A program made the translations under genes and the position numbers. Positions 1 to 49,540 of a DNA stretch of 49,540 nucleotides are shown here, piece by piece. Below the pieces are notes generated by a model, which ran no database searches, was not told the DNA's origin, and saw only the letters and a list, made by a program, of their open reading frames with translations. The DNA lies in contig MHWN01000015.1 in the NCBI GenBank assembly GCA_001825395.1, forward strand, positions 1-49,540, given 5' to 3'. This stretch comes from Candidatus Zambryskibacteria bacterium RIFCSPLOWO2_02_FULL_39_26 (GTDB lineage: Bacteria > Patescibacteriota > Minisyncoccia > Phycocordibacterales > DATDWN01). Each line of letters opens with the position of its first letter. Positions within the stretch are counted from its first letter, which is position 1.

Positions 1-461
1 AAGTGGGCGAAGGCCTTGTTGGCTTCCGCCATTTTATGGGTGTCTTCGCGTTTCTTGACTGCCTTGCCTTCGTTTTTTGAAGCTAAAATAATTTCTTCTG
101 CGAGTCTATCTGCCATAGGTTTTCCTTTTGCGTTACGAGCTGACTCAATAATCCATTTCATTGAAAGGAAAGAGCGTCTTTCAGGTCTAACTTCTCTTGG
201 AATTTGATAGTTGGCACCTCCCACTCGGCGGGAGCGAACTTCGGTCAAAGGTCCGGTATTTTTTAGAGCCATATCCAAAACTTCAATCGGATTTTCTACT
301 TTTGTTTTTTCTTTAACAATATCCAGTGCAGAATAAACTATTTTTCTTGCGGTTTCTTTCTGACCGCGTTTCATTATGTAGTTTATAAATTTGCTTATCT
401 TTTCTGATTGGTAGAGATGGTCTTTTCTAACTATGTTTCTGTTAGTTACTTTTCTTCGCAT
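1..461 (-). CDS. rpsG: 30S ribosomal protein S7 (partial, 3' end outside window)
   Basis: S7 binds the 3' major domain of 16S rRNA and nucleates assembly of the small-subunit head. The reading frame starts with ATG at 459-461 (MRRKVTNRN...) and runs off the left edge. It shows the S7 signatures KFINYIMKRGQKETA, GGANYQIPREV and ESARNAKGKPMADRL. About 153 codons are visible, so only the last few residues are missing. It lies 39 bp downstream of rpsL on the same strand, the classical str-operon order, so fusA or tuf might follow outside the window. The ORF track omits it because its stop codon is outside the window. Confidence 0.97.
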   Translation of the reverse strand, partial: MRRKVTNRNIVRKDHLYQSEKISKFINYIMKRGQKETARKIVYSALDIVKEKTKVENPIEVLDMALKNTGPLTEVRSRRVGGANYQIPREVRPERRSFLSMKWIIESARNAKGKPMADRLAEEIILASKNEGKAVKKREDTHKMAEANKAFAH

Positions 462-500
462 TTTTTAATTTAGAATAATTAGGTTAATTAGGATAATTTT

Positions 501-914
501 TTACTTCCCCTTCGGTTTCTTTGCTCCATATCGTGAACGCCCTTTCATTCTCTTCTCAACTCCGGTGGCATCCAGCACGCCTCGAACTATGGTATAGCGA
601 ACACCGACATCTTTTACTTTTCCACCTCGAAGCAAAACCACGGAGTGCTCTTGCAGACCATGTCCCATTCCCGGGATATAAGCTGTCACTTCCTGGCCGT
701 TGGTCAAGCGAACGCGAGCGATTTTTCGAATGGCGGAATTCGGTTTTTTTGGAGTTTTGGTGGTCACTTTCACGCAAACCCCTCGCTTAAATGGGGACGG
801 ATAAAAAACCGGTCGGTTGGTCAGAGTATTAAATCCGCGCGTCAAAGCAACAGTCTTTGGTTTTGGTCGCGCTTTAGATCTTTTTCTCCGGATTAACTGA
901 TTTATGGTTGACAT
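501..914 (-). CDS. rpsL: 30S ribosomal protein S12
   Basis: S12 sits at the decoding centre of the small subunit. The 137-residue protein carries the hallmark [11 protein letters not shown] loop and [15 protein letters not shown]. Just after that, the usual K-D-L-P-G-V-R-Y loop is one residue shorter here (K-D-V-G-V-R-Y): the proline beside the conserved aspartate is gone, and the following His is Thr. The loop was checked codon by codon in the DNA. The C-terminus is a basic KPKGK tail. First gene of the visible str operon, upstream of rpsG. No clear Shine-Dalgarno sequence precedes the ATG. Confidence 0.97.
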
Positions 915-937
915 TGCGGGTCTACTCTAATATATAA

Positions 938-953
938 TTTGCAATATTGCAAA
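938..953. promoter_or_regulatory. 16-bp perfect palindrome upstream of rpsL
   Basis: TTTGCAATATTGCAAA is a perfect inverted repeat between the end of the M50 protease gene and the start of rpsL, 24 bp before the rpsL ATG. It could be an operator or part of the promoter. An AT-rich -10-like stretch lies between it and the gene. Function is not established. Confidence 0.35.
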
Positions 954-1568
954 CTAAGCCGTTAGACCAGTTATTAGCATAAATTCCCAAGAAACAAGTG
1001 GTAAAAGAAAGCGCCAAAGAAAGAAAATGAAAAAGATTAGGATAAAGAGACCGTTTCGTTCTAGAAATTCCCGGGTATTTTGCATATTGTTCGGCAAAAT
1101 AGAAAAAAGAATTTTTGAGCCATCCAAAGGAGGAATGGGAATGAGGTTAAACGTAGCCAAAATAAGATTTATAAAAACAATCATGGCAACAATTTGAATA
1201 AAAGGTTCGCCAAATGAATAGGCAAAGCCAAATCGTATTAAAAGTCCGAAAAAAAGGGCCAGGCAAATGTTGGAAAGCGGACCGGCTACGGCAACGAGCG
1301 CTTCACCCCATTTTTGGTTTCGCAGATTGTAGGGATTAAACGGCACCGGCTTGGCCCAGCCGATAATAAATCCACCAAAAAAGTATGACATTAAAGGTAG
1401 TAAGAAAGAACCGAACCATTCCAAGTGTTTCAAGGGGTTAAGAGTCAAACGACCGGCAAATTTGGCTGTATTGTCGCCTTGTAAAAAAGCCACGTAGCCG
1501 TGAGAAACTTCGTGTACCACCACGGAGAAAATAAGGATTAAGATTGAGAAGATGAAATCAATTTGCAT
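954..1568 (-). CDS. Site-2 protease family (M50) membrane metalloprotease
   Basis: Intramembrane zinc protease of the M50 family, which in other bacteria cleaves membrane-anchored regulators or signal-peptide remnants. The zinc motif HEVSH is near residue 19, inside the first hydrophobic segment, and the second conserved element NLIPIPPLDGSKIL (equivalent of the NPDG motif) is near residue 141. At 204 residues and with about five hydrophobic segments it belongs to the minimal PDZ-less group. It lies on the same strand as rpsL, 39 bp upstream, and is divergent from rpmB. Its substrate cannot be told from sequence. Confidence 0.9.
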   Translation of the reverse strand: MQIDFIFSILILIFSVVVHEVSHGYVAFLQGDNTAKFAGRLTLNPLKHLEWFGSFLLPLMSYFFGGFIIGWAKPVPFNPYNLRNQKWGEALVAVAGPLSNICLALFFGLLIRFGFAYSFGEPFIQIVAMIVFINLILATFNLIPIPPLDGSKILFSILPNNMQNTREFLERNGLFILIFFIFFLWRFLLPLVSWEFMLITGLTA

Positions 1569-1595
1569 ATGTACCCACTAATAATACAGTAACCT

Positions 1596-1645
1596 GCGAA
1601 TCATAACGAATAAATGCATTCATTCGCAAGATTTGTACATTCGTG
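1596..1645. repeat. ATTCGT-type intergenic repeat, copy A
   Basis: Shares CGAATCATAACGAATAA and TTCATTCGCAAGATTTGTA with copies at 39.7 kb and 41.9 kb. It is made of iterated ATTCGT/ACGAAT words in both orientations and can fold into hairpins. It sits in the divergent spacer between the M50 protease gene and rpmB. Confidence 0.7.
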
Positions 1646-1656
1646 TGATTGGTGGG

Positions 1657-1685
1657 TTGCAATCATATTAACATCATGTTAGCAT
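1657..1685 (+). promoter_or_regulatory. Promoter of rpmB
   Basis: TTGCAA at 1657-1662 and TAGCAT at 1680-1685 are separated by 17 bp. Transcription would start about 4-5 bp before the rpmB ATG at 1696, implying a leaderless or nearly leaderless mRNA. No Shine-Dalgarno sequence is present, which fits. Confidence 0.6.
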
Positions 1686-1695
1686 AACCGAACGT

Positions 1696-1938
1696 ATGGC
1701 AAAGGTATGCGTAATAACTAAAAAATCGTCTCAAATGGGCGGCGGTTACTCCAACCGTACTCGCGCAACCCAGTTCAACTCAACTGGAATGGTCCGAAAA
1801 TATCCAAATTTTCAGAAAAAGAAAATCTACATTCCTGAACTTAAAAAATCCATCACTTTGACTTTGTCTGCCCGCGCTATCAAAACTATTCAAAAAAACG
1901 GCGCTTACGCGACTTTGAAAAAAGCGGGAGTAATTTAA
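1696..1938 (+). CDS. rpmB: 50S ribosomal protein L28
   Basis: Small basic large-subunit protein of 80 residues. It begins MAKVCVITKK and has the L28 signatures GGGYSNRTRATQ and RKYPNFQKKKIYIPE, followed by the C-terminal LTLSARAIKTIQKNGA. No CxxC zinc pair is present (the zinc-free form of L28). It is a single gene with its own promoter, 51 bp before the small ORF at 1989. Confidence 0.96.
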   Translation: MAKVCVITKKSSQMGGGYSNRTRATQFNSTGMVRKYPNFQKKKIYIPELKKSITLTLSARAIKTIQKNGAYATLKKAGVI

Positions 1939-1988
1939 CTTTGACATCCAAATAGGCAGGAGTAGCATTAAAGACAGAGGAGGCCCTT

Positions 1989-2180
1989 ATGAAACTGCGA
2001 CTGATTCGCAACATTGTCCAGAATGTCCGCTGGATATTCTCCTTCGGCTTTTGGAGAGGAGCATATTATGGGGAACTCCGACCAGTTTGGTCTCTCATTC
2101 TCCTGGTTTTGTTCACAGCTTGCGCGGATATCCTGCGAATGATATTCCGACCTGGCTACCCAAATAAGACGGCTCGCTAG
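1989..2180 (+). CDS. Small single-pass membrane protein, unknown
   Basis: 63 residues, not recognised. A basic amphipathic N-terminus (MKLRLIRNIVQNVRW) is followed by one hydrophobic segment (SLILLVLFTACADILRMIF) and a basic tail. It has a strong ribosome binding site (GAGGAGG, 6 bp before ATG), unlike most neighbouring genes, and a higher GC content. Its stop codon lies inside a strong hairpin shared with the convergent gene. It could be a small regulatory membrane protein or a toxin-like peptide, but nothing here decides that. The ribosome binding site and terminator are the main support for it being expressed. Confidence 0.6.
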   Translation: MKLRLIRNIVQNVRWIFSFGFWRGAYYGELRPVWSLILLVLFTACADILRMIFRPGYPNKTAR

Positions 2181-2190
2181 CCGTCTTATT
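2163..2190. terminator. Bidirectional hairpin terminator between convergent genes
   Basis: Perfect 12-bp stem (AATAAGACGGCT with its complement) around a 4-nt loop. The stem contains the stop codons of both the rightward small ORF and the leftward metallo-beta-lactamase gene. T-rich flanks on either side support termination in both directions. Confidence 0.8.
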
Positions 2191-3094
2191 CTTTACAACC
2201 AACTTCAGTCGGTTTGGGATTTTTATTTTTTAAAACAAAATTTTTTCTATCTGATTTAAAAACAATATCGCCGTTGTTACAAGTATCATATGTCAGAACT
2301 TTAAGCCGGTTTAAAGTATCCAAAGTTTCCTTGTGCGGATGGCCGTATGAATTATCTTTACCAGACGAAATAATCGCCCACAGCGGTTTAACCGCTGTAA
2401 CATATTTTTCGCTAGTGCTTGTTCGCGAACCATGATGACCGACTTTTAAAATCGTGCTCTTCAATGCCTCACCCTCCAAACCGGCGAGGTACTCCTCCAT
2501 TCTGGCTGTGGAATCGCCTTGAAGCAAAACACTAGTCTCGCCATAGACAAGGCGCATGACGATAGAACCGTCGTTTGGAGAAAGTCCAGAAATATCCCGG
2601 TCTGGAAAAAGAATTTCTAAATACGCTCCACCGCCAAGATCTATCCTCTCACCACGACTGACAATAATTTTTTGAATATTTTTTATCGCTATTTTATCCT
2701 CCAAAACTTTATAGGCTGGATTGGGATTTGTCGTCCCCGGTTCCAAAACTAAATCGGTATTGTACTTATCCAAAAAAGGAATAAATCCCTCATAATGATC
2801 CCGGTCCGGATTTGTCACAATTAAAATATCAACATGCCGGTCATACCACGGCAAAACATGAGAAATTTCTTTCATCAGATTGTTATTCGGTCCACCGTCA
2901 ACCAAGACTTGGGTACCGGTCGGAGATTCAATAAACAGAGCGTCGCCTTGGCCGACATCCAGCATGACAAACGTCAGTATGCCCTGCCTGTCTTCACGGG
3001 AAATTACCAGTGCCAGAATTACAATAGAAATGACAAGGAGAAGTAAAACATACCAGCGCAAATAGGCACGAATGTGGGAGAAAAATTTGTGCAT
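2186..3094 (-). CDS. ComEC-type metallo-beta-lactamase-fold hydrolase, detached from the channel
   Basis: 302 residues: an N-terminal membrane segment (YVLLLLVISIVILALVI, residues ~15-31), then a metallo-beta-lactamase fold. Seen motifs are MLDVGQGDALFIESP, VDGGP, TNPDRDHYEG (the HxHxDH position, with the first two His replaced by Asn and Asp), LQGDS and KVGHHGS. This layout is that of the extracytoplasmic domain of ComEC/Rec2, believed to degrade one strand of incoming DNA. Here it is separate from the membrane channel domain, which is encoded 0.7 kb upstream on the same strand (3787-5259). Confidence 0.88.
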   Translation of the reverse strand: MHKFFSHIRAYLRWYVLLLLVISIVILALVISREDRQGILTFVMLDVGQGDALFIESPTGTQVLVDGGPNNNLMKEISHVLPWYDRHVDILIVTNPDRDHYEGFIPFLDKYNTDLVLEPGTTNPNPAYKVLEDKIAIKNIQKIIVSRGERIDLGGGAYLEILFPDRDISGLSPNDGSIVMRLVYGETSVLLQGDSTARMEEYLAGLEGEALKSTILKVGHHGSRTSTSEKYVTAVKPLWAIISSGKDNSYGHPHKETLDTLNRLKVLTYDTCNNGDIVFKSDRKNFVLKNKNPKPTEVGCKE

Positions 3095-3189
3095 ATGATA
3101 GTATTATAATACGAATATTACAAATGTAATCGAATGTACGAATAGGACTCGATAGAATTTGATTTTATTTGTAAATTCGATCTTATCCA

Positions 3190-3195
3190 TATAAT
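3190..3195 (+). promoter_or_regulatory. -10 box of the superoxide dismutase gene
   Basis: A perfect TATAAT ends 8 bp before the ATG at 3204, so the transcript would begin at or next to the start codon (leaderless). Upstream is an AT-rich stretch with ATTCGT-like words. The best -35 candidate (TTGTAA) is only 15 bp away. Confidence 0.5.
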
Positions 3196-3203
3196 TCGTT
3201 ATT

Positions 3204-3794
3204 ATGAAATTTGAAGAAAAAAAATTTAATATTCCGAAGCTCAAAGGAATTTCCGCCAAAACTATTGAGGAACATCTGAAACTTTATTCAGGCTATGTGA
3301 AACACACGAACTTTATCGAAGAAAAAATCGCAGAACTTATGCAAGATTCTGAAAAAAACTCCTACGCACTCGGAGAGGTACAACGAAGATTTGGTTTTGA
3401 GTACAACGGCATGCGAAACCACGAAATTTATTTTGAATCCCTATCTGGTGGGTCGAGTGAGATTTCCAAAGACAGCGAACTTTATAAATCTATGACTTAT
3501 TTATGGGGATCTTTTGAAAATTGGCTCAATCAGTTTAAAACCATCGCCTTAACTCGCGGAATCGGCTGGGCAATGCTTTATTTTGACCGAAAAGAACAAA
3601 AACTATTGAACACATGGGTGGATGAACAACACTTAGGTCAGCTACAAGACTGCACCTTGGTTTTAGGACTTGATATGTGGGAACACTCCTATGTCGCCGA
3701 CTACCAACCAAGCGGCAAGAAACAATACATTGAGGACTTTTTCACCAACCTAAACTGGTTAAAGATTGAAGAAAATTTAGATAATGCTAAATAG
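3204..3794 (+). CDS. Fe/Mn-family superoxide dismutase
   Basis: Converts superoxide to oxygen and peroxide. All four metal ligands can be placed: His in TIEEHLKLYSGYV (near residue 24), His in RNHEIYFESLS, and Asp and His in LDMWEHSYVADY. The family sequence GWAMLYFD and the C-terminal FFTNLNW are also present. The second-sphere Gln position appears to be His (WVDEQHLG), a pattern seen in Fe-using or cambialistic enzymes. The N-terminal helix lacks the usual HHxxYV pair (LYSGYV instead). 196 residues, no signal peptide, so cytoplasmic. It overlaps comEC tail-to-tail by 8 bp. Confidence 0.88.
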   Translation: MKFEEKKFNIPKLKGISAKTIEEHLKLYSGYVKHTNFIEEKIAELMQDSEKNSYALGEVQRRFGFEYNGMRNHEIYFESLSGGSSEISKDSELYKSMTYLWGSFENWLNQFKTIALTRGIGWAMLYFDRKEQKLLNTWVDEQHLGQLQDCTLVLGLDMWEHSYVADYQPSGKKQYIEDFFTNLNWLKIEENLDNAK

Positions 3795-5259
3795 CAGCTA
3801 ATTTTTTCTTTTTTAGGAAGTGTAAACCAGAAAGAATAACCAAATAGACCCCCACCAAAACTATTGGAGAAAAAGCTGGAAGATTTATTGCACTAAATGG
3901 AATACTTGCGCCCAGATGAACAACCGTAAGTTGGTACCAGAGAAAAATGTAGGCAAAAAGTGCTGGGATAAAAGAGAGATAGAGTGACAGTAGTCCCGTG
4001 AGTCCAACGAAAAATCCTAGAAGCATTGTAAGTGGTATCGTTCCGAGAATCAAAACATTAACCGGTAGTGAAACGAGTGATAAAATTCCCATATTGTAGA
4101 TAAGGAAAGGAAGAACAGTGAGTTGAGTGGCAATAGTACTGCCGATTATTTCTCGCAAACCAAACTTCTCTGTCACTCGCGACAAGTATGGTGTAACGTA
4201 TGGAGTAACAAAAATAAGTCCGGTGGTTGCAAGAACAGAGAGTTGAAAAGATGGATCAAAAACCAAAAGAAGCGGGTTAGGAGCAAGCATCAGTATTATG
4301 GTAACACCCAAAACTCGGCTAGCCTTGTAATCGCGATTCATTTTCTTGGCAAAAAGTGCCACCAAAACCATGATAGCCGCCCGAGTAGCCGAAGCTCCTC
4401 CTCCAGAAAGAATAGTGAAAAGAATTATTCCGACTGCTCCAGCACCAAAAGAAAAATTTTTTGGCAGAAATTTTAGGAAATCCATAATACTTTCCGCCAC
4501 GATAGCAATGTTATAGCCAGAAAGCACTACAATATGTGAAACTCCTGTTTTTTGAAACTCCGTGAGTAAGTTTTTTCCCAAACTTTGTTTTGTGCCAAGA
4601 AGTAATCCGGCCATTAAAGAAGATTCCGGTTGCGGTAAGGCATTATTTAGCGACCTTGTGAATGCTTTTTTGATTTTGAATAACAAATCTTTCACAACAT
4701 TTCCATTTCCTTTAGAAACAAGTTCCACTTTAGCAAATGAACCGGTGTACCAAATACCTCTGACTCGCAAATAACCTTGGTAGTCAAAAACTCTGCCGTC
4801 ATCCGACTCGATCTTGTCGGGGACTTTGAGAATAACCTCCACTTTTACCTTGTCACCGTAGTTAAACTCTGGATAAATCGGGACTGTAATCAGAATTTTT
4901 TCTTGGATTGATGTTTCTCCGACTTTTTCGAGTTTAACCGTCAGTTTTGTATTGTTTTCCCGAACATCCGGCTCTGCGGCCACAATTCCAACTGCAGAAA
5001 TTTTTTTATTTGCAAAACTGTCCAGCTTTGAACTTTGATTCAAATCCGAAAAATACATTCGTCCCATCCCACCGATGATTCCGAGTAATAAAAGTGTCCC
5101 GATTATTAGAATTTTTCTGTCTTTTTCCTCAACAAAGTATCGATAAACAAAAACGACTGAGGTCAAAATAATTAATGCCACAAAAATCCAAATATTGAGA
5201 GGGACAAAAGACCCGATGGTAATTCCTAAAACAAAACCGATGACGATAGAAAATAGCAT
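3787..5259 (-). CDS. comEC: ComEC/Rec2 competence membrane channel domain
   Basis: 490-residue polytopic membrane protein. Residues ~1-70 hold the first membrane segments, ~75-200 a soluble DUF4131-like beta domain, and ~210-490 the competence domain with HIVVLSGYNIAIV and GGGASATRAAIMV. It transports single-stranded DNA across the membrane during natural transformation. The C-terminal nuclease domain of full-length ComEC is missing and is encoded as a separate gene at 2186-3094. Together with the type IV pilus operon at 34-42 kb this suggests a DNA-uptake machine. Confidence 0.92.
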   Translation of the reverse strand: MLFSIVIGFVLGITIGSFVPLNIWIFVALIILTSVVFVYRYFVEEKDRKILIIGTLLLLGIIGGMGRMYFSDLNQSSKLDSFANKKISAVGIVAAEPDVRENNTKLTVKLEKVGETSIQEKILITVPIYPEFNYGDKVKVEVILKVPDKIESDDGRVFDYQGYLRVRGIWYTGSFAKVELVSKGNGNVVKDLLFKIKKAFTRSLNNALPQPESSLMAGLLLGTKQSLGKNLLTEFQKTGVSHIVVLSGYNIAIVAESIMDFLKFLPKNFSFGAGAVGIILFTILSGGGASATRAAIMVLVALFAKKMNRDYKASRVLGVTIILMLAPNPLLLVFDPSFQLSVLATTGLIFVTPYVTPYLSRVTEKFGLREIIGSTIATQLTVLPFLIYNMGILSLVSLPVNVLILGTIPLTMLLGFFVGLTGLLSLYLSFIPALFAYIFLWYQLTVVHLGASIPFSAINLPAFSPIVLVGVYLVILSGLHFLKKKKLAAI

Positions 5260-5261
5260 GA

Positions 5262-5345
5262 TATTAGAATTTTAAATTTAAAATTTTAAGTTCTAAATCA
5301 ATATTCAATGTCTTAATTTTAAAATTTATAAATTAAAACTTAAAA
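5262..5345. repeat. AT-rich inverted repeat between comEC and rnhA
   Basis: Runs of AATTTTAAA/TTTAAAATT words. The string TTTTAAAATTTATAAATTAA recurs at about 38.44 kb. It can form hairpins on either strand. Probably a dispersed AT-rich intergenic repeat. Confidence 0.5.
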
Positions 5346-6023
5346 TTACGCCGTAAACTGGCGTATAATTTCTTCCTCATCTGCCGGTGAAGTGGATTTT
5401 TTGTACAAAGCGCTTGAAACGCCGTGCACTCGAGTCTTACACTCCTCCCAAGTTTTATGAACTTTTATTATATCATTCACCATACTTACATATGAATAGG
5501 CTTTGGTTTTGCTTTTTTTGGTTTTATTAATTTCCTTTTTGGAAATCTTTCCGAGATTTATTCCATAGCGCTCTAAAGAACCGTTGTATAAAACTGGAGG
5601 GTTTTTGTCGGCAAATCCCGTCGCGATAACATCACAGCGTTCGTTGGCCGGAGTTCCAGAATGACCTTTAATAAGTTTCCAATCTATTATTTTGTGTTCT
5701 GTGGCAAAAATCAATTTTTCCCACAAATCTTTATTCAAAACATCTTCCTTTTTGCTAGTTTCCCATTTATTTTTTTTCCAACCGATTACCCAACGAGTTA
5801 TACCCGAGACAACGTAGGCAGAATCTGTGTAAATAGTTATTTCCACTTCATTTTTTACTGATTCAAGCGCAGAAATAACGGCCATAAGTTCCATGCGGTT
5901 ATTAGTTGTATTGTCTTTCGCCCCACCAAATTCTTTGACCTTGTCATCATTTAAAATTATTGCTCCCCAACCGCCAGGACCGGGGTTCCCTCGAGCTGCG
6001 CCATCAGTAAATATCGTGATCAT
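5346..6023 (-). CDS. rnhA: Ribonuclease HI with C-terminal viroplasmin-like domain
   Basis: Cleaves RNA in RNA:DNA hybrids. Catalytic acidic residues are visible in order: Asp in IFTDGAARGNPGPGGWG, Glu in NNRMELMAV, Asp in IYTDSAYV and Asp in NERCDVIA; the flexible-loop His is in KGHSG. The catalytic domain ends near residue 145. A Lys-rich linker leads to a C-terminal module (residues ~180-225: HKTWEECKTRVHGVSSALYK) that resembles the hybrid-binding/viroplasmin domain normally found at the N-terminus of eukaryotic RNase H1. 225 residues against ~155 for the minimal bacterial enzyme. Confidence 0.92.
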   Translation of the reverse strand: MITIFTDGAARGNPGPGGWGAIILNDDKVKEFGGAKDNTTNNRMELMAVISALESVKNEVEITIYTDSAYVVSGITRWVIGWKKNKWETSKKEDVLNKDLWEKLIFATEHKIIDWKLIKGHSGTPANERCDVIATGFADKNPPVLYNGSLERYGINLGKISKKEINKTKKSKTKAYSYVSMVNDIIKVHKTWEECKTRVHGVSSALYKKSTSPADEEEIIRQFTA

Positions 6024-6065
6024 TAAATAAGTATAACAAAAATATATAAATAATTTTTGTAAACG

Positions 6066-6093
6066 AAAACGGCGTCTCGTGAGAGAACGCCGT
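6066..6093 (-). terminator. Intrinsic terminator of the candidate RNA at 6.1-6.3 kb
   Basis: Stem ACGGCGT/ACGCCGT extended by an inner CTC/GAG pair around a GTGA-type loop. On the minus strand it is followed directly by TTTTCGTTT. No minus-strand CDS lies just upstream, so it most likely ends a non-coding transcript. Confidence 0.65.
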
Positions 6094-6300
6094 GGAAGTT
6101 GTTGGGGGTTGGTTTACGGCTAGTCCTTTACAGGAATCCCCCGGGTGCGCCCACCCTTAGCCTACTGATGCCGAGCCTTCCTACTCGACCCGTGGTACCT
6201 AATGCATAATCTTCACCTCATGTGATACTTCTTGCGAGTACCCAGCTTTTGTTTTTGCCACCGCTAGAATGGAAATTTACCTTTGAATCCGAACACCATA
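6094..6300 (-). ncRNA. Candidate structured non-coding RNA, family unknown
   Basis: This gene-free stretch is GC-richer than its surroundings. Read on the minus strand it holds nested helices: GGGTG/CACCC with a 4-nt loop, TCCT/AGGA closing a GTAA (GNRA) tetraloop, both enclosed by GGCTA/TAGCC as a three-way junction, plus CGAG/CTCG upstream. It ends in an intrinsic terminator. I compared it by eye with tmRNA, SRP RNA, RNase P RNA and 6S signatures and found no match. It may equally be a leader on the other strand, but the terminator direction favours minus. Confidence 0.4.
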
Positions 6301-6313
6301 TAATTTAATTTGT

Positions 6314-7360
6314 ATGGAAAATTTTAAACATTTTGGTTTCTTTGAAAGAAAGAGAATTGAGCGATTTTTGACAAAGAAAAAGAGCTTGCGGTTCATCGCC
6401 AGCAAACTCGGTCGAGGTCTCTCGTCAGTGTCGGACGAAATCAGGTTGAACAGCACTCACGGAAAATACAATGCCGAGAAAGCAGAAGCCAAAGCTCGGC
6501 TAAGGAGACAGAATTCAAAACTCCAATGTATGAAGATTGCACTTGATCCGGTGCTGAAAAATTTTGTCACAGAAAATATCCTGGATGATCAATCACCGGA
6601 AGGAATATCAGGCAGACTGAAAGAGGTCAGAAGTGACCTGCAATATGCTTCAACCAAAGCCATATACAAATTTGTCTGGAGTCAGCACGGCAGACAAATT
6701 GAAAAACATTTGTATTCAAGATCGGTTCACAAGAGGGGTGGGCCGAAGCGTGACACACCCGTCTCGATTGACGGTCGAACAATGATTGACCACAGACCAA
6801 AAAATGTCGAGTCACGAGAGGAATTCGGTCACTACGAGGGTGATTTCATTGAGTCAGGCAAAGATGGTGCTGGGTCACTTCTGGTGCTTGTGGAGAGAAA
6901 AACTAGATATCCTTTTTTGAAGTATCTGGAAGACCGAACAACAAAAAGTGTGAACGAAGCAGTCAAGGAAATGCTTGGAAGCAGTCCGATCGAAAGTTTG
7001 ACCATCGACAATGATATTTCATTCCAAAAACACAAAGAGCTTTCAAAATTGGTTGAAGCAGAGATATATTTCTGTCATCCGCAATCACCTCATGAAAAAG
7101 GTACGATTGAAAATCGAAACAAAGCCATCCGGAGGTATGTCAAAAAAAGATGTGACTTGTCCAAACTACCAAAAGAAACTTTTCCTTTCGTGGAGGAAAA
7201 ACTACGAAACAAATACATGAAGTGTTTGAGTTTCCAGACACCCAAAGAAGAGTTTGGAAAAGAAGTTGCAAAAATTGAGATGAAAAAATCCGCTGGTAGC
7301 GGTATGATTGGTGAGAATATTATTTTATCAGAAGGTGTTCGGATTGAGGGGTTTTTGTAA
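6314..7360 (+). mobile_element. IS30-family transposase
   Basis: 348 residues. An N-terminal helix-turn-helix (FFERKRIERFLTKKKSLRFIASKLGRGLSSVSDEI, quoted in part) reads like IS30 proteins. The DDE catalytic core follows: Asp in FGHYEGDFIES, Asp in LTIDNDISF, and Glu in SPHEKGTIENRNKAIRRYV, all typical of IS30. The frame appears intact. I could not identify convincing terminal inverted repeats or a target-site duplication: the AT-rich flanks near 6295 and 7370 resemble each other only weakly. It may be active or a domesticated remnant. Confidence 0.85.
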
Positions 7361-7464
7361 GAACCGTCTTCTTTAATTATATACCTTTTTATATTACTTG
7401 TCAAGTATGGCTATTATGGCTTAAATAAGCTATATTATCCCCTGTTACCTTAACTACAAATCAG

Positions 7465-8046
7465 ATGACAATGCTAGATTACAGTGAAATAACAGAGCGA
7501 AAATATATCGTTTTTAATGGCGAGCCGTGGGAAGTGCTAACTTCACATGTTTTTCGTAAACAACAGCGCAAACCTGTAAACGCGACAAAAATCCGAAACC
7601 TAATTACAGGCAAAGTGACCGAGCAGTCTTTTCACGTGTCAGAAAAAGTGGAGGAAGCGGAAATTGATTCAAAAGATGTAAAATTTCTTTTTTCAAACCG
7701 AGGACAGTTTACTTTCTGTGACTCAAAAGACCCTAGTCAAAGATTTTCATTGTCAGAAGAAATCATCGGCGACCGTGGCAAATTCTTGAAATCAAATTCA
7801 ATTGTTCAAGTTTTGTCTTTTGGAGAAAGAACGATCGGTGTAAAAATGCCAATCAAAATGGAACTAAAAGTTATTGAAGCTCACCCAGCTGTTAAAGGCA
7901 ACACTGCTCAAGGCGGAACAAAAACAGTAAAACTAGAAACTGGAGTAGAAATCCAAGCTCCAATGTTTATCAAAGAAGGAGATGTTGTCCGGGTCAATAC
8001 AGAAACCGGAGACTACTCCGAACGAGTGGGTGGAAGTAATTTTTAA
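7465..8046 (+). CDS. efp: Translation elongation factor P
   Basis: EF-P rescues ribosomes stalled at proline runs. 193 residues with the three beta-barrel domains: domain I starts near residue 8 (ERKYIVFNGEPWEVLTSHV) and domain III ends ETGVEIQAPMFIKEGDVVRVNTETG. The domain I tip that normally reads PGKG or PGRG, and carries the modified Lys or Arg, reads RKQQRKP here, so the modification site aligns with Gln. The start could be Met1 or Met3. No Shine-Dalgarno is visible. Rightward gene, alone between the IS30 transposase and a convergent repeat-filled spacer. Confidence 0.92.
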   Translation: MTMLDYSEITERKYIVFNGEPWEVLTSHVFRKQQRKPVNATKIRNLITGKVTEQSFHVSEKVEEAEIDSKDVKFLFSNRGQFTFCDSKDPSQRFSLSEEIIGDRGKFLKSNSIVQVLSFGERTIGVKMPIKMELKVIEAHPAVKGNTAQGGTKTVKLETGVEIQAPMFIKEGDVVRVNTETGDYSERVGGSNF

Positions 8047-8051
8047 AAATC

Positions 8052-8247
8052 ACTCGTAATCCAGTTTCCAAAGCACGGATAAATTTCTTCTGAAATTTTC
8101 CTCTCGCTCAGCAATCAAGCAATTAATCTCCTAGATACGTAGCCTTTTCGCAAACTCGCTTCGCTCAAACAGTGCTTCAGGCTTACTCTATCTTCGTTGT
8201 TAATTGCTAATTGCCTCCGCAGTCTCTGGAAACTGGATTACTCGTTT
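8052..8247. repeat. Large imperfect inverted repeat (cruciform) after efp
   Basis: The outer arms share GTAATCCAGTTTCCA and its complement. Further in, GCAATCAAGCAATTAA pairs with TTAATTGCTAATTGC. The apex has smaller GC-rich hairpins. Together they give a ~195-nt hairpin between the convergent genes efp and rpsR. No ORF is supported in it. Confidence 0.65.
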
Positions 8248-8253
8248 CAACGT

Positions 8254-8374
8254 AAAATCTCGTTGAGTTGTATTTTTTATAGTGTCTGCGGAGTGCATGA
8301 AGCATGAGCAGAAAGAAAATTTTGAGCACAAAATTATTCTGGTACTATAAAAAATATAACGAGAAAGAGATTTA
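8254..8374 (-). repeat. Dispersed structured repeat, copy 1
   Basis: Ends in AAAATCTCGTT and AAAGAGATTTA. The reverse complement aligns over ~125 bp with 43279-43404 at roughly 80 percent by eye. The best conserved blocks are GTACCAGAATAATTTT, AAAATTTTCTTTCTGCTCA and TCCGCAGA. Inner arms ATTTTTTATAGT/ACTATAAAAAAT pair. MITE-like, with no coding capacity. Confidence 0.75.
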
Positions 8375-8375
8375 T

Positions 8376-8582
8376 CTATCTAGATACGAAAGGAAGTAAT
8401 CCCATAAAGCGAGCACGTTTTATCGCCATTGCGAGATTCCTCTGGTGCTTTGCTGTTACACCTGTTCTCTTGCGAGAAATAATTCGAGCATGAGGATTTA
8501 GAAACTTCTTCAGTAAATCCACATCTTTGTAGTCTATATACTTGATATTGTTTTCAGTGAAGTAACATTTCTTTGTATTCAT
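8376..8582 (-). CDS. rpsR: 30S ribosomal protein S18
   Basis: 68 residues with the S18 core [47 protein letters not shown]. It binds the platform of the small subunit next to S6. It is the last gene of the rpsF-ssb-rpsR order read leftward. The usual fourth gene, rplI (L9), is not downstream; an inverted-repeat spacer and the convergent efp gene are there instead. L9 loss is known in many CPR lineages. Confidence 0.95.
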
Positions 8583-8618
8583 ATTTGTTTAGAAATTAGA
8601 AATTGAAAATTAGAAATT

Positions 8619-9053
8619 TTAGAACGGTATATCTTCAGGGTTAATTTCTTCTTCCGGATACTCAATAGTATCTATAGCTTTCTTATTATCTTCTTCTGCT
8701 GGAGGAGTGTAGCTACTTGCTCCTTCCCTTCTTGGCCCAAATTGAATTCTATCTGCCACAATTTCTGTTCTGTATTTTTTTACTCCGGAAGCATCGTCCC
8801 AACTTCGGGTTTGCATTCTGCCCTCTACTAGGATTGAACTGCCCTTTTTCATATATTGCCCGACAATTTCCGCTTGCCGACCAAAAACTACAATATTGTG
8901 ATAATCAACATTTTCTTGTTTAATTCCGTTTTTATCCTTCCAAACTCGATTTGTAGCCACAGAGAAACTGGCCACTTTGACCCCAGACGGAATGGCTCGG
9001 ATTTCCGGATCCCTTGTAAGATTTCCTATAATCATCGCTTTGTTTAGATACAT
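8619..9053 (-). CDS. ssb: Single-stranded DNA-binding protein
   Basis: 144 residues. The OB fold spans residues 1-105 (MYLNKAMIIGNLTRDPEIR, VDYHNIVVFGRQAEIVGQYMKKGSSILVEGR quoted in part). A short disordered region follows and the protein ends in the acidic tip NPEDIPF, the docking peptide for partners such as RecO, RecJ and polymerase subunits. recO and recJ are both in this window. It lies between rpsF and rpsR, the standard position. Confidence 0.96.
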   Translation of the reverse strand: MYLNKAMIIGNLTRDPEIRAIPSGVKVASFSVATNRVWKDKNGIKQENVDYHNIVVFGRQAEIVGQYMKKGSSILVEGRMQTRSWDDASGVKKYRTEIVADRIQFGPRREGASSYTPPAEEDNKKAIDTIEYPEEEINPEDIPF

Positions 9054-9057
9054 ATAA

Positions 9058-9095
9058 GTTAGTTAAAAGTTTATAAAGTCGTAAAGTCCATAAAG
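9058..9095. repeat. AAAGTC-type intergenic repeat, copy 1
   Basis: Iterated units of the type TAAAGTCGTAAAGTCCATAAAG. A matching array lies upstream of nusG at about 29.1 kb. It fills the spacer between rpsF and ssb. Confidence 0.5.
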
Positions 9096-9587
9096 CTAAA
9101 CGATGACCAAATCATCTATACTTTTATCAATATCTTCAGCTATAACTCCTTTTGGAATTTCGTCAGGAATTTCTTCGCTTTCTTCTTTTCTGACTCTTCC
9201 TTCTTTTTGCATCTTCATTTTACCTAAAAGAAGAGTGTTTTCTCGCACCGTTTTTATAATTAAATATCTCAAGACATTAAAATCGTTATCAAGGGCTTTT
9301 TTTATTTTGGCTATGTTACTTTTTTCCATCTCAAATTTTATCCATCCAAAATACCCGCTCCCCGCTTTGTGACGAATGGTTTGGATAACTTTGACCATTG
9401 GGTATGCAAGATCAATAAGAATCGGTTCCTCAAAAGAGATGAGCTCTCCACCAGTTTTTGATATGAGATTTTTTAGAGACGAACCTTTGGCGGAAATTTC
9501 CTCCGCCGCAAGAGCTGGTAGGAGCAAATAAGACAGCTCATACACTGTCGTTGCTCCAACTTCACCTCTTGTGTCTACATTTTCCAT
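9096..9587 (-). CDS. rpsF: 30S ribosomal protein S6
   Basis: The S6 fold is visible from YELSYLLLPALAAEEI through VIQTIRHKAGSGYFGWIKFEMEKSNIAKIKKAL to FNVLRYLIIKTV. An extra acidic C-terminal tail of about 40 residues (EESEEIPDEIPKG) makes it longer than the usual ~100-135 residues. I prefer Met at 9585-9587 (MENVDTRGEVG), because the longer ORF in the track would overlap the end of tatD and adds residues unlike S6. No close Shine-Dalgarno; AGGAG lies about 24 nt upstream within the tatD end. Confidence 0.88.
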   Translation of the reverse strand: MENVDTRGEVGATTVYELSYLLLPALAAEEISAKGSSLKNLISKTGGELISFEEPILIDLAYPMVKVIQTIRHKAGSGYFGWIKFEMEKSNIAKIKKALDNDFNVLRYLIIKTVRENTLLLGKMKMQKEGRVRKEESEEIPDEIPKGVIAEDIDKSIDDLVIV

Positions 9588-9609
9588 AAAGCAAAGACTA
9601 GCATAATAC

Positions 9610-10422
9610 CTACTCCTGTGCAACAAGATTAAATTGCCTAATTGTATTGGCCATTAAAGCTTGTTTTACTTTATCCAATGATTCATTTTTGACCTCGGCA
9701 ATGCGCTTCACCACCTCGGGCATATAAAGGGAGGAATTACGTTTTCCTCTGTGCGGAACCGGGGCTACGAAAGGAGCGTCGGTTTCGGCCATTATCATGT
9801 TAAGCGGAGTAAGTTTTATAAGCTCGTCATAGTCATGAGTAAAAGTGATAACCCCAGTAAAAGATACGGTAAATCCTATTGCTAAAAATCTTTCCAGAAT
9901 TTCTTTGTTTCCGGCAAAAAAATGTGCGTTACCACGCAATTTTCCGCCGACAATTTTTGCATGATGTTCCAAAATATTTAGCGAGTCAAGATAGGCATCT
10001 TGTGTTCCTTTGCTTGGACGAATATGAAGCATCAGTGGTAAATTTTTCGAAATAGCCAAATCAATGTGATATTCAAAAACAGTTTTTTGAATAAGTTTCA
10101 TTGAGTTAATATTTTCAGTAAGACGGAAGTAATCTAAACCACACTCACCTATGGCCACCACTTTTTTGTGTTGTGCTAAACCTTTCAACCTCTCGTCAAA
10201 AACAGAATCAGCATTTAAATCTTCTGGATGCTGTCCAATGCAAGCAAAAAGATTCTCGTGCTTTTCTACAAGCTCTATTGCTTTTTGTGACGAGTCAAAA
10301 TTCGTACCGATAACAATAGTACCGATTTTGGCTTTTTTCATTCTTTCTATTTCTTCTTCCCTGTCTTTGTCGTAATCAGGAAAATAGAGGTGGGAATGAA
10401 TGTCAAAATATTCGTACTTCAT
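9610..10422 (-). CDS. tatD: TatD-family metal-dependent DNase
   Basis: 270-residue TIM-barrel hydrolase of the TatD family, with 3'-5' exonuclease activity on DNA in characterised members. Metal ligands: HSH in YFDIHSHLYFPDYD, Glu in VAIGECGLDYF, His in LMLHIRPSKG, His in RGNAHFFAG (usually HCFSG), and Asp in AETDAPFVAP. The start lies 2 bp after the metG stop codon, so the two are probably co-transcribed. Confidence 0.93.
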   Translation of the reverse strand: MKYEYFDIHSHLYFPDYDKDREEEIERMKKAKIGTIVIGTNFDSSQKAIELVEKHENLFACIGQHPEDLNADSVFDERLKGLAQHKKVVAIGECGLDYFRLTENINSMKLIQKTVFEYHIDLAISKNLPLMLHIRPSKGTQDAYLDSLNILEHHAKIVGGKLRGNAHFFAGNKEILERFLAIGFTVSFTGVITFTHDYDELIKLTPLNMIMAETDAPFVAPVPHRGKRNSSLYMPEVVKRIAEVKNESLDKVKQALMANTIRQFNLVAQE

Positions 10423-10424
10423 AT

Positions 10425-11861
10425 TTAATCTTTTCGTAAGAACAGCGGTTTTTCTGGAGATTTATTTGATTTGATTAGCTCTTTTATTTTTGTGGAAGTA
10501 TCAGGCATTATCGGATTTAGCATCCTTGCCAGAGAATAAAGACGAACGACAAGTTCTGATATTATTTTTTGCCCTTCTTCTTTATTTGTTTTTACAAGCT
10601 TAAACGGCTCAGTTTTCTGTATAAGTGAGTCCATCTCTCCAATCTTTACCCAAATATAGTCAGTCCCTTTTCCAATTTCAAAATTTTCAAGGTAAGAAAA
10701 GTAATCTGACATATCTTCCCATTCCGAGATTGAAACTGGTTTTTCCAAATTCCCTTCTGCCATTTTCATCACTCTTGAAACTAAATTCCCCAAACCATTG
10801 GCAAGATTTGCGTTATAAGCTTTTTTGAATTTTTCCAAACTGACATCACTATCTTCAAATGTTGAAAGTTCTCGCGCAACATAATATCTCAATGCATCGA
10901 TGCCATATTCTGCCACCAAATCTTTTGGGTTGGTTGCGTTACCAAGAGACTTTGACATTTTCTGTCCTTCATTTGTGATAAATCCGTCAATTACGATCGT
11001 ATTGCTTTGCGGAAGACCCACGGACATGAGCATAGCCTGCCACATAGCAGATTGTTGACGGAGATTGTCCTTGCCACAATATTGGACCGGTGTTCCGTTT
11101 TTCCAAAATTTTTCAAAATTTACCAGATTTTCTGGCCAGCCCAAAGTGGAGATGTAACTAACTAAAGCATCAAACCAAACATACATGACATGATCTGGAT
11201 CTCCTGGCACTGGAACTCCCCACGACATTTTGGACTTTAAGCGAGAGATACTAAAATCCTGTAGACCTCTTTTTACAAAAGCTTTTATCTCGTTAAAACG
11301 AAAATCTGGTACAACGAATTTTGGATTTTTTTCATAAAACTCTAAAAGTAGTTTTTCGAATTTACTGAACTTGAAAAAGTAATTCTCTTCCTCCCTTATT
11401 TCCAGCTCTATGTTTGGGTGAAGTTCACACTTGCCATCTATTATTTCTGAATCTTGCTTTTCCAACTCACAACCAACACAGTATTTTATTTTATAATTTT
11501 TTTTGTAAATATCTCCTGCCTTAGCACATCTTTGCCAAAATTCTTGTGCAGATTTTATGTGATGTGTATCTGTAGTGCGGATAAAATGTATTGTAGGAAG
11601 AAGACCTAGAGACTCCTTAAGATTTTTAAATTTTAAGGAGTTTTTATTAACAAAATCTTGAACTGCCTTGCCTGCCGTTTTAGCATTATCAAAAATTTTC
11701 TGACCATGCTCATCAGTTCCAGTATTGAAAAATACTTCAAAACCTTGAAGCTCTTTGGCTCGAGCGATGATATCAGCTCGAATAATCTCCATAGCAAAAC
11801 CGATATGTGGGTCGGAATTTACATATGGAAGAGTAGTCGTAATATAAAATGATTTAGACAT
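10425..11861 (-). CDS. metG: Methionyl-tRNA synthetase
   Basis: Class I synthetase charging tRNA-Met. 478 residues, without the C-terminal tRNA-binding extension found in some bacteria. The HIGH signature is PHIGFAMEIIRAD (residues ~19-31), a zinc-knuckle pair is CVGCELE and GKCELHPN, and the KMSKS loop is GQKMSKSLGN. The anticodon-binding helical domain follows from about residue 355. First gene of a probable metG-tatD-rpsF-ssb-rpsR operon. Confidence 0.96.
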   Translation of the reverse strand: MSKSFYITTTLPYVNSDPHIGFAMEIIRADIIARAKELQGFEVFFNTGTDEHGQKIFDNAKTAGKAVQDFVNKNSLKFKNLKESLGLLPTIHFIRTTDTHHIKSAQEFWQRCAKAGDIYKKNYKIKYCVGCELEKQDSEIIDGKCELHPNIELEIREEENYFFKFSKFEKLLLEFYEKNPKFVVPDFRFNEIKAFVKRGLQDFSISRLKSKMSWGVPVPGDPDHVMYVWFDALVSYISTLGWPENLVNFEKFWKNGTPVQYCGKDNLRQQSAMWQAMLMSVGLPQSNTIVIDGFITNEGQKMSKSLGNATNPKDLVAEYGIDALRYYVARELSTFEDSDVSLEKFKKAYNANLANGLGNLVSRVMKMAEGNLEKPVSISEWEDMSDYFSYLENFEIGKGTDYIWVKIGEMDSLIQKTEPFKLVKTNKEEGQKIISELVVRLYSLARMLNPIMPDTSTKIKELIKSNKSPEKPLFLRKD

Positions 11862-11883
11862 AATAGTGCGACACTAATGGAAT

Positions 11884-11930
11884 TTTATGTATTTTATTCG
11901 TATATTCGTGCTCATTCGTGTATTGGTGTC
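11884..11930. repeat. ATTCGT-type repeat upstream of metG, copy G
   Basis: Contains ATTCGTATATTCGTGCTCATTCGTG, here shortened in description: three ATTCGT words within 25 bp, just upstream of the metG start and downstream of the permease gene. Same word family as the copies at 1.6, 3.1, 28.1, 29.4, 39.7 and 41.9 kb. Confidence 0.5.
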
Positions 11931-11935
11931 GTGTT

Positions 11936-13012
11936 TTACTTGTTCAACATCCTCTCTGTTCTCTCAATTTTGTCTTTCTCAAAATCACTCATAAATTCTG
12001 TAATGACTGCTGAAATAGGTACAGCCAAAACAAGTCCGACAAAACCGGCCAATTGCCACCCGGCGGCCAGAGCTATGATTGAAACCACTGGAGAAACCCC
12101 GACCACTTTTTTCACGACCAAAGGATAAATCAGCTGATTTTCAAATTGATGAACAATAATGTAGAGACCTGCCACAATAAGAGCTGTGGTTATATTGCCG
12201 GTGGCGAAAGCTATTATGATAGCTGGAATTGAGGCCAAAATAGGCCCAAAAAGAGGGATTATTTCAAAGGCCGCCGCCAGAGCGGCCAAAAGCAAGGCGT
12301 TCGGCACATTAATGATAAGTAATCCGAGATAGACAAGCATACCGATGATAATAGAAAGAACAAGCTGGCCTTGCATCCACAGACCTATCTTTTTTTGAGA
12401 CCTTTTCCATAGAGCGGTAATATATTTTTCGTGTTTTATGGGAGATATTGATTTTAGAAATTTTCCAACACCATCCTCATCGACAGCCAGATAAAACGAA
12501 AGAATGATTGTTAGGAAAAAATTCAATATGCCGCCGAATACTGCGGCCACCGCGCTAAAGGTGTTGGAGGTAATACCTCCAATGATATTGTTGATCTGGA
12601 GAATTATTGAATCCAAGTTCAGACGATCCGTTATGCCGGCCACAAAAGGCTGGGATGATAAAAAATTATTATTGGATATGATATTGGTTACATTGCTGGT
12701 ATTAAAGTATGAAGGAAGATTTCTCAAAAAATCGGTGGATTCGGAAAGTAACGGCAAAAGAAGGAAAAAAAGTATGCCGATGACACAAATAGCAATGACA
12801 ATATATATTAAAATGACAGAAAAAAGACGAGGAAGGCCGCGACGGACAAACCATTGGGCTCCGGGCTCAACAGCCGAGGCCACCACAATGGACAAAAGCA
12901 GAACAAGAACTAAATCCTTCAAGACGAAAAGCACGATAAAAAGAAGAACTACAACTATAGCTTTTACGATTGTACCCACGCTAATACTTACTGTTTTTTC
13001 CCCAAGTTCCAT
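11936..13012 (-). CDS. AI-2E family transporter (PerM/YdiK-like permease)
   Basis: 358 residues and about 8 hydrophobic segments. The N-terminal pair (VVLLFIVLFVLKDLVLVLLLSIVV), a long periplasmic-type loop, and the conserved C-terminal core (LAAAFEIIPLFGPILASIPAIIIAF, quoted in part) with HQFENQLIYPLVV are typical of this family. Proposed roles vary (autoinducer-2 export, Na+/H+ antiport), so the substrate is open. It ends in a Lys/Glu-rich cytoplasmic tail. It lies downstream of the M16 peptidase gene with a 38-bp gap. Confidence 0.88.
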   Translation of the reverse strand: MELGEKTVSISVGTIVKAIVVVLLFIVLFVLKDLVLVLLLSIVVASAVEPGAQWFVRRGLPRLFSVILIYIVIAICVIGILFFLLLPLLSESTDFLRNLPSYFNTSNVTNIISNNNFLSSQPFVAGITDRLNLDSIILQINNIIGGITSNTFSAVAAVFGGILNFFLTIILSFYLAVDEDGVGKFLKSISPIKHEKYITALWKRSQKKIGLWMQGQLVLSIIIGMLVYLGLLIINVPNALLLAALAAAFEIIPLFGPILASIPAIIIAFATGNITTALIVAGLYIIVHQFENQLIYPLVVKKVVGVSPVVSIIALAAGWQLAGFVGLVLAVPISAVITEFMSDFEKDKIERTERMLNK

Positions 13013-13049
13013 AACGCCATAATAGCACTAGTTTGCTGTGATGTAAAAG

Positions 13050-14318
13050 TTAAAAATGAAAGATTTTTCCAAGTGATTGCAAATCTTTTATATTACCAAC
13101 AATCGCCATGTTTAAACCTTTATCAATAAAAATTTCTTTTGCAAGATCTTGAATTTCTTTTGCCGTAACTTCTTGGATGTTTTTTATTAATCCATCAGGA
13201 TTTTTTATATCTTCTCCTAGAATATCCTGAAAAGCATAATACAGACCTAATGAATCCGATGATTCCAATCCTAAATAAATATGACCGGCTAAATAATCTT
13301 TTGCTTTTTGTAATTCTTCCGTTGAAATATCTTCATTTTTGATTTTATTTAATTCAGATAAAATGGCAGTGACTACCTCTTCAATTCGTTTTATGTTTAT
13401 CCCGGCAGAAATATACAAATAACCGTGGTCGGTAAATTTATCAGAATCCGTATTTACATAATAACAGGAACCCATTTGCTCTCTTAATTTTCGAAACATC
13501 CTGCTGCTCATTCCACCTCCTAACAATGAGTTGAGAACTTTGAGAATGATGTGTCTCTTGTCCTTTGCTCCAAATGTTCGAACACCAATGATCAAGTGGG
13601 TTTGATCCGTTTCTTTGTGTCTCAATTTTATTGACGGTTTGATCTGGTTTTCCACCACTTTTATTTTGTCTGTTTTTCCATCCGTAGAAATATTATGAAA
13701 TAGTTTTTTAATTTGATTTATTATTTTGCTTTCATCAATGTTTCCTGAAACTATAACTGTGGTGGCAGAAGCTACATAATGTTTGGCTCGGTATTTAAGA
13801 AAATCCTTTTGTGTAATTCTGGCAATATTTTCTTTCGGACCTAGAATATCCCAACCAGCAGGCTGATCGCCATAAAGCAACTCCAGAAAAACATAATAAA
13901 CTTTAACATGAGGCATATCCTCGTACATATTTATTTCCTCAATAATAACCCCTCGCTCTTTTTCAATTTCTTTAGAATCAAAAATCGGATTGTTATACAT
14001 ATCTGAAACTACATCCAAAATTATATCTGTGTGTTTCAAATGAGCTTTAGCGTAGTAACCGGTATATTCCTGGCCAGTAAAAGCATTGTTTTGAGCGCCG
14101 ATGTTATCGAGCTCAAGGGCGATATCAATTGGTCTTGGACGGTTAGTTGTGCCCTTAAAACACATGTGTTCCAAAAAATGTGAAAGTCCGTTGATGTCTT
14201 TCGTTTCATATTTTGAACCGGTTTTGACAGTAACAAGACATGTAACTGAGGGGTTGTCCTTCATTGGAACAGTAATAACAGTCAAACCATTTTTTAAAAC
14301 AGTCTTTTTAAAAAGCAT
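13050..14318 (-). CDS. M16 family zinc peptidase (processing-peptidase type)
   Basis: 422 residues. The inverted zinc motif HFLEHMCFKGT (HxxEH, residues ~44-48) with a downstream Glu-rich helix IEEINMYEDMPH marks an active M16 subunit. The second M16 domain contains GGGMSSRMFRKLREQMGSCYYV (quoted in part), typical of the YmxG/mitochondrial processing peptidase-beta group. Such enzymes degrade peptides. The start codon overlaps the stop of the glycyl-tRNA synthetase gene, so the two are translationally coupled. Confidence 0.92.
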   Translation of the reverse strand: MLFKKTVLKNGLTVITVPMKDNPSVTCLVTVKTGSKYETKDINGLSHFLEHMCFKGTTNRPRPIDIALELDNIGAQNNAFTGQEYTGYYAKAHLKHTDIILDVVSDMYNNPIFDSKEIEKERGVIIEEINMYEDMPHVKVYYVFLELLYGDQPAGWDILGPKENIARITQKDFLKYRAKHYVASATTVIVSGNIDESKIINQIKKLFHNISTDGKTDKIKVVENQIKPSIKLRHKETDQTHLIIGVRTFGAKDKRHIILKVLNSLLGGGMSSRMFRKLREQMGSCYYVNTDSDKFTDHGYLYISAGINIKRIEEVVTAILSELNKIKNEDISTEELQKAKDYLAGHIYLGLESSDSLGLYYAFQDILGEDIKNPDGLIKNIQEVTAKEIQDLAKEIFIDKGLNMAIVGNIKDLQSLGKIFHF

Positions 14319-15700
14319 TATATTTGGGATTTTACAAGAGAAATAATTTCTTCAACTGACATCCTTTTTTGCTCACCTGTATCACGATCACGCAAAGTTA
14401 CGCCAGCATCTTTCTCTATGGTTTCAAAGTCCACGGTCACGCACCATGGAGTTCCGATTTCATCTTGTCTTCTGTATCTTTTTCCAATATTGCCGTTGTC
14501 GTCAAAAACAACCGCTCCAAATTCTTTTTTCAAAGTTTTGTAAATCTCTTTTGCTTTTTCCACTAATTCAGGCTTGTTTTTTAGGAGTGGAAAAACTGCA
14601 ACCTTGACCGGCGCCATATTTGGTTTGAAACGAAGAACAACTCGTTTTTCATCGCTCATTTTATCTTCATCATATGCATCGAGAAGAACCATGAGCATGG
14701 TACGATCAACTCCAACTGAAGTTTCGATAATATGTGGAATAAATCTCTCTTTTGTTTCCTCATCAAAATAAGACATATCTACACCTGAAAATTTTTGATG
14801 TTGAGTCAAATCATAATCACCTCGATAGTGAATACCTTCAAGTTCGTTCCATCCAAAGGGATACTCATACTGAATGTCCCATGCCTCTTTAGCGTAAAAA
14901 ACTAAATTTTCGTGTTGTTTCCATCTTAATTTTTCTTTTTTTATCCCAAGTCTTTCATAATATTTCATACGCTCCTTCTTCCATTCCTCATACAAAACTC
15001 GCGCTTCTTTTGGATGCACAAAATATTGCATCTCCATCTGTTCAAATTCTCTTTTGCGAAAAAGAAACTGTCGCGGACTTATCTCGTTTCTAAATACCTT
15101 GCCAACTTGATAAATACCAAAGGGTACAGAGTACATCCCCGTAGAAAGAATGTTTTTATAGTTTATATAAATACCTTGGGCTGTTTCACCGCGCAAATAT
15201 ACTTGTTCATCCCCTTCTTCAAACATACCAAGTGACGATGTGGCCAAAAGACTTCTCGTTGATACTTTGCTAAATTTTTTTTTACCACATACTGGACATT
15301 TTACTTTTCCTCGATTTTCATCAAAAATCTGATTAATTTTTACTTCTGTCATTTTTTCATCAGCAACCACACCTACCGACTCCAAAAGATGATCCGCTCT
15401 TTGTTTACTATGACATTCGTTGCAAATAACAAGCGGGTCAGAAAAACCTGATACATGTCCACTTGCTTGCCATACGCTTCCTGCTGTAAATATACTGGAA
15501 TCCAGACGAGCCATGTTGTCTCTCTCATTCATTGCTTTCGTCCACTCGCTAATAACATTTCTCTGAAGTTCAACCCCATATGGTCCAAAATCATAAGTGC
15601 CAGCAAAACCGCCGTATATTTCTGAACCTTGAAAAACAAAACCACGCCTTTTGCAAAGCGAGACAATTTTTTCCATAAGGTCACTTTTGTTTTCTGCCAT
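14318..15700 (-). CDS. glyQS: Glycyl-tRNA synthetase, alpha2 (archaeal/eukaryotic-like) type
   Basis: 460-residue class II synthetase. It opens with LMEKIVSLCKRRGFVFQGSEIYGGFAGTYDFGPYG (quoted in part), motif 2 is FRNEISPRQFLFRKREFEQ and motif 3 lies around GVDRTMLMVLLDAYDE. Two Cys pairs (CNEC and CPVC) form a likely zinc site in the insertion domain. The anticodon-binding domain (KVAVFPLLKNKPELVEKA) closes the protein. It is the single-chain form, not the alpha2beta2 enzyme. Confidence 0.95.
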   Translation of the reverse strand: MAENKSDLMEKIVSLCKRRGFVFQGSEIYGGFAGTYDFGPYGVELQRNVISEWTKAMNERDNMARLDSSIFTAGSVWQASGHVSGFSDPLVICNECHSKQRADHLLESVGVVADEKMTEVKINQIFDENRGKVKCPVCGKKKFSKVSTRSLLATSSLGMFEEGDEQVYLRGETAQGIYINYKNILSTGMYSVPFGIYQVGKVFRNEISPRQFLFRKREFEQMEMQYFVHPKEARVLYEEWKKERMKYYERLGIKKEKLRWKQHENLVFYAKEAWDIQYEYPFGWNELEGIHYRGDYDLTQHQKFSGVDMSYFDEETKERFIPHIIETSVGVDRTMLMVLLDAYDEDKMSDEKRVVLRFKPNMAPVKVAVFPLLKNKPELVEKAKEIYKTLKKEFGAVVFDDNGNIGKRYRRQDEIGTPWCVTVDFETIEKDAGVTLRDRDTGEQKRMSVEEIISLVKSQI

Positions 15701-15736
15701 AGAATTTATATTAACCTATATGCTAACTACTGGCTA

Positions 15737-17641
15737 CTATTTCACCACAATATTATTTCCGGCTTTGTAATCAGGATCCGAGTACTGGGTAGTAACGGGA
15801 GGAATTGTTGCCCAAATTTGCCCTTCAGTGTAAGTATCAGTGGCGGTTGCGTTTATTTGAGAAAGCAAAGTCGGAGCTGAACCGATTTGATTTATGCTTG
15901 GAATAATTCCGACTTTAAATGAGACGGTTTTTGGAGACAGAGTAAATCCCACACCGGCAGATACATTCCCAATATTCCAAGAAACAGTCCGGGTGTCTTG
16001 GTTATAGTTTATTCTCTCTGAAACCGGTTGTGTTTCACCCTTCCAAATCACTCCGGTCGGCAATACCGCAGAAACTGCGACGCCGCTCAAATCGTTTGTG
16101 GTATTGGTTATTGTCCAAGTTATGGTGTAGGTTGATTCAATGTCAGCTCTAGGAGGAATCGGTCCGATATTGTTAAAGGGTCCGACGCTTCTGAAAGACT
16201 GGGAGTTAAGTTCCAGTGTTGAATTTATTTTTATAGTTACATCTTCGCTGGAAGATATGGTTGCGGAGTCAAGCCCTGACCGATCCCCAGTCATAACTAT
16301 GTGCAAATCAATATGAGGATTTTTTATTGATCTAACTAAAACTGGGTTGGTAAGTGAAACCAGAGTTAAAGAAACACTACCGCTCCCGCCCGGCGTTATT
16401 TGAAGAAGATTCTCCGTAGTGTTTTTGTCCCACAAAACAACATTATCAACTGACCTATAAAAACCGCTATCACCGACTAAGACCTTGGATCTGTCCAGAA
16501 TATTCCCGGATAAAGTGGCCTCTATTTTGGCATTTAATATTTTGTCCGGCAAGGTATTTTGCCAATTAATGGTCACTGGGGAAAATTGCCCCACCGATTT
16601 CACATTGCCTCCGCCGACGATAGTCTGCAAATCAAAGAAGGACTTGCGAATGCCGACTGTTTCAGTTTCTTCCACTAAAATCGTGTCTATGTCTGATTTG
16701 ATTTGCGGATTCTGACTGCCGACAGAAATAATAAAAGACCTGTCTTCCATATTTTGGCCTATAATGACTCCGGTGACGGAAAGCGTTTTCTTGTCGCCAT
16801 TGCGCAAGTCCCCGATGTTCCAAACAGAGTTATCGCTTAACGGCTTTATGTTGGAGCTTTTGTAGGTAAAACCGTAGGGATATTCCACTTTTACCAAAGT
16901 ATTTTTTATTGGAACGCTTGAATTTGAGGTTATATTAATTGATAGGGTCATTTGTTGTCCGGAATTTACTTCTTTCGGATATGACACGTCCAAAAGTATC
17001 GGGGATGATCCAATCAAGACATCGTAGGTTTTCTCTTTTGAAAAAATGGCATTTGATCCTTTTACTTTATACTCTATTTTGAAAGTAAAAGTTTTTACAA
17101 TATCCTTTTCACCAAAAAGCAGCGCGCGGATGGTGTAATCTTTGCTTTTTCCCTGGGCAATGGTGTCCAGACTGATTCTGTCACGAGTAATAATTCTATT
17201 TTCCTCACCGATAATCTCCGAGCCTTCCGGATATTCAATGAACAGGACAACATTTTCCAAATCAGTATTATTTCCGTTCAGAATGGAAAGTCCGATGTCA
17301 AGCTCCTCCCCTGAAGATACGGAACTTTGCGCTGTAATTTTAATATCCAAATTATCGGAAGAAATCATGTTTACCCCTCCGAAAAAAATAAATATTGCCA
17401 CTCCGAGCGACACAACAAAAAAAACCAGAGAACCTATGAGAAACTTGTTAAAGAAAGAATTATTTTTTCTTGACATCATTTCCGGTGAAAATTGAAAGGA
17501 CTTGGCCTGACCCCAACTTGTCGGGGCTTCCATGTCCAAGTTTTGCATTGAGGTTCGTTTTTCTTTCGGAATAATTTTCTCATTTCTGGAATAAAGAGTC
17601 TTTTTCAGCCGTTCTATACTGCTTTCTTCTTTGTCTGGCAT
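15737..17641 (-). CDS. Membrane-anchored protein with repeated Ig/DUF11-like extracellular domains
   Basis: About 634 residues from the preferred start MPDKEESS. A cytoplasmic N-terminal ~75 residues rich in charge precedes one membrane segment (FLIGSLVFFVVSLGVAIFIFF); the rest is predicted to lie outside. It consists of beta-rich repeats with motifs such as VVLFIEYPEGSEII, LVKVEYPYGFTY and VSAVLPTGVIWKG, resembling CARDB/DUF11 domains of surface proteins. The start at 17639-17641 is favoured over 17665 because an extended -10 box overlaps the upstream codons. Role unknown; probably cell-surface architecture. Confidence 0.75.
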   Translation of the reverse strand: MPDKEESSIERLKKTLYSRNEKIIPKEKRTSMQNLDMEAPTSWGQAKSFQFSPEMMSRKNNSFFNKFLIGSLVFFVVSLGVAIFIFFGGVNMISSDNLDIKITAQSSVSSGEELDIGLSILNGNNTDLENVVLFIEYPEGSEIIGEENRIITRDRISLDTIAQGKSKDYTIRALLFGEKDIVKTFTFKIEYKVKGSNAIFSKEKTYDVLIGSSPILLDVSYPKEVNSGQQMTLSINITSNSSVPIKNTLVKVEYPYGFTYKSSNIKPLSDNSVWNIGDLRNGDKKTLSVTGVIIGQNMEDRSFIISVGSQNPQIKSDIDTILVEETETVGIRKSFFDLQTIVGGGNVKSVGQFSPVTINWQNTLPDKILNAKIEATLSGNILDRSKVLVGDSGFYRSVDNVVLWDKNTTENLLQITPGGSGSVSLTLVSLTNPVLVRSIKNPHIDLHIVMTGDRSGLDSATISSSEDVTIKINSTLELNSQSFRSVGPFNNIGPIPPRADIESTYTITWTITNTTNDLSGVAVSAVLPTGVIWKGETQPVSERINYNQDTRTVSWNIGNVSAGVGFTLSPKTVSFKVGIIPSINQIGSAPTLLSQINATATDTYTEGQIWATIPPVTTQYSDPDYKAGNNIVVK

Positions 17642-17647
17642 GGATAA

Positions 17648-17656
17648 ATTATAACA
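17648..17656 (-). promoter_or_regulatory. Extended -10 promoter of the surface-protein gene
   Basis: On the minus strand TGTTATAAT (TG-n-TATAAT) ends 6 bp before the ATG at 17641. Transcription would begin at or beside the start codon, so the message would be leaderless. Confidence 0.5.
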
Positions 17657-17674
17657 TAAATCCAACGGAATGAT

Positions 17675-18259
17675 CTATAAATGGCTTTCTTTGATGGCTT
17701 TGTTTATTAGACCTACTATGACTGTTTTCTTCTCACCGGCTAATTCAACAAGCTCTTGGCGCCAATCACTGATATTTTTTATAAAAATATGAATTTCCTC
17801 GCTTTTAGCCACATAACCAAGTTCGTAAAGGATTCGAAGAACGAGCAAGGCTTCAAAATCTGCCAGATTTTTCTCCGGCAAATTTTGTAAAAATTCAAAA
17901 CCGCTGTCCACTGTTTCAAAAACTTCCGGATGAGTCAATTCTCCCGAAATCATTTTCATAAGTAAATCCGAAATTTGAGCCAAAATTCTTCGATGAGCTT
18001 CAGGGTAATTAAAAAAGTATGAACCCAAATCACCGACATTGGTAATTCTCCAGCCGTTTTTTCCTTTAACGCAAGAAACGGAAATATGTTGATACTCCTG
18101 AAGACTGCCTTTCAACTTTGAGGCTTGCAGTCTAGCCGAACGAGCCGAGGCCATGATAAGACCAAACTCCTTCGTTAAAATGTGTAAAAGAATATCGGCT
18201 TCGCCAAAAACTTGCCGTTTTAATATAATTCCTTCGGTGGTGTAAATGTGATAACTCAT
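17675..18259 (-). CDS. recO: DNA repair protein RecO
   Basis: 194 residues. An N-terminal OB fold (TEGIILKRQVFGEADILLHILTKEFGLI, quoted in part; SARLQASKLKGSLQEYQHI) is followed by the helical domain (RRILAQISDLLMKMISGE, FEALLVLRILYELGYV). RecO loads RecA on SSB-coated DNA with RecR. It is shorter than the ~240-residue E. coli protein and lacks a Cys4 zinc motif. The ATG overlaps the ileS stop region, giving an ileS-recO pair. Confidence 0.88.
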   Translation of the reverse strand: MSYHIYTTEGIILKRQVFGEADILLHILTKEFGLIMASARSARLQASKLKGSLQEYQHISVSCVKGKNGWRITNVGDLGSYFFNYPEAHRRILAQISDLLMKMISGELTHPEVFETVDSGFEFLQNLPEKNLADFEALLVLRILYELGYVAKSEEIHIFIKNISDWRQELVELAGEKKTVIVGLINKAIKESHL

Positions 18260-21200
18260 TATTTCAGAATTGAAACAGAAATTTTTTGCCCTTCTATGTC
18301 TATGTTATGCTTTTGTTTATCTTCTGAAAACATAATGCTAGCTACTTGAGTTGGTGTCTGAATCATTTCAAGATAGGAATTGATTATTGTTTTAATGTCC
18401 TCGCTCGTACTTACAACTAATTTTATTTTTTCGCCTGGATTTAGATTTTCAGTTTTTCTGGCATCTTGAATACCACGAATGATATCGCGCGCCATTCCCT
18501 CTTTTTTCAACTCTTCAGTTAGATTGGTATCAAGCCAAACTTCTTCTTTTATAGTTTCATTGAACTCAATTTCTTTAACATTTAGCTCATCTTTCAAAAT
18601 CTCCAAGTATTCGTTTCCAAACTTTTTACTTTTAACTTTTAACTTCCCGAGTGGCTGTCTGACTTTTATCCCTGCCTTTTGTCGAAGCTCAAGGGCCCTT
18701 GACACAATATCCCGAACTATTCTCATATTCTCAAGAATATTGGAATGAATTTTGCCTGTTTCCGGCCAGTTGCATAAATGTATGCTCTCTGGAGCGGGAT
18801 TATCTCTCACTTTCTGATAAACGATCTCAGCAAAAAAGGGTGTAAACGGAGCCATGTATTTTGCCAATTCCAGAAGCACAAATCTTGTCGTTTGCAATGC
18901 TTCTTTTTTTTCATTCAGATCATCCAACTTAAATCTTTCCCTTGATCGCCTCAAATACCAAGTTGAAAAATCGTTAATAAAATCTCTCAATGCTCTGGAA
19001 GCTTCAAATGGCTTGTATTTGTCCAGTGACTTGGTGCCAAGACTTAAAAGTTCGTTCAAGCGGGAAATTATCCACTTGTCTAAAATATTTTTGCTTTTGT
19101 CGCTCGGAGCAACAAATTCGTCCTTGTATAACTCATAAAAAGCCAGAATATTTTCAGCGAGGTTAAAAACTTTTTTTACGACATCATCAACTGTTTTTTC
19201 GTCAAAGTTTTTGGAATCTCCGGGCTGATTAACGCTATACATCCAAAAACGCAGGGCGTCTGCCCCATACTTATCCATCATTTCCCAAGGATCCACCACG
19301 TTTCCTATAGATTTGGACATTTTCTTCCCCTCCGCATCCAGAACATGGCCGAGACAAATAACATTCTTGTATGACTTGCCCTTGCCCATAAGAACACCAA
19401 TTGCGTGCAGAGTATAAAACCACCCGCGAGTTTGATCTATGGCTTCAGAAATAAAATCAGCCGGATATGGCACTTTTTTCCACAACTTTTCAAATGATTT
19501 TCCGCGTCCGTCCGCGTCTAGTCTGCGCTTGTCTGCATATTGAGCAAAAGGCATGGCTCCGGAATCAAACCAAACATCCAAAACTTCTTTGACTCGAGTA
19601 AGTGGTTCGCCTTTTTCATTTTCTAACTCAACTGTGTCAATAAATGGACGATGCAAATCTAGCTCAAAATTTTCGTTGTGAGGCATTGGACTAAATGACA
19701 GTTCTTTTACTTCTCCAGTATTTAACATTTGTTCTTCAATAAAATCATTGTCACCCGACCAAGAAGATATTTTTTTCAGAAACCATAATGGATTACCGTG
19801 GGAAATGATAAGAAAATTCTTCTCTTTGTATTTGCTTTCTATTTCATAAATAAAATCGCCAATTCTTTTCCTAACAAAAGTTACGTCCTTTTCGTTATAC
19901 TCGTGAAGCCTTTCATCCTGAATAACCGCTTCCCGACTTAAGCCGAGCTCTGTTCGAACAATTTCAGCCGTTTCTTTTGTTCGTAAAAATGGTGATGAGA
20001 ATATCAGATCTATTTTTTTTGATTTTAATTTTTCTCCTCCCAATATAGCTTCACTTTTCCCTTTATCCGTTAAATGATTGTTTGGGTCACCTTTCGGATC
20101 AAGTATGTGCTTGGCATTATCTATTGCTTCCCCGTGGCGCATGACAAAATACTTGTTTCCGGATTTCTTAGTAAGTTTCTTAAGCTCATCTAGGCTTCCG
20201 ACCACAGTTTTGTTACCGTTCTTGTTTGTCCAAATAGGTAGTGGGGTCCCCCAATACCTTTCACGAGAAATAGCCCAATCTTTTATTTCTCGAAGCCATT
20301 CGCCAAACCTGCCCTCTTTTATGTACTCTGGTTCCCAGTTTATTTTTTTGTTTTCCTCGACTAACTCATGACGCAATCTTGACATGGCAATATACCAGGA
20401 GTCACGGGCATAGTAGATAAGCGGCGTGTGACACCTCCAGCAAAACGGATATGCATGCTCGTATTTTTCTTTTTTGAACAGGAGTCCTCGCTTGGCTAGG
20501 TCTTTAATAATATCCACTGCTAAATCTTCGTCCCTGACAAACCTTCCTGAAAGAAAACCTGTCCCGGAAATAAATTTTCCCGCCTCATTAACCAAGTGAG
20601 ACTTCGGCAAACCAATTTTCGTACCAAGCTCAAAATCATCTGGACCATACATAACAGCTGTGTGAACTATTCCTGTACCATCTTCAGTATTCACAAAGTC
20701 CGCTTTGTAAACTTTATATGCTTTTTCGAAAGCAGATGGATTTTTATCTTTAAACTTATCTTTTAGAAAAGGGTAAAGTGGTTCATATTCAAGACCAACA
20801 AGATTTTTCCCTTTCATTTCTTTAACAATAGAATATTCGTCACTTGGAAAAACGGCAGATAGTCTTTCTTTTGCAAGAATAAATCTCACCAAATCTCCAG
20901 TACCCATATCTTTTTTCTCAATTTCGACATACAAAATATCTGGATTTACAGCTAAAGCCAGGTTGCCCGGCAAAGTCCAAGGTGTTGTCGTCCAGGCTAA
21001 AATTGATGTGTTTTTTCTGCCAGCAATTCTAAATTCAACTGTGACAGAAAGGTCTTTTACATTTTCATATCCTTGAGCCAACTCGTGAGAAGATAGAGCT
21101 GTACCGCAACGAGGACACCACGGCAAAACTTTATAGTCTTTATATAAAAGTTTTTTCTCGTTTACAGTACTTAAAATGTTCCAGACAGACTCAATGTATG

Positions 21201-21699
21201 AATTCTCATAAGTTATGTAAGGATTTTTCTGATCAATCCAGTAACCCATTCTGTCAGTAAATTTCTCCCACAAATCAACATATTGCCAAACGTTTTCCTT
21301 GCATTTTTTGTTGAATGCTTCAATGCCGTAACTTTCTATTTCCTTTTTCGATTTCAGACCGAGCTCTTTTTCCACTTGAAGCTCAACCGGCAGTCCGTGA
21401 GTATCCCACCCACCCTTTCTGCGCACGTGAAAACCCTGCATCGTTTTGTAACGAGGGATAACATCTTTAAAAGCCCGGGCTTCCAAGTGATGAATTCCAG
21501 GTTTGCCATTTGCCGTCGGTGGACCTTCATAGAAAACGAACTCACCTTTTGGAGCTTTCTTATCAAGAGTTTTTTGGAAAATTTGATTCTTATTCCAAAA
21601 TTCCAGTATTTCTTCCTCTGTCGTAGCTAGCGCCTTATTTGATTTATTGCTTCCGCTTTGCTTTGGCGAAAAGGATTTATCTTCTCCTTTCTTATTCAT
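18259..21699 (-). CDS. ileS: Isoleucyl-tRNA synthetase with inserted histidine-phosphatase domain
   Basis: 1146-residue class I synthetase. The HIGH signature is GKPGIHHLEA (residues ~66-74), the CP1 editing domain is near 235-400 (AWTTTPWTLPGN, DGTGIVHTAVMYGPDD) and the KMSKS loop is at ~793-797. Cys pairs WCPRC and FCWRC suggest zinc sites. Between RYWGTPLPIW (~481-490) and DLHRPFID (~681-688) lies an extra ~160-residue module with histidine-phosphatase signatures: VMRHGEAIDN (catalytic His ~522), SSPFLRTKETAE (~568) and ISHGNPLW (~633). Other IleRS have only a short segment there. recO follows with overlap. Confidence 0.95.
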   Translation of the reverse strand: MNKKGEDKSFSPKQSGSNKSNKALATTEEEILEFWNKNQIFQKTLDKKAPKGEFVFYEGPPTANGKPGIHHLEARAFKDVIPRYKTMQGFHVRRKGGWDTHGLPVELQVEKELGLKSKKEIESYGIEAFNKKCKENVWQYVDLWEKFTDRMGYWIDQKNPYITYENSYIESVWNILSTVNEKKLLYKDYKVLPWCPRCGTALSSHELAQGYENVKDLSVTVEFRIAGRKNTSILAWTTTPWTLPGNLALAVNPDILYVEIEKKDMGTGDLVRFILAKERLSAVFPSDEYSIVKEMKGKNLVGLEYEPLYPFLKDKFKDKNPSAFEKAYKVYKADFVNTEDGTGIVHTAVMYGPDDFELGTKIGLPKSHLVNEAGKFISGTGFLSGRFVRDEDLAVDIIKDLAKRGLLFKKEKYEHAYPFCWRCHTPLIYYARDSWYIAMSRLRHELVEENKKINWEPEYIKEGRFGEWLREIKDWAISRERYWGTPLPIWTNKNGNKTVVGSLDELKKLTKKSGNKYFVMRHGEAIDNAKHILDPKGDPNNHLTDKGKSEAILGGEKLKSKKIDLIFSSPFLRTKETAEIVRTELGLSREAVIQDERLHEYNEKDVTFVRKRIGDFIYEIESKYKEKNFLIISHGNPLWFLKKISSWSGDNDFIEEQMLNTGEVKELSFSPMPHNENFELDLHRPFIDTVELENEKGEPLTRVKEVLDVWFDSGAMPFAQYADKRRLDADGRGKSFEKLWKKVPYPADFISEAIDQTRGWFYTLHAIGVLMGKGKSYKNVICLGHVLDAEGKKMSKSIGNVVDPWEMMDKYGADALRFWMYSVNQPGDSKNFDEKTVDDVVKKVFNLAENILAFYELYKDEFVAPSDKSKNILDKWIISRLNELLSLGTKSLDKYKPFEASRALRDFINDFSTWYLRRSRERFKLDDLNEKKEALQTTRFVLLELAKYMAPFTPFFAEIVYQKVRDNPAPESIHLCNWPETGKIHSNILENMRIVRDIVSRALELRQKAGIKVRQPLGKLKVKSKKFGNEYLEILKDELNVKEIEFNETIKEEVWLDTNLTEELKKEGMARDIIRGIQDARKTENLNPGEKIKLVVSTSEDIKTIINSYLEMIQTPTQVASIMFSEDKQKHNIDIEGQKISVSILK
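18610..18650. repeat. AT-rich heptamer-like repeat inside ileS
   Basis: Iterated ACTTTTAACTTTTAACTT words encode the low-complexity peptide KLKVKSKKF near the IleRS C-terminus. A similar word array occurs in the non-coding stretch before the HIT gene at about 31.6 kb. Confidence 0.35.
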
Positions 21700-21796
21700 A
21701 AAGACATATTATCATTTCCAGTCACTTTTTCCAAAAAACACAGAATGCCCAATACCGTCCATGCTCATACATACTTATATATACTTATATATCTTT

Positions 21797-21836
21797 CATA
21801 CATTATAATGATGCTATAGCACTATTATAATGTATG
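21797..21836. repeat. 40-bp palindrome downstream of the PaaX/Cas2-like gene (copy 1)
   Basis: Near-perfect palindrome (18 of 20 arm positions pair), with arms starting CATACATTATAAT and centre TGCTATAGCA. Positions 21798-21836 are identical to 22489-22527 on the other side of the gene. Each arm contains TATAAT. It lies between the ileS start and the stop of the PaaX/Cas2-like gene. Confidence 0.85.
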
Positions 21837-21861
21837 GATGGAAATAAATTTATCCCCAACT

Positions 21862-22428
21862 TTATTGTATATTAAAGTTATTCCTAAATTTTTTGTCATT
21901 TTCTATTGAATCCGCAATAATGTACAAAAGATCCTTCCCAACTCTGAAATCGACTTTTAACAAATTCACTAAGTCTTCGCAGGGATGGGGATAAATCCAA
22001 ACACTATCCTGCAATCTTAGGAAACCGATATTCATCAAAGTTAACCTAATCTTATTTCTTAAAGATTTTCTGCTTTCTGGTATATCAAATACCAACATCC
22101 TCCATTTTTTATCCCATTTTCTCGGCTTATCTATTTTCCAATCAGTCATTTCCAAAAACTCTAGTTTTGCTTCCCCTTTTTTTGTTAATTCTAAAAAACC
22201 ACTTCTGTTACTTAGTAATCCCTTATTTATCAGACGATTTTTAGAGGCATAAATTATCTCCTTTTGTCTTTTTCCAGGAATTATCCCAAGTGATTTTAGA
22301 TATCTAATAGAATTTGGAGCCAAAATAGCCAAACTTAAAAGGCCAGCGGTTTTTACAGATGTTAGAATAGCCTTTTGGATATTTTCTTTTCGTTTCCTTT
22401 TTCTTAATGAGTTTTCAATAATTCCCAT
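21862..22428 (-). CDS. PaaX-like protein: winged-helix domain plus Cas2-fold C-terminus
   Basis: 188 residues. A basic N-terminus (RKRKRKENIQKAIL) leads to a winged-helix-like region with a beta hairpin (LINKGLLSNRSGFLELTKKGEAKLEFLE, quoted in part). The C-terminal half, KWRMLVFDIPESRKSLRNK...LRLQDSVWIYPHP, is the Cas2-like ferredoxin fold seen in PaaX-type repressors and Cas2. No cas1 or CRISPR array is nearby, so a DNA-binding regulator is more likely than spacer acquisition. Identical palindromes flank it on both sides. It stands alone between argS and ileS. Confidence 0.72.
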   Translation of the reverse strand: MGIIENSLRKRKRKENIQKAILTSVKTAGLLSLAILAPNSIRYLKSLGIIPGKRQKEIIYASKNRLINKGLLSNRSGFLELTKKGEAKLEFLEMTDWKIDKPRKWDKKWRMLVFDIPESRKSLRNKIRLTLMNIGFLRLQDSVWIYPHPCEDLVNLLKVDFRVGKDLLYIIADSIENDKKFRNNFNIQ

Positions 22429-22460
22429 ATAATTAAATTTGCTTTATCGCTAGATATATT

Positions 22461-22474
22461 AATTGATATATCAA
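22461..22474. promoter_or_regulatory. 14-bp palindrome in front of the PaaX/Cas2-like gene
   Basis: ATTGATATATCAAT is a perfect inverted repeat about 33 bp before the start codon at 22428, between the large palindrome and the gene. It is a candidate operator, probably for autoregulation. Confidence 0.4.
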
Positions 22475-22488
22475 TATTATAATATACA

Positions 22489-22527
22489 ATACATTATAAT
22501 GATGCTATAGCACTATTATAATGTATG
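22489..22527. repeat. 39-bp palindrome upstream of the PaaX/Cas2-like gene (copy 2)
   Basis: Base-for-base identical to 21798-21836. It sits 61 bp before the start of the PaaX/Cas2-like gene and 19 bp after the argS stop codon. It may serve as operator, argS terminator hairpin, or end of a mobile cassette. Confidence 0.85.
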
Positions 22528-22545
22528 CGGCAATATAAAATTTTA

Positions 22546-24204
22546 TCACATTCTTTCAGGAACTTTAATACCAAGTAAGTTAAGTCCGGTTGTCATTGTT
22601 TGAAGAAAGGCGTTAGTTAAAACTAACTTATAAGGAGAAGTTTTGTCAGTCTTGTCAATTATTTTGTGAGTGGCGTAAAATGAATTGAATTCCCCAGCCA
22701 GGTCAATAAGATGGGTGGCGATATGATGAGGTGCATATTCCCTTCCAGCTTTTTCTACAACATTTGGAAATCTTTCAAGTAACTTCTCTAAATTCGTCGT
22801 CTGCCATCCACTTGGACATCGGATGTCCAAGTGGATGGCAGAAGGCACCTTTGACACTTTAGCCTTCTCCAAGACTGAGCTTGCTCGAACAGCACTGTAT
22901 TGCAGGTATGGACCGGAATCCCCTTCAAACGAAATGGATTTATCAAAATCAAAAATAATATCTCCGCCAATGGCCTGCCTTAGTATTGAGTACTTAATCG
23001 CCCCAATTGCTACAACCTCCACCGTCCCCTCAATGTCAAGGGGCATCCTTGATACTTCTTCTCTACTATTCATTTTCTCCAAAACCTTCTCTTTGACTTG
23101 ATTAATAAGTGATTCAGCTGAAATAATCGTTCCAGTTCTGGATGACATCTTGCCGGTTGGCAGTTTAAGCATTCCGTGAGATAGGTGATGCAATTTGCCT
23201 TTAAGTTCTGGGAACACCTCTCCAATTGCCACTTCCACTACATCAAAAAAGGAGTCTTGTTCGTTTCCTGTTATTGTAACGGATTTATCATAACTCCATT
23301 TTTCTTTTTTAATTTTTGCCAGGCCCAGCTCTTTTGCTTCGTATGTTGGAAGTTTTTCCTTGGTCAAAAATACTCTAGTATGGGTTTTTGGTTCAAAATT
23401 TTCACCCTTGAAAACAACAGCACCGTCGCTTTCTTCAAAAACCGTTCCTATATTTTTTAAAACCAGCTCCTTGCCAACATCCCCCGATTCGCTTTCATAA
23501 AAATGGTAATCAAAATGACTGTCTAATTTTTCATAAACAGACCCAAAAAATTCCAATGAGGTTTTCCTCCCGTTTTCATATGATTTATTTATTTCTGCAT
23601 CAGATTTATCATAAATTTTTTTATTTATTTCCAGTATTTCGGCAATTACTTTTTCATCACTCTCACCCGCCTTATGGCCATATGCATATGCCTGTTTTAG
23701 ATCAATCCCTTTTTGTATAGCCCAGACAGCTTCAGCAATATGTAGCCCAACATCACCGTGATACGAGCATGTCTTAACTTCTGCTCCATTTGCCTTGACT
23801 ATTCTTGCCACAGATTCCCCAATGGTATTGTTCATTAAGTGACCGATATGAAATTCTTTGAAAGGGTTCGGTTGGGTATGTTCAACAAAAATTTTCTGAT
23901 CTTTTAAGATGTTTATTTTTTCTAGAGGTTTTGGCTCAAAATATTCTTTATCAAAAAAGAAATTGATAAATCCTGGTGGAACTGCCTCAATTCTCAAACT
24001 TGGAAGCTCGGCTTCCAAGTGACTGACGATTTCTTTTGCTAAATCAAGAGGTTCCTTGGAAAGCTCCTTGGCATAAGCCATAGCCACATTAGTCGTCAAA
24101 TCCCCCATTTCAAAATGTGCCGGATAATCCAAAATAACCTTTGGATTTTTTATTCCCAAATTTAGTAAAATATTCTTAATTTTCTTCTCTAATACATCTT
24201 TCAT
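22546..24204 (-). CDS. argS: Arginyl-tRNA synthetase
   Basis: Class I synthetase; ~552 residues from the preferred start MKDVLEKKIKN (ATG at 24202-24204). The track's longer start adds 25 residues with no family likeness. The HIGH motif is FHIGHLMNN after EHTQPNPFKE, and the KMSK-like loop is LPTGKMSSRTG. The DALR anticodon domain closes the protein (SGPYLQYSAVRASSVL to KVPERM). Three palindromic DNA elements lie inside the frame; the largest encodes AIHLDIRCPSGWQ in a linker of the anticodon domain. It is divergent from dfrA. Confidence 0.95.
   Translation of the reverse strand: MKDVLEKKIKNILLNLGIKNPKVILDYPAHFEMGDLTTNVAMAYAKELSKEPLDLAKEIVSHLEAELPSLRIEAVPPGFINFFFDKEYFEPKPLEKINILKDQKIFVEHTQPNPFKEFHIGHLMNNTIGESVARIVKANGAEVKTCSYHGDVGLHIAEAVWAIQKGIDLKQAYAYGHKAGESDEKVIAEILEINKKIYDKSDAEINKSYENGRKTSLEFFGSVYEKLDSHFDYHFYESESGDVGKELVLKNIGTVFEESDGAVVFKGENFEPKTHTRVFLTKEKLPTYEAKELGLAKIKKEKWSYDKSVTITGNEQDSFFDVVEVAIGEVFPELKGKLHHLSHGMLKLPTGKMSSRTGTIISAESLINQVKEKVLEKMNSREEVSRMPLDIEGTVEVVAIGAIKYSILRQAIGGDIIFDFDKSISFEGDSGPYLQYSAVRASSVLEKAKVSKVPSAIHLDIRCPSGWQTTNLEKLLERFPNVVEKAGREYAPHHIATHLIDLAGEFNSFYATHKIIDKTDKTSPYKLVLTNAFLQTMTTGLNLLGIKVPERM
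22800..22842. repeat. 43-bp perfect palindrome inside argS
   Basis: Two 21-bp arms (TCTGCCATCCACTTGGACATC and complement, one base longer than quoted text allows to repeat) around a single G. It is in frame and encodes IHLDIRCPSGW. No stop codon is created. Confidence 0.9.
23034..23054. repeat. Palindromic element inside argS, related to one in recJ
   Basis: TGTCAAGG, 5-nt loop GGCAT, CCTTGATA. The 19-nt core TGTCAAGGGGCATCCTTGA is identical to a core in recJ (30184-30216, minus strand). Both are read in the same frame and give VSRxxLD. Confidence 0.65.
23998..24020. repeat. Palindromic element inside argS (N-terminal part)
   Basis: 10-bp arms ACTTGGAAGC/GCTTCCAAGT around TCG. It is read as HLEAELPSL, in the same frame relation (HL-D/E-x-x-x-PS) as the 43-bp palindrome further downstream in the same gene. 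Confidence 0.6.
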
Positions 24205-24293
24205 TCGTATCATGCGCTCAAATTCGTAATATTCGTATAATAGCATTGACCTCACTCTTTTTAAAGAGTAGTATCGCACCAGAGGAGTTTGGA

Positions 24294-24794
24294 ATGCATA
24301 AAATCACGATGATCGTCGCCAAGGATTTGAATGGGGTGATCGGCAAACAAGGCAAAGTACCATGGCATCTTCGGGCCGACATGTTGCACTTCAAGTCAAC
24401 CACTGAAGGCAAGATTGTTATAATGGGAAGGAAAACCTACGATTCTCTTCCGGCAAAATTTAAACCTTTGCCGAATCGGTGGAATGTCATCTTGACCAGA
24501 AATCAGAATTTTCCCGCACCAAAGTGCACGATTCTGACTTCTCCGGAAGAAGTGCTTCAACTTTCTCAACTCCAAGAAGTTTTCGTCATTGGCGGGGAAA
24601 AAATCTACAAACTTTTCATGCCGTTTGCCAGCCGCCTCATCGTCACGGAAGTAAACGTGGAAGTCATTGACGGTGATGCTTTCTTTCCTCCAATGGACCA
24701 AACTTGGAGTGGCCGTATCATCAAGGGAGTTGAGACTGATGAAAAAAACCCGTTCTCATTCTGGATTGTTGAGTACACCAGAACTCGAGTTTGA
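24294..24794 (+). CDS. folA: Dihydrofolate reductase
   Basis: Reduces dihydrofolate to tetrahydrofolate, needed after thymidylate synthesis. From MHKITMIVAKDLNGVIGKQGKVPWHLRADMLHF (quoted in part) it shows the WHL substrate site and Asp in LRADM, then IVIMGRKTYDSLP (NADPH site), PNRWNVILTRN and VFVIGGEKIYKLF. About 166 residues. Start chosen at 24294 because AGAGGAG lies 7 bp upstream; the track's upstream start adds unrelated residues. GC-rich relative to neighbours. thyA lies nearby on the opposite strand. Confidence 0.95.
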   Translation: MHKITMIVAKDLNGVIGKQGKVPWHLRADMLHFKSTTEGKIVIMGRKTYDSLPAKFKPLPNRWNVILTRNQNFPAPKCTILTSPEEVLQLSQLQEVFVIGGEKIYKLFMPFASRLIVTEVNVEVIDGDAFFPPMDQTWSGRIIKGVETDEKNPFSFWIVEYTRTRV

Positions 24795-24803
24795 AACCCA
24801 CTG

Positions 24804-24835
24804 ACCGCGCCCTCGAAAGGCGCGGTTCTTCTTTT
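24804..24835 (+). terminator. Intrinsic terminator of folA
   Basis: 8-bp GC-rich stem ACCGCGCC/GGCGCGGT with a 7-nt loop, followed by TCTTCTTTTG. It begins 10 bp after the folA stop codon. Confidence 0.85.
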
Positions 24836-24837
24836 GT

Positions 24838-24865
24838 TTGACTCTGTAAGGAAAAATGCTAGTAT
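24838..24865 (+). promoter_or_regulatory. Promoter of the HIT-like gene
   Basis: TTGACT at 24838-24843 and TAGTAT at 24860-24865 with a 16-bp spacer, 31 bp before the ATG at 24897. Confidence 0.55.
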
Positions 24866-24896
24866 CATTCAATGGTTCTTATAACCAAATTTAGCA

Positions 24897-25340
24897 ATGA
24901 AAAAAATAGTTGTAAATAAAAGATTTGCAAAAGGAAAGGGTGAGTATGAAAAAGTTATTAATACGATTGAATCTAAAGGTAAGTGTCCTTTCTGCCAAGA
25001 TAACTTTAAATATCATAAAAAGCCGATCCTTAAAAAAATCGGAGCATGGTTTATTACGGAAAACAATTGGTCTTATAAAAACTCAAAATATCACTTTTTG
25101 ATAATAAACATTAAACACAAAGAGTTATTTGAAGAACTAACAAAGAAAGACTGGGAATCAGTCAGAATACTAACAAATTGGGTGATAAAAAAATATAAAA
25201 TAAAAGGTGGTGCTATCGCACTAAGATTTGGTAATACTAACTACACCGGAGCAACGGTTTGTCATATTCACGCTCACATCATCTATCCTGAAGTTAATAA
25301 AAAAAATCAATCCAAGACAGTAAATTTTCCTGTTGGATAA
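24897..25340 (+). CDS. HIT-superfamily hydrolase
   Basis: 147 residues. The histidine triad HIHAHIIYP is near residue 124, and CPFC near residue 34 is typical of HIT-like nucleotide hydrolases or transferases. The segment between (WFITENNWSYKNSKYHFLIINIKHKELFEEL, quoted in part) matches the family core. It acts on nucleotide phosphoester substrates that cannot be named from sequence. It has its own promoter between folA and thyA, inside a nucleotide-metabolism cluster. No Shine-Dalgarno. Confidence 0.85.
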   Translation: MKKIVVNKRFAKGKGEYEKVINTIESKGKCPFCQDNFKYHKKPILKKIGAWFITENNWSYKNSKYHFLIINIKHKELFEELTKKDWESVRILTNWVIKKYKIKGGAIALRFGNTNYTGATVCHIHAHIIYPEVNKKNQSKTVNFPVG

Positions 25341-25347
25341 AAGTGAA

Positions 25348-25368
25348 GGGGCCCCTTGAAGGAGCCCC
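25348..25368 (-). terminator. Terminator hairpin of thyA
   Basis: GGGGCcCC/GGaGCCCC stem with a 5-nt loop, 8 bp after the thyA stop codon. On the minus strand a TTCACTTTT stretch follows. Confidence 0.6.
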
Positions 25369-25375
25369 AGATGAA

Positions 25376-26197
25376 CTAGATACCGACATCCCCCGAAATG
25401 TGAGGATGCGGGTTGTAACCGGTGAGCGTGAAGTCAGAGAACGTGAATCCGAAGATATCACACACGTCGGGATTGAGAACGATCTTCGGCAAGGAACGCG
25501 GCTCGCGCGTCAGCTGAAGCTTCACCTGCTCCACGTGATTCAAGTATATGTGTACGTCTTCGAGAGTATGAATGAACTCTCCCGGATGCAACCCAGTGAC
25601 TTGAGCCAGCATGAACAGAAGAAGTGAGTAGCACACCATGTTGAATGGCACGCCGAGAAACATGTCACAACTTCTCTGGTTGAGATGAAGCGAAAGTTCT
25701 CCGTCAATCACAAAGCACTTGAAATCACCGTGGCATGGTGCTACCGCGACAGAATCTACATCTTCCGGATTCCACGCAATCACTTTGTGCCTGCGAGAGT
25801 CCGGATGTGATTTGAGCCCATCCACTAGACGCTGAATCTGGTTGATTTCAGTGCCGTTGCGAGCGAGCCACCGAACCCACTGCGGACCATAGATTCGACC
25901 GAGATCTCCCTCGTGAAGTCCGTAGAGAGAAGAGACTTCAGCCTTCCCCCACTCGTCCCAGATGGTGATGTTGTGTTCATGCAAAAAGTCCCACCGAGAA
26001 CTCCCGCTCAAGAACCACAGAAGTTCTCCAACAATCAGACGAAGTGGGAGTTTTTTTGTGGTAATCATCGGAAACTCTTCGGCCGGACGAAAGCGCATCT
26101 CCCGGCAAAAGATAGCGAGGTTGCCAATCCCTTGTAGATCAGTTTTCCTCTTACCGTTGGTAAGGACATCGTCCAACAAATCAAGATACTGTCTCAT
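25376..26197 (-). CDS. thyA: Thymidylate synthase
   Basis: Makes dTMP from dUMP with methylene-tetrahydrofolate. 273 residues. The active-site Cys is in VAPCHGDFKCFV (usual PCHxxxQF, with Lys in the Gln position), with RSCDMFLGVPFN (dUMP phosphate and ring contacts), YGPQWVRW, and the C-terminal YNPHPHISGDVGI. RBS GAGGAGAG 6 bp before ATG. GC content is clearly higher than in flanking genes, as in folA. The pair supplies the folate-dependent thymidylate cycle. Confidence 0.97.
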   Translation of the reverse strand: MRQYLDLLDDVLTNGKRKTDLQGIGNLAIFCREMRFRPAEEFPMITTKKLPLRLIVGELLWFLSGSSRWDFLHEHNITIWDEWGKAEVSSLYGLHEGDLGRIYGPQWVRWLARNGTEINQIQRLVDGLKSHPDSRRHKVIAWNPEDVDSVAVAPCHGDFKCFVIDGELSLHLNQRSCDMFLGVPFNMVCYSLLLFMLAQVTGLHPGEFIHTLEDVHIYLNHVEQVKLQLTREPRSLPKIVLNPDVCDIFGFTFSDFTLTGYNPHPHISGDVGI

Positions 26198-26218
26198 TCA
26201 CACTCTCCTCTAATACTT

Positions 26219-26247
26219 TTATTAACACAACTGATACTTTATTGCAA
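26219..26247 (-). promoter_or_regulatory. Promoter of thyA
   Basis: Read on the minus strand: TTGCAA at 26247-26242, 17-bp spacer, TAATAA at 26224-26219, about 22 bp before the start codon. Confidence 0.5.
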
Positions 26248-26264
26248 ATTAAAAATAATTTGAA

Positions 26265-27101
26265 TTAAATCCTATTACGTATTGGAACATGAATAATTTC
26301 CACATTGGCAGATTTAAGTATCAATTCCCCATCTAGATTAGAAGAACCTTCTCCGTAATAACATTTTTTAATTCCTGAAAAAGCAATCAGTCTAGCACAA
26401 ACCGAGCAAGGAAAATGGGTCACATAAAGATGAGATCCCTTTAATTTAAATCCTATTTTAGAAGCTTCGGCAATGATTTTTTGTTCGGCATGAATAGTAT
26501 TACTAAGATCTGGTCTCTCACCGACATTCAAAAAATCCCTAACAGCTCCTTTCTGATAAGGAGAGTGATCATTAGGTAAGGCTTGATTATAAGCATTGAC
26601 TAGTTCTTTGCCACTCATGACCACAACGGCACCAACTTGTCTCCAAATATCTGAACTGTTTTTTGACTGCTGGTAGGCCCTTTTCATCATTTTTTGATCA
26701 AAAGATTTTTTAGAAACATGACTTTTAATTGAATTTGTATTCAAAACCGATTTTTTATCCCAACGCAAAAAAACTGATGACCATTTGATATCGTTTTTCA
26801 ATAAATATTTCTCATGAAGTTTACGAGAAACTTCATCGTTTATTAAAATAAGAGGTCGTTTTTTAAGTCTGTGTATGTTGGTTTCGGAAACAATATCAAC
26901 GTCAGAAAATCCAATACTTTCCAACAAACCTTTAGCAATTTCTGGCTTCAAAGAAGCTATATCTGTTTTAAATTCTGATAGTTTGTTAAAAAAAGAGTTA
27001 CAAATTAAATGGATTGTGGCTATATTTTTTTTATTGGACTTAAAAAAGTCTATGTATCCTCTATGAATAACTGGTAGGTGTAGTATTAAATCTCTTTTCA
27101 C
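26265..27101 (-). CDS. dCMP/cytidine-deaminase-fold protein with an unknown N-terminal domain
   Basis: 278 residues. The C-terminal ~140 residues are a zinc deaminase: HAEQKIIAEA (His and catalytic Glu) and PCSVCARLIAFSGI (two Cys ligands), closest in pattern to deoxycytidylate deaminases, which make dUMP for thymidylate synthase. The N-terminal ~130 residues (MKRDLILHLPVIHRGYIDFF...) are not recognised; they resemble the opening of a nucleotide-binding Rossmann fold but lack the HxGH motif. It lies 1 bp from the cytidylyltransferase gene, so the two are a tight pair, next to thyA. Confidence 0.8.
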   Translation of the reverse strand: MKRDLILHLPVIHRGYIDFFKSNKKNIATIHLICNSFFNKLSEFKTDIASLKPEIAKGLLESIGFSDVDIVSETNIHRLKKRPLILINDEVSRKLHEKYLLKNDIKWSSVFLRWDKKSVLNTNSIKSHVSKKSFDQKMMKRAYQQSKNSSDIWRQVGAVVVMSGKELVNAYNQALPNDHSPYQKGAVRDFLNVGERPDLSNTIHAEQKIIAEASKIGFKLKGSHLYVTHFPCSVCARLIAFSGIKKCYYGEGSSNLDGELILKSANVEIIHVPIRNRI

Positions 27102-27102
27102 A

Positions 27103-27642
27103 TTATTTTTTTGCTCTTAATTTGGCAACTTCTCCTGCTAGATGACTTTTAAGAACATTCTGAATAATATCGGTTGATGATGTTTTTTCTGCTTGTCTTG
27201 GTAAAACCACCAATTCTCCACAATATTTTTTAATCACCCTTAACTGACCTTTTGTATAACTATTGCCACTAACTGCAACGAATAAATCTATTGGAATTTC
27301 CTTGATAAGTCGGTACTGCCAAGCACCTTTTCTATCTATATCATCAACTAATGTAACATAGTCAACGCAATCCTGATAAGACAACATTTCCATTCTCTCT
27401 CCCTCTGGAATAATCGGTCGATTTGGACCTTTATAGGATTTTATTCCTCTATCACTATCTGTTCCAACAAGTAAAATATCTCCACGCTTACTAGCCTCAT
27501 TAAGATAACGTAAATGACCTATGTGAAGCATATCCCAAGATCCTATAGTACAAACAATTGTGTGACCGAGAGTTTTATGAGCTAGAATTTTTTTCTTTAA
27601 ATCTTTATAGTTTTTATGAATTTTATTTTTAACATCTGGCAT
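27103..27642 (-). CDS. Cytidylyltransferase-like (RfaE2/TagD-type) nucleotidyltransferase
   Basis: 179 residues. TIGSWDMLHIGHLRYLNEA carries the HIGH nucleotide-binding motif, with GTDSDRGIKSYKGPNRPIIP and ERMEMLSYQDCVDYV following as in RfaE2 (heptose-1-phosphate adenylyltransferase) and related enzymes. The C-terminal TSSTDIIQNV is the usual closing helix. The substrate is unknown. Paired with the deaminase fusion downstream, so a shared pathway on a cytidine or sugar nucleotide is plausible but unproven. Confidence 0.82.
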   Translation of the reverse strand: MPDVKNKIHKNYKDLKKKILAHKTLGHTIVCTIGSWDMLHIGHLRYLNEASKRGDILLVGTDSDRGIKSYKGPNRPIIPEGERMEMLSYQDCVDYVTLVDDIDRKGAWQYRLIKEIPIDLFVAVSGNSYTKGQLRVIKKYCGELVVLPRQAEKTSSTDIIQNVLKSHLAGEVAKLRAKK

Positions 27643-27656
27643 GGAAATAGTGTCCT

Positions 27657-28079
27657 CTATTTAACATCAATCCCCATACTTCGAGCTGAGCCAGCGACGA
27701 TTTTCATCGCAGCGTCCACGTCATTTGCGTTTAGATCTGGAAGTTTTCTTTCGGCGATTTCTTTTAGTTGAGTCTTGGAAAGTGTTCCTGCTTTTGAAAC
27801 AGTGTTTTTTCCAGAACCTTTTTCAATTTTCAGAGCTTTTTTTATTAAATCTGTCGTTGGAGGAGTTTTGAGCACAAAAGTGAAAGTTCGGTCTTCAAAA
27901 ACAGAAACAACCACAGGCACGAGATCCCCTACCATCTTGGCCGATGCGTCGTTAAATTGCTTCACAAACTCCCCAATATTCACACCAGCTTGACCTAAAA
28001 TAGGACCTGCTGGAGGAGCTGGAGTGGCCTTTCCCCCTGGGAGTATAAGTTTTAGTTTTTTTGTGACTTTCTTTGCCAT
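27657..28079 (-). CDS. rplK: 50S ribosomal protein L11
   Basis: 140 residues, the full-length family size. N-terminal domain KLILPGGKATPAPPAGPILGQAGVNIGEFVKQFN (quoted in part) and the rRNA-binding C-terminal domain ending AMKIVAGSARSMGIDV. Part of the GTPase centre. The usual partner rplA (L1) does not follow; the cytidylyltransferase gene does, 14 bp on. A GxxExxY gene separates it from nusG. Confidence 0.96.
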   Translation of the reverse strand: MAKKVTKKLKLILPGGKATPAPPAGPILGQAGVNIGEFVKQFNDASAKMVGDLVPVVVSVFEDRTFTFVLKTPPTTDLIKKALKIEKGSGKNTVSKAGTLSKTQLKEIAERKLPDLNANDVDAAMKIVAGSARSMGIDVK

Positions 28080-28140
28080 AACCCACGAATGATGACCCTT
28101 TCGAATCTTAACGAATAATTACCTAGTTAACCTGATTATT
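28080..28140. repeat. ATTCGT-type repeat between GxxExxY gene and rplK, copy D
   Basis: CCCACGAATG, TTTCGAATCTTAACGAATAATTA and TTATTCGTAC are parts of the shared word family. They fill the spacer before rplK and overlap the end of the upstream gene. Confidence 0.55.
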
Positions 28141-28496
28141 CGTACAGGTTTTAGATATTTTTGATGAAAATTGACTATTGGCCCTAACTTATACTTACTA
28201 GCATCAAGATAACGTTTCATTTGGGAAAAATCATCCTTTGCAAGAATAGGTTTAGCTTTCAAGTCAACTAGAAGCTGGTTATTTATAGCAAAATCTACAA
28301 TATTTGTAAACTTGTTATCTAAAAGCTTAATTGGTAGAGCTTTTTCTCTTTCAAAAATAATCTTAGATTCTTTAAGTAATTTTTCGAATAAATCTCCATA
28401 TTGCTTCTCTCTTCCAAATCTTCCTATTTCATTATGAACTTTATATAACAAGCCTGAAACTGTGTACGACAATTCTGGATATATAATCTCTGTCAT
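28119..28496 (-). CDS. GxxExxY family protein
   Basis: 125 residues with the family layout: YTVSGLLYKVHNEIGRFGREKQYGDLFEKLL (quoted in part; the GxxExxY region, here GREKQY), LPIKLLDNKFTNIVDFAINNQLLVDLKA with the Asp and LxK pattern of the PD-(D/E)xK nuclease fold. Biochemical role unknown. It interrupts the normally contiguous nusG-rplK order, so it is a likely insertion. Codon use is as AT-rich as its neighbours. Confidence 0.8.
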   Translation of the reverse strand: MTEIIYPELSYTVSGLLYKVHNEIGRFGREKQYGDLFEKLLKESKIIFEREKALPIKLLDNKFTNIVDFAINNQLLVDLKAKPILAKDDFSQMKRYLDASKYKLGPIVNFHQKYLKPVRIIRLTR

Positions 28497-28544
28497 AATT
28501 ATTTATTATTTGAAAGATTAGTATATATTCGTGCGATTTGTAGG

Positions 28545-29090
28545 TTAAATTTTCTTTACTTGCAAGAAATCCAACTCAACCGGTGTCTCCCGGCCGAACA
28601 TGGCTACGAGAACTTTGACTTTTCCACGTTCCTCGTCCACATCCCCAACCTTACCTTCCAAATCCTTAAATGGTCCGTCCACAATAATAACGGCGTCGTT
28701 TAGAGACAAATCAATCTTGTGCTTAACATTACTTGTGTTCATTCTGGCGAATAATTCATCAATTTCTTTTTTGTCTATCGGCACGGGATAAATTCCAGAG
28801 CCAACGAAACCGGTAACCCGAGGGGTGTTTCGGACAACGAACCATGAGTCCTCGGTCACGATCATATCCACTAAAATGTAGCCCGGATAGATTTTCTCCT
28901 CCTCTTCTACTCGTTTTCCGCCCTTTATTTTTATTTTCTTTTCGGTTGGAACTATTACACTGAAAATTTTGTCTTCCATGCCAAGAGATTCAATGCGCTG
29001 TTTTAGATTTCGCATCACGGCGTTTTCATATCCGGCGTAAGTGTGGATGACATACCAATTTCGGCCGGTTTGTAGTTGTTGTTTAGACAT
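28545..29090 (-). CDS. nusG: Transcription termination/antitermination factor NusG
   Basis: 181 residues. The NGN domain is RNWYVIHTYAGYENAVMRNLKQRIESLG (quoted in part) with YPGYILVDMIVTEDSWFVVRNTPRVTGFVG. The C-terminal KOW domain is DAVIIVDGPFKDLEGKVGDV. It binds RNA polymerase and couples it to the ribosome or Rho. Downstream of secE, the standard order. Confidence 0.96.
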   Translation of the reverse strand: MSKQQLQTGRNWYVIHTYAGYENAVMRNLKQRIESLGMEDKIFSVIVPTEKKIKIKGGKRVEEEEKIYPGYILVDMIVTEDSWFVVRNTPRVTGFVGSGIYPVPIDKKEIDELFARMNTSNVKHKIDLSLNDAVIIVDGPFKDLEGKVGDVDEERGKVKVLVAMFGRETPVELDFLQVKKI

Positions 29091-29098
29091 TGATGTTA

Positions 29099-29175
29099 GG
29101 TTAAAGTCGTAAAGTCTGTAAAGTCATAAAGTAAATGCATTTGCTTTATAGACTTTTGCCTTTATGGACTTGATG
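29099..29175. repeat. AAAGTC-type intergenic repeat, copy 2
   Basis: TTAAAGTCGTAAAGTC words followed by the inverted set TTTATAGACTT...TTTATGGACTT, giving a potential hairpin in the secE-nusG spacer. Related to 9058-9095. Confidence 0.55.
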
Positions 29176-29177
29176 GA

Positions 29178-29357
29178 CTAAATTACAAACTTCTCAATAA
29201 TCAGCTTGAAAATGTAATCAAAAAATCCCAGGAAAAATGAAACGAAAATAGAAATCAAGACCACCACAATTGTAAAAACAATCGTCTGTTTTCTTGTCGG
29301 CCAGCTGACATGTTTTAACTCCGCTTGGGTATCTTTTATGTATGTAATGATAGACAT
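29178..29357 (-). CDS. secE: Preprotein translocase subunit SecE
   Basis: 59 residues, below the track cut-off. Translated directly: MSIITYIKDTQAELKHVSWP, then TRKQTIVFTIVVVLISIF and an ending in FEKFVI-type residues. The ELKHVSWPTRKQ amphipathic helix followed by one membrane helix is the minimal SecE signature. It clamps the SecY halves together. ATG at 29355-29357, stop TAG at 29178-29180, directly upstream of nusG. Confidence 0.93.
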   Translation of the reverse strand: MSIITYIKDTQAELKHVSWPTRKQTIVFTIVVVLISIFVSFFLGFFDYIFKLIIEKFVI

Positions 29358-29447
29358 ATGCGAATTTTAGCGAATAAGATCGAGTAACGCGAATGGATTG
29401 ATGTATTTATTCGTACATTCGATCCTATTCGGAATATTCGTGTTATT

Positions 29448-29465
29448 AAAAAACCCCTGCTGGGG
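29448..29465 (-). terminator. Intrinsic terminator in front of secE
   Basis: On the minus strand CCCCAGCAGGGG is followed by TTTTTT. It lies only a few bases downstream of promoter P2, so it more likely ends the transcript coming from the distal promoter P1. Confidence 0.75.
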
Positions 29466-29475
29466 ACTTGTTATT

Positions 29476-29504
29476 ATTCTACTCCTTCCTATAAAATAAG
29501 TCAA
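29476..29504 (-). promoter_or_regulatory. Promoter P2 of the secE-nusG operon
   Basis: Minus strand TTGACT at 29504-29499, 17-bp spacer, TAGAAT at 29481-29476. Start expected near 29469, 112 nt before the secE ATG. Confidence 0.6.
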
Positions 29505-29643
29505 ATCTTTTTTACATGACGAAACCCCTCCCTGTAAGCAGTGAACTGCTTGGGGTGTAAGTGAAAAAGAAAAAAGGGTCGAAGGGAAAGTTACGAAACT
29601 GCCTGACGGAGACCACCAACGGAGCATGAGCTGCCCACCGCGG

Positions 29644-29696
29644 ACCAGCACACGTCCGACACGCTGGCCGCCCGAGAACCAGCACACGTCCGACAC
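29644..29696. repeat. 19-nt direct repeat pair in the secE leader
   Basis: ACCAGCACACGTCCGACAC occurs at 29644-29662 and 29678-29696, a 34-bp period. Confidence 0.9.
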
Positions 29697-29758
29697 ATCC
29701 TCTTTTCCTGTGAAAAAACGATTTGGTGGACTCTCGCCCACCGCCACTGTCTAACTAT

Positions 29759-29789
29759 ATGATAGAACATTTACCAATATATATGTCAA
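29759..29789 (-). promoter_or_regulatory. Promoter P1 of the candidate leader RNA
   Basis: Minus strand TTGACA at 29789-29784 and TATCAT at 29764-29759, spacer 19 bp (long). It lies just before the GC-rich structured stretch. Confidence 0.4.
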
Positions 29790-29845
29790 TGATTATTGAA
29801 ATTAAAATCTTGAATCTTAAAAATATGGCTTAAAATAAGGTGTTT

Positions 29846-31582
29846 TTAGAATATATCTACAATCCGCAAGCGAAGTTCAGGATAGTTTCGAAATTCGGAT
29901 TTTTCGAGGGTGGCGACTAGGTTTATTTTACTTCCCTCTTTGACCGAAACTGGAAACTTGTCGCCATTTGAGAAAAAAGCAATAGCGGTTACATCTGAAT
30001 TTTTGGAATTTTTGAATTTTAACTCTAAATGGTTTTTTTCTTTACCAAAAAGTTTAAGCCCAGTGACTTTTATATTTTCAAAAAGAAAAAGTGGTTTTGG
30101 ATTTCCGAGTCCAAATGGTGCAAACTTCTCAATATGTTTCCAAATTTCCCAATTAACATCCTCTAATGAAAGCTTTTTATCCACCCAAGTGTCAAGGATG
30201 CCCCTTGACACTTGGGAGAGCTCTAGAAAAGCTTCGTTGAGTCTGCCCTCTAATAAATGAATTTTCTCTTGGGCAACGGAAAAGCCTCCGGCACCTTTGT
30301 GTCCGCCGAAATCGAGGAAAACATCCTTGGCTTTTTCCATAAGAGCAAAAACATCCGTTTCTCCACCCGCCCGACAAGAACCTTTTATTATAGAACTGCC
30401 GTTGCTACCCTCTCTACCCCAGAAAAAGACAGGTCGGTTATGCTCATCGCTGAAACTGCCCGCTACAAGACCCAAAAGCGACGGTTTCCATTCAGGATTG
30501 CCGAAAACCAGCACATGCTGCATTCCCGAATCAGAATTTTCGATCCTTTTTTTGATTTCCCTAACCATACTTCCAACGACTCCTTTTCTCTCATCATTTA
30601 TTTTATTCAAATGTTCTGAAAGAGTCCCGGCCTCCACCTCATCTGTGGTTGATAGAAGTGAGAATGCATCATGCGGGATACCCATTCGTGAAGCAGCATT
30701 GATGCGGGGAGTAATCATAAACGTAACGTCGTCCTCCGTAACAGTTGTTTGGTTAATTTTTAGCAGTGAAAAAAGTTTTTGCAGTCCGGCGCGCGGAGAT
30801 TTTTGCAAAACTTTCATACCGTAATATGCAAAAACCCTATTCTCACCCAAAAGCGGGACCATGTCGGAGAGTGTGGCCAGACCAACCATGTCTAGTAACC
30901 ATTTCTCCCACCCAGGAGAAATGGTTATAATTTTTAATTTATAATTTTTAATTTTTAAAATAAGTGCTTGGATAACTTTAAAAATAACCCCTGATCCACA
31001 AAGCATTTTGTCCGGATAAGAACAAGCCTCTTGCTTTGGATTTATTATAGCCACCGCTTTTGGTAATTTTTCAAGTGGGCTGTGATGGTCGGTGATAATA
31101 ACGTCTACTTTGTGTTTATTGGCAAAATCAACTTCTTCCACGTCGGTGATCCCACAATCAATGGTGATGATGAGCTTCACTCCTTGCTCTACTAGGCCCG
31201 CGATAGCTTCATGGTTTAAGCCGAAACCTTCCTCATTACGAAGCGGAATATAGTTTAGAAACTTTGAAAAACCGATTTTTTTAAAAAAATCGGAAAGTAT
31301 GACTGCTCCCGGAATGCCGTCTGCATCATAGTCGCTGTAAATTCCTATTTTTTCATCACTTTTTATGGCCTTAAGAATTCTTTCTACAGCTTTGTCCATA
31401 CCCTTCAGTAAATATGGGTCGTGTAAATGTTTGTCGTAGTCAGGATTGAGAAATCTCTCTGCGGAATCTAAGTCAGTTATTTCCCTGGCATATAAAAGAG
31501 ACCGAACTAGTGGATCATATTCCGCAAACATTTCGTCAATTTCTTTTGGTATTGGATCTCTAATGGCATATTTTTTGGGCAT
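29846..31582 (-). CDS. recJ: Single-stranded-DNA exonuclease RecJ
   Basis: 5'-3' exonuclease used in recombination and mismatch repair. 578 residues. DHH-family motifs: IYSDYDADGIPGAV (motif I), LIITIDCGITD (II), ITDHHSP (III, the DHH triad), CGSGVIFKV, and the DHHA1 motif GGHKGAGGFSV. A C-terminal OB-like domain follows (INLVATLEKSEFRNYPELRL). A palindromic element and an AT-rich repeat are both translated within it. It is divergent from the HIT gene at 31637. Confidence 0.95.
   Translation of the reverse strand: MPKKYAIRDPIPKEIDEMFAEYDPLVRSLLYAREITDLDSAERFLNPDYDKHLHDPYLLKGMDKAVERILKAIKSDEKIGIYSDYDADGIPGAVILSDFFKKIGFSKFLNYIPLRNEEGFGLNHEAIAGLVEQGVKLIITIDCGITDVEEVDFANKHKVDVIITDHHSPLEKLPKAVAIINPKQEACSYPDKMLCGSGVIFKVIQALILKIKNYKLKIITISPGWEKWLLDMVGLATLSDMVPLLGENRVFAYYGMKVLQKSPRAGLQKLFSLLKINQTTVTEDDVTFMITPRINAASRMGIPHDAFSLLSTTDEVEAGTLSEHLNKINDERKGVVGSMVREIKKRIENSDSGMQHVLVFGNPEWKPSLLGLVAGSFSDEHNRPVFFWGREGSNGSSIIKGSCRAGGETDVFALMEKAKDVFLDFGGHKGAGGFSVAQEKIHLLEGRLNEAFLELSQVSRGILDTWVDKKLSLEDVNWEIWKHIEKFAPFGLGNPKPLFLFENIKVTGLKLFGKEKNHLELKFKNSKNSDVTAIAFFSNGDKFPVSVKEGSKINLVATLEKSEFRNYPELRLRIVDIF
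30184..30216. repeat. 33-bp palindromic element inside recJ
   Basis: 14-bp perfect arms CCCAAGTGTCAAGG/CCTTGACACTTGGG around a 5-nt loop. In frame, read SQVSRGILDTWV. The core is shared with 23034-23054 in argS, with the loop in the opposite orientation. Confidence 0.85.
30925..30962. repeat. AT-rich repeat translated inside recJ
   Basis: TTTTTAATTTATAATTTTTA-type words encode the low-complexity peptide KIKNYKLKI between conserved RecJ blocks. Intergenic relatives lie at 5.3, 35.85 and 38.4 kb. Confidence 0.45.
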
Positions 31583-31636
31583 TTTAAGATTTTATCACAC
31601 TTTATACTTTTAACTTTCTACTTTATACTATATGTT

Positions 31637-31996
31637 ATGAAAGATTGTATTTTCTGCAAGATTGTTTCTGGAGAAATTCCCACTCATAAGGTTTATGAGG
31701 ACGAAAATTTCCTAGCTTTTTTGGATATTAATCCACAATCACCCGGACATACTCAAGTTATTCCGAAAAAACACTGCCGTTGGGTTTGGGATGTGCCGGA
31801 GGTTGGAGAGTACTTTGAAGTGGTGAGAAAAATAGCCAAGGCGGAGCAAAAAGCATTTGGCACTGATTGGATTTTATCTAGAATAATCGGTGATGAAATC
31901 CCTCACGCTCACATTTGGGTTTTTCCAAACGACAAAGTAAGTGGCGATAAAAAAGATTTCGCTGGTAATGCAGAGAAAATAAGAGGCTTTTTATAA
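31637..31996 (+). CDS. HIT family protein with altered triad
   Basis: 119 residues: CIFCKIVSGEIPTHKVYEDENFLAFLDINPQSPGHTQVIPK (quoted in part) is the HIT N-terminal core. The triad reads PHAHIWVFP: the catalytic middle His is present but the third His is Trp. The usual Gln before the triad is Glu (GDEIPHAH). Nucleotide hydrolysis is the family activity; the changes may weaken it. It ends one base into the structured repeat before pgk. Confidence 0.88.
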   Translation: MKDCIFCKIVSGEIPTHKVYEDENFLAFLDINPQSPGHTQVIPKKHCRWVWDVPEVGEYFEVVRKIAKAEQKAFGTDWILSRIIGDEIPHAHIWVFPNDKVSGDKKDFAGNAEKIRGFL

Positions 31997-32113
31997 ATCT
32001 CGTTGACTGATGTTTTAAAGAGAGACTAGTGAGCGCGACGGCGCGAACTCAAGCAAAACTCTAGCAAGAATTTATGCGTGTCTCTTTGAAAAATATGAGG
32101 AAAAAGAGATTTA
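31995..32113. repeat. Dispersed structured repeat, copy 4 (divergent)
   Basis: Termini TAAATCTCGTTGA and AAAAGAGATTTA match the repeat ends at 8.3 and 43.4 kb. The interior differs, but an inner stem AAAGAGAGAC/GTGTCTCTTT is present. It lies between the convergent genes for the HIT protein and pgk. Confidence 0.6.
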
Positions 32114-32116
32114 TTT

Positions 32117-33265
32117 TTATTTATCTAGTGCCCCCAGCCCAGGAAGGGTTTCATTAACTAGATAATCCAGCATGGCTCCTCCGCCAGTGGAAATGAAACT
32201 GAATTTGTGATTTAGTTTCTTCATATTGATTGAAGCAATGGTATCACCTCCGCCAATAATACTAACTGTCATAGCTCCCGCCTCCGATGTTTTATTTGCT
32301 ATAATTTCAGCCAGCTTTTCCGACATGTCTCTAAATCCTTTTTTGTATTTGCCTAGTGGTCCGTTCCAAACCACCGTTTTGGATTTGAATATTAGCTCCT
32401 TTAACTGATCCAATGTCTTTGGACCAATATCGGCAATATATTCATCCGGTAAAACCGCGTCTGGTGTTTTATACTCCGAGGTACCGTCTGGTTTTCTAAC
32501 AGTCACATCAATAGGCAAAACAATCTTTGGATTGTTTAAAACATCTTTAATGCCAAGATCGGTTTCCGACAAAAGTGAAACTCCAATCTCAAAGCCTTTC
32601 TCTTTAAAGAAATCATTGGCTATGGCTCCGGCCACAAAAACCAAATCTGCCTTTTCCAGATATTTTTTTATAAGAGGAAACTTAGTGTCAAATTTTGCTC
32701 CTCCCAAAATAAAAACGAACGGGTGTTTGGGATTAAAAACTTTGGAAAGATGTTCTATTTCCTGCCGTAAAAGTAATCCACCAAAATGTGGTAGAAATTT
32801 CGGAACGCTGACAATAGAAGCATATCTGCGATGACATTCGGCGAAAGCATCGTTTACATAAATATCGGCCATCTGCGATAACTTTTTGGCAAATTCTCTG
32901 TCATTTTCTTTTTCTCCAGGATTTATACGCAAGTTTTCAAACATCAAAACTCCTTTGTCTTTCATATTTAAAAGTTTGGCTATGGCTCCGGCCACAAAAA
33001 AGGTTTTAGAAAATTCCACCGGGAAAAGGCCGTTTAGATAGCGCCACATTGGAACCAAAGTTTCGGACTCTTTACCAGCGCAGTGGGAAATAATAATAAT
33101 TTGAGCTTCTTTCTCTCGCAAAAAATCAACTGTCTCAATTACTCTATCCAATTTAAAAGTGTCCAGAACTTTTCCTTCTCCGACAGGAGCATTCAAATCC
33201 AAGCGAAGTAAAACTTTTTTGCCTTTCAGGTCTTTCGTGCTTAATTCGTCAATATATTTAAGCAT
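32117..33265 (-). CDS. pgk: Phosphoglycerate kinase
   Basis: Glycolytic ATP-forming kinase, 382 residues. KVLLRLDLNAPVGEGKV (substrate site), LMFENLRINPGEKEND, VNDAFAECHRRYASI, ILGGAKFDTK, VVWNGPLGKY and the nucleotide site TVSIIGGGDTIASI, SFISTGGGAMLDYL. Residues LDLNAPV and RY (usually HR) vary slightly from the common form. A 25-bp exact direct repeat within the gene encodes FVAGAIA twice. tpiA lies 21 bp upstream on the same strand. Confidence 0.96.
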   Translation of the reverse strand: MLKYIDELSTKDLKGKKVLLRLDLNAPVGEGKVLDTFKLDRVIETVDFLREKEAQIIIISHCAGKESETLVPMWRYLNGLFPVEFSKTFFVAGAIAKLLNMKDKGVLMFENLRINPGEKENDREFAKKLSQMADIYVNDAFAECHRRYASIVSVPKFLPHFGGLLLRQEIEHLSKVFNPKHPFVFILGGAKFDTKFPLIKKYLEKADLVFVAGAIANDFFKEKGFEIGVSLLSETDLGIKDVLNNPKIVLPIDVTVRKPDGTSEYKTPDAVLPDEYIADIGPKTLDQLKELIFKSKTVVWNGPLGKYKKGFRDMSEKLAEIIANKTSEAGAMTVSIIGGGDTIASINMKKLNHKFSFISTGGGAMLDYLVNETLPGLGALDK

Positions 33266-33286
33266 TTATTATTTAGAAATTATAAA

Positions 33287-34048
33287 TTATATTTCCTCAA
33301 TAAGTTTAATCATTTCAATAAAATCTTGAGCTCTCAAACTCTCTCGACCGACCAGAAGTCCTGAAACATTGCCGTCGCGAACAAGTGAGTCGGCGTTGAC
33401 TCTGTCCGCATCGCCTCCATAAAGCACTCTGACATCCGCACTGAAAACCCCATACAGATCTTTCAAAACTTTTTTTATAAAAATGGACATTTCGTGAAGA
33501 TCTCTCGGGTTCATTGATTCTTTGGCGCCAACAGCCCAAATCGGCTCGTAAGCTATTACCAAGCGATCAGCGGATTTTTTGGATACATCTTTAAGAGCGG
33601 AGGTAATTTGATTTTTTATAAAGCCGAAATACTCACCGCTTTGATCCCGGACAGCCTCACCCACACAAACAATGGCCGTCATACCGCCGAAAATGACAGA
33701 TTTAATTTTTTTATTTATCAGTTCATCCGTCTCGCCTTCGCCAGTTGACGGATTTCGCCTCTCTGAATGGCCGAGAATTACGAAACGGACCCCAAACTGA
33801 TATAGCTGACTATAGCTGACTTCCCCTGTGTATGAACCGAGGGCCAAAGAATTTGCGTCTTGAGCTCCGAGAAAAAAACCTCCTCCAACTTTCCCAGAAA
33901 GTGGTGAAAGATAAACAAACGGCGGACACAAAACCACTTGAGTTTTCTTAATCCGCGCTATCGCCCTCTTGACGCTACTTGCCAAATCTCTGGCTTCCTC
34001 TAAACTTTGCGGATTCATTTTCCAATTCCCCACCACCAACTTTTTCAT
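33287..34048 (-). CDS. tpiA: Triosephosphate isomerase
   Basis: Interconverts glyceraldehyde-3-phosphate and DHAP. About 253 residues from MKKLVVGNWKMNPQSLEEA; an in-frame Met three codons earlier (34057) is also possible. The track's longer start adds ~37 residues unrelated to the family. Catalytic residues: Lys in NWKMN, His in VILGHSERR, Glu in VIAYEPIWAVG. The C-terminal phosphate loop is VLYGGDADRVNADSL, and LLVGRESL follows. Upstream of pgk on the same strand. Confidence 0.95.
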   Translation of the reverse strand: MKKLVVGNWKMNPQSLEEARDLASSVKRAIARIKKTQVVLCPPFVYLSPLSGKVGGGFFLGAQDANSLALGSYTGEVSYSQLYQFGVRFVILGHSERRNPSTGEGETDELINKKIKSVIFGGMTAIVCVGEAVRDQSGEYFGFIKNQITSALKDVSKKSADRLVIAYEPIWAVGAKESMNPRDLHEMSIFIKKVLKDLYGVFSADVRVLYGGDADRVNADSLVRDGNVSGLLVGRESLRAQDFIEMIKLIEEI

Positions 34049-34118
34049 CTTTTTCATAAGTTTAATTGTATCACAAGAATACGAAGTGGTAATTTTTATA
34101 CGAAAAAGTGACCTCCGA

Positions 34119-34160
34119 AAATGGATCGAGCAAGGACTCCCCTTGCTCACTTTGCTCAAT
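34119..34160. repeat. AAGGACTCCCCTTGCT repeat, copy 1
   Basis: GAGCAAGGACTCCCCTTGCTC forms a hairpin in the spacer before tpiA. The same 16-nt core and a shared left flank (TTTTTrTACGAAAAAG) recur at 39904-39945. Confidence 0.65.
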
Positions 34161-34194
34161 TACCAGCGTTTATTATATACAAATTATTTTTATA

Positions 34195-34227
34195 TAACAA
34201 AAAACCCGCCGAGGAAATCTCGAGCGG
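34195..34227 (-). terminator. Terminator of the pilus operon
   Basis: On the minus strand CCGC(T)CGAG/CTCGGCGG forms an 8-bp stem with one bulge and a 5-nt loop, then TTTTTTG. It lies ~100 bp downstream of the PilX-like gene. Confidence 0.75.
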
Positions 34228-34328
34228 ATCGAGGACTGAGGTCTAAGAAGTGGAGTTCCACTTTCTCGTCCTCACATTTCGGCAGAGTCTTCAGCTTGGG
34301 AACGAGGAGTTCGCCAGATTTGGGAGTT

Positions 34329-35819
34329 CTACTTTACTTCTTCCCAAGAGATGACTTGGTACTGATCGGTCGTTAGTGGAAAACTCGGTGGCGGACCGTA
34401 TAGCAAGTTGGCGTCATAGATTATATCTCGCGTGGCATATCCGGTTCCGTCCGTATAGGCGAAACCATATCTAATGTTACTTGCAATCATTCCATACAAG
34501 GTGATTGAGCTTCTTAAATAACCTGTCCCGCAATTTGATGAGTAGTAGTGCCTGCCAGTCCGTCCGTTTTGAGCCACTAAAGCGGCGTCCACTCGCAAAA
34601 CGTTGGCGCTGGAAAGTCCGGCATTGAAATTACCTTGAGCGATTAGGGCAATGACGTCCTGTCCGTCATAATTGGTATAAAGTAAATTGTTGTTCACTAT
34701 AATATTCGGCCGAGTAGACGGATTATCCGGGAATCTTCCGGCGGCTAAAGTAACTCGGGCGATATTTATTTGGCCTTCCACCCAAACATTGTCTTCAACA
34801 AAAATCAGTCCGTTGACAGGCATTGGGTAATTTCCGACAAAGGTGGTGTTGCCACTGCCCGATGTTTTTATAGTCCATGTTCCCCAACCGCTTTGAGAGG
34901 AACTGCAGCCGCTCGGCGGACTGATTAGATTATTTACTTTATAAACATCAAAAGTGTCGTCTGTTTTGAAAACAATTTTATAGCCCTGCTTACCGGAAGA
35001 AGAAATGTATTTTCCGTCAGATTGAGCATCAGCTTTTATTTGAGCGAGATCGGTTGTCAGCCCGACAAAATCCACCGCCGGAGTTGGAAAAATTCGTCCA
35101 GCTTCAAAAATGTCCGTGCGATTGGCCACCGGAGATGGTGGAGCCTCCAATGGTCGGAATGTGTTATTTGTCCCGCTTCCCGGAGGAGCATTGACGTGAG
35201 TATGAACACCAAACTCGTTATTGCCGGTGTGATCGGGATCGTCGTATTGGTCTTTGGCGCTTGTAATAATGTTGTGAGCTAAACCGTCAAAGCGAATTCC
35301 ACCGTTGGAATGGATCGGACCGAAAACTTCCGTGCCACTACCGAAGCGCATGTTATCATTCGCCACCACGGCGTACTTGGCAAGCGACGGAATGGCCAGC
35401 TGGACCAGAAGGGCCCGAGAAACCGTCGGATCAATCAAAACTTTTCCGGTTGATTTTATTTTAACTAAAGTAGAACCAACGGCCGGAGGAATGATATCCA
35501 ACGTGTAAGTGCCAATTTTCACTCCATCCTTGTCAAAAAAATCGTGGATGTACGAACCGGGAAAACCGGTACCATCTTGAAAGTCGGTGGAAGCGTGAGC
35601 CAGATGCCATCTATAATAGTCAATGCCAGCTTCGGCAATCTGCAGGGCCTGTTCCCGATAAAGCCCGATACGGGAAGCTTTTATGTTAGTGCTAGCCCAA
35701 CTAATGAGAGCCCCAATCATTATTATGGAGATAACACCAAAGAAAAAAGCTTGGAGCAATATGGACCCGGAATTTAATTTTTTATTTGATAATTTCATGG
35801 TCTTTAATTCAAAATTCAA
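34329..35819 (-). CDS. PilX-like pilus-associated protein
   Basis: 496 residues. The N-terminal hydrophobic helix (GSILLQAFFFGVISIIMIGALISW, quoted in part) followed by EQALQIAEAGIDYYRWHL is the PilX/DUF4900-type start found in Gram-positive and CPR pilus operons. The long C-terminal part is beta-rich (FGPIHSNGGIRFDGLAHNI, VEDNVWVEGQINIARVTLAAG) and probably forms an adhesive or minor pilin domain. Met8 is an alternative start. Last gene of the operon. Confidence 0.78.
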   Translation of the reverse strand: MNFELKTMKLSNKKLNSGSILLQAFFFGVISIIMIGALISWASTNIKASRIGLYREQALQIAEAGIDYYRWHLAHASTDFQDGTGFPGSYIHDFFDKDGVKIGTYTLDIIPPAVGSTLVKIKSTGKVLIDPTVSRALLVQLAIPSLAKYAVVANDNMRFGSGTEVFGPIHSNGGIRFDGLAHNIITSAKDQYDDPDHTGNNEFGVHTHVNAPPGSGTNNTFRPLEAPPSPVANRTDIFEAGRIFPTPAVDFVGLTTDLAQIKADAQSDGKYISSSGKQGYKIVFKTDDTFDVYKVNNLISPPSGCSSSQSGWGTWTIKTSGSGNTTFVGNYPMPVNGLIFVEDNVWVEGQINIARVTLAAGRFPDNPSTRPNIIVNNNLLYTNYDGQDVIALIAQGNFNAGLSSANVLRVDAALVAQNGRTGRHYYSSNCGTGYLRSSITLYGMIASNIRYGFAYTDGTGYATRDIIYDANLLYGPPPSFPLTTDQYQVISWEEVK

Positions 35820-35914
35820 AAATTAAAGTGTAAAATGACAATTTAAAATTAAAAATTTGAATTTAAAAATTTTACATTTTTAATTGTCATTTTGATATTT
35901 ACATTTTACATTTG
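35820..35914. repeat. AT-rich inverted repeat between pilus genes
   Basis: GTAAAATGACAATTTAAAAT pairs with the later TTTTAATTGTCATTTT. Similar AT-rich arrays occur at 5.3 and 38.4 kb. Confidence 0.5.
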
Positions 35915-36532
35915 CTATAAGTTGTCTTTAAGATTGCGCAAATTAACTTGGGAAGTGACTATAATCGGCGCGGGAGAATGCACTGGATCCGTGTCAATTA
36001 TAACAGTAATTTTTATCAAACGAACGGAAGATGTGTCCACCGGTAGCGAGAGCGGAGGCGAAGCGCCAGTGTAAGTGGCCCCGTAATATTGGAACAAGGG
36101 CAGAGTGGAACTTGAGACAAATCCGGAAATCAAAATGGTTAATTCTTCATTGGCATCAACATAAGCAAGCGGACTGCCGCTCGGAGCAAGGACTCCTCTT
36201 TTTATGGTAGAGCCGCTTAAAAAATATCTGACTCTGTCTTTCACTCCATCACTGTCCACATCGCTGTAAAAGGTAATGGCCGTGGAACTTGCCAGAGCGA
36301 TGGGATAGGCCCCCAAAGCGCTCGGGGAGGCCTTCCGAAGTTCGGCTACCATAATTTTTACCACATGACGAGCATCAAGTTGGGCGTTTAGACTGCCTTG
36401 CAGAAAAAAATTCAAGGAAAAAACGTCTCTTTGAAAAGTGGCGGCGGAAACTACGATAAGACTTAGGATAAAAACACTTATAATGACTTCAATGATTGTG
36501 AACCCGTCCGTAAAATTTGATTTTTTTGACAT
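35915..36532 (-). CDS. Type IV prepilin (PilW-like minor pilin)
   Basis: About 205 residues from MSKKSNFTDG. The prepilin cleavage and methylation motif DG-FTIIEVIISVFILSLIVVS is clear, with Glu5 after the cleavage Gly. The globular part contains FYSDVDSDGVKDRVRYFLSG, typical of the PilW/ComGF group. The start at 36530-36532 is preferred, because it avoids overlap with the upstream gene; the track's start adds 13 unrelated residues. Confidence 0.82.
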   Translation of the reverse strand: MSKKSNFTDGFTIIEVIISVFILSLIVVSAATFQRDVFSLNFFLQGSLNAQLDARHVVKIMVAELRKASPSALGAYPIALASSTAITFYSDVDSDGVKDRVRYFLSGSTIKRGVLAPSGSPLAYVDANEELTILISGFVSSSTLPLFQYYGATYTGASPPLSLPVDTSSVRLIKITVIIDTDPVHSPAPIIVTSQVNLRNLKDNL

Positions 36533-36534
36533 AT

Positions 36535-38346
36535 TTAGTTTGGCATAAAGATTACTTCCTGCGACTGCCAATTTGAATTTAGGTCAACAGAAATATCCTG
36601 GCTGGCATAACCGGTTTTGGCAAGATTCATATTGTATGTTCCGGAAGAAAGTCCGCTAAACGATACTTGGCCGGGCGGAGTGCACTCTCTTGTAAAAGTC
36701 ATGGAAATATCGGAAATGTTTGGCGAAGTGCTGGTTGCGACGCTGTCTAAAAATATTTTGTATCTTATGTATTGTTTTGAGTTATTGATTGAACTGATGT
36801 TTTGATCTGCCGTTGTGTAGTATGTATTATCTGTGCCGTCCGGACCGGCAAAGTTCCAGGTTCCGCCATTATTGTTTGTGGCAAGCTGAACTCTGACATT
36901 TGGCACTCCCCCCGCCGGCGGCTGGTCTATCGGATTCCAGCTGACTTCTTGAAAATTGCTGGGAGATCCGGCATTAAAAGATGAGGAGATTAAAAAGCCG
37001 CTACTTATGTATTCGCCAAATATTTGTTTCAGTTTAATGTCTCCGGCCGGATTATTTGTTTCAATATTTCCATCGGAAGAAAGATACATTGTCGGGTCGG
37101 TTGAAGTGGCTTGACCCGAGCCGCCGGACCAATCAGTCTGACCCAAAAAGCCCTGACCGGTGATGGAGGTGGCGCTAAAACCGGCCTTGGTAAGAATAAC
37201 GGTTACTCCGGAAAGTGGCAGACCGGTGGCGCTGTCTTTGACAGTAACAAGCAGAGTTTGAGGATTTTTAGGAGCGACGACAAGTTGCAAATTTTGTGAA
37301 CTGTTTGGGATAACGCCAACTGGTAAAATAGGATTTATACCGACAAGCTCGTAAACTCCGTCAATCAAAGTGATTAAATATGAATCCCATTCAATATCAC
37401 TGACATTCAAACTGCCGCCAGCGTCGGTTATTTTATTTTGATTATATTTTATAACTGTCGGGTTGGTGCCGATTATTTTACTGCCAAGAAGATTGAAGTC
37501 CACCGAGCCGACCGAACTGCAAGTTTCAGTCACGGAAGTTACATTGAAAGCGCTTAGCCTGTCAATAACAAAGCTTAGCTGGGTGACTTGCTGAAGGACG
37601 ACAGTGGCGTGAGGATTTGTGGGATTTGGATTACTTGGAGATTCGGTATAGGTTTTGTCCGTTGAATAGCCAGATTTAGTAACCGTTATCTCGTAAGCAT
37701 TGACTCCCGGAGGGGCATCGACTATTTGAAGCATCCCACTGTTATTGGTCACGTCATCTATAACAACAGTGGGACTGGTTTGATTGTTCTCAATATGAAT
37801 ATTGGCCCCGGATACAGGATTGCCGTTGGCATCAAAAACTCTGACGAACAGAGCGCCATTGGCTGAAGCAGTTTCCAAATTTTTCGGAGCGACATTTGTG
37901 GTAACAACCATCGGCACAAAAGTTTTACAGTTGTTGCAGTTGATTTCAATTTCCACCACTTTGTAATCAGCCGGGGAAAGATCATTCGGCGTGCCGCCAA
38001 TACTACCGTCAAAAGGGTCGTCAATATTTCTGACTGTTGTAGTCACTTCGTACGAGTAATTGTCCCGAACAAGAGTTTGGGTGTGAAGCAAGACCCCAGA
38101 CGGGATACTGCCCGCCACGCCGACATTTGAGTAAGTCAAATTGCGCACTATCTCAAACTGTTCGTTTATAAGAGAAACGGCCTCTATTTTAGCTCGACTG
38201 GCCCCTACTACATTAAAGACGCTTATATAAGAATCGTAAACAGCTATGATGATAGTCAGAAAAACGGCCATTCCCACGATAAGCTCAACGAACGAGAAAC
38301 CTTGAGAACTTTTTTTTATGTTTTTATTATTCAATCCATTTATCAT
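36535..38346 (-). CDS. Prepilin fused to carboxypeptidase-regulatory-like domains
   Basis: 603 residues. The N-terminal prepilin signal QGFSFVELIVGMAVFLTIIIAVYDSYISV (quoted in part) has the G/F-S-F-V-E site. The rest has repeated beta domains of the carboxypeptidase-regulatory type: VFDANGNPVSGANIHIENN and VKDSATGLPLSGVTVILTKAG. This looks like a large pilus-tip or surface adhesin carried on the pilus machinery. The next gene starts 2 bp after the stop codon. Confidence 0.8.
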   Translation of the reverse strand: MINGLNNKNIKKSSQGFSFVELIVGMAVFLTIIIAVYDSYISVFNVVGASRAKIEAVSLINEQFEIVRNLTYSNVGVAGSIPSGVLLHTQTLVRDNYSYEVTTTVRNIDDPFDGSIGGTPNDLSPADYKVVEIEINCNNCKTFVPMVVTTNVAPKNLETASANGALFVRVFDANGNPVSGANIHIENNQTSPTVVIDDVTNNSGMLQIVDAPPGVNAYEITVTKSGYSTDKTYTESPSNPNPTNPHATVVLQQVTQLSFVIDRLSAFNVTSVTETCSSVGSVDFNLLGSKIIGTNPTVIKYNQNKITDAGGSLNVSDIEWDSYLITLIDGVYELVGINPILPVGVIPNSSQNLQLVVAPKNPQTLLVTVKDSATGLPLSGVTVILTKAGFSATSITGQGFLGQTDWSGGSGQATSTDPTMYLSSDGNIETNNPAGDIKLKQIFGEYISSGFLISSSFNAGSPSNFQEVSWNPIDQPPAGGVPNVRVQLATNNNGGTWNFAGPDGTDNTYYTTADQNISSINNSKQYIRYKIFLDSVATSTSPNISDISMTFTRECTPPGQVSFSGLSSGTYNMNLAKTGYASQDISVDLNSNWQSQEVIFMPN

Positions 38347-38375
38347 AAATTTCTAACTGACAAAACAAGGTTAAT

Positions 38376-38470
38376 TTTAATTTATAAATTTTAAGTTTTA
38401 AATGAATGTTTAAATGTTCGAATTTTTAATTTGATTTAAAATTTATAAATTAAAATTTAAAATTTTTATT
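38376..38470. repeat. AT-rich inverted repeat before pilC end
   Basis: TTTTAATTTATAAATTTTAA is perfectly complementary to a later TTAAAATTTATAAATTAAAA about 60 bp on. No coding capacity. Confidence 0.7.
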
Positions 38471-38480
38471 GATTGATTTT

Positions 38481-39692
38481 CTATAAGGCGTCTGCCAAAC
38501 TATAAGTTGGGCCGAGCATAGACAGTGCAAACACTCCCACCGCCACTCCGATAAGTATCATGAGCACCGGTTCTATAATGGAAGAAAGATCTTTGGTTTT
38601 TTGGTCCACTTCATCTTCATAAAAAGTGGCAACCGACAGAAGCATTTCCCCTATTTTCCCCGTTTCCTCTCCAACCGAAACCATTTCGGCCACAAAAAGC
38701 GGGTAGAGTTTGCTGTTTTCAGAAAAAACTACAGAAATTTGTTCTCCTTTTTGTATTGTATTTTGTGTCTTTTCCAGAACGGCCTTGTAGTAAGAATTTT
38801 GCAAAACGTCTCTTGTCACACCCATGGCCACAACGATATCCACCCCCGAGGAAAGCAGAGACGACAGCGTTCTGGCTGTTCTAGCTGAATTTATTTGCTT
38901 TACAATCTCACTTATAACGGGCGTGTGGAGGATTATGGTGTCGGCCAGACGCTTGCCACGAGCGGTACGAAAACCAAAAAATATGAGAAGGGCCGAGATC
39001 AAAGCGCCGACCATAACCAGAGCAAAATATGACTTGAGAAAATTACTGATGGCGATGATAACCCGAGTGGATAGCGGAAGTTTGATGCCAAGTCCGACGA
39101 AAGTTTCGGTCAATGTCGGCACCATATAAACCATCATCAAAACCCCTATGACAATCATCAGGGAAATAATGATGGTCGGGTACATTAGGGCTCCTTTGAT
39201 TTTTTTGTTTAGCTGGTACGACTTTTCCATTTGCTGGCCTACATTTTGCAAAGCTGAAGAAAGATTGCCGGATTCCTCTCCGGCTCGAACCATAGAAATG
39301 AAAAGTGTAGAAAAAACGGCCGGATAATTTTTCATTGAATCGCTCAAGGTATTTCCTTTGCTCAAGGAGTCAATAAGACCAGTCAAGACTTTTTTGAGTT
39401 GGCCTTTGGACTGCCGCTCTAAAATGGAAAGGCCTCGAGTGACCGGGAGTCCGGCATCAATCATTTTAGAAAGATTTTTGGCAAAAATTATTTTATCGTG
39501 CATTTTTATGCCCCCCACAAATGGCATAAATTGGTCTATGGAAAAACCTTCCTTTTCTTTGACTTCTTCGGCATATATAACGGTGGAACCGTCCTGCTTC
39601 AAAGCATGATACAAGGCAAATTTATCCTTGGCCTCCGTCGTGCCTTTCACCGTTTTGCCCTCCTTGTTTAAAATTTTGTAGTGAAAAAGCAT
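38481..39692 (-). CDS. pilC: Type IV pilus inner-membrane platform protein (GspF/PilC)
   Basis: ~403 residues from MLFHYKILNKEGKTVKGT. Two T2SSF domains: FAKNLSKMIDAGLPVTRGLSIL...FSTLFISMVRAGEESGNLSSAL and ARTLSSLLSSGVDIVVAM...LFVAEMVSVGEETGKIGEML. Three membrane segments. It anchors the extension ATPase to the pilin-polymerising site. Start moved from the track's 39743, because the extra 17 residues lie in an ATTCGT repeat. Confidence 0.93.
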   Translation of the reverse strand: MLFHYKILNKEGKTVKGTTEAKDKFALYHALKQDGSTVIYAEEVKEKEGFSIDQFMPFVGGIKMHDKIIFAKNLSKMIDAGLPVTRGLSILERQSKGQLKKVLTGLIDSLSKGNTLSDSMKNYPAVFSTLFISMVRAGEESGNLSSALQNVGQQMEKSYQLNKKIKGALMYPTIIISLMIVIGVLMMVYMVPTLTETFVGLGIKLPLSTRVIIAISNFLKSYFALVMVGALISALLIFFGFRTARGKRLADTIILHTPVISEIVKQINSARTARTLSSLLSSGVDIVVAMGVTRDVLQNSYYKAVLEKTQNTIQKGEQISVVFSENSKLYPLFVAEMVSVGEETGKIGEMLLSVATFYEDEVDQKTKDLSSIIEPVLMILIGVAVGVFALSMLGPTYSLADAL

Positions 39693-39696
39693 AATA

Positions 39697-39795
39697 CCCA
39701 CGAATGGGTGCCCACGAATTTTAACGAATAAATTCATTCGCAAGATTCGTATTTATTCATCTCTTGGTAATTCGTGGACTATTCGTGGGTTAATT
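39697..39795. repeat. ATTCGT-type intergenic repeat, copy B
   Basis: CCACGAATTTTAACGAATAA, TTCATTCGCAAGATTCGTA and ATTCGTGGGTTAATT, closely matching copy C at 41877-41955. It lies just upstream of pilC. Confidence 0.75.
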
Positions 39796-39903
39796 GTACC
39801 AAAACTAGACTTTATTTACATGCATATTGTGTACAAGAAAATTTTTGTACGAAAAAAGCGGCCTAATGTGCACACATATTATTGCGGTTTCCCTTAAACT
39901 AGG

Positions 39904-39945
39904 AATAGTTTAAGTAAGGACTCCCCTTGCTTATTAAATGCTTAT
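39904..39945. repeat. AAGGACTCCCCTTGCT repeat, copy 2
   Basis: TAAGGACTCCCCTTGCTTATT, with a left flank TTTTTGTACGAAAAAAG at 39843-39860, matches copy 1 at 34.1 kb. It sits in the 370-bp gene-free spacer between pilB and pilC. Confidence 0.6.
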
Positions 39946-39995
39946 TAAAAAATAACCCTTAAAATAAAGGTATAATAGGAATTATAGACAACCTC

Positions 39996-40117
39996 AAACT
40001 TCCAAATTTGAGACAAGGTCGCGTATAAAATTTAAAAATAATTCGAGCCTTAGTTAGTGCTAAGGTGAGAAATGTTTTTAAATTTTAGACGATGAGATTG
40101 GCCAAATTTGGAAGTTT
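39996..40117 (-). repeat. Nested stem-loop element at the pilB stop codon
   Basis: 15-bp perfect arms AAACTTCCAAATTTG/CAAATTTGGAAGTTT enclose a second stem (TAAAATTTAAAAA/TTTTTAAATTTTA) and an apical CCTTAG/CTAAGG hairpin. The right arm contains the pilB stop codon. Possibly an RNA stability or termination structure between pilB and pilC; no ORF lies within. Confidence 0.75.
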
Positions 40118-41870
40118 ACTCAGATATTACACGTAACACTTCCTCGATCGTGGTATAGCCCTGTACGCACTGGAATATCCCATCCTCAACCATCGTCAGC
40201 ATACCCTCTTGCTCGGCAATTTTTTGTATTTCATCTGCAGTTCCAGATTTCAGAATTGATTCTTTTATTGCCGGTGTTACTTTCAAAACTTCGTGAATAC
40301 CTGACCTGCCGACAAAGCCTTCATCGGGAGAGACTCCTTTTTTCAATCTATAAAACGGAACTTTTTCCCAAGCGTCCCCTTTTCCAATTATTTTTTCTTC
40401 TTTCAATGCTTCCAAAACTTTATCAAGATTGATTGATTTGCCCAAAGTGGCTATTTCGGCTTTTGTCAGAAAATATTTTTCTTTTTGGTCAGTCAATTTT
40501 CTGACAAGTCTTTGTCCTAAAATAACATCAACGGTAGAAACAATAAGAAACGGTTCCACTTTCATATCAATAAGTCGAGGAATAGCACCAGCGGCCGAGT
40601 TGGTGTGAAGAGTTGAGAGAACCAGGTGTCCGGTCAGAGCGGCGTTTACGGCAAGCGAGGCTGTTTCGTTGTCGCGGATCTCGCCGACCATGATAATGTC
40701 CGGGTCCTGGCGAACAAGAGTGCGGAGACCGTTGGCAAAGGTGAAGCCGATTTCCGGCCGGACTTGAGTTTGGTTCACTCTTTTCATTTGATACTCTATC
40801 GGATCTTCAATGGTGGAAATGTTTACGTTCGGTGTGTTTACAATATCAAGAATGGTGTAGAGAGTGGTAGTTTTTCCAGAGCCTGTCGGGCCGGTGGCCA
40901 GTATCATGCCGGTTGTAACCTTGACTGCTTTGTGAATTCGCTCTAACCCCTCGCCATGAAAAGAGAGGTGCTCTAGGGTGAAGCCGGAGACATTTTCCCG
41001 AAGAAGGCGCATAACCACTTTTTCTCCATAATATGTCGGAAGAGTGGAGACGCGAAAAGAAACTTTCTCTCCGTCGGAATCAATTTTAAATCGCCCGTCT
41101 TGGGGAAGTCGTTTTTCGTCAAGTTTTAAGCTAGACAGCACTTTTATACGAGCCACAACACTTGGCGCCATATTTTTCGGCAAGACCATGGCGTCGTGCA
41201 GTAACCCGTCTATGCGGTAACGGATTAAAAGCTCGGTTTCTTGAGGTTCAATATGAATGTCGGAAGCATTTTGGAGAATGGCGTGTTTCAATAAGGTATC
41301 AACAATACGGATCATTGGAATTTCCTCCGCCAGTTTTTTTAAATCTTTCTCATCCAGTTCAACCCCCGAGCCGTCTCCGGGAATATTTTTTATATGACTG
41401 ACGTCTTCGGCAATCAAATCGCCAAACTCGGCCTTTAAAGATTTTTGGTACTGCAATATGGCGCTTTTCATTGACTCCACGTCGGTCAAGCGGGGTAAAA
41501 TTTTTAATCCGACTTTCTTTTTTATGAAATCCAAAGCGGTCAAGTCTTCGGTATCAAGCATGGCCACCTCCAAAGCCGTGTCGGTTTTTTTGAAAGCTAC
41601 TACATTGTGGTTGCGGGCGATTGGTTCCGGGATAAGGGATAAAACATCAAAGGGAAGTTTTTCGGTTTTAAGGTCAACGAAAGGAATGCCGAGAATGTAG
41701 GCTTGCATTCGACGAAGATCGTCTTCTGTCAGTTTGCCTTGTTTTACTAAAATCTTGCCAATGCTTTCTTTTTTGGCTGTAGCCTCTTTTTCGGCGCTCA
41801 AAACATCGGCTTTGGATACTAAACCTGAATCAAGTATAAAATCTTTTAATTGTTTTTCTTCAATATTCAT
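40116..41870 (-). CDS. pilB: Type IV pilus extension ATPase (GspE/PulE/PilB)
   Basis: 584 residues. The N-terminal T2SSE_N domain (residues 1-150) precedes the ATPase core: Walker A ATGPTGSGKTTTLYT, Asp box DIHIEPQE, Walker B DPDIIMVGEIRD, His box TGHLVLSTLHTN. The tetracysteine zinc motif common in PilB is absent (the region RLKKGVSPDEGFVGRSGIHEVL has no Cys). It powers pilin polymerisation. First gene of the operon. Confidence 0.95.
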   Translation of the reverse strand: MNIEEKQLKDFILDSGLVSKADVLSAEKEATAKKESIGKILVKQGKLTEDDLRRMQAYILGIPFVDLKTEKLPFDVLSLIPEPIARNHNVVAFKKTDTALEVAMLDTEDLTALDFIKKKVGLKILPRLTDVESMKSAILQYQKSLKAEFGDLIAEDVSHIKNIPGDGSGVELDEKDLKKLAEEIPMIRIVDTLLKHAILQNASDIHIEPQETELLIRYRIDGLLHDAMVLPKNMAPSVVARIKVLSSLKLDEKRLPQDGRFKIDSDGEKVSFRVSTLPTYYGEKVVMRLLRENVSGFTLEHLSFHGEGLERIHKAVKVTTGMILATGPTGSGKTTTLYTILDIVNTPNVNISTIEDPIEYQMKRVNQTQVRPEIGFTFANGLRTLVRQDPDIIMVGEIRDNETASLAVNAALTGHLVLSTLHTNSAAGAIPRLIDMKVEPFLIVSTVDVILGQRLVRKLTDQKEKYFLTKAEIATLGKSINLDKVLEALKEEKIIGKGDAWEKVPFYRLKKGVSPDEGFVGRSGIHEVLKVTPAIKESILKSGTADEIQKIAEQEGMLTMVEDGIFQCVQGYTTIEEVLRVISE

Positions 41871-41876
41871 AGAATC

Positions 41877-41955
41877 CCCCGCGAATAATCCAAATTCTTA
41901 CGAATCATAACGAATAATTCATTCGCAAGATTTGTATGTGTTCATTCGTGGGTTA
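41877..41955. repeat. ATTCGT-type intergenic repeat, copy C
   Basis: GCGAATAATCC, ACGAATCATAACGAATAA, TTCATTCGCAAGATTTGTA and ATTCGTGGGTTAATTATA. Best-matched partners are at 1.6 kb and 39.7 kb. It lies in the divergent pilB-nusA spacer. Confidence 0.75.
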
Positions 41956-42013
41956 ATTATATCAAAATATAATCCTACTGGCACTGTGATATGCACACTG
42001 CTGTAATACAAAG

Positions 42014-42042
42014 TTGACAAGATAGTTGGGGTTTGATAGCAT
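42014..42042 (+). promoter_or_regulatory. Promoter of nusA
   Basis: Consensus TTGACA at 42014-42019, 17-bp spacer, TAGCAT at 42037-42042. The leader would be ~41 nt. Confidence 0.75.
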
Positions 42043-42054
42043 GGCCGTATCGAA

Positions 42055-42072
42055 GTTCGCCGTCCGGCGAAC
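42055..42072 (+). promoter_or_regulatory. Hairpin in the nusA leader
   Basis: GTTCGCCG-TC-CGGCGAAC, followed by CGTTTTAAT, lies 17 bp before the ATG. It could be an attenuator or a binding site for autoregulation. Confidence 0.5.
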
Positions 42073-42089
42073 CGTTTTAATAAAAAAAT

Positions 42090-43247
42090 ATGACGACAGA
42101 TCTAAAAGTAATTAATTCAGTCCTATCTCAACTTGAAGAAGAGCGTGGCATACCTCGAGAGAAAATTCTTGAAGCCATTGAACTTGCATTAGCAACCGCT
42201 TATAAAAAAGAGTACGGCAAAAAAGGTCAGATAATCCGAGCAAAATTTGATATAAACACGGGAAAAACTGAAATGTTTCAGGTTAAAATCGTGGTTGATG
42301 AATCTACTGTGGCATTGAATGAGGAAGAGCTATTAACATCTGAAGCACAAACTATATCAGAAGAGGTTAAAAAAGATTTGTACAATCCGGAACATCACAT
42401 AATGCTTGGCGATGGCCGGCGCATCAAAAAAGATGTGAGGCTTGGCGAAGAAATGATTTTTCCTTTGGAACATCGGGAGGATTACAGTCGCATTGCCGCC
42501 CAAACAGCCAAGCAGGTCATTATGCAAAAAATCCGCGAGGCAGAAAAAGTTTCCGTGCTAGCTGAATACGGCAAGCGTGAAGGTGAGATCGTCTCTGGAA
42601 CCGTCCAAAGAGTTGAACGAGGAAATATTTTTATTGATATGGGCCGGGCTACCGGTCTTTTGCCTTACGAAGAGCAGATTCCCGGGGAACGGTTTGGCCA
42701 GGGAGAGAGAGTCAGAGCTTATCTTTATCGAGTGGAAGAATCCGGTAAGGGAATTTTCTTGCGTCTCTCAAGGTCGCACCCGAAATTTCTAGAAAAACTT
42801 TTTGAAACGGAAGCTCCGGAAATCGCCAACGGCACAGTTGTCATTAAATCCGTGGCCAGAGAAGCCGGAAGTCGGACAAAAATCGCTGTGACTTCCAGAG
42901 ACTCGCACATTGACCCTGTCGGCTCAATGGTTGGCCAGCGCGGAGTCCGCGTTTCCACCGTCATGTCGGAACTTGGCGGAGAAAAAATAGATATCATAGA
43001 GTGGTCTGAAGACCAAAAGAAATTTATAGAAGACGCCTTGTCTCCTGCCAAAGTTTTGGAGGTTGAAATAAACGAGGAGGAAAAACGGGCAAGCGTTACA
43101 GTTTCCGAAGACCAGCAATCGCTTGCCATCGGCAAAGGCGGACAAAATGTCCGTCTGGCGGCAAAATTAACCGGTTGGAAAATAGACATTCAATCTACCA
43201 ATCCAAGGGGTGAAATGAGGGAAGTTGAGGAAGATGAGGGGGAGTAA
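42090..43247 (+). CDS. nusA: Transcription elongation/termination factor NusA
   Basis: 385 residues. An N-terminal polymerase-binding domain (1-130), an S1 domain (GEIVSGTVQRVERGNIFIDMG), and two KH domains (AGSRTKIAVTSRDSHIDPVGSMVGQRG, quoted in part; EDQQSLAIGKGGQNVRLAAKLTGW). No C-terminal acidic repeats, as in most non-proteobacterial NusA. It has its own consensus promoter, but the usual partners rimP, infB and rbfA are not adjacent here. Confidence 0.96.
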   Translation: MTTDLKVINSVLSQLEEERGIPREKILEAIELALATAYKKEYGKKGQIIRAKFDINTGKTEMFQVKIVVDESTVALNEEELLTSEAQTISEEVKKDLYNPEHHIMLGDGRRIKKDVRLGEEMIFPLEHREDYSRIAAQTAKQVIMQKIREAEKVSVLAEYGKREGEIVSGTVQRVERGNIFIDMGRATGLLPYEEQIPGERFGQGERVRAYLYRVEESGKGIFLRLSRSHPKFLEKLFETEAPEIANGTVVIKSVAREAGSRTKIAVTSRDSHIDPVGSMVGQRGVRVSTVMSELGGEKIDIIEWSEDQKKFIEDALSPAKVLEVEINEEEKRASVTVSEDQQSLAIGKGGQNVRLAAKLTGWKIDIQSTNPRGEMREVEEDEGE

Positions 43248-43278
43248 ACCTTATAAACTTGATGGGTTCTGTTTTATT

Positions 43279-43404
43279 AAAATCTCTTACTCATCATTAT
43301 TTTTTCTAGTACCAGAATAATTTTCTGCTAAAAATTTTCTTTCTGCTCACCTTTTCACAGGTTCCGCAGATACTAGGAAAAATACTGATTCGACGAGATT
43401 TTAA
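43279..43404 (+). repeat. Dispersed structured repeat, copy 2
   Basis: Aligns with the reverse complement of 8254-8374 over its whole length. Termini TAAAATCTCTT and CGAGATTTTAA form TIR-like ends. Core GTACCAGAATAATTTT and AAATTTTCTTTCTGCTCA are preserved. Confidence 0.78.
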
Positions 43405-43408
43405 TTCG

Positions 43409-43578
43409 CAATCTCGTTGAACCAAGCCTTTTGGAAGACCCCACAGACCTAAAGCATGGTTCCGTCAACGTCCCGAACGAAGTGAGGGCTCATTGACGGA
43501 TTTAGGTTGAGGACAAAGTTAAATTTTCACTGGAAAATTTAACGGTCTGGAAAAAGACTTGGTGAATAAGAGATTTTT
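43409..43578 (+). repeat. Dispersed structured repeat, copy 3 (different core)
   Basis: Starts AATCTCGTTGAACCAAG and ends CTTGGTGAATAAGAGATTT, so the ends pair with each other. Inside, CCGTCAACG/CATTGACGG and AAATTTTCACTGGAAAATTT form further stems. It sits directly after copy 2 between nusA and hppA. No ORF lies in this ~390-bp spacer. Confidence 0.6.
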
Positions 43579-43584
43579 CTGAAA

Positions 43585-43613
43585 TTGTAAAAAATGAAGA
43601 AATTAGCTATAGT
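43585..43613 (+). promoter_or_regulatory. Promoter of hppA
   Basis: TTGTAA at 43585-43590, 17-bp spacer, TATAGT at 43608-43613, 28 bp before the ATG. Confidence 0.5.
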
Positions 43614-43641
43614 AAGATTTATTAAATATTAATCAATAAAG

Positions 43642-45648
43642 ATGACAGAAAATCAAATATTGCTAGGAGCTATTATTTCAAGCATCGTTTCTATACTTTA
43701 CGGAACGTTTCTAATATACAAAATTCTGAAAAAACCGGCCGGTAGCGGAAAAATGCTCCAAATCGCCGAGGCTATTCAACAAGGTGCAAAAGCTTATCTC
43801 TCTCGCCAATACAAAACTGTCGGCCTTGTGGCCATTGTTGTAGTTGTAATAATGTATTTTGCAAATTTCGGGTGGAACACTATCTTAGCCTTCATTTTGG
43901 GCGCAATTTTTTCGGCCATTTGCGGTTTTGTCGGAATGAATATCTCCGTCAGAGCCAATGTCAGAACGACAGAAGCAGCCAAAAAAGGACTGGGCGAGGC
44001 TTTATCTCTGGCTTTTGAGGGTGGCTCTGTAACCGGTCTCTTTGTTGTCGGTTTGGGGTTGTTATCCGTTTCCGGTTTTTATTTTCTGACAAAAGATTTG
44101 GGGGCATTGATCGGTCTGGCTTTCGGAGCATCGCTTATTTCAGTTTTCGCCAGACTTGGCGGTGGCATTTTCACCAAGGGAGCCGATGTTGGAACAGACA
44201 TGGTCGGAAAAATTGAAGCCGGCATACCGGAAGATGACCCGAGAAACCCCGGGGTTATCGCTGACAATGTCGGAGATAGCGTTAGCGACTGCGCCGGTAT
44301 GGCCGCGGATCTTTTTGAAACTTACGCCGTTTCGGCTATTGCCGTCATCCTGCTTGGAAGCGCTATTTTTGGAGTAACTTCAAACGCTGTGGTCTATCCT
44401 CTTATGATAGGCGCTGTTTCTATTTTTTCTACAATCATCGGTACTTGGTTCGTCAAACTTGGGAGATCTGGAAGTATAATGGGGGCCTTGTACAAAAGTC
44501 TCTTGGTTACAGCCGGACTATCAGCCATTGCTTTCTATCCTGTTACAAAAACTTTAATGGTAGGCAATGGGCAATATAGTGTGGGCAATTTATATCTGGC
44601 TTCTCTTATCGGTCTCGTAGTAACCGGCCTTATCGTTCTCATAACGGAATATTACACATCCAAAGATTATTCACCGGTCAAAAATATCGCCTCGGCCAGC
44701 ACCACCGGTCACGGCACAAACATAATCGCCGGCCTGGGCATCGGCATGCAATCTACAGCTCTGCCGGTGTTGGTTATTGTTTTGGCAATTTTGTTTTCAT
44801 ATGAGTTGGCCGGACTTTACGGCATTGCCCTGGCCGTCATTAGCATGCTTTCTCTTACCGGTTCTATTGTGGCGGTGGACGCTTTTGGTCCCATCACCGA
44901 CAACGCCGGCGGAATCGCTGAAATGGCCGGCCTGCCAAAAAATGTGCGCGATGTTACCGACCCGCTGGATGCTGTCGGCAACACCACCAAAGCGGTAACA
45001 AAAGGTTACGCTATCGCTTCCGCTGGTTTGGCGGCTATGGTTTTGTTTGCCGCTTATACGCAAGAGTTAGAAGTTTTTGGTATCTCAACGGTATTTGATC
45101 TTTCAAACAGCAAGGTCTTGGTTGGCTTGCTTATCGGAGGACTATTACCATATCTTTTCGCCGGTTTGGCTATGGGAGCCGTGGGTCGCGCCGCCAAGGC
45201 AGTGGTGGAGGAAGTTCGCAGACAATTCAGAGAAATAAAAGGCATCATGGAGGGTCTGGCTCTGCCGGATTATTCCAGAGCGGTTGATATTGTCACCAAA
45301 GCGGCTATAAAAGAAATGATTGTGCCGGCTCTTATCCCGGTTTTAGTGCCGGTTATAGTCGGACTGACGCTTGGGGCGGCCGCTCTTGGCGGACTTCTTG
45401 TCGGCTCTATCGTTACCGGACTTTTTGTCGGCATTTCAATGACAACGGGCGGAGCGGCTTGGGACAATGCCAAGAAATATATTGAGGAAGGCAACTTGGG
45501 TGGCAAAGGCTCGGACGCCCACAAAGCAGCGGTAACCGGAGACACGGTCGGCGATCCGTATAAAGACACCGCCGGTCCTGCCATAAACCCCATGATAAAA
45601 ATCATAAACATAGTGGCCTTGCTTCTTGTAAAATTTCTCAAACCATAA
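43642..45648 (+). CDS. hppA: Membrane-bound ion-pumping pyrophosphatase
   Basis: 668 residues and about 16 hydrophobic segments. The active site is [24 protein letters not shown] (quoted in part), [21 protein letters not shown] (usual DNVGDNVGDCAG), and the C-terminal [13 protein letters not shown] with [13 protein letters not shown]. It couples pyrophosphate hydrolysis to H+ or Na+ export. The position distinguishing K+-dependent (Ala) from K+-independent (Lys) enzymes reads Lys in [12 protein letters not shown], so the K+-independent, proton-pumping class is inferred. It is a useful energy source for a fermentative cell. Confidence 0.95.
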
Positions 45649-45691
45649 ATAAAGTGTATAATACTGGTATTAACATCATATAAAACTAAAG

Positions 45692-46234
45692 ATGAAAAAA
45701 TTAATAAATATATTTGTGATTGTGGCCCTTCTTTCTCTGGGAGGAGTAGCTTTCGCTCAAAGCGGTAGAGCCAACGTGGGCGCAGTCAGCACTACTTCAA
45801 GATCAGCTCAAGCAATCAAAAACTTTTTAAAAAATCGAGCCGAACACAAATGGACTAAAATGATAGAAAGATTTGATAAAGCTTTGGAAAAAGAAGAAAA
45901 TGTAATGAACAGACTGGCTTCCAGAATTGCCAAAATTAAAGCCAGCGGAGGACAGACGGCAAATGCAGAAAAATTTTTGACAGAAGCTCAAACGCATTTG
46001 AATTTGGCAAAAACTTCGCTTGAAAACTTGAGAACTCTTGTGGCTAGTGCTATAACAGAGGAGGAGGCCGGTGGAACTATTTCCGAACTCAAAGACAATA
46101 TGATTGCCATGAGAAAAGCCGCCGGAGAAACTAAAACGCATATAATAGAAACTCACAAAGCTCTGCAAAAAATCGTCGGCAGTCTCCGGGGAATTTCACA
46201 GTTACGCAACGCATCGTCAACACCATCAATTTAA
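45692..46234 (+). CDS. Exported helical protein, unknown
   Basis: 180 residues. A clear Sec signal peptide (MKKLINIFVIVALLSLGGVAFAQS, cleavage after AFA; quoted in part) precedes an almost entirely helical, Lys/Glu-rich body with heptad-like spacing (KMIERFDKALEKEENVMNRLASRI). It is probably extracytoplasmic coiled coil. No family recognised. A TATAAT at 45657-45662 precedes it by 29 bp. The next gene starts 12 bp after its stop, so the two form a pair. Confidence 0.75.
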   Translation: MKKLINIFVIVALLSLGGVAFAQSGRANVGAVSTTSRSAQAIKNFLKNRAEHKWTKMIERFDKALEKEENVMNRLASRIAKIKASGGQTANAEKFLTEAQTHLNLAKTSLENLRTLVASAITEEEAGGTISELKDNMIAMRKAAGETKTHIIETHKALQKIVGSLRGISQLRNASSTPSI

Positions 46235-46246
46235 AATATTAAAAAT

Positions 46247-46531
46247 ATGGAAACAAACAACACACCACAAAATAATATACCCCAAGTTCCCCACAAATCC
46301 GGCATCGGCTCAATTATTGGAACCATTATCATAATCGCCATCATCATCTTGGGCGGGTTGTATTTCTGGGGCAAACGAGTTGAGGAAGCCAAGCTGAAGC
46401 AAGATTTAGTATCTGATGGAACGCCACAGACTTCACAAACCACCCAGCAATCGGATGATTTGAATACAATTGAAGCGGAATTAAACAGTACAACCGAGCT
46501 AGACACTCTTGGATCAGAGTTAGATAGCTAA
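46247..46531 (+). CDS. Small single-pass membrane protein, unknown
   Basis: 94 residues. A Pro/Asn-rich N-terminus, one membrane helix (SIIGTIIIIAIIILGGLYFWG, residues ~22-42), then an acidic, Thr/Ser-rich tail (TSQTTQQSDDLNTIEAELNSTTELD). No family likeness. Cotranscribed with the upstream exported protein. Followed by small AT-rich hairpins before the DGR. Confidence 0.65.
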   Translation: METNNTPQNNIPQVPHKSGIGSIIGTIIIIAIIILGGLYFWGKRVEEAKLKQDLVSDGTPQTSQTTQQSDDLNTIEAELNSTTELDTLGSELDS

Positions 46532-46603
46532 AACTTCCAGATTTAGGCACTCCTTTGTCGCAGTTCAAAAAATAAACCTCACCTTATATTTATAAGATTC
46601 GGC

Positions 46604-47638
46604 TTATTTTTCTTCTGCTTCGCGGATTACATCCAAATCTGAAAGTTTTATAATCACATTTTGTAATTTATGAGCATTACCGTGTTTTAACATACCAAAA
46701 TAAGATCGAACGGACTCTGGTTTTAAATTGTTACTTAAATTCTTCAACATTCTCCTCTTAGTCGTTGTCCTCAAAACTCTGTGATGTGGAAAATTAACCC
46801 ATCCAAGAAAATCCACTCCAGAGGCGAGGGTTTTGATACTGATTTTATTTGGATGCAAATTGAGTTTCAGGTGATTCTCCAGAAATACTTTGATATATCG
46901 CAGTAAATTATTTAGTGTGGTTTTGTTTTGATCTAGGATTACAAAATCGTCAGCGTAACGAATGTAATATTTGACTTTCAGTCTGTGCTTTACATATTGG
47001 TCAAACTCATTCATGTAGATATTCACTAGAAGTTGAGAGGTGAGGTTGCCTAGTGGTAGCCCAATACACATATCAGTCATGACTGATATGTGTATTGGGG
47101 TGTGGAAGCTGTCTATTACTCTGTCGAGTAACCAGAGGGTGTCTTGGTCTAGCCTATTGTACTTGAGTATTTCTTTGAGAGTCTGGTGGTCGATGCTGGC
47201 AAAGAACTTCCTGACATCACACTTTAGTACCCAGCACTGTTTAGTGTTGTTTTGGGAGACTTTACAACTAAACTCTCTAAACCTATCCATTGCTCGGTGA
47301 GTTCCCTTCCATTTACGACAAGAGTAGGAGTCGTGGATGAACTTCTGGTCAAAGTATGGATACAAAACTCTATAGATCGCGTGGTGAAGCAATCTATCCC
47401 TAACACTGGCTTTGCTGATGTTGCGAGGTTTGGGGTCGGAAATGTTGAAGTGGGTATATCCGCCGTGGGTGTAGGATTTATCTAGTAAATCGGAATGTAA
47501 TTTATAAATATTTTCTGACAAATGTAGAGAAAACTCCAAAACATCTAGTTTTTGTTTTTTGCCTTTAATAAATTCATCCCAAGCTAAGAATAAATTTTCC
47601 ATAGATGATATTTCTTTGAAGAAGTCTTGTTTATTCAT
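46604..47638 (-). CDS. Diversity-generating retroelement reverse transcriptase
   Basis: 344 residues. DPKPRNISKASVRDRLLHHAIYRVLYPYFD (quoted in part) is the fingers region, SYSCRKWKGTHRAMDRF the following block, LPLGNLTSQ the DGR-type LGxxxSQ motif (group II intron RTs have QGxxxSP), and YYIRYADDFVIL the catalytic YADD. It copies the template repeat RNA into mutagenised cDNA. A 40-bp palindrome is translated just before the LPLGNLTSQ motif, adding PIHISVMTDMCIG. The gene is divergent from avd. Confidence 0.93.
   Translation of the reverse strand: MNKQDFFKEISSMENLFLAWDEFIKGKKQKLDVLEFSLHLSENIYKLHSDLLDKSYTHGGYTHFNISDPKPRNISKASVRDRLLHHAIYRVLYPYFDQKFIHDSYSCRKWKGTHRAMDRFREFSCKVSQNNTKQCWVLKCDVRKFFASIDHQTLKEILKYNRLDQDTLWLLDRVIDSFHTPIHISVMTDMCIGLPLGNLTSQLLVNIYMNEFDQYVKHRLKVKYYIRYADDFVILDQNKTTLNNLLRYIKVFLENHLKLNLHPNKISIKTLASGVDFLGWVNFPHHRVLRTTTKRRMLKNLSNNLKPESVRSYFGMLKHGNAHKLQNVIIKLSDLDVIREAEEK
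47060..47099. repeat. 40-bp perfect palindrome inside the RT gene
   Basis: Two 20-bp arms beginning CCCAATACACATATCAGTCA, no loop. Read in frame as PIHISVMTDMCIG between the fingers region and the LGxxxSQ motif. Confidence 0.9.
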
Positions 47639-47685
47639 GATAGAATATTCCTATTACACATAATTAGAACACAAAATGACAAATA

Positions 47686-48069
47686 ATGTTGCCCCCCCCC
47701 CGAGAAGCACCGAAGGTATTGTTAAAGGAGAAAGAAGTTTATAGATTTTGGATTAAACTTCACAGAGATTTTCCGAAAGTTGAGAGATTGGGCATTGGAA
47801 AAAAGATTGAGCAGAGTTTTTTAGACTTATTGGAACTGACTTTTACTTCAGTATATCTAGCTCCAGAGCAAAAAGTAGTGGTTTTAGGTAGAGCTATAGC
47901 AAAACTTGATAATCTAAAATTTTTTATGCAACTTGCTTGGGAAGCCCGACTCATACACACAGAAAACTATGCTATCATTTCAACAAACTTGGAAGAAATC
48001 GGTATGATGCTTTGGGGGTGGAGAAAGGGCTTGCAAGAAAAACTGCAACAAAAAACTCCCACAAAATAG
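47686..48069 (+). CDS. avd: DGR accessory variability determinant (Avd)
   Basis: 127 residues in this frame. From LLKEKEVYRFWIKLHRDFPKVERLGIGKKIEQSFLDLL (quoted in part) onward it follows the Avd four-helix bundle that binds the RT and template RNA. The 5' end is uncertain: a run of ten C (47692-47701) follows the ATG at 47686. An alternative ATG at 47676 would be in frame only with nine or twelve C. The stop codon lies in the loop of the TR terminator hairpin. Avd is required for mutagenic retrohoming in the phage BPP-1 model. Confidence 0.85.
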   Translation: MLPPPREAPKVLLKEKEVYRFWIKLHRDFPKVERLGIGKKIEQSFLDLLELTFTSVYLAPEQKVVVLGRAIAKLDNLKFFMQLAWEARLIHTENYAIISTNLEEIGMMLWGWRKGLQEKLQQKTPTK

Positions 48070-48078
48070 CTGTGGGAG
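48056..48078 (-). terminator. Terminator of the DGR template RNA
   Basis: CTCCCACA/TGTGGGAG stem, 7-nt loop, followed on the minus strand by TTTTTT. It ends the transcript running through the template repeat and overlaps the avd stop codon. Confidence 0.8.
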
Positions 48079-48092
48079 AAAAACAATAGTTT

Positions 48093-48199
48093 CGGGAGAA
48101 CACCTGGTTGCCATCGTTCCACTCGTTCTCGTCCGTGGTCGGATTGGCGTTGAAGTTCCAACCACCATCGTTCCAGTAGACGTTCACGTTGCGAAGAAC
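48093..48199 (-). repeat. DGR template repeat (TR)
   Basis: 107 bp aligned without gaps to the variable repeat at 48565-48671. On the minus strand it reads in the target frame as LRNVNVYWNDGGWNFNANPTT, rich in AAC codons as expected for adenine mutagenesis. The frame continues upstream as ANGVLDGFLYETSV, the remains of a lectin-like target end. Confidence 0.93.
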
Positions 48200-48302
48200 G
48201 GATGTTTCGTACAAAAAACCATCCAGGACACCGTTCGCTAAAATATAACGAGCTGAATTTTATTCGGGACATATAAGTCCGCCAGTTTCTTGTACCAAGT
48301 TT

Positions 48303-48362
48303 TGTTATTTTTTGAAAAATATATAACCCACTCTTGTGTAAGACTTATCCAACACAACTCTC
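48303..48362 (-). pseudogene. Fragment of a second reverse transcriptase gene
   Basis: Minus strand reads VVLDKSYTRVGYIFFKK, close to DLLDKSYTHGGYTHFNI near residue 50 of the intact RT. The DNA agrees at roughly 60 percent of positions over 45 bp by eye. Both sides are frame-broken. It is probably the trace of an older RT copy. Confidence 0.45.
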
Positions 48363-48468
48363 GAGATATACATCCTAAAACCATGACACGAAAGCCGTAA
48401 CCGTCGCGTAACACATAGCTTCAAATATATTATATCAAAAATTTTTGAAATATTTTTATATAAAAAAT

Positions 48469-48514
48469 GTGACCCTCTACTTTCTGCAGGATTGCAGAGA
48501 AAGCAAAGGGTCAC
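48469..48514 (-). terminator. Terminator of the DGR target gene
   Basis: GTGACCCT/AGGGTCAC outer stem with inner CTTTCT/CTGCAG pairing, then ATTTTTT on the minus strand. It lies ~40 bp after the target stop codon. Confidence 0.75.
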
Positions 48515-48546
48515 AGTGTCAGAGAGTCAAGGGGTCAGAAGGTCAA
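48507..48546. repeat. Five octamers with a fixed GTCA core
   Basis: GGGTCACA, GTGTCAGA, GAGTCAAG, GGGTCAGA, AGGTCAAA: an exact 8-bp period with GTCA at the same phase. Placed between the terminator hairpin and the target stop codon, next to the variable repeat. Confidence 0.8.
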
Positions 48547-48551
48547 AGTAT

Positions 48552-49196
48552 CTAGGCGACCTTGCGGGAGAACACCTGGCCGCCACCGATCCACTCGCCC
48601 TCGCCCGTGGTCGGAAAGGCGTAGAAGTACCAACCACCATCGAACCAGAAGACGTACACGCGGCGAAGAACATCATCCTTGTCACAAACATAGAAGATGT
48701 TCGCCCAACCGTTGTTGAGCAGGACACCCGCTTCGCCGTTTGGTTGGAGAGAGGTCAGGTGGAAAATCTCCGCGAGAGAGGTTTCCGCCTTGCTGTCTCC
48801 ACCCAAGAAAGCGATGATGACCGCGTCCTTGGCGCGTTGGATGAGCTTGCCGTAGCCGATCCGCGATGGAGCAACATTCGTCTCGGTCTTGCCGAGAAAC
48901 CAGTTGCTGAAGTTCGAGCCGAAACCCGAAATCTTCACAGCGACTTCTGGCGAGGTGTTCTGAATGAACTTTTCCGAGGCGACGAAGTTCGTCACACCCG
49001 GGAAAGCCACCTCGCCGAGATTCTGGAGAAGCGACACCACGACCTTCCCATATCCACGAAGGATGGGAAGAATCTGGGCGACCATGTCTCCAGAAGAGAG
49101 GGACTTGATGTCGGCGTTGTTCCCGCCGTTCCTCTCCCACGCGTACTTCAGTTCCGCCGCTTGCACAACGTCGAGGCCGAACGTGTCATTTGACAT
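48552..49196 (-). CDS. DGR target protein with C-terminal variable lectin-like region
   Basis: 214 residues. The N-terminal ~45 residues (ELKYAWERNGGNNADIKSLSSGDMVAQILPILRGYG, quoted in part) resemble a small domain common in CPR proteins of unknown role. The C-terminal ~75 residues (NNGWANIFYVCDKDDVLRRVYVFWFDGGW...) resemble the C-type-lectin fold used by DGR targets. Residues ~176-211 are the variable repeat. No signal peptide or membrane segment is visible, so the binding partner may be intracellular or it may leave by another route. RBS AAGGA. GC-rich. A near-consensus promoter lies upstream. Confidence 0.9.
   Translation of the reverse strand: MSNDTFGLDVVQAAELKYAWERNGGNNADIKSLSSGDMVAQILPILRGYGKVVVSLLQNLGEVAFPGVTNFVASEKFIQNTSPEVAVKISGFGSNFSNWFLGKTETNVAPSRIGYGKLIQRAKDAVIIAFLGGDSKAETSLAEIFHLTSLQPNGEAGVLLNNGWANIFYVCDKDDVLRRVYVFWFDGGWYFYAFPTTGEGEWIGGGQVFSRKVA
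48565..48671 (-). repeat. DGR variable repeat (VR)
   Basis: 107 bp inside the 3' end of the target gene. Relative to the TR it differs at 18 positions, all at template adenines on the minus strand (for example AAC to TAC, TTC, CGC and GGC). The GC-rich end CAGGTGTTCTCCCG is identical in TR and VR and is the likely initiation-of-homing site. Confidence 0.94.
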
Positions 49197-49274
49197 GACT
49201 TGTTCCTTTTCTTTGCAACATGTTCTTTCGAACTCGTTGCCTTACAACTACTCAGCTGGAGGGCGAACCGTCTC

Positions 49275-49337
49275 GGTTAACCACAGCAGAGACCCTTCAA
49301 CTTTGTTCAAGGTAAAAAGTCTCTGCTGTGACTAACC
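49275..49337 (-). promoter_or_regulatory. Long hairpin in the leader of the DGR target mRNA
   Basis: 12-bp perfect stem CACAGCAGAGAC/GTCTCTGCTGTG, extended by GGTTA/TAACC across an internal loop and by an inner CTTCAAC/GTTCAAG stem. It lies between the promoter and the start codon in a ~170-nt leader. Confidence 0.7.
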
Positions 49338-49375
49338 TATTTGACTCTTTATACTTCAAAGAACTTTACTAGTGT

Positions 49376-49405
49376 ATTATACCACCTTTGATACCATTCT
49401 GTCAA
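49376..49405 (-). promoter_or_regulatory. Near-consensus promoter of the DGR target
   Basis: Minus strand TTGACA (49405-49400) and TATAAT (49381-49376) with an 18-bp spacer. This is the best promoter in the window. Confidence 0.8.
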
Positions 49406-49440
49406 TATCATTTCCAGAAACTTTTAGGACTTGCGAAAAA

Positions 49441-49540
49441 ATGGCTAATAATATAGACTCTAATGGGATGACTAGGCACTACAAAGATATAAAACTTAAT
49501 TCCCTTCCAGAAAGAGAGCTCGAGATAATCGGCTCTATTA
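49441..49540 (+). CDS. tig: Probable trigger factor, N-terminal fragment (runs off the window)
   Basis: 33 codons visible from ATG at 49441: MANNIDSNGMTRHYKDIKLN then SLPERELEIIGSI. The pattern Y-x-x-I-K-L-N-x-L-P-x-x-x-x-E-I-x-G-x-I matches the ribosome-binding N-terminus of trigger factor, the chaperone at the tunnel exit. Too short to be certain. No Shine-Dalgarno. Confidence 0.45.
   Translation, partial: MANNIDSNGMTRHYKDIKLNSLPERELEIIGSI

Follow-up and report, generated by a model that had tools for sequence, protein, structure and literature searches.

A diversity-generating retroelement of Patescibacteria with a structured RNA 5' of its template repeat and a candidate phase switch at the start of avd

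In the diversity-generating retroelement (DGR) of BPP-1, Avd is essential for retrohoming (PMC12875486, PMC10053308) and the spacer between the template repeat (TR) and the reverse transcriptase (RT) gene, brt, folds and recruits bRT-Avd (PMC12875486); conserved structure 3' of TR has also been described in a review (PMC8867640). Among the DGRs surveyed by Roux et al. 2021, clade 2 is restricted to Patescibacteria/CPR, and a term search of the main text of that paper returned no mention of avd, orientation or IMH (PMC8144416). For DGRs in general, it is an open question by what means a useful variant is protected from the cell's own targeted mutator.

The stretch of DNA analysed here (the window, 49,540 nucleotides) takes up the whole of contig C15 in a genome of 611 kb and 28 contigs, from a tiny bacterium of parasitic type whose relatives with named records are Nomurabacteria, Vogelbacteria, Harrisonbacteria, Moranbacteria and their kin. 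We identified in it a chromosomal DGR of Patescibacteria, an element of known kind, on the basis of an RT, a neighbouring Avd and a target protein with a C-terminal variable repeat (VR) (Table 1). An RT motif, a TR/VR pair with differences confined to A, a VR at the 3' end of the target gene and Avd were all found. The RT carries GLPLGNLTSQ and YADD, in agreement with the DGR-type motifs (I/L/V)GxxxSQ and YxDD, and its best match among solved structures is 8ub7, which we take to be the BPP-1 DGR RT. Four DGR-type RTs are present in this genome, that of the window and those of loci L133, L134 and L135.

Table 1. Coordinates of the features of the DGR cassette, in window positions.
Feature	Coordinates	Strand	Evidence
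DGR reverse transcriptase, 344 aa	46604..47638	-	RVT_1 E 2.5e-23; phrog_1423 E 2.7e-103; PDB 8ub7 E 5.4e-37
avd	47676..48069	+	NCBIfam Avd E 1.4e-14 (below that model's curated cut-off); PHROG Avd E 1.4e-15; Pfam bAvd 1.7e-9
Poly-C tract (10 C) at avd 5' end, candidate phase switch	47692..47701	+	Recurrence, frames
Terminator-like hairpin and T-run directly 3' of TR, overlapping avd stop codon	48050..48078	-	Recurrence versus shuffles
Template repeat (TR)	48090..48199	-	Ungapped machine alignment
Invariant TR 3' stretch, IMH*-like (48092, probable fixed A/C mark)	48093..48107	-	TR/VR alignment and recurrence in relatives
Structured 5' leader of template RNA, helices P1-P7	48205..48425	-	Covariation; z -3.3; covariance model R1
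Helix P5, 3' strand, end 9 nt before TR	48209..48220	-	12/12 pairs with 48284-48295
Helix P5, 5' strand	48284..48295	-	12/12 pairs with 48209-48220
Extended -10 (TGATATAAT) before TR RNA	48429..48434	-	Recurrence in loci
Terminator-like hairpin of target gene	48469..48514	-	Sequence
Degenerate 8-nt-period array after VR	48508..48547	-	Seen in most loci behind VR but not behind TR
Target (variable) protein gene, 214 aa, C-terminal VR	48552..49196	-	ORF
Variable repeat (VR)	48562..48671	-	Ungapped machine alignment
Sigma-70 promoter of target gene, TTGACA-18-TATAAT	49376..49405	-	12/12 consensus match

The window was compared with 84 related loci (85 with the window itself). In the window, avd lies 3' of TR on the strand opposite to that of RT, TR and target gene; avd is opposite to RT in all 80 loci that have it, and every locus with a placed TR has avd between TR and RT, bar the calls at L053 (an extended ORF) and L079 (a second TR/VR pair elsewhere). 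Five loci assigned to the phylum only (L164-L168) likewise have divergent avd and RT. As read from these sequences, the layout is phylum-wide and consists of a target gene with VR, a template RNA gene, an opposite-strand avd converging on TR, and RT. The RT gene of the window also contains a perfect 40-bp palindrome (47060-47099), in frame in the variable loop before GLPLGNLTSQ, of which no second copy was found in its own genome; other RTs have different palindromes in the same loop (L060 and L075 share one), in the manner of in-frame palindromic inserts.

The target protein, whose gene has its stop codon 7 bp beyond the end of VR, matched no family in NCBIfam, PHROG or Pfam searches, had homologs in 15 of 61 relatives, and was found on no viral contigs. 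Its AF2 model (pLDDT 88) gave as its top two PDB fold matches the C-type lectin MCL, both weak (E 0.19-0.41, TM 0.29/0.39). A 29-bp inverted repeat (79%) at 49275-49337, in the 5' UTR between promoter and start codon, is a possible regulator site. The array that follows VR is CTTNGNNY-like (also in the post-VR regions of L053-L136); in some loci (L125, L133 and L113) the fold is ladder-like, short stems alternating with TT internal loops, and in others it is not. When the region after VR was tested for a BPP-1-style hairpin or cruciform, mean folding z was -2.4 over 75 loci, with none clear in the window, and a post-VR hairpin as a general rule was rejected since only about half of the loci fold better than chance.

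TR and VR are 110 bp each, with a spacing of 472 and 84% identity. According to the original prediction, two 107-bp repeats differ at 18 positions, all of them template adenines. Ungapped machine alignment bears out both the total and its confinement to A of the minus-strand TR, with changes to T, G and C as claimed (A>T, nine; A>G, seven; A>C, two) and none at the 80 C, G or T sites of TR; the extent needs correcting, since 17 differences lie within 48093-48199/48565-48671 and the 18th lies at 48092/48564. A machine search of 48565-48671 for non-adenine differences, several of which would have spoken against the prediction, found none, and the spectrum departs strongly from random expectation (hypergeometric P = 3.6e-13 for 17 of 17 on 27 A among 107 sites). 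Thirteen codons of the gene frame are altered from TR to VR, 12 of them non-synonymously, the sole synonymous one being CGA>CGC at 48092. Among TRs whose end matches CGAAA, 20 of 23 have C at the first A in VR (TR CGAAA > VR CGCAA), although A>C makes up only 18% of all A changes (232/1308). Since the change at 48092 is synonymous and recurs in the TR/VR pairs of relatives despite the rarity of A>C, it is probably a fixed homing-site difference, so that mutagenesis probably accounts for 17 differences rather than 18. A search by script that tolerated changes at A found TR/VR pairs in 77 of the 85 loci, window included, a figure for recurrence rather than an unbiased spectrum because the search itself demands A-only differences; no further VR for the window TR was found elsewhere in its own genome. 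The RT, Avd, TR and VR at the 3' end of the target gene thus support the proposed adenine-directed, error-prone reverse transcription. The A-only pattern is correct and, taken alone, ordinary; the element to which it belongs is a variant.

Recent action of the DGR, also part of the original prediction, can be upheld only in a relative sense, with no absolute date. The TRs of the window and of L136, from the same genus, differ at 13 of 72 A-free sites, whereas TR and VR within a locus differ at none (0/80 in the window, 0/79 in L136). This divergence between species, set against none within a locus, indicates that the window VR was recopied from TR after the window and L136 species split. Avd as assembled is not in frame with its likely start, so the cassette may be off at present.

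Between the target gene terminator and TR lie approximately 220 nt of conserved sequence, in which covariation identifies a structured RNA directly 5' of TR. Its 12-bp helix P5 forms 10-12 of 12 pairs in 75 of 75 loci, with 72 different 5' strands, and in 62 of the 75 the 3' end of P5 falls between -3 and +5 nt relative to the point where TR starts. Because P5 was chosen in each locus as the best pairing, and simple shuffles mostly give 9-10 of 12 pairs, the weight rests on the covariation test of the alignment. In 42 aligned loci, 93.7% of cells are paired compared with 71.6% when shuffled, and double-change cells number 250 compared with 69, values that 0 of 500 shuffles reach in either case; pairing falls to 32-38% when the partner is slid by one column. 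The 5' half of the leader is 97.2% paired (81.2% shuffled), and the window leader alone folds with z -3.3. Covariance model R1 matches the window at 48206-48302 (74.1 bits), all four DGRs of its own genome, 102 of 297 genomes of the order and 37 of 192 in the phylum sample. No Rfam family matched the leader in a search run on eight related loci, a set apart from the window copy. A match at 48089-48253 had suggested that TR belongs to a degenerate second copy of the target gene, a reading that was rejected because the part 5' of TR is structured RNA.

An extended -10 occurs in 43 of the 75 loci (6% when shuffled), at about -141 from P5, and a terminator-like hairpin follows TR in 62 of 75 (11% shuffled) at a median of 12 nt, that of the window being the strongest in its region. 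In L154, L155 and L160, leader RNA, TR and VR are kept and no RT was found in the genome, which argues that the leader belongs with TR. One of these RT-less genomes is estimated to be 100% complete; their cassettes are either decayed or served in trans.

A simple repeat lies at the start of avd in 79 of 80 loci, L122 being the sole one without it. The repeat is poly-C of 7-14 in 68 loci, and (CT)n in nine and (CA)n in one at the same place, lengths to be read with the proviso that MAG assembly can miscount homopolymers. In L087 an assembly N gap flanked by C6 on both sides lies inside the tract, and the near-identical L085 has C9; this gap is the one hint of reversible tract-length change within a population. 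Such runs are concentrated at this position: of the 69 C/G runs of at least 8 in 981 kb of locus sequence, 68 lie near the avd/RT start, as do 10 of 11 (CT) runs of at least 5 and the sole (CA) run of at least 6, and in the whole of the window's own genome C runs of at least 10 occur only at the four avd starts. Two of five loci sampled elsewhere in the phylum have C10 near the divergent start and a third has C9. The three further DGRs of this 0.6-Mb genome (L133, L134 and L135, on contigs C16, C25 and C7) each have leader RNA and an avd C-tract.

A related start peptide, M(S/T)QLNFHN, is encoded upstream of the tract in many loci. In a comparison between species (one genome per species), the first open ATG was in frame with the Avd body in 14 of 64 loci and one base off in either direction in 29 and 21. 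Tested against equal thirds, these counts are near random (p 0.06-0.07), as slippage would predict, but neutral drift of an unused start would give such a split too. In the window, the upstream ATG (47676) is out of frame with Avd and meets a stop after 22 codons, and one C fewer in the tract would bring this likely start into frame; among the genome's four avd genes, the first open ATG is in frame in L133 alone. Since Avd is essential for retrohoming in BPP-1, an out-of-frame avd should leave the DGR off, and the C10 allele of the window is probably OFF now, after a probable ON state in the past. Some Avd could still be made from an inner ATG (47686) that is in frame. These tracts and frames suggest that Avd, and with it hypermutation, is most likely phase-variable.

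Taken as a whole, these observations are in our judgement best explained, with good confidence, by a phylum-wide DGR layout, a structured template RNA and a poly-C-switched avd. We also favor, somewhat less firmly, a two-layer mutator across Patescibacteria, in which a contingency tract in avd randomly switches hypermutation in single cells and a stand-alone template RNA has a terminal helix that marks the cDNA end. The template RNA gene would comprise its own promoter, the structured 5' leader, TR and the terminator-like hairpin. RT with Avd would copy TR RNA with errors opposite adenines, the leader presumably helping to recruit RT and Avd, and P5, usually ending within 5 nt of TR, would stop cDNA synthesis and so set the 5' border of VR. 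The cDNA would then replace VR upstream of its invariant 3' end. Poly-C slippage would bring avd into frame in some cells and out of it in others, which would confine hypermutation to a sub-population, and the window VR would preserve the trace of a previous ON state.

Runs of C or G are known to be slippery, and the tract could instead be a programmed slippage site, for RNA polymerase or the ribosome, that yields a fixed fraction of Avd from any allele; constant slip would permit both the conservation of Avd and the fact that most assembled alleles are out of frame. However, +1 and -1 shifts would both be needed, in different loci (29 versus 21, with 14 in frame), which led us to reject one programmed frameshift at the C run as the only cause. 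In some loci, moreover, (CT)n or (CA)n stands where the C run would be, an exchange that slippage by single bases would not favor. No other observation argues as strongly for a selected switch over a fixed programmed frameshift as this interchange of repeat types, and we regard programmed slippage as unlikely. On the divergent strand, the tract also precedes the RT start by 54-63 nt, where its spacing rather than the avd frame could tune transcription from the divergent RT/avd promoters; its position inside the avd frame, between the related start peptide and the Avd body, makes this quite improbable.

The leader, for its part, could be a cis-regulatory RNA (e.g., riboswitch-like) rather than part of the template RNA, as its own -10 and lack of an Rfam match would allow, but in most loci only a few nt, if any, separate it from TR, with TR and terminator then following on the same strand, and it stays with TR and VR in the three genomes with no detectable RT, so we give this alternative little credence. 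Hardly any probability attaches to TR and VR having arisen when a gene fragment was duplicated in the ordinary way and the copies then mutated apart, or to their differences being A-to-G deaminase damage. Although TR is near the target gene and 84% identical to VR, the unchanged non-A sites (0/80) and the change of A to all three bases refute this reading, and RT and Avd adjoin the repeats in a pattern that recurs in 77 of 85 loci.

Literature near the topic contained no repeat-controlled avd, opposite-strand avd or 5' leader RNA joined to DGRs, some subscription papers being outside the search. These three features are apparently undescribed, a novelty that is provisional; Paul et al. 2017 reportedly also described CPR DGRs and may already have noted the opposite-strand avd. 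Two features of the variant, the avd repeat tract and the structured template RNA, would interest specialists. Phase-variable Avd, if true, would answer for a whole phylum how a good variant is preserved: most cells would keep it and a few would explore. With the leader RNA as a search model, template repeats could be located where RT is absent, and for work on mechanism and engineering it offers the mirror image of the BPP-1 spacer.

In comparison with the BPP-1 DGR (mtd-avd-TR-brt), the window shares RT, Avd, TR, a C-terminal VR, A-only mutagenesis and an invariant homing end after the last mutated A. All parts of the BPP-1 element are co-directional with avd 5' of TR, whereas here avd is on the opposite strand and 3' of TR; BPP-1 has a 144-nt spacer between TR and brt, whereas here a terminator-like hairpin follows TR immediately. 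The structured RNA here is 5' of TR, and R1 has no match in BPP-1; likewise, BPP-1 avd is without a repeat tract, unlike avd in 79 of the 80 loci. With clade 2 of Roux et al. the element shares its occurrence as a cellular DGR in CPR genomes and targets without recognisable domains, a likeness rather than a placement in the tree. Finally, the tract resembles the contingency loci (poly-C/G) of Neisseria, Campylobacter and Bordetella in having a homopolymer or dinucleotide repeat near the coding start and all three frames among relatives. Those loci gate surface structures, whereas the gene that would be gated here, judging from differences between species, is the helper of a targeted mutator.
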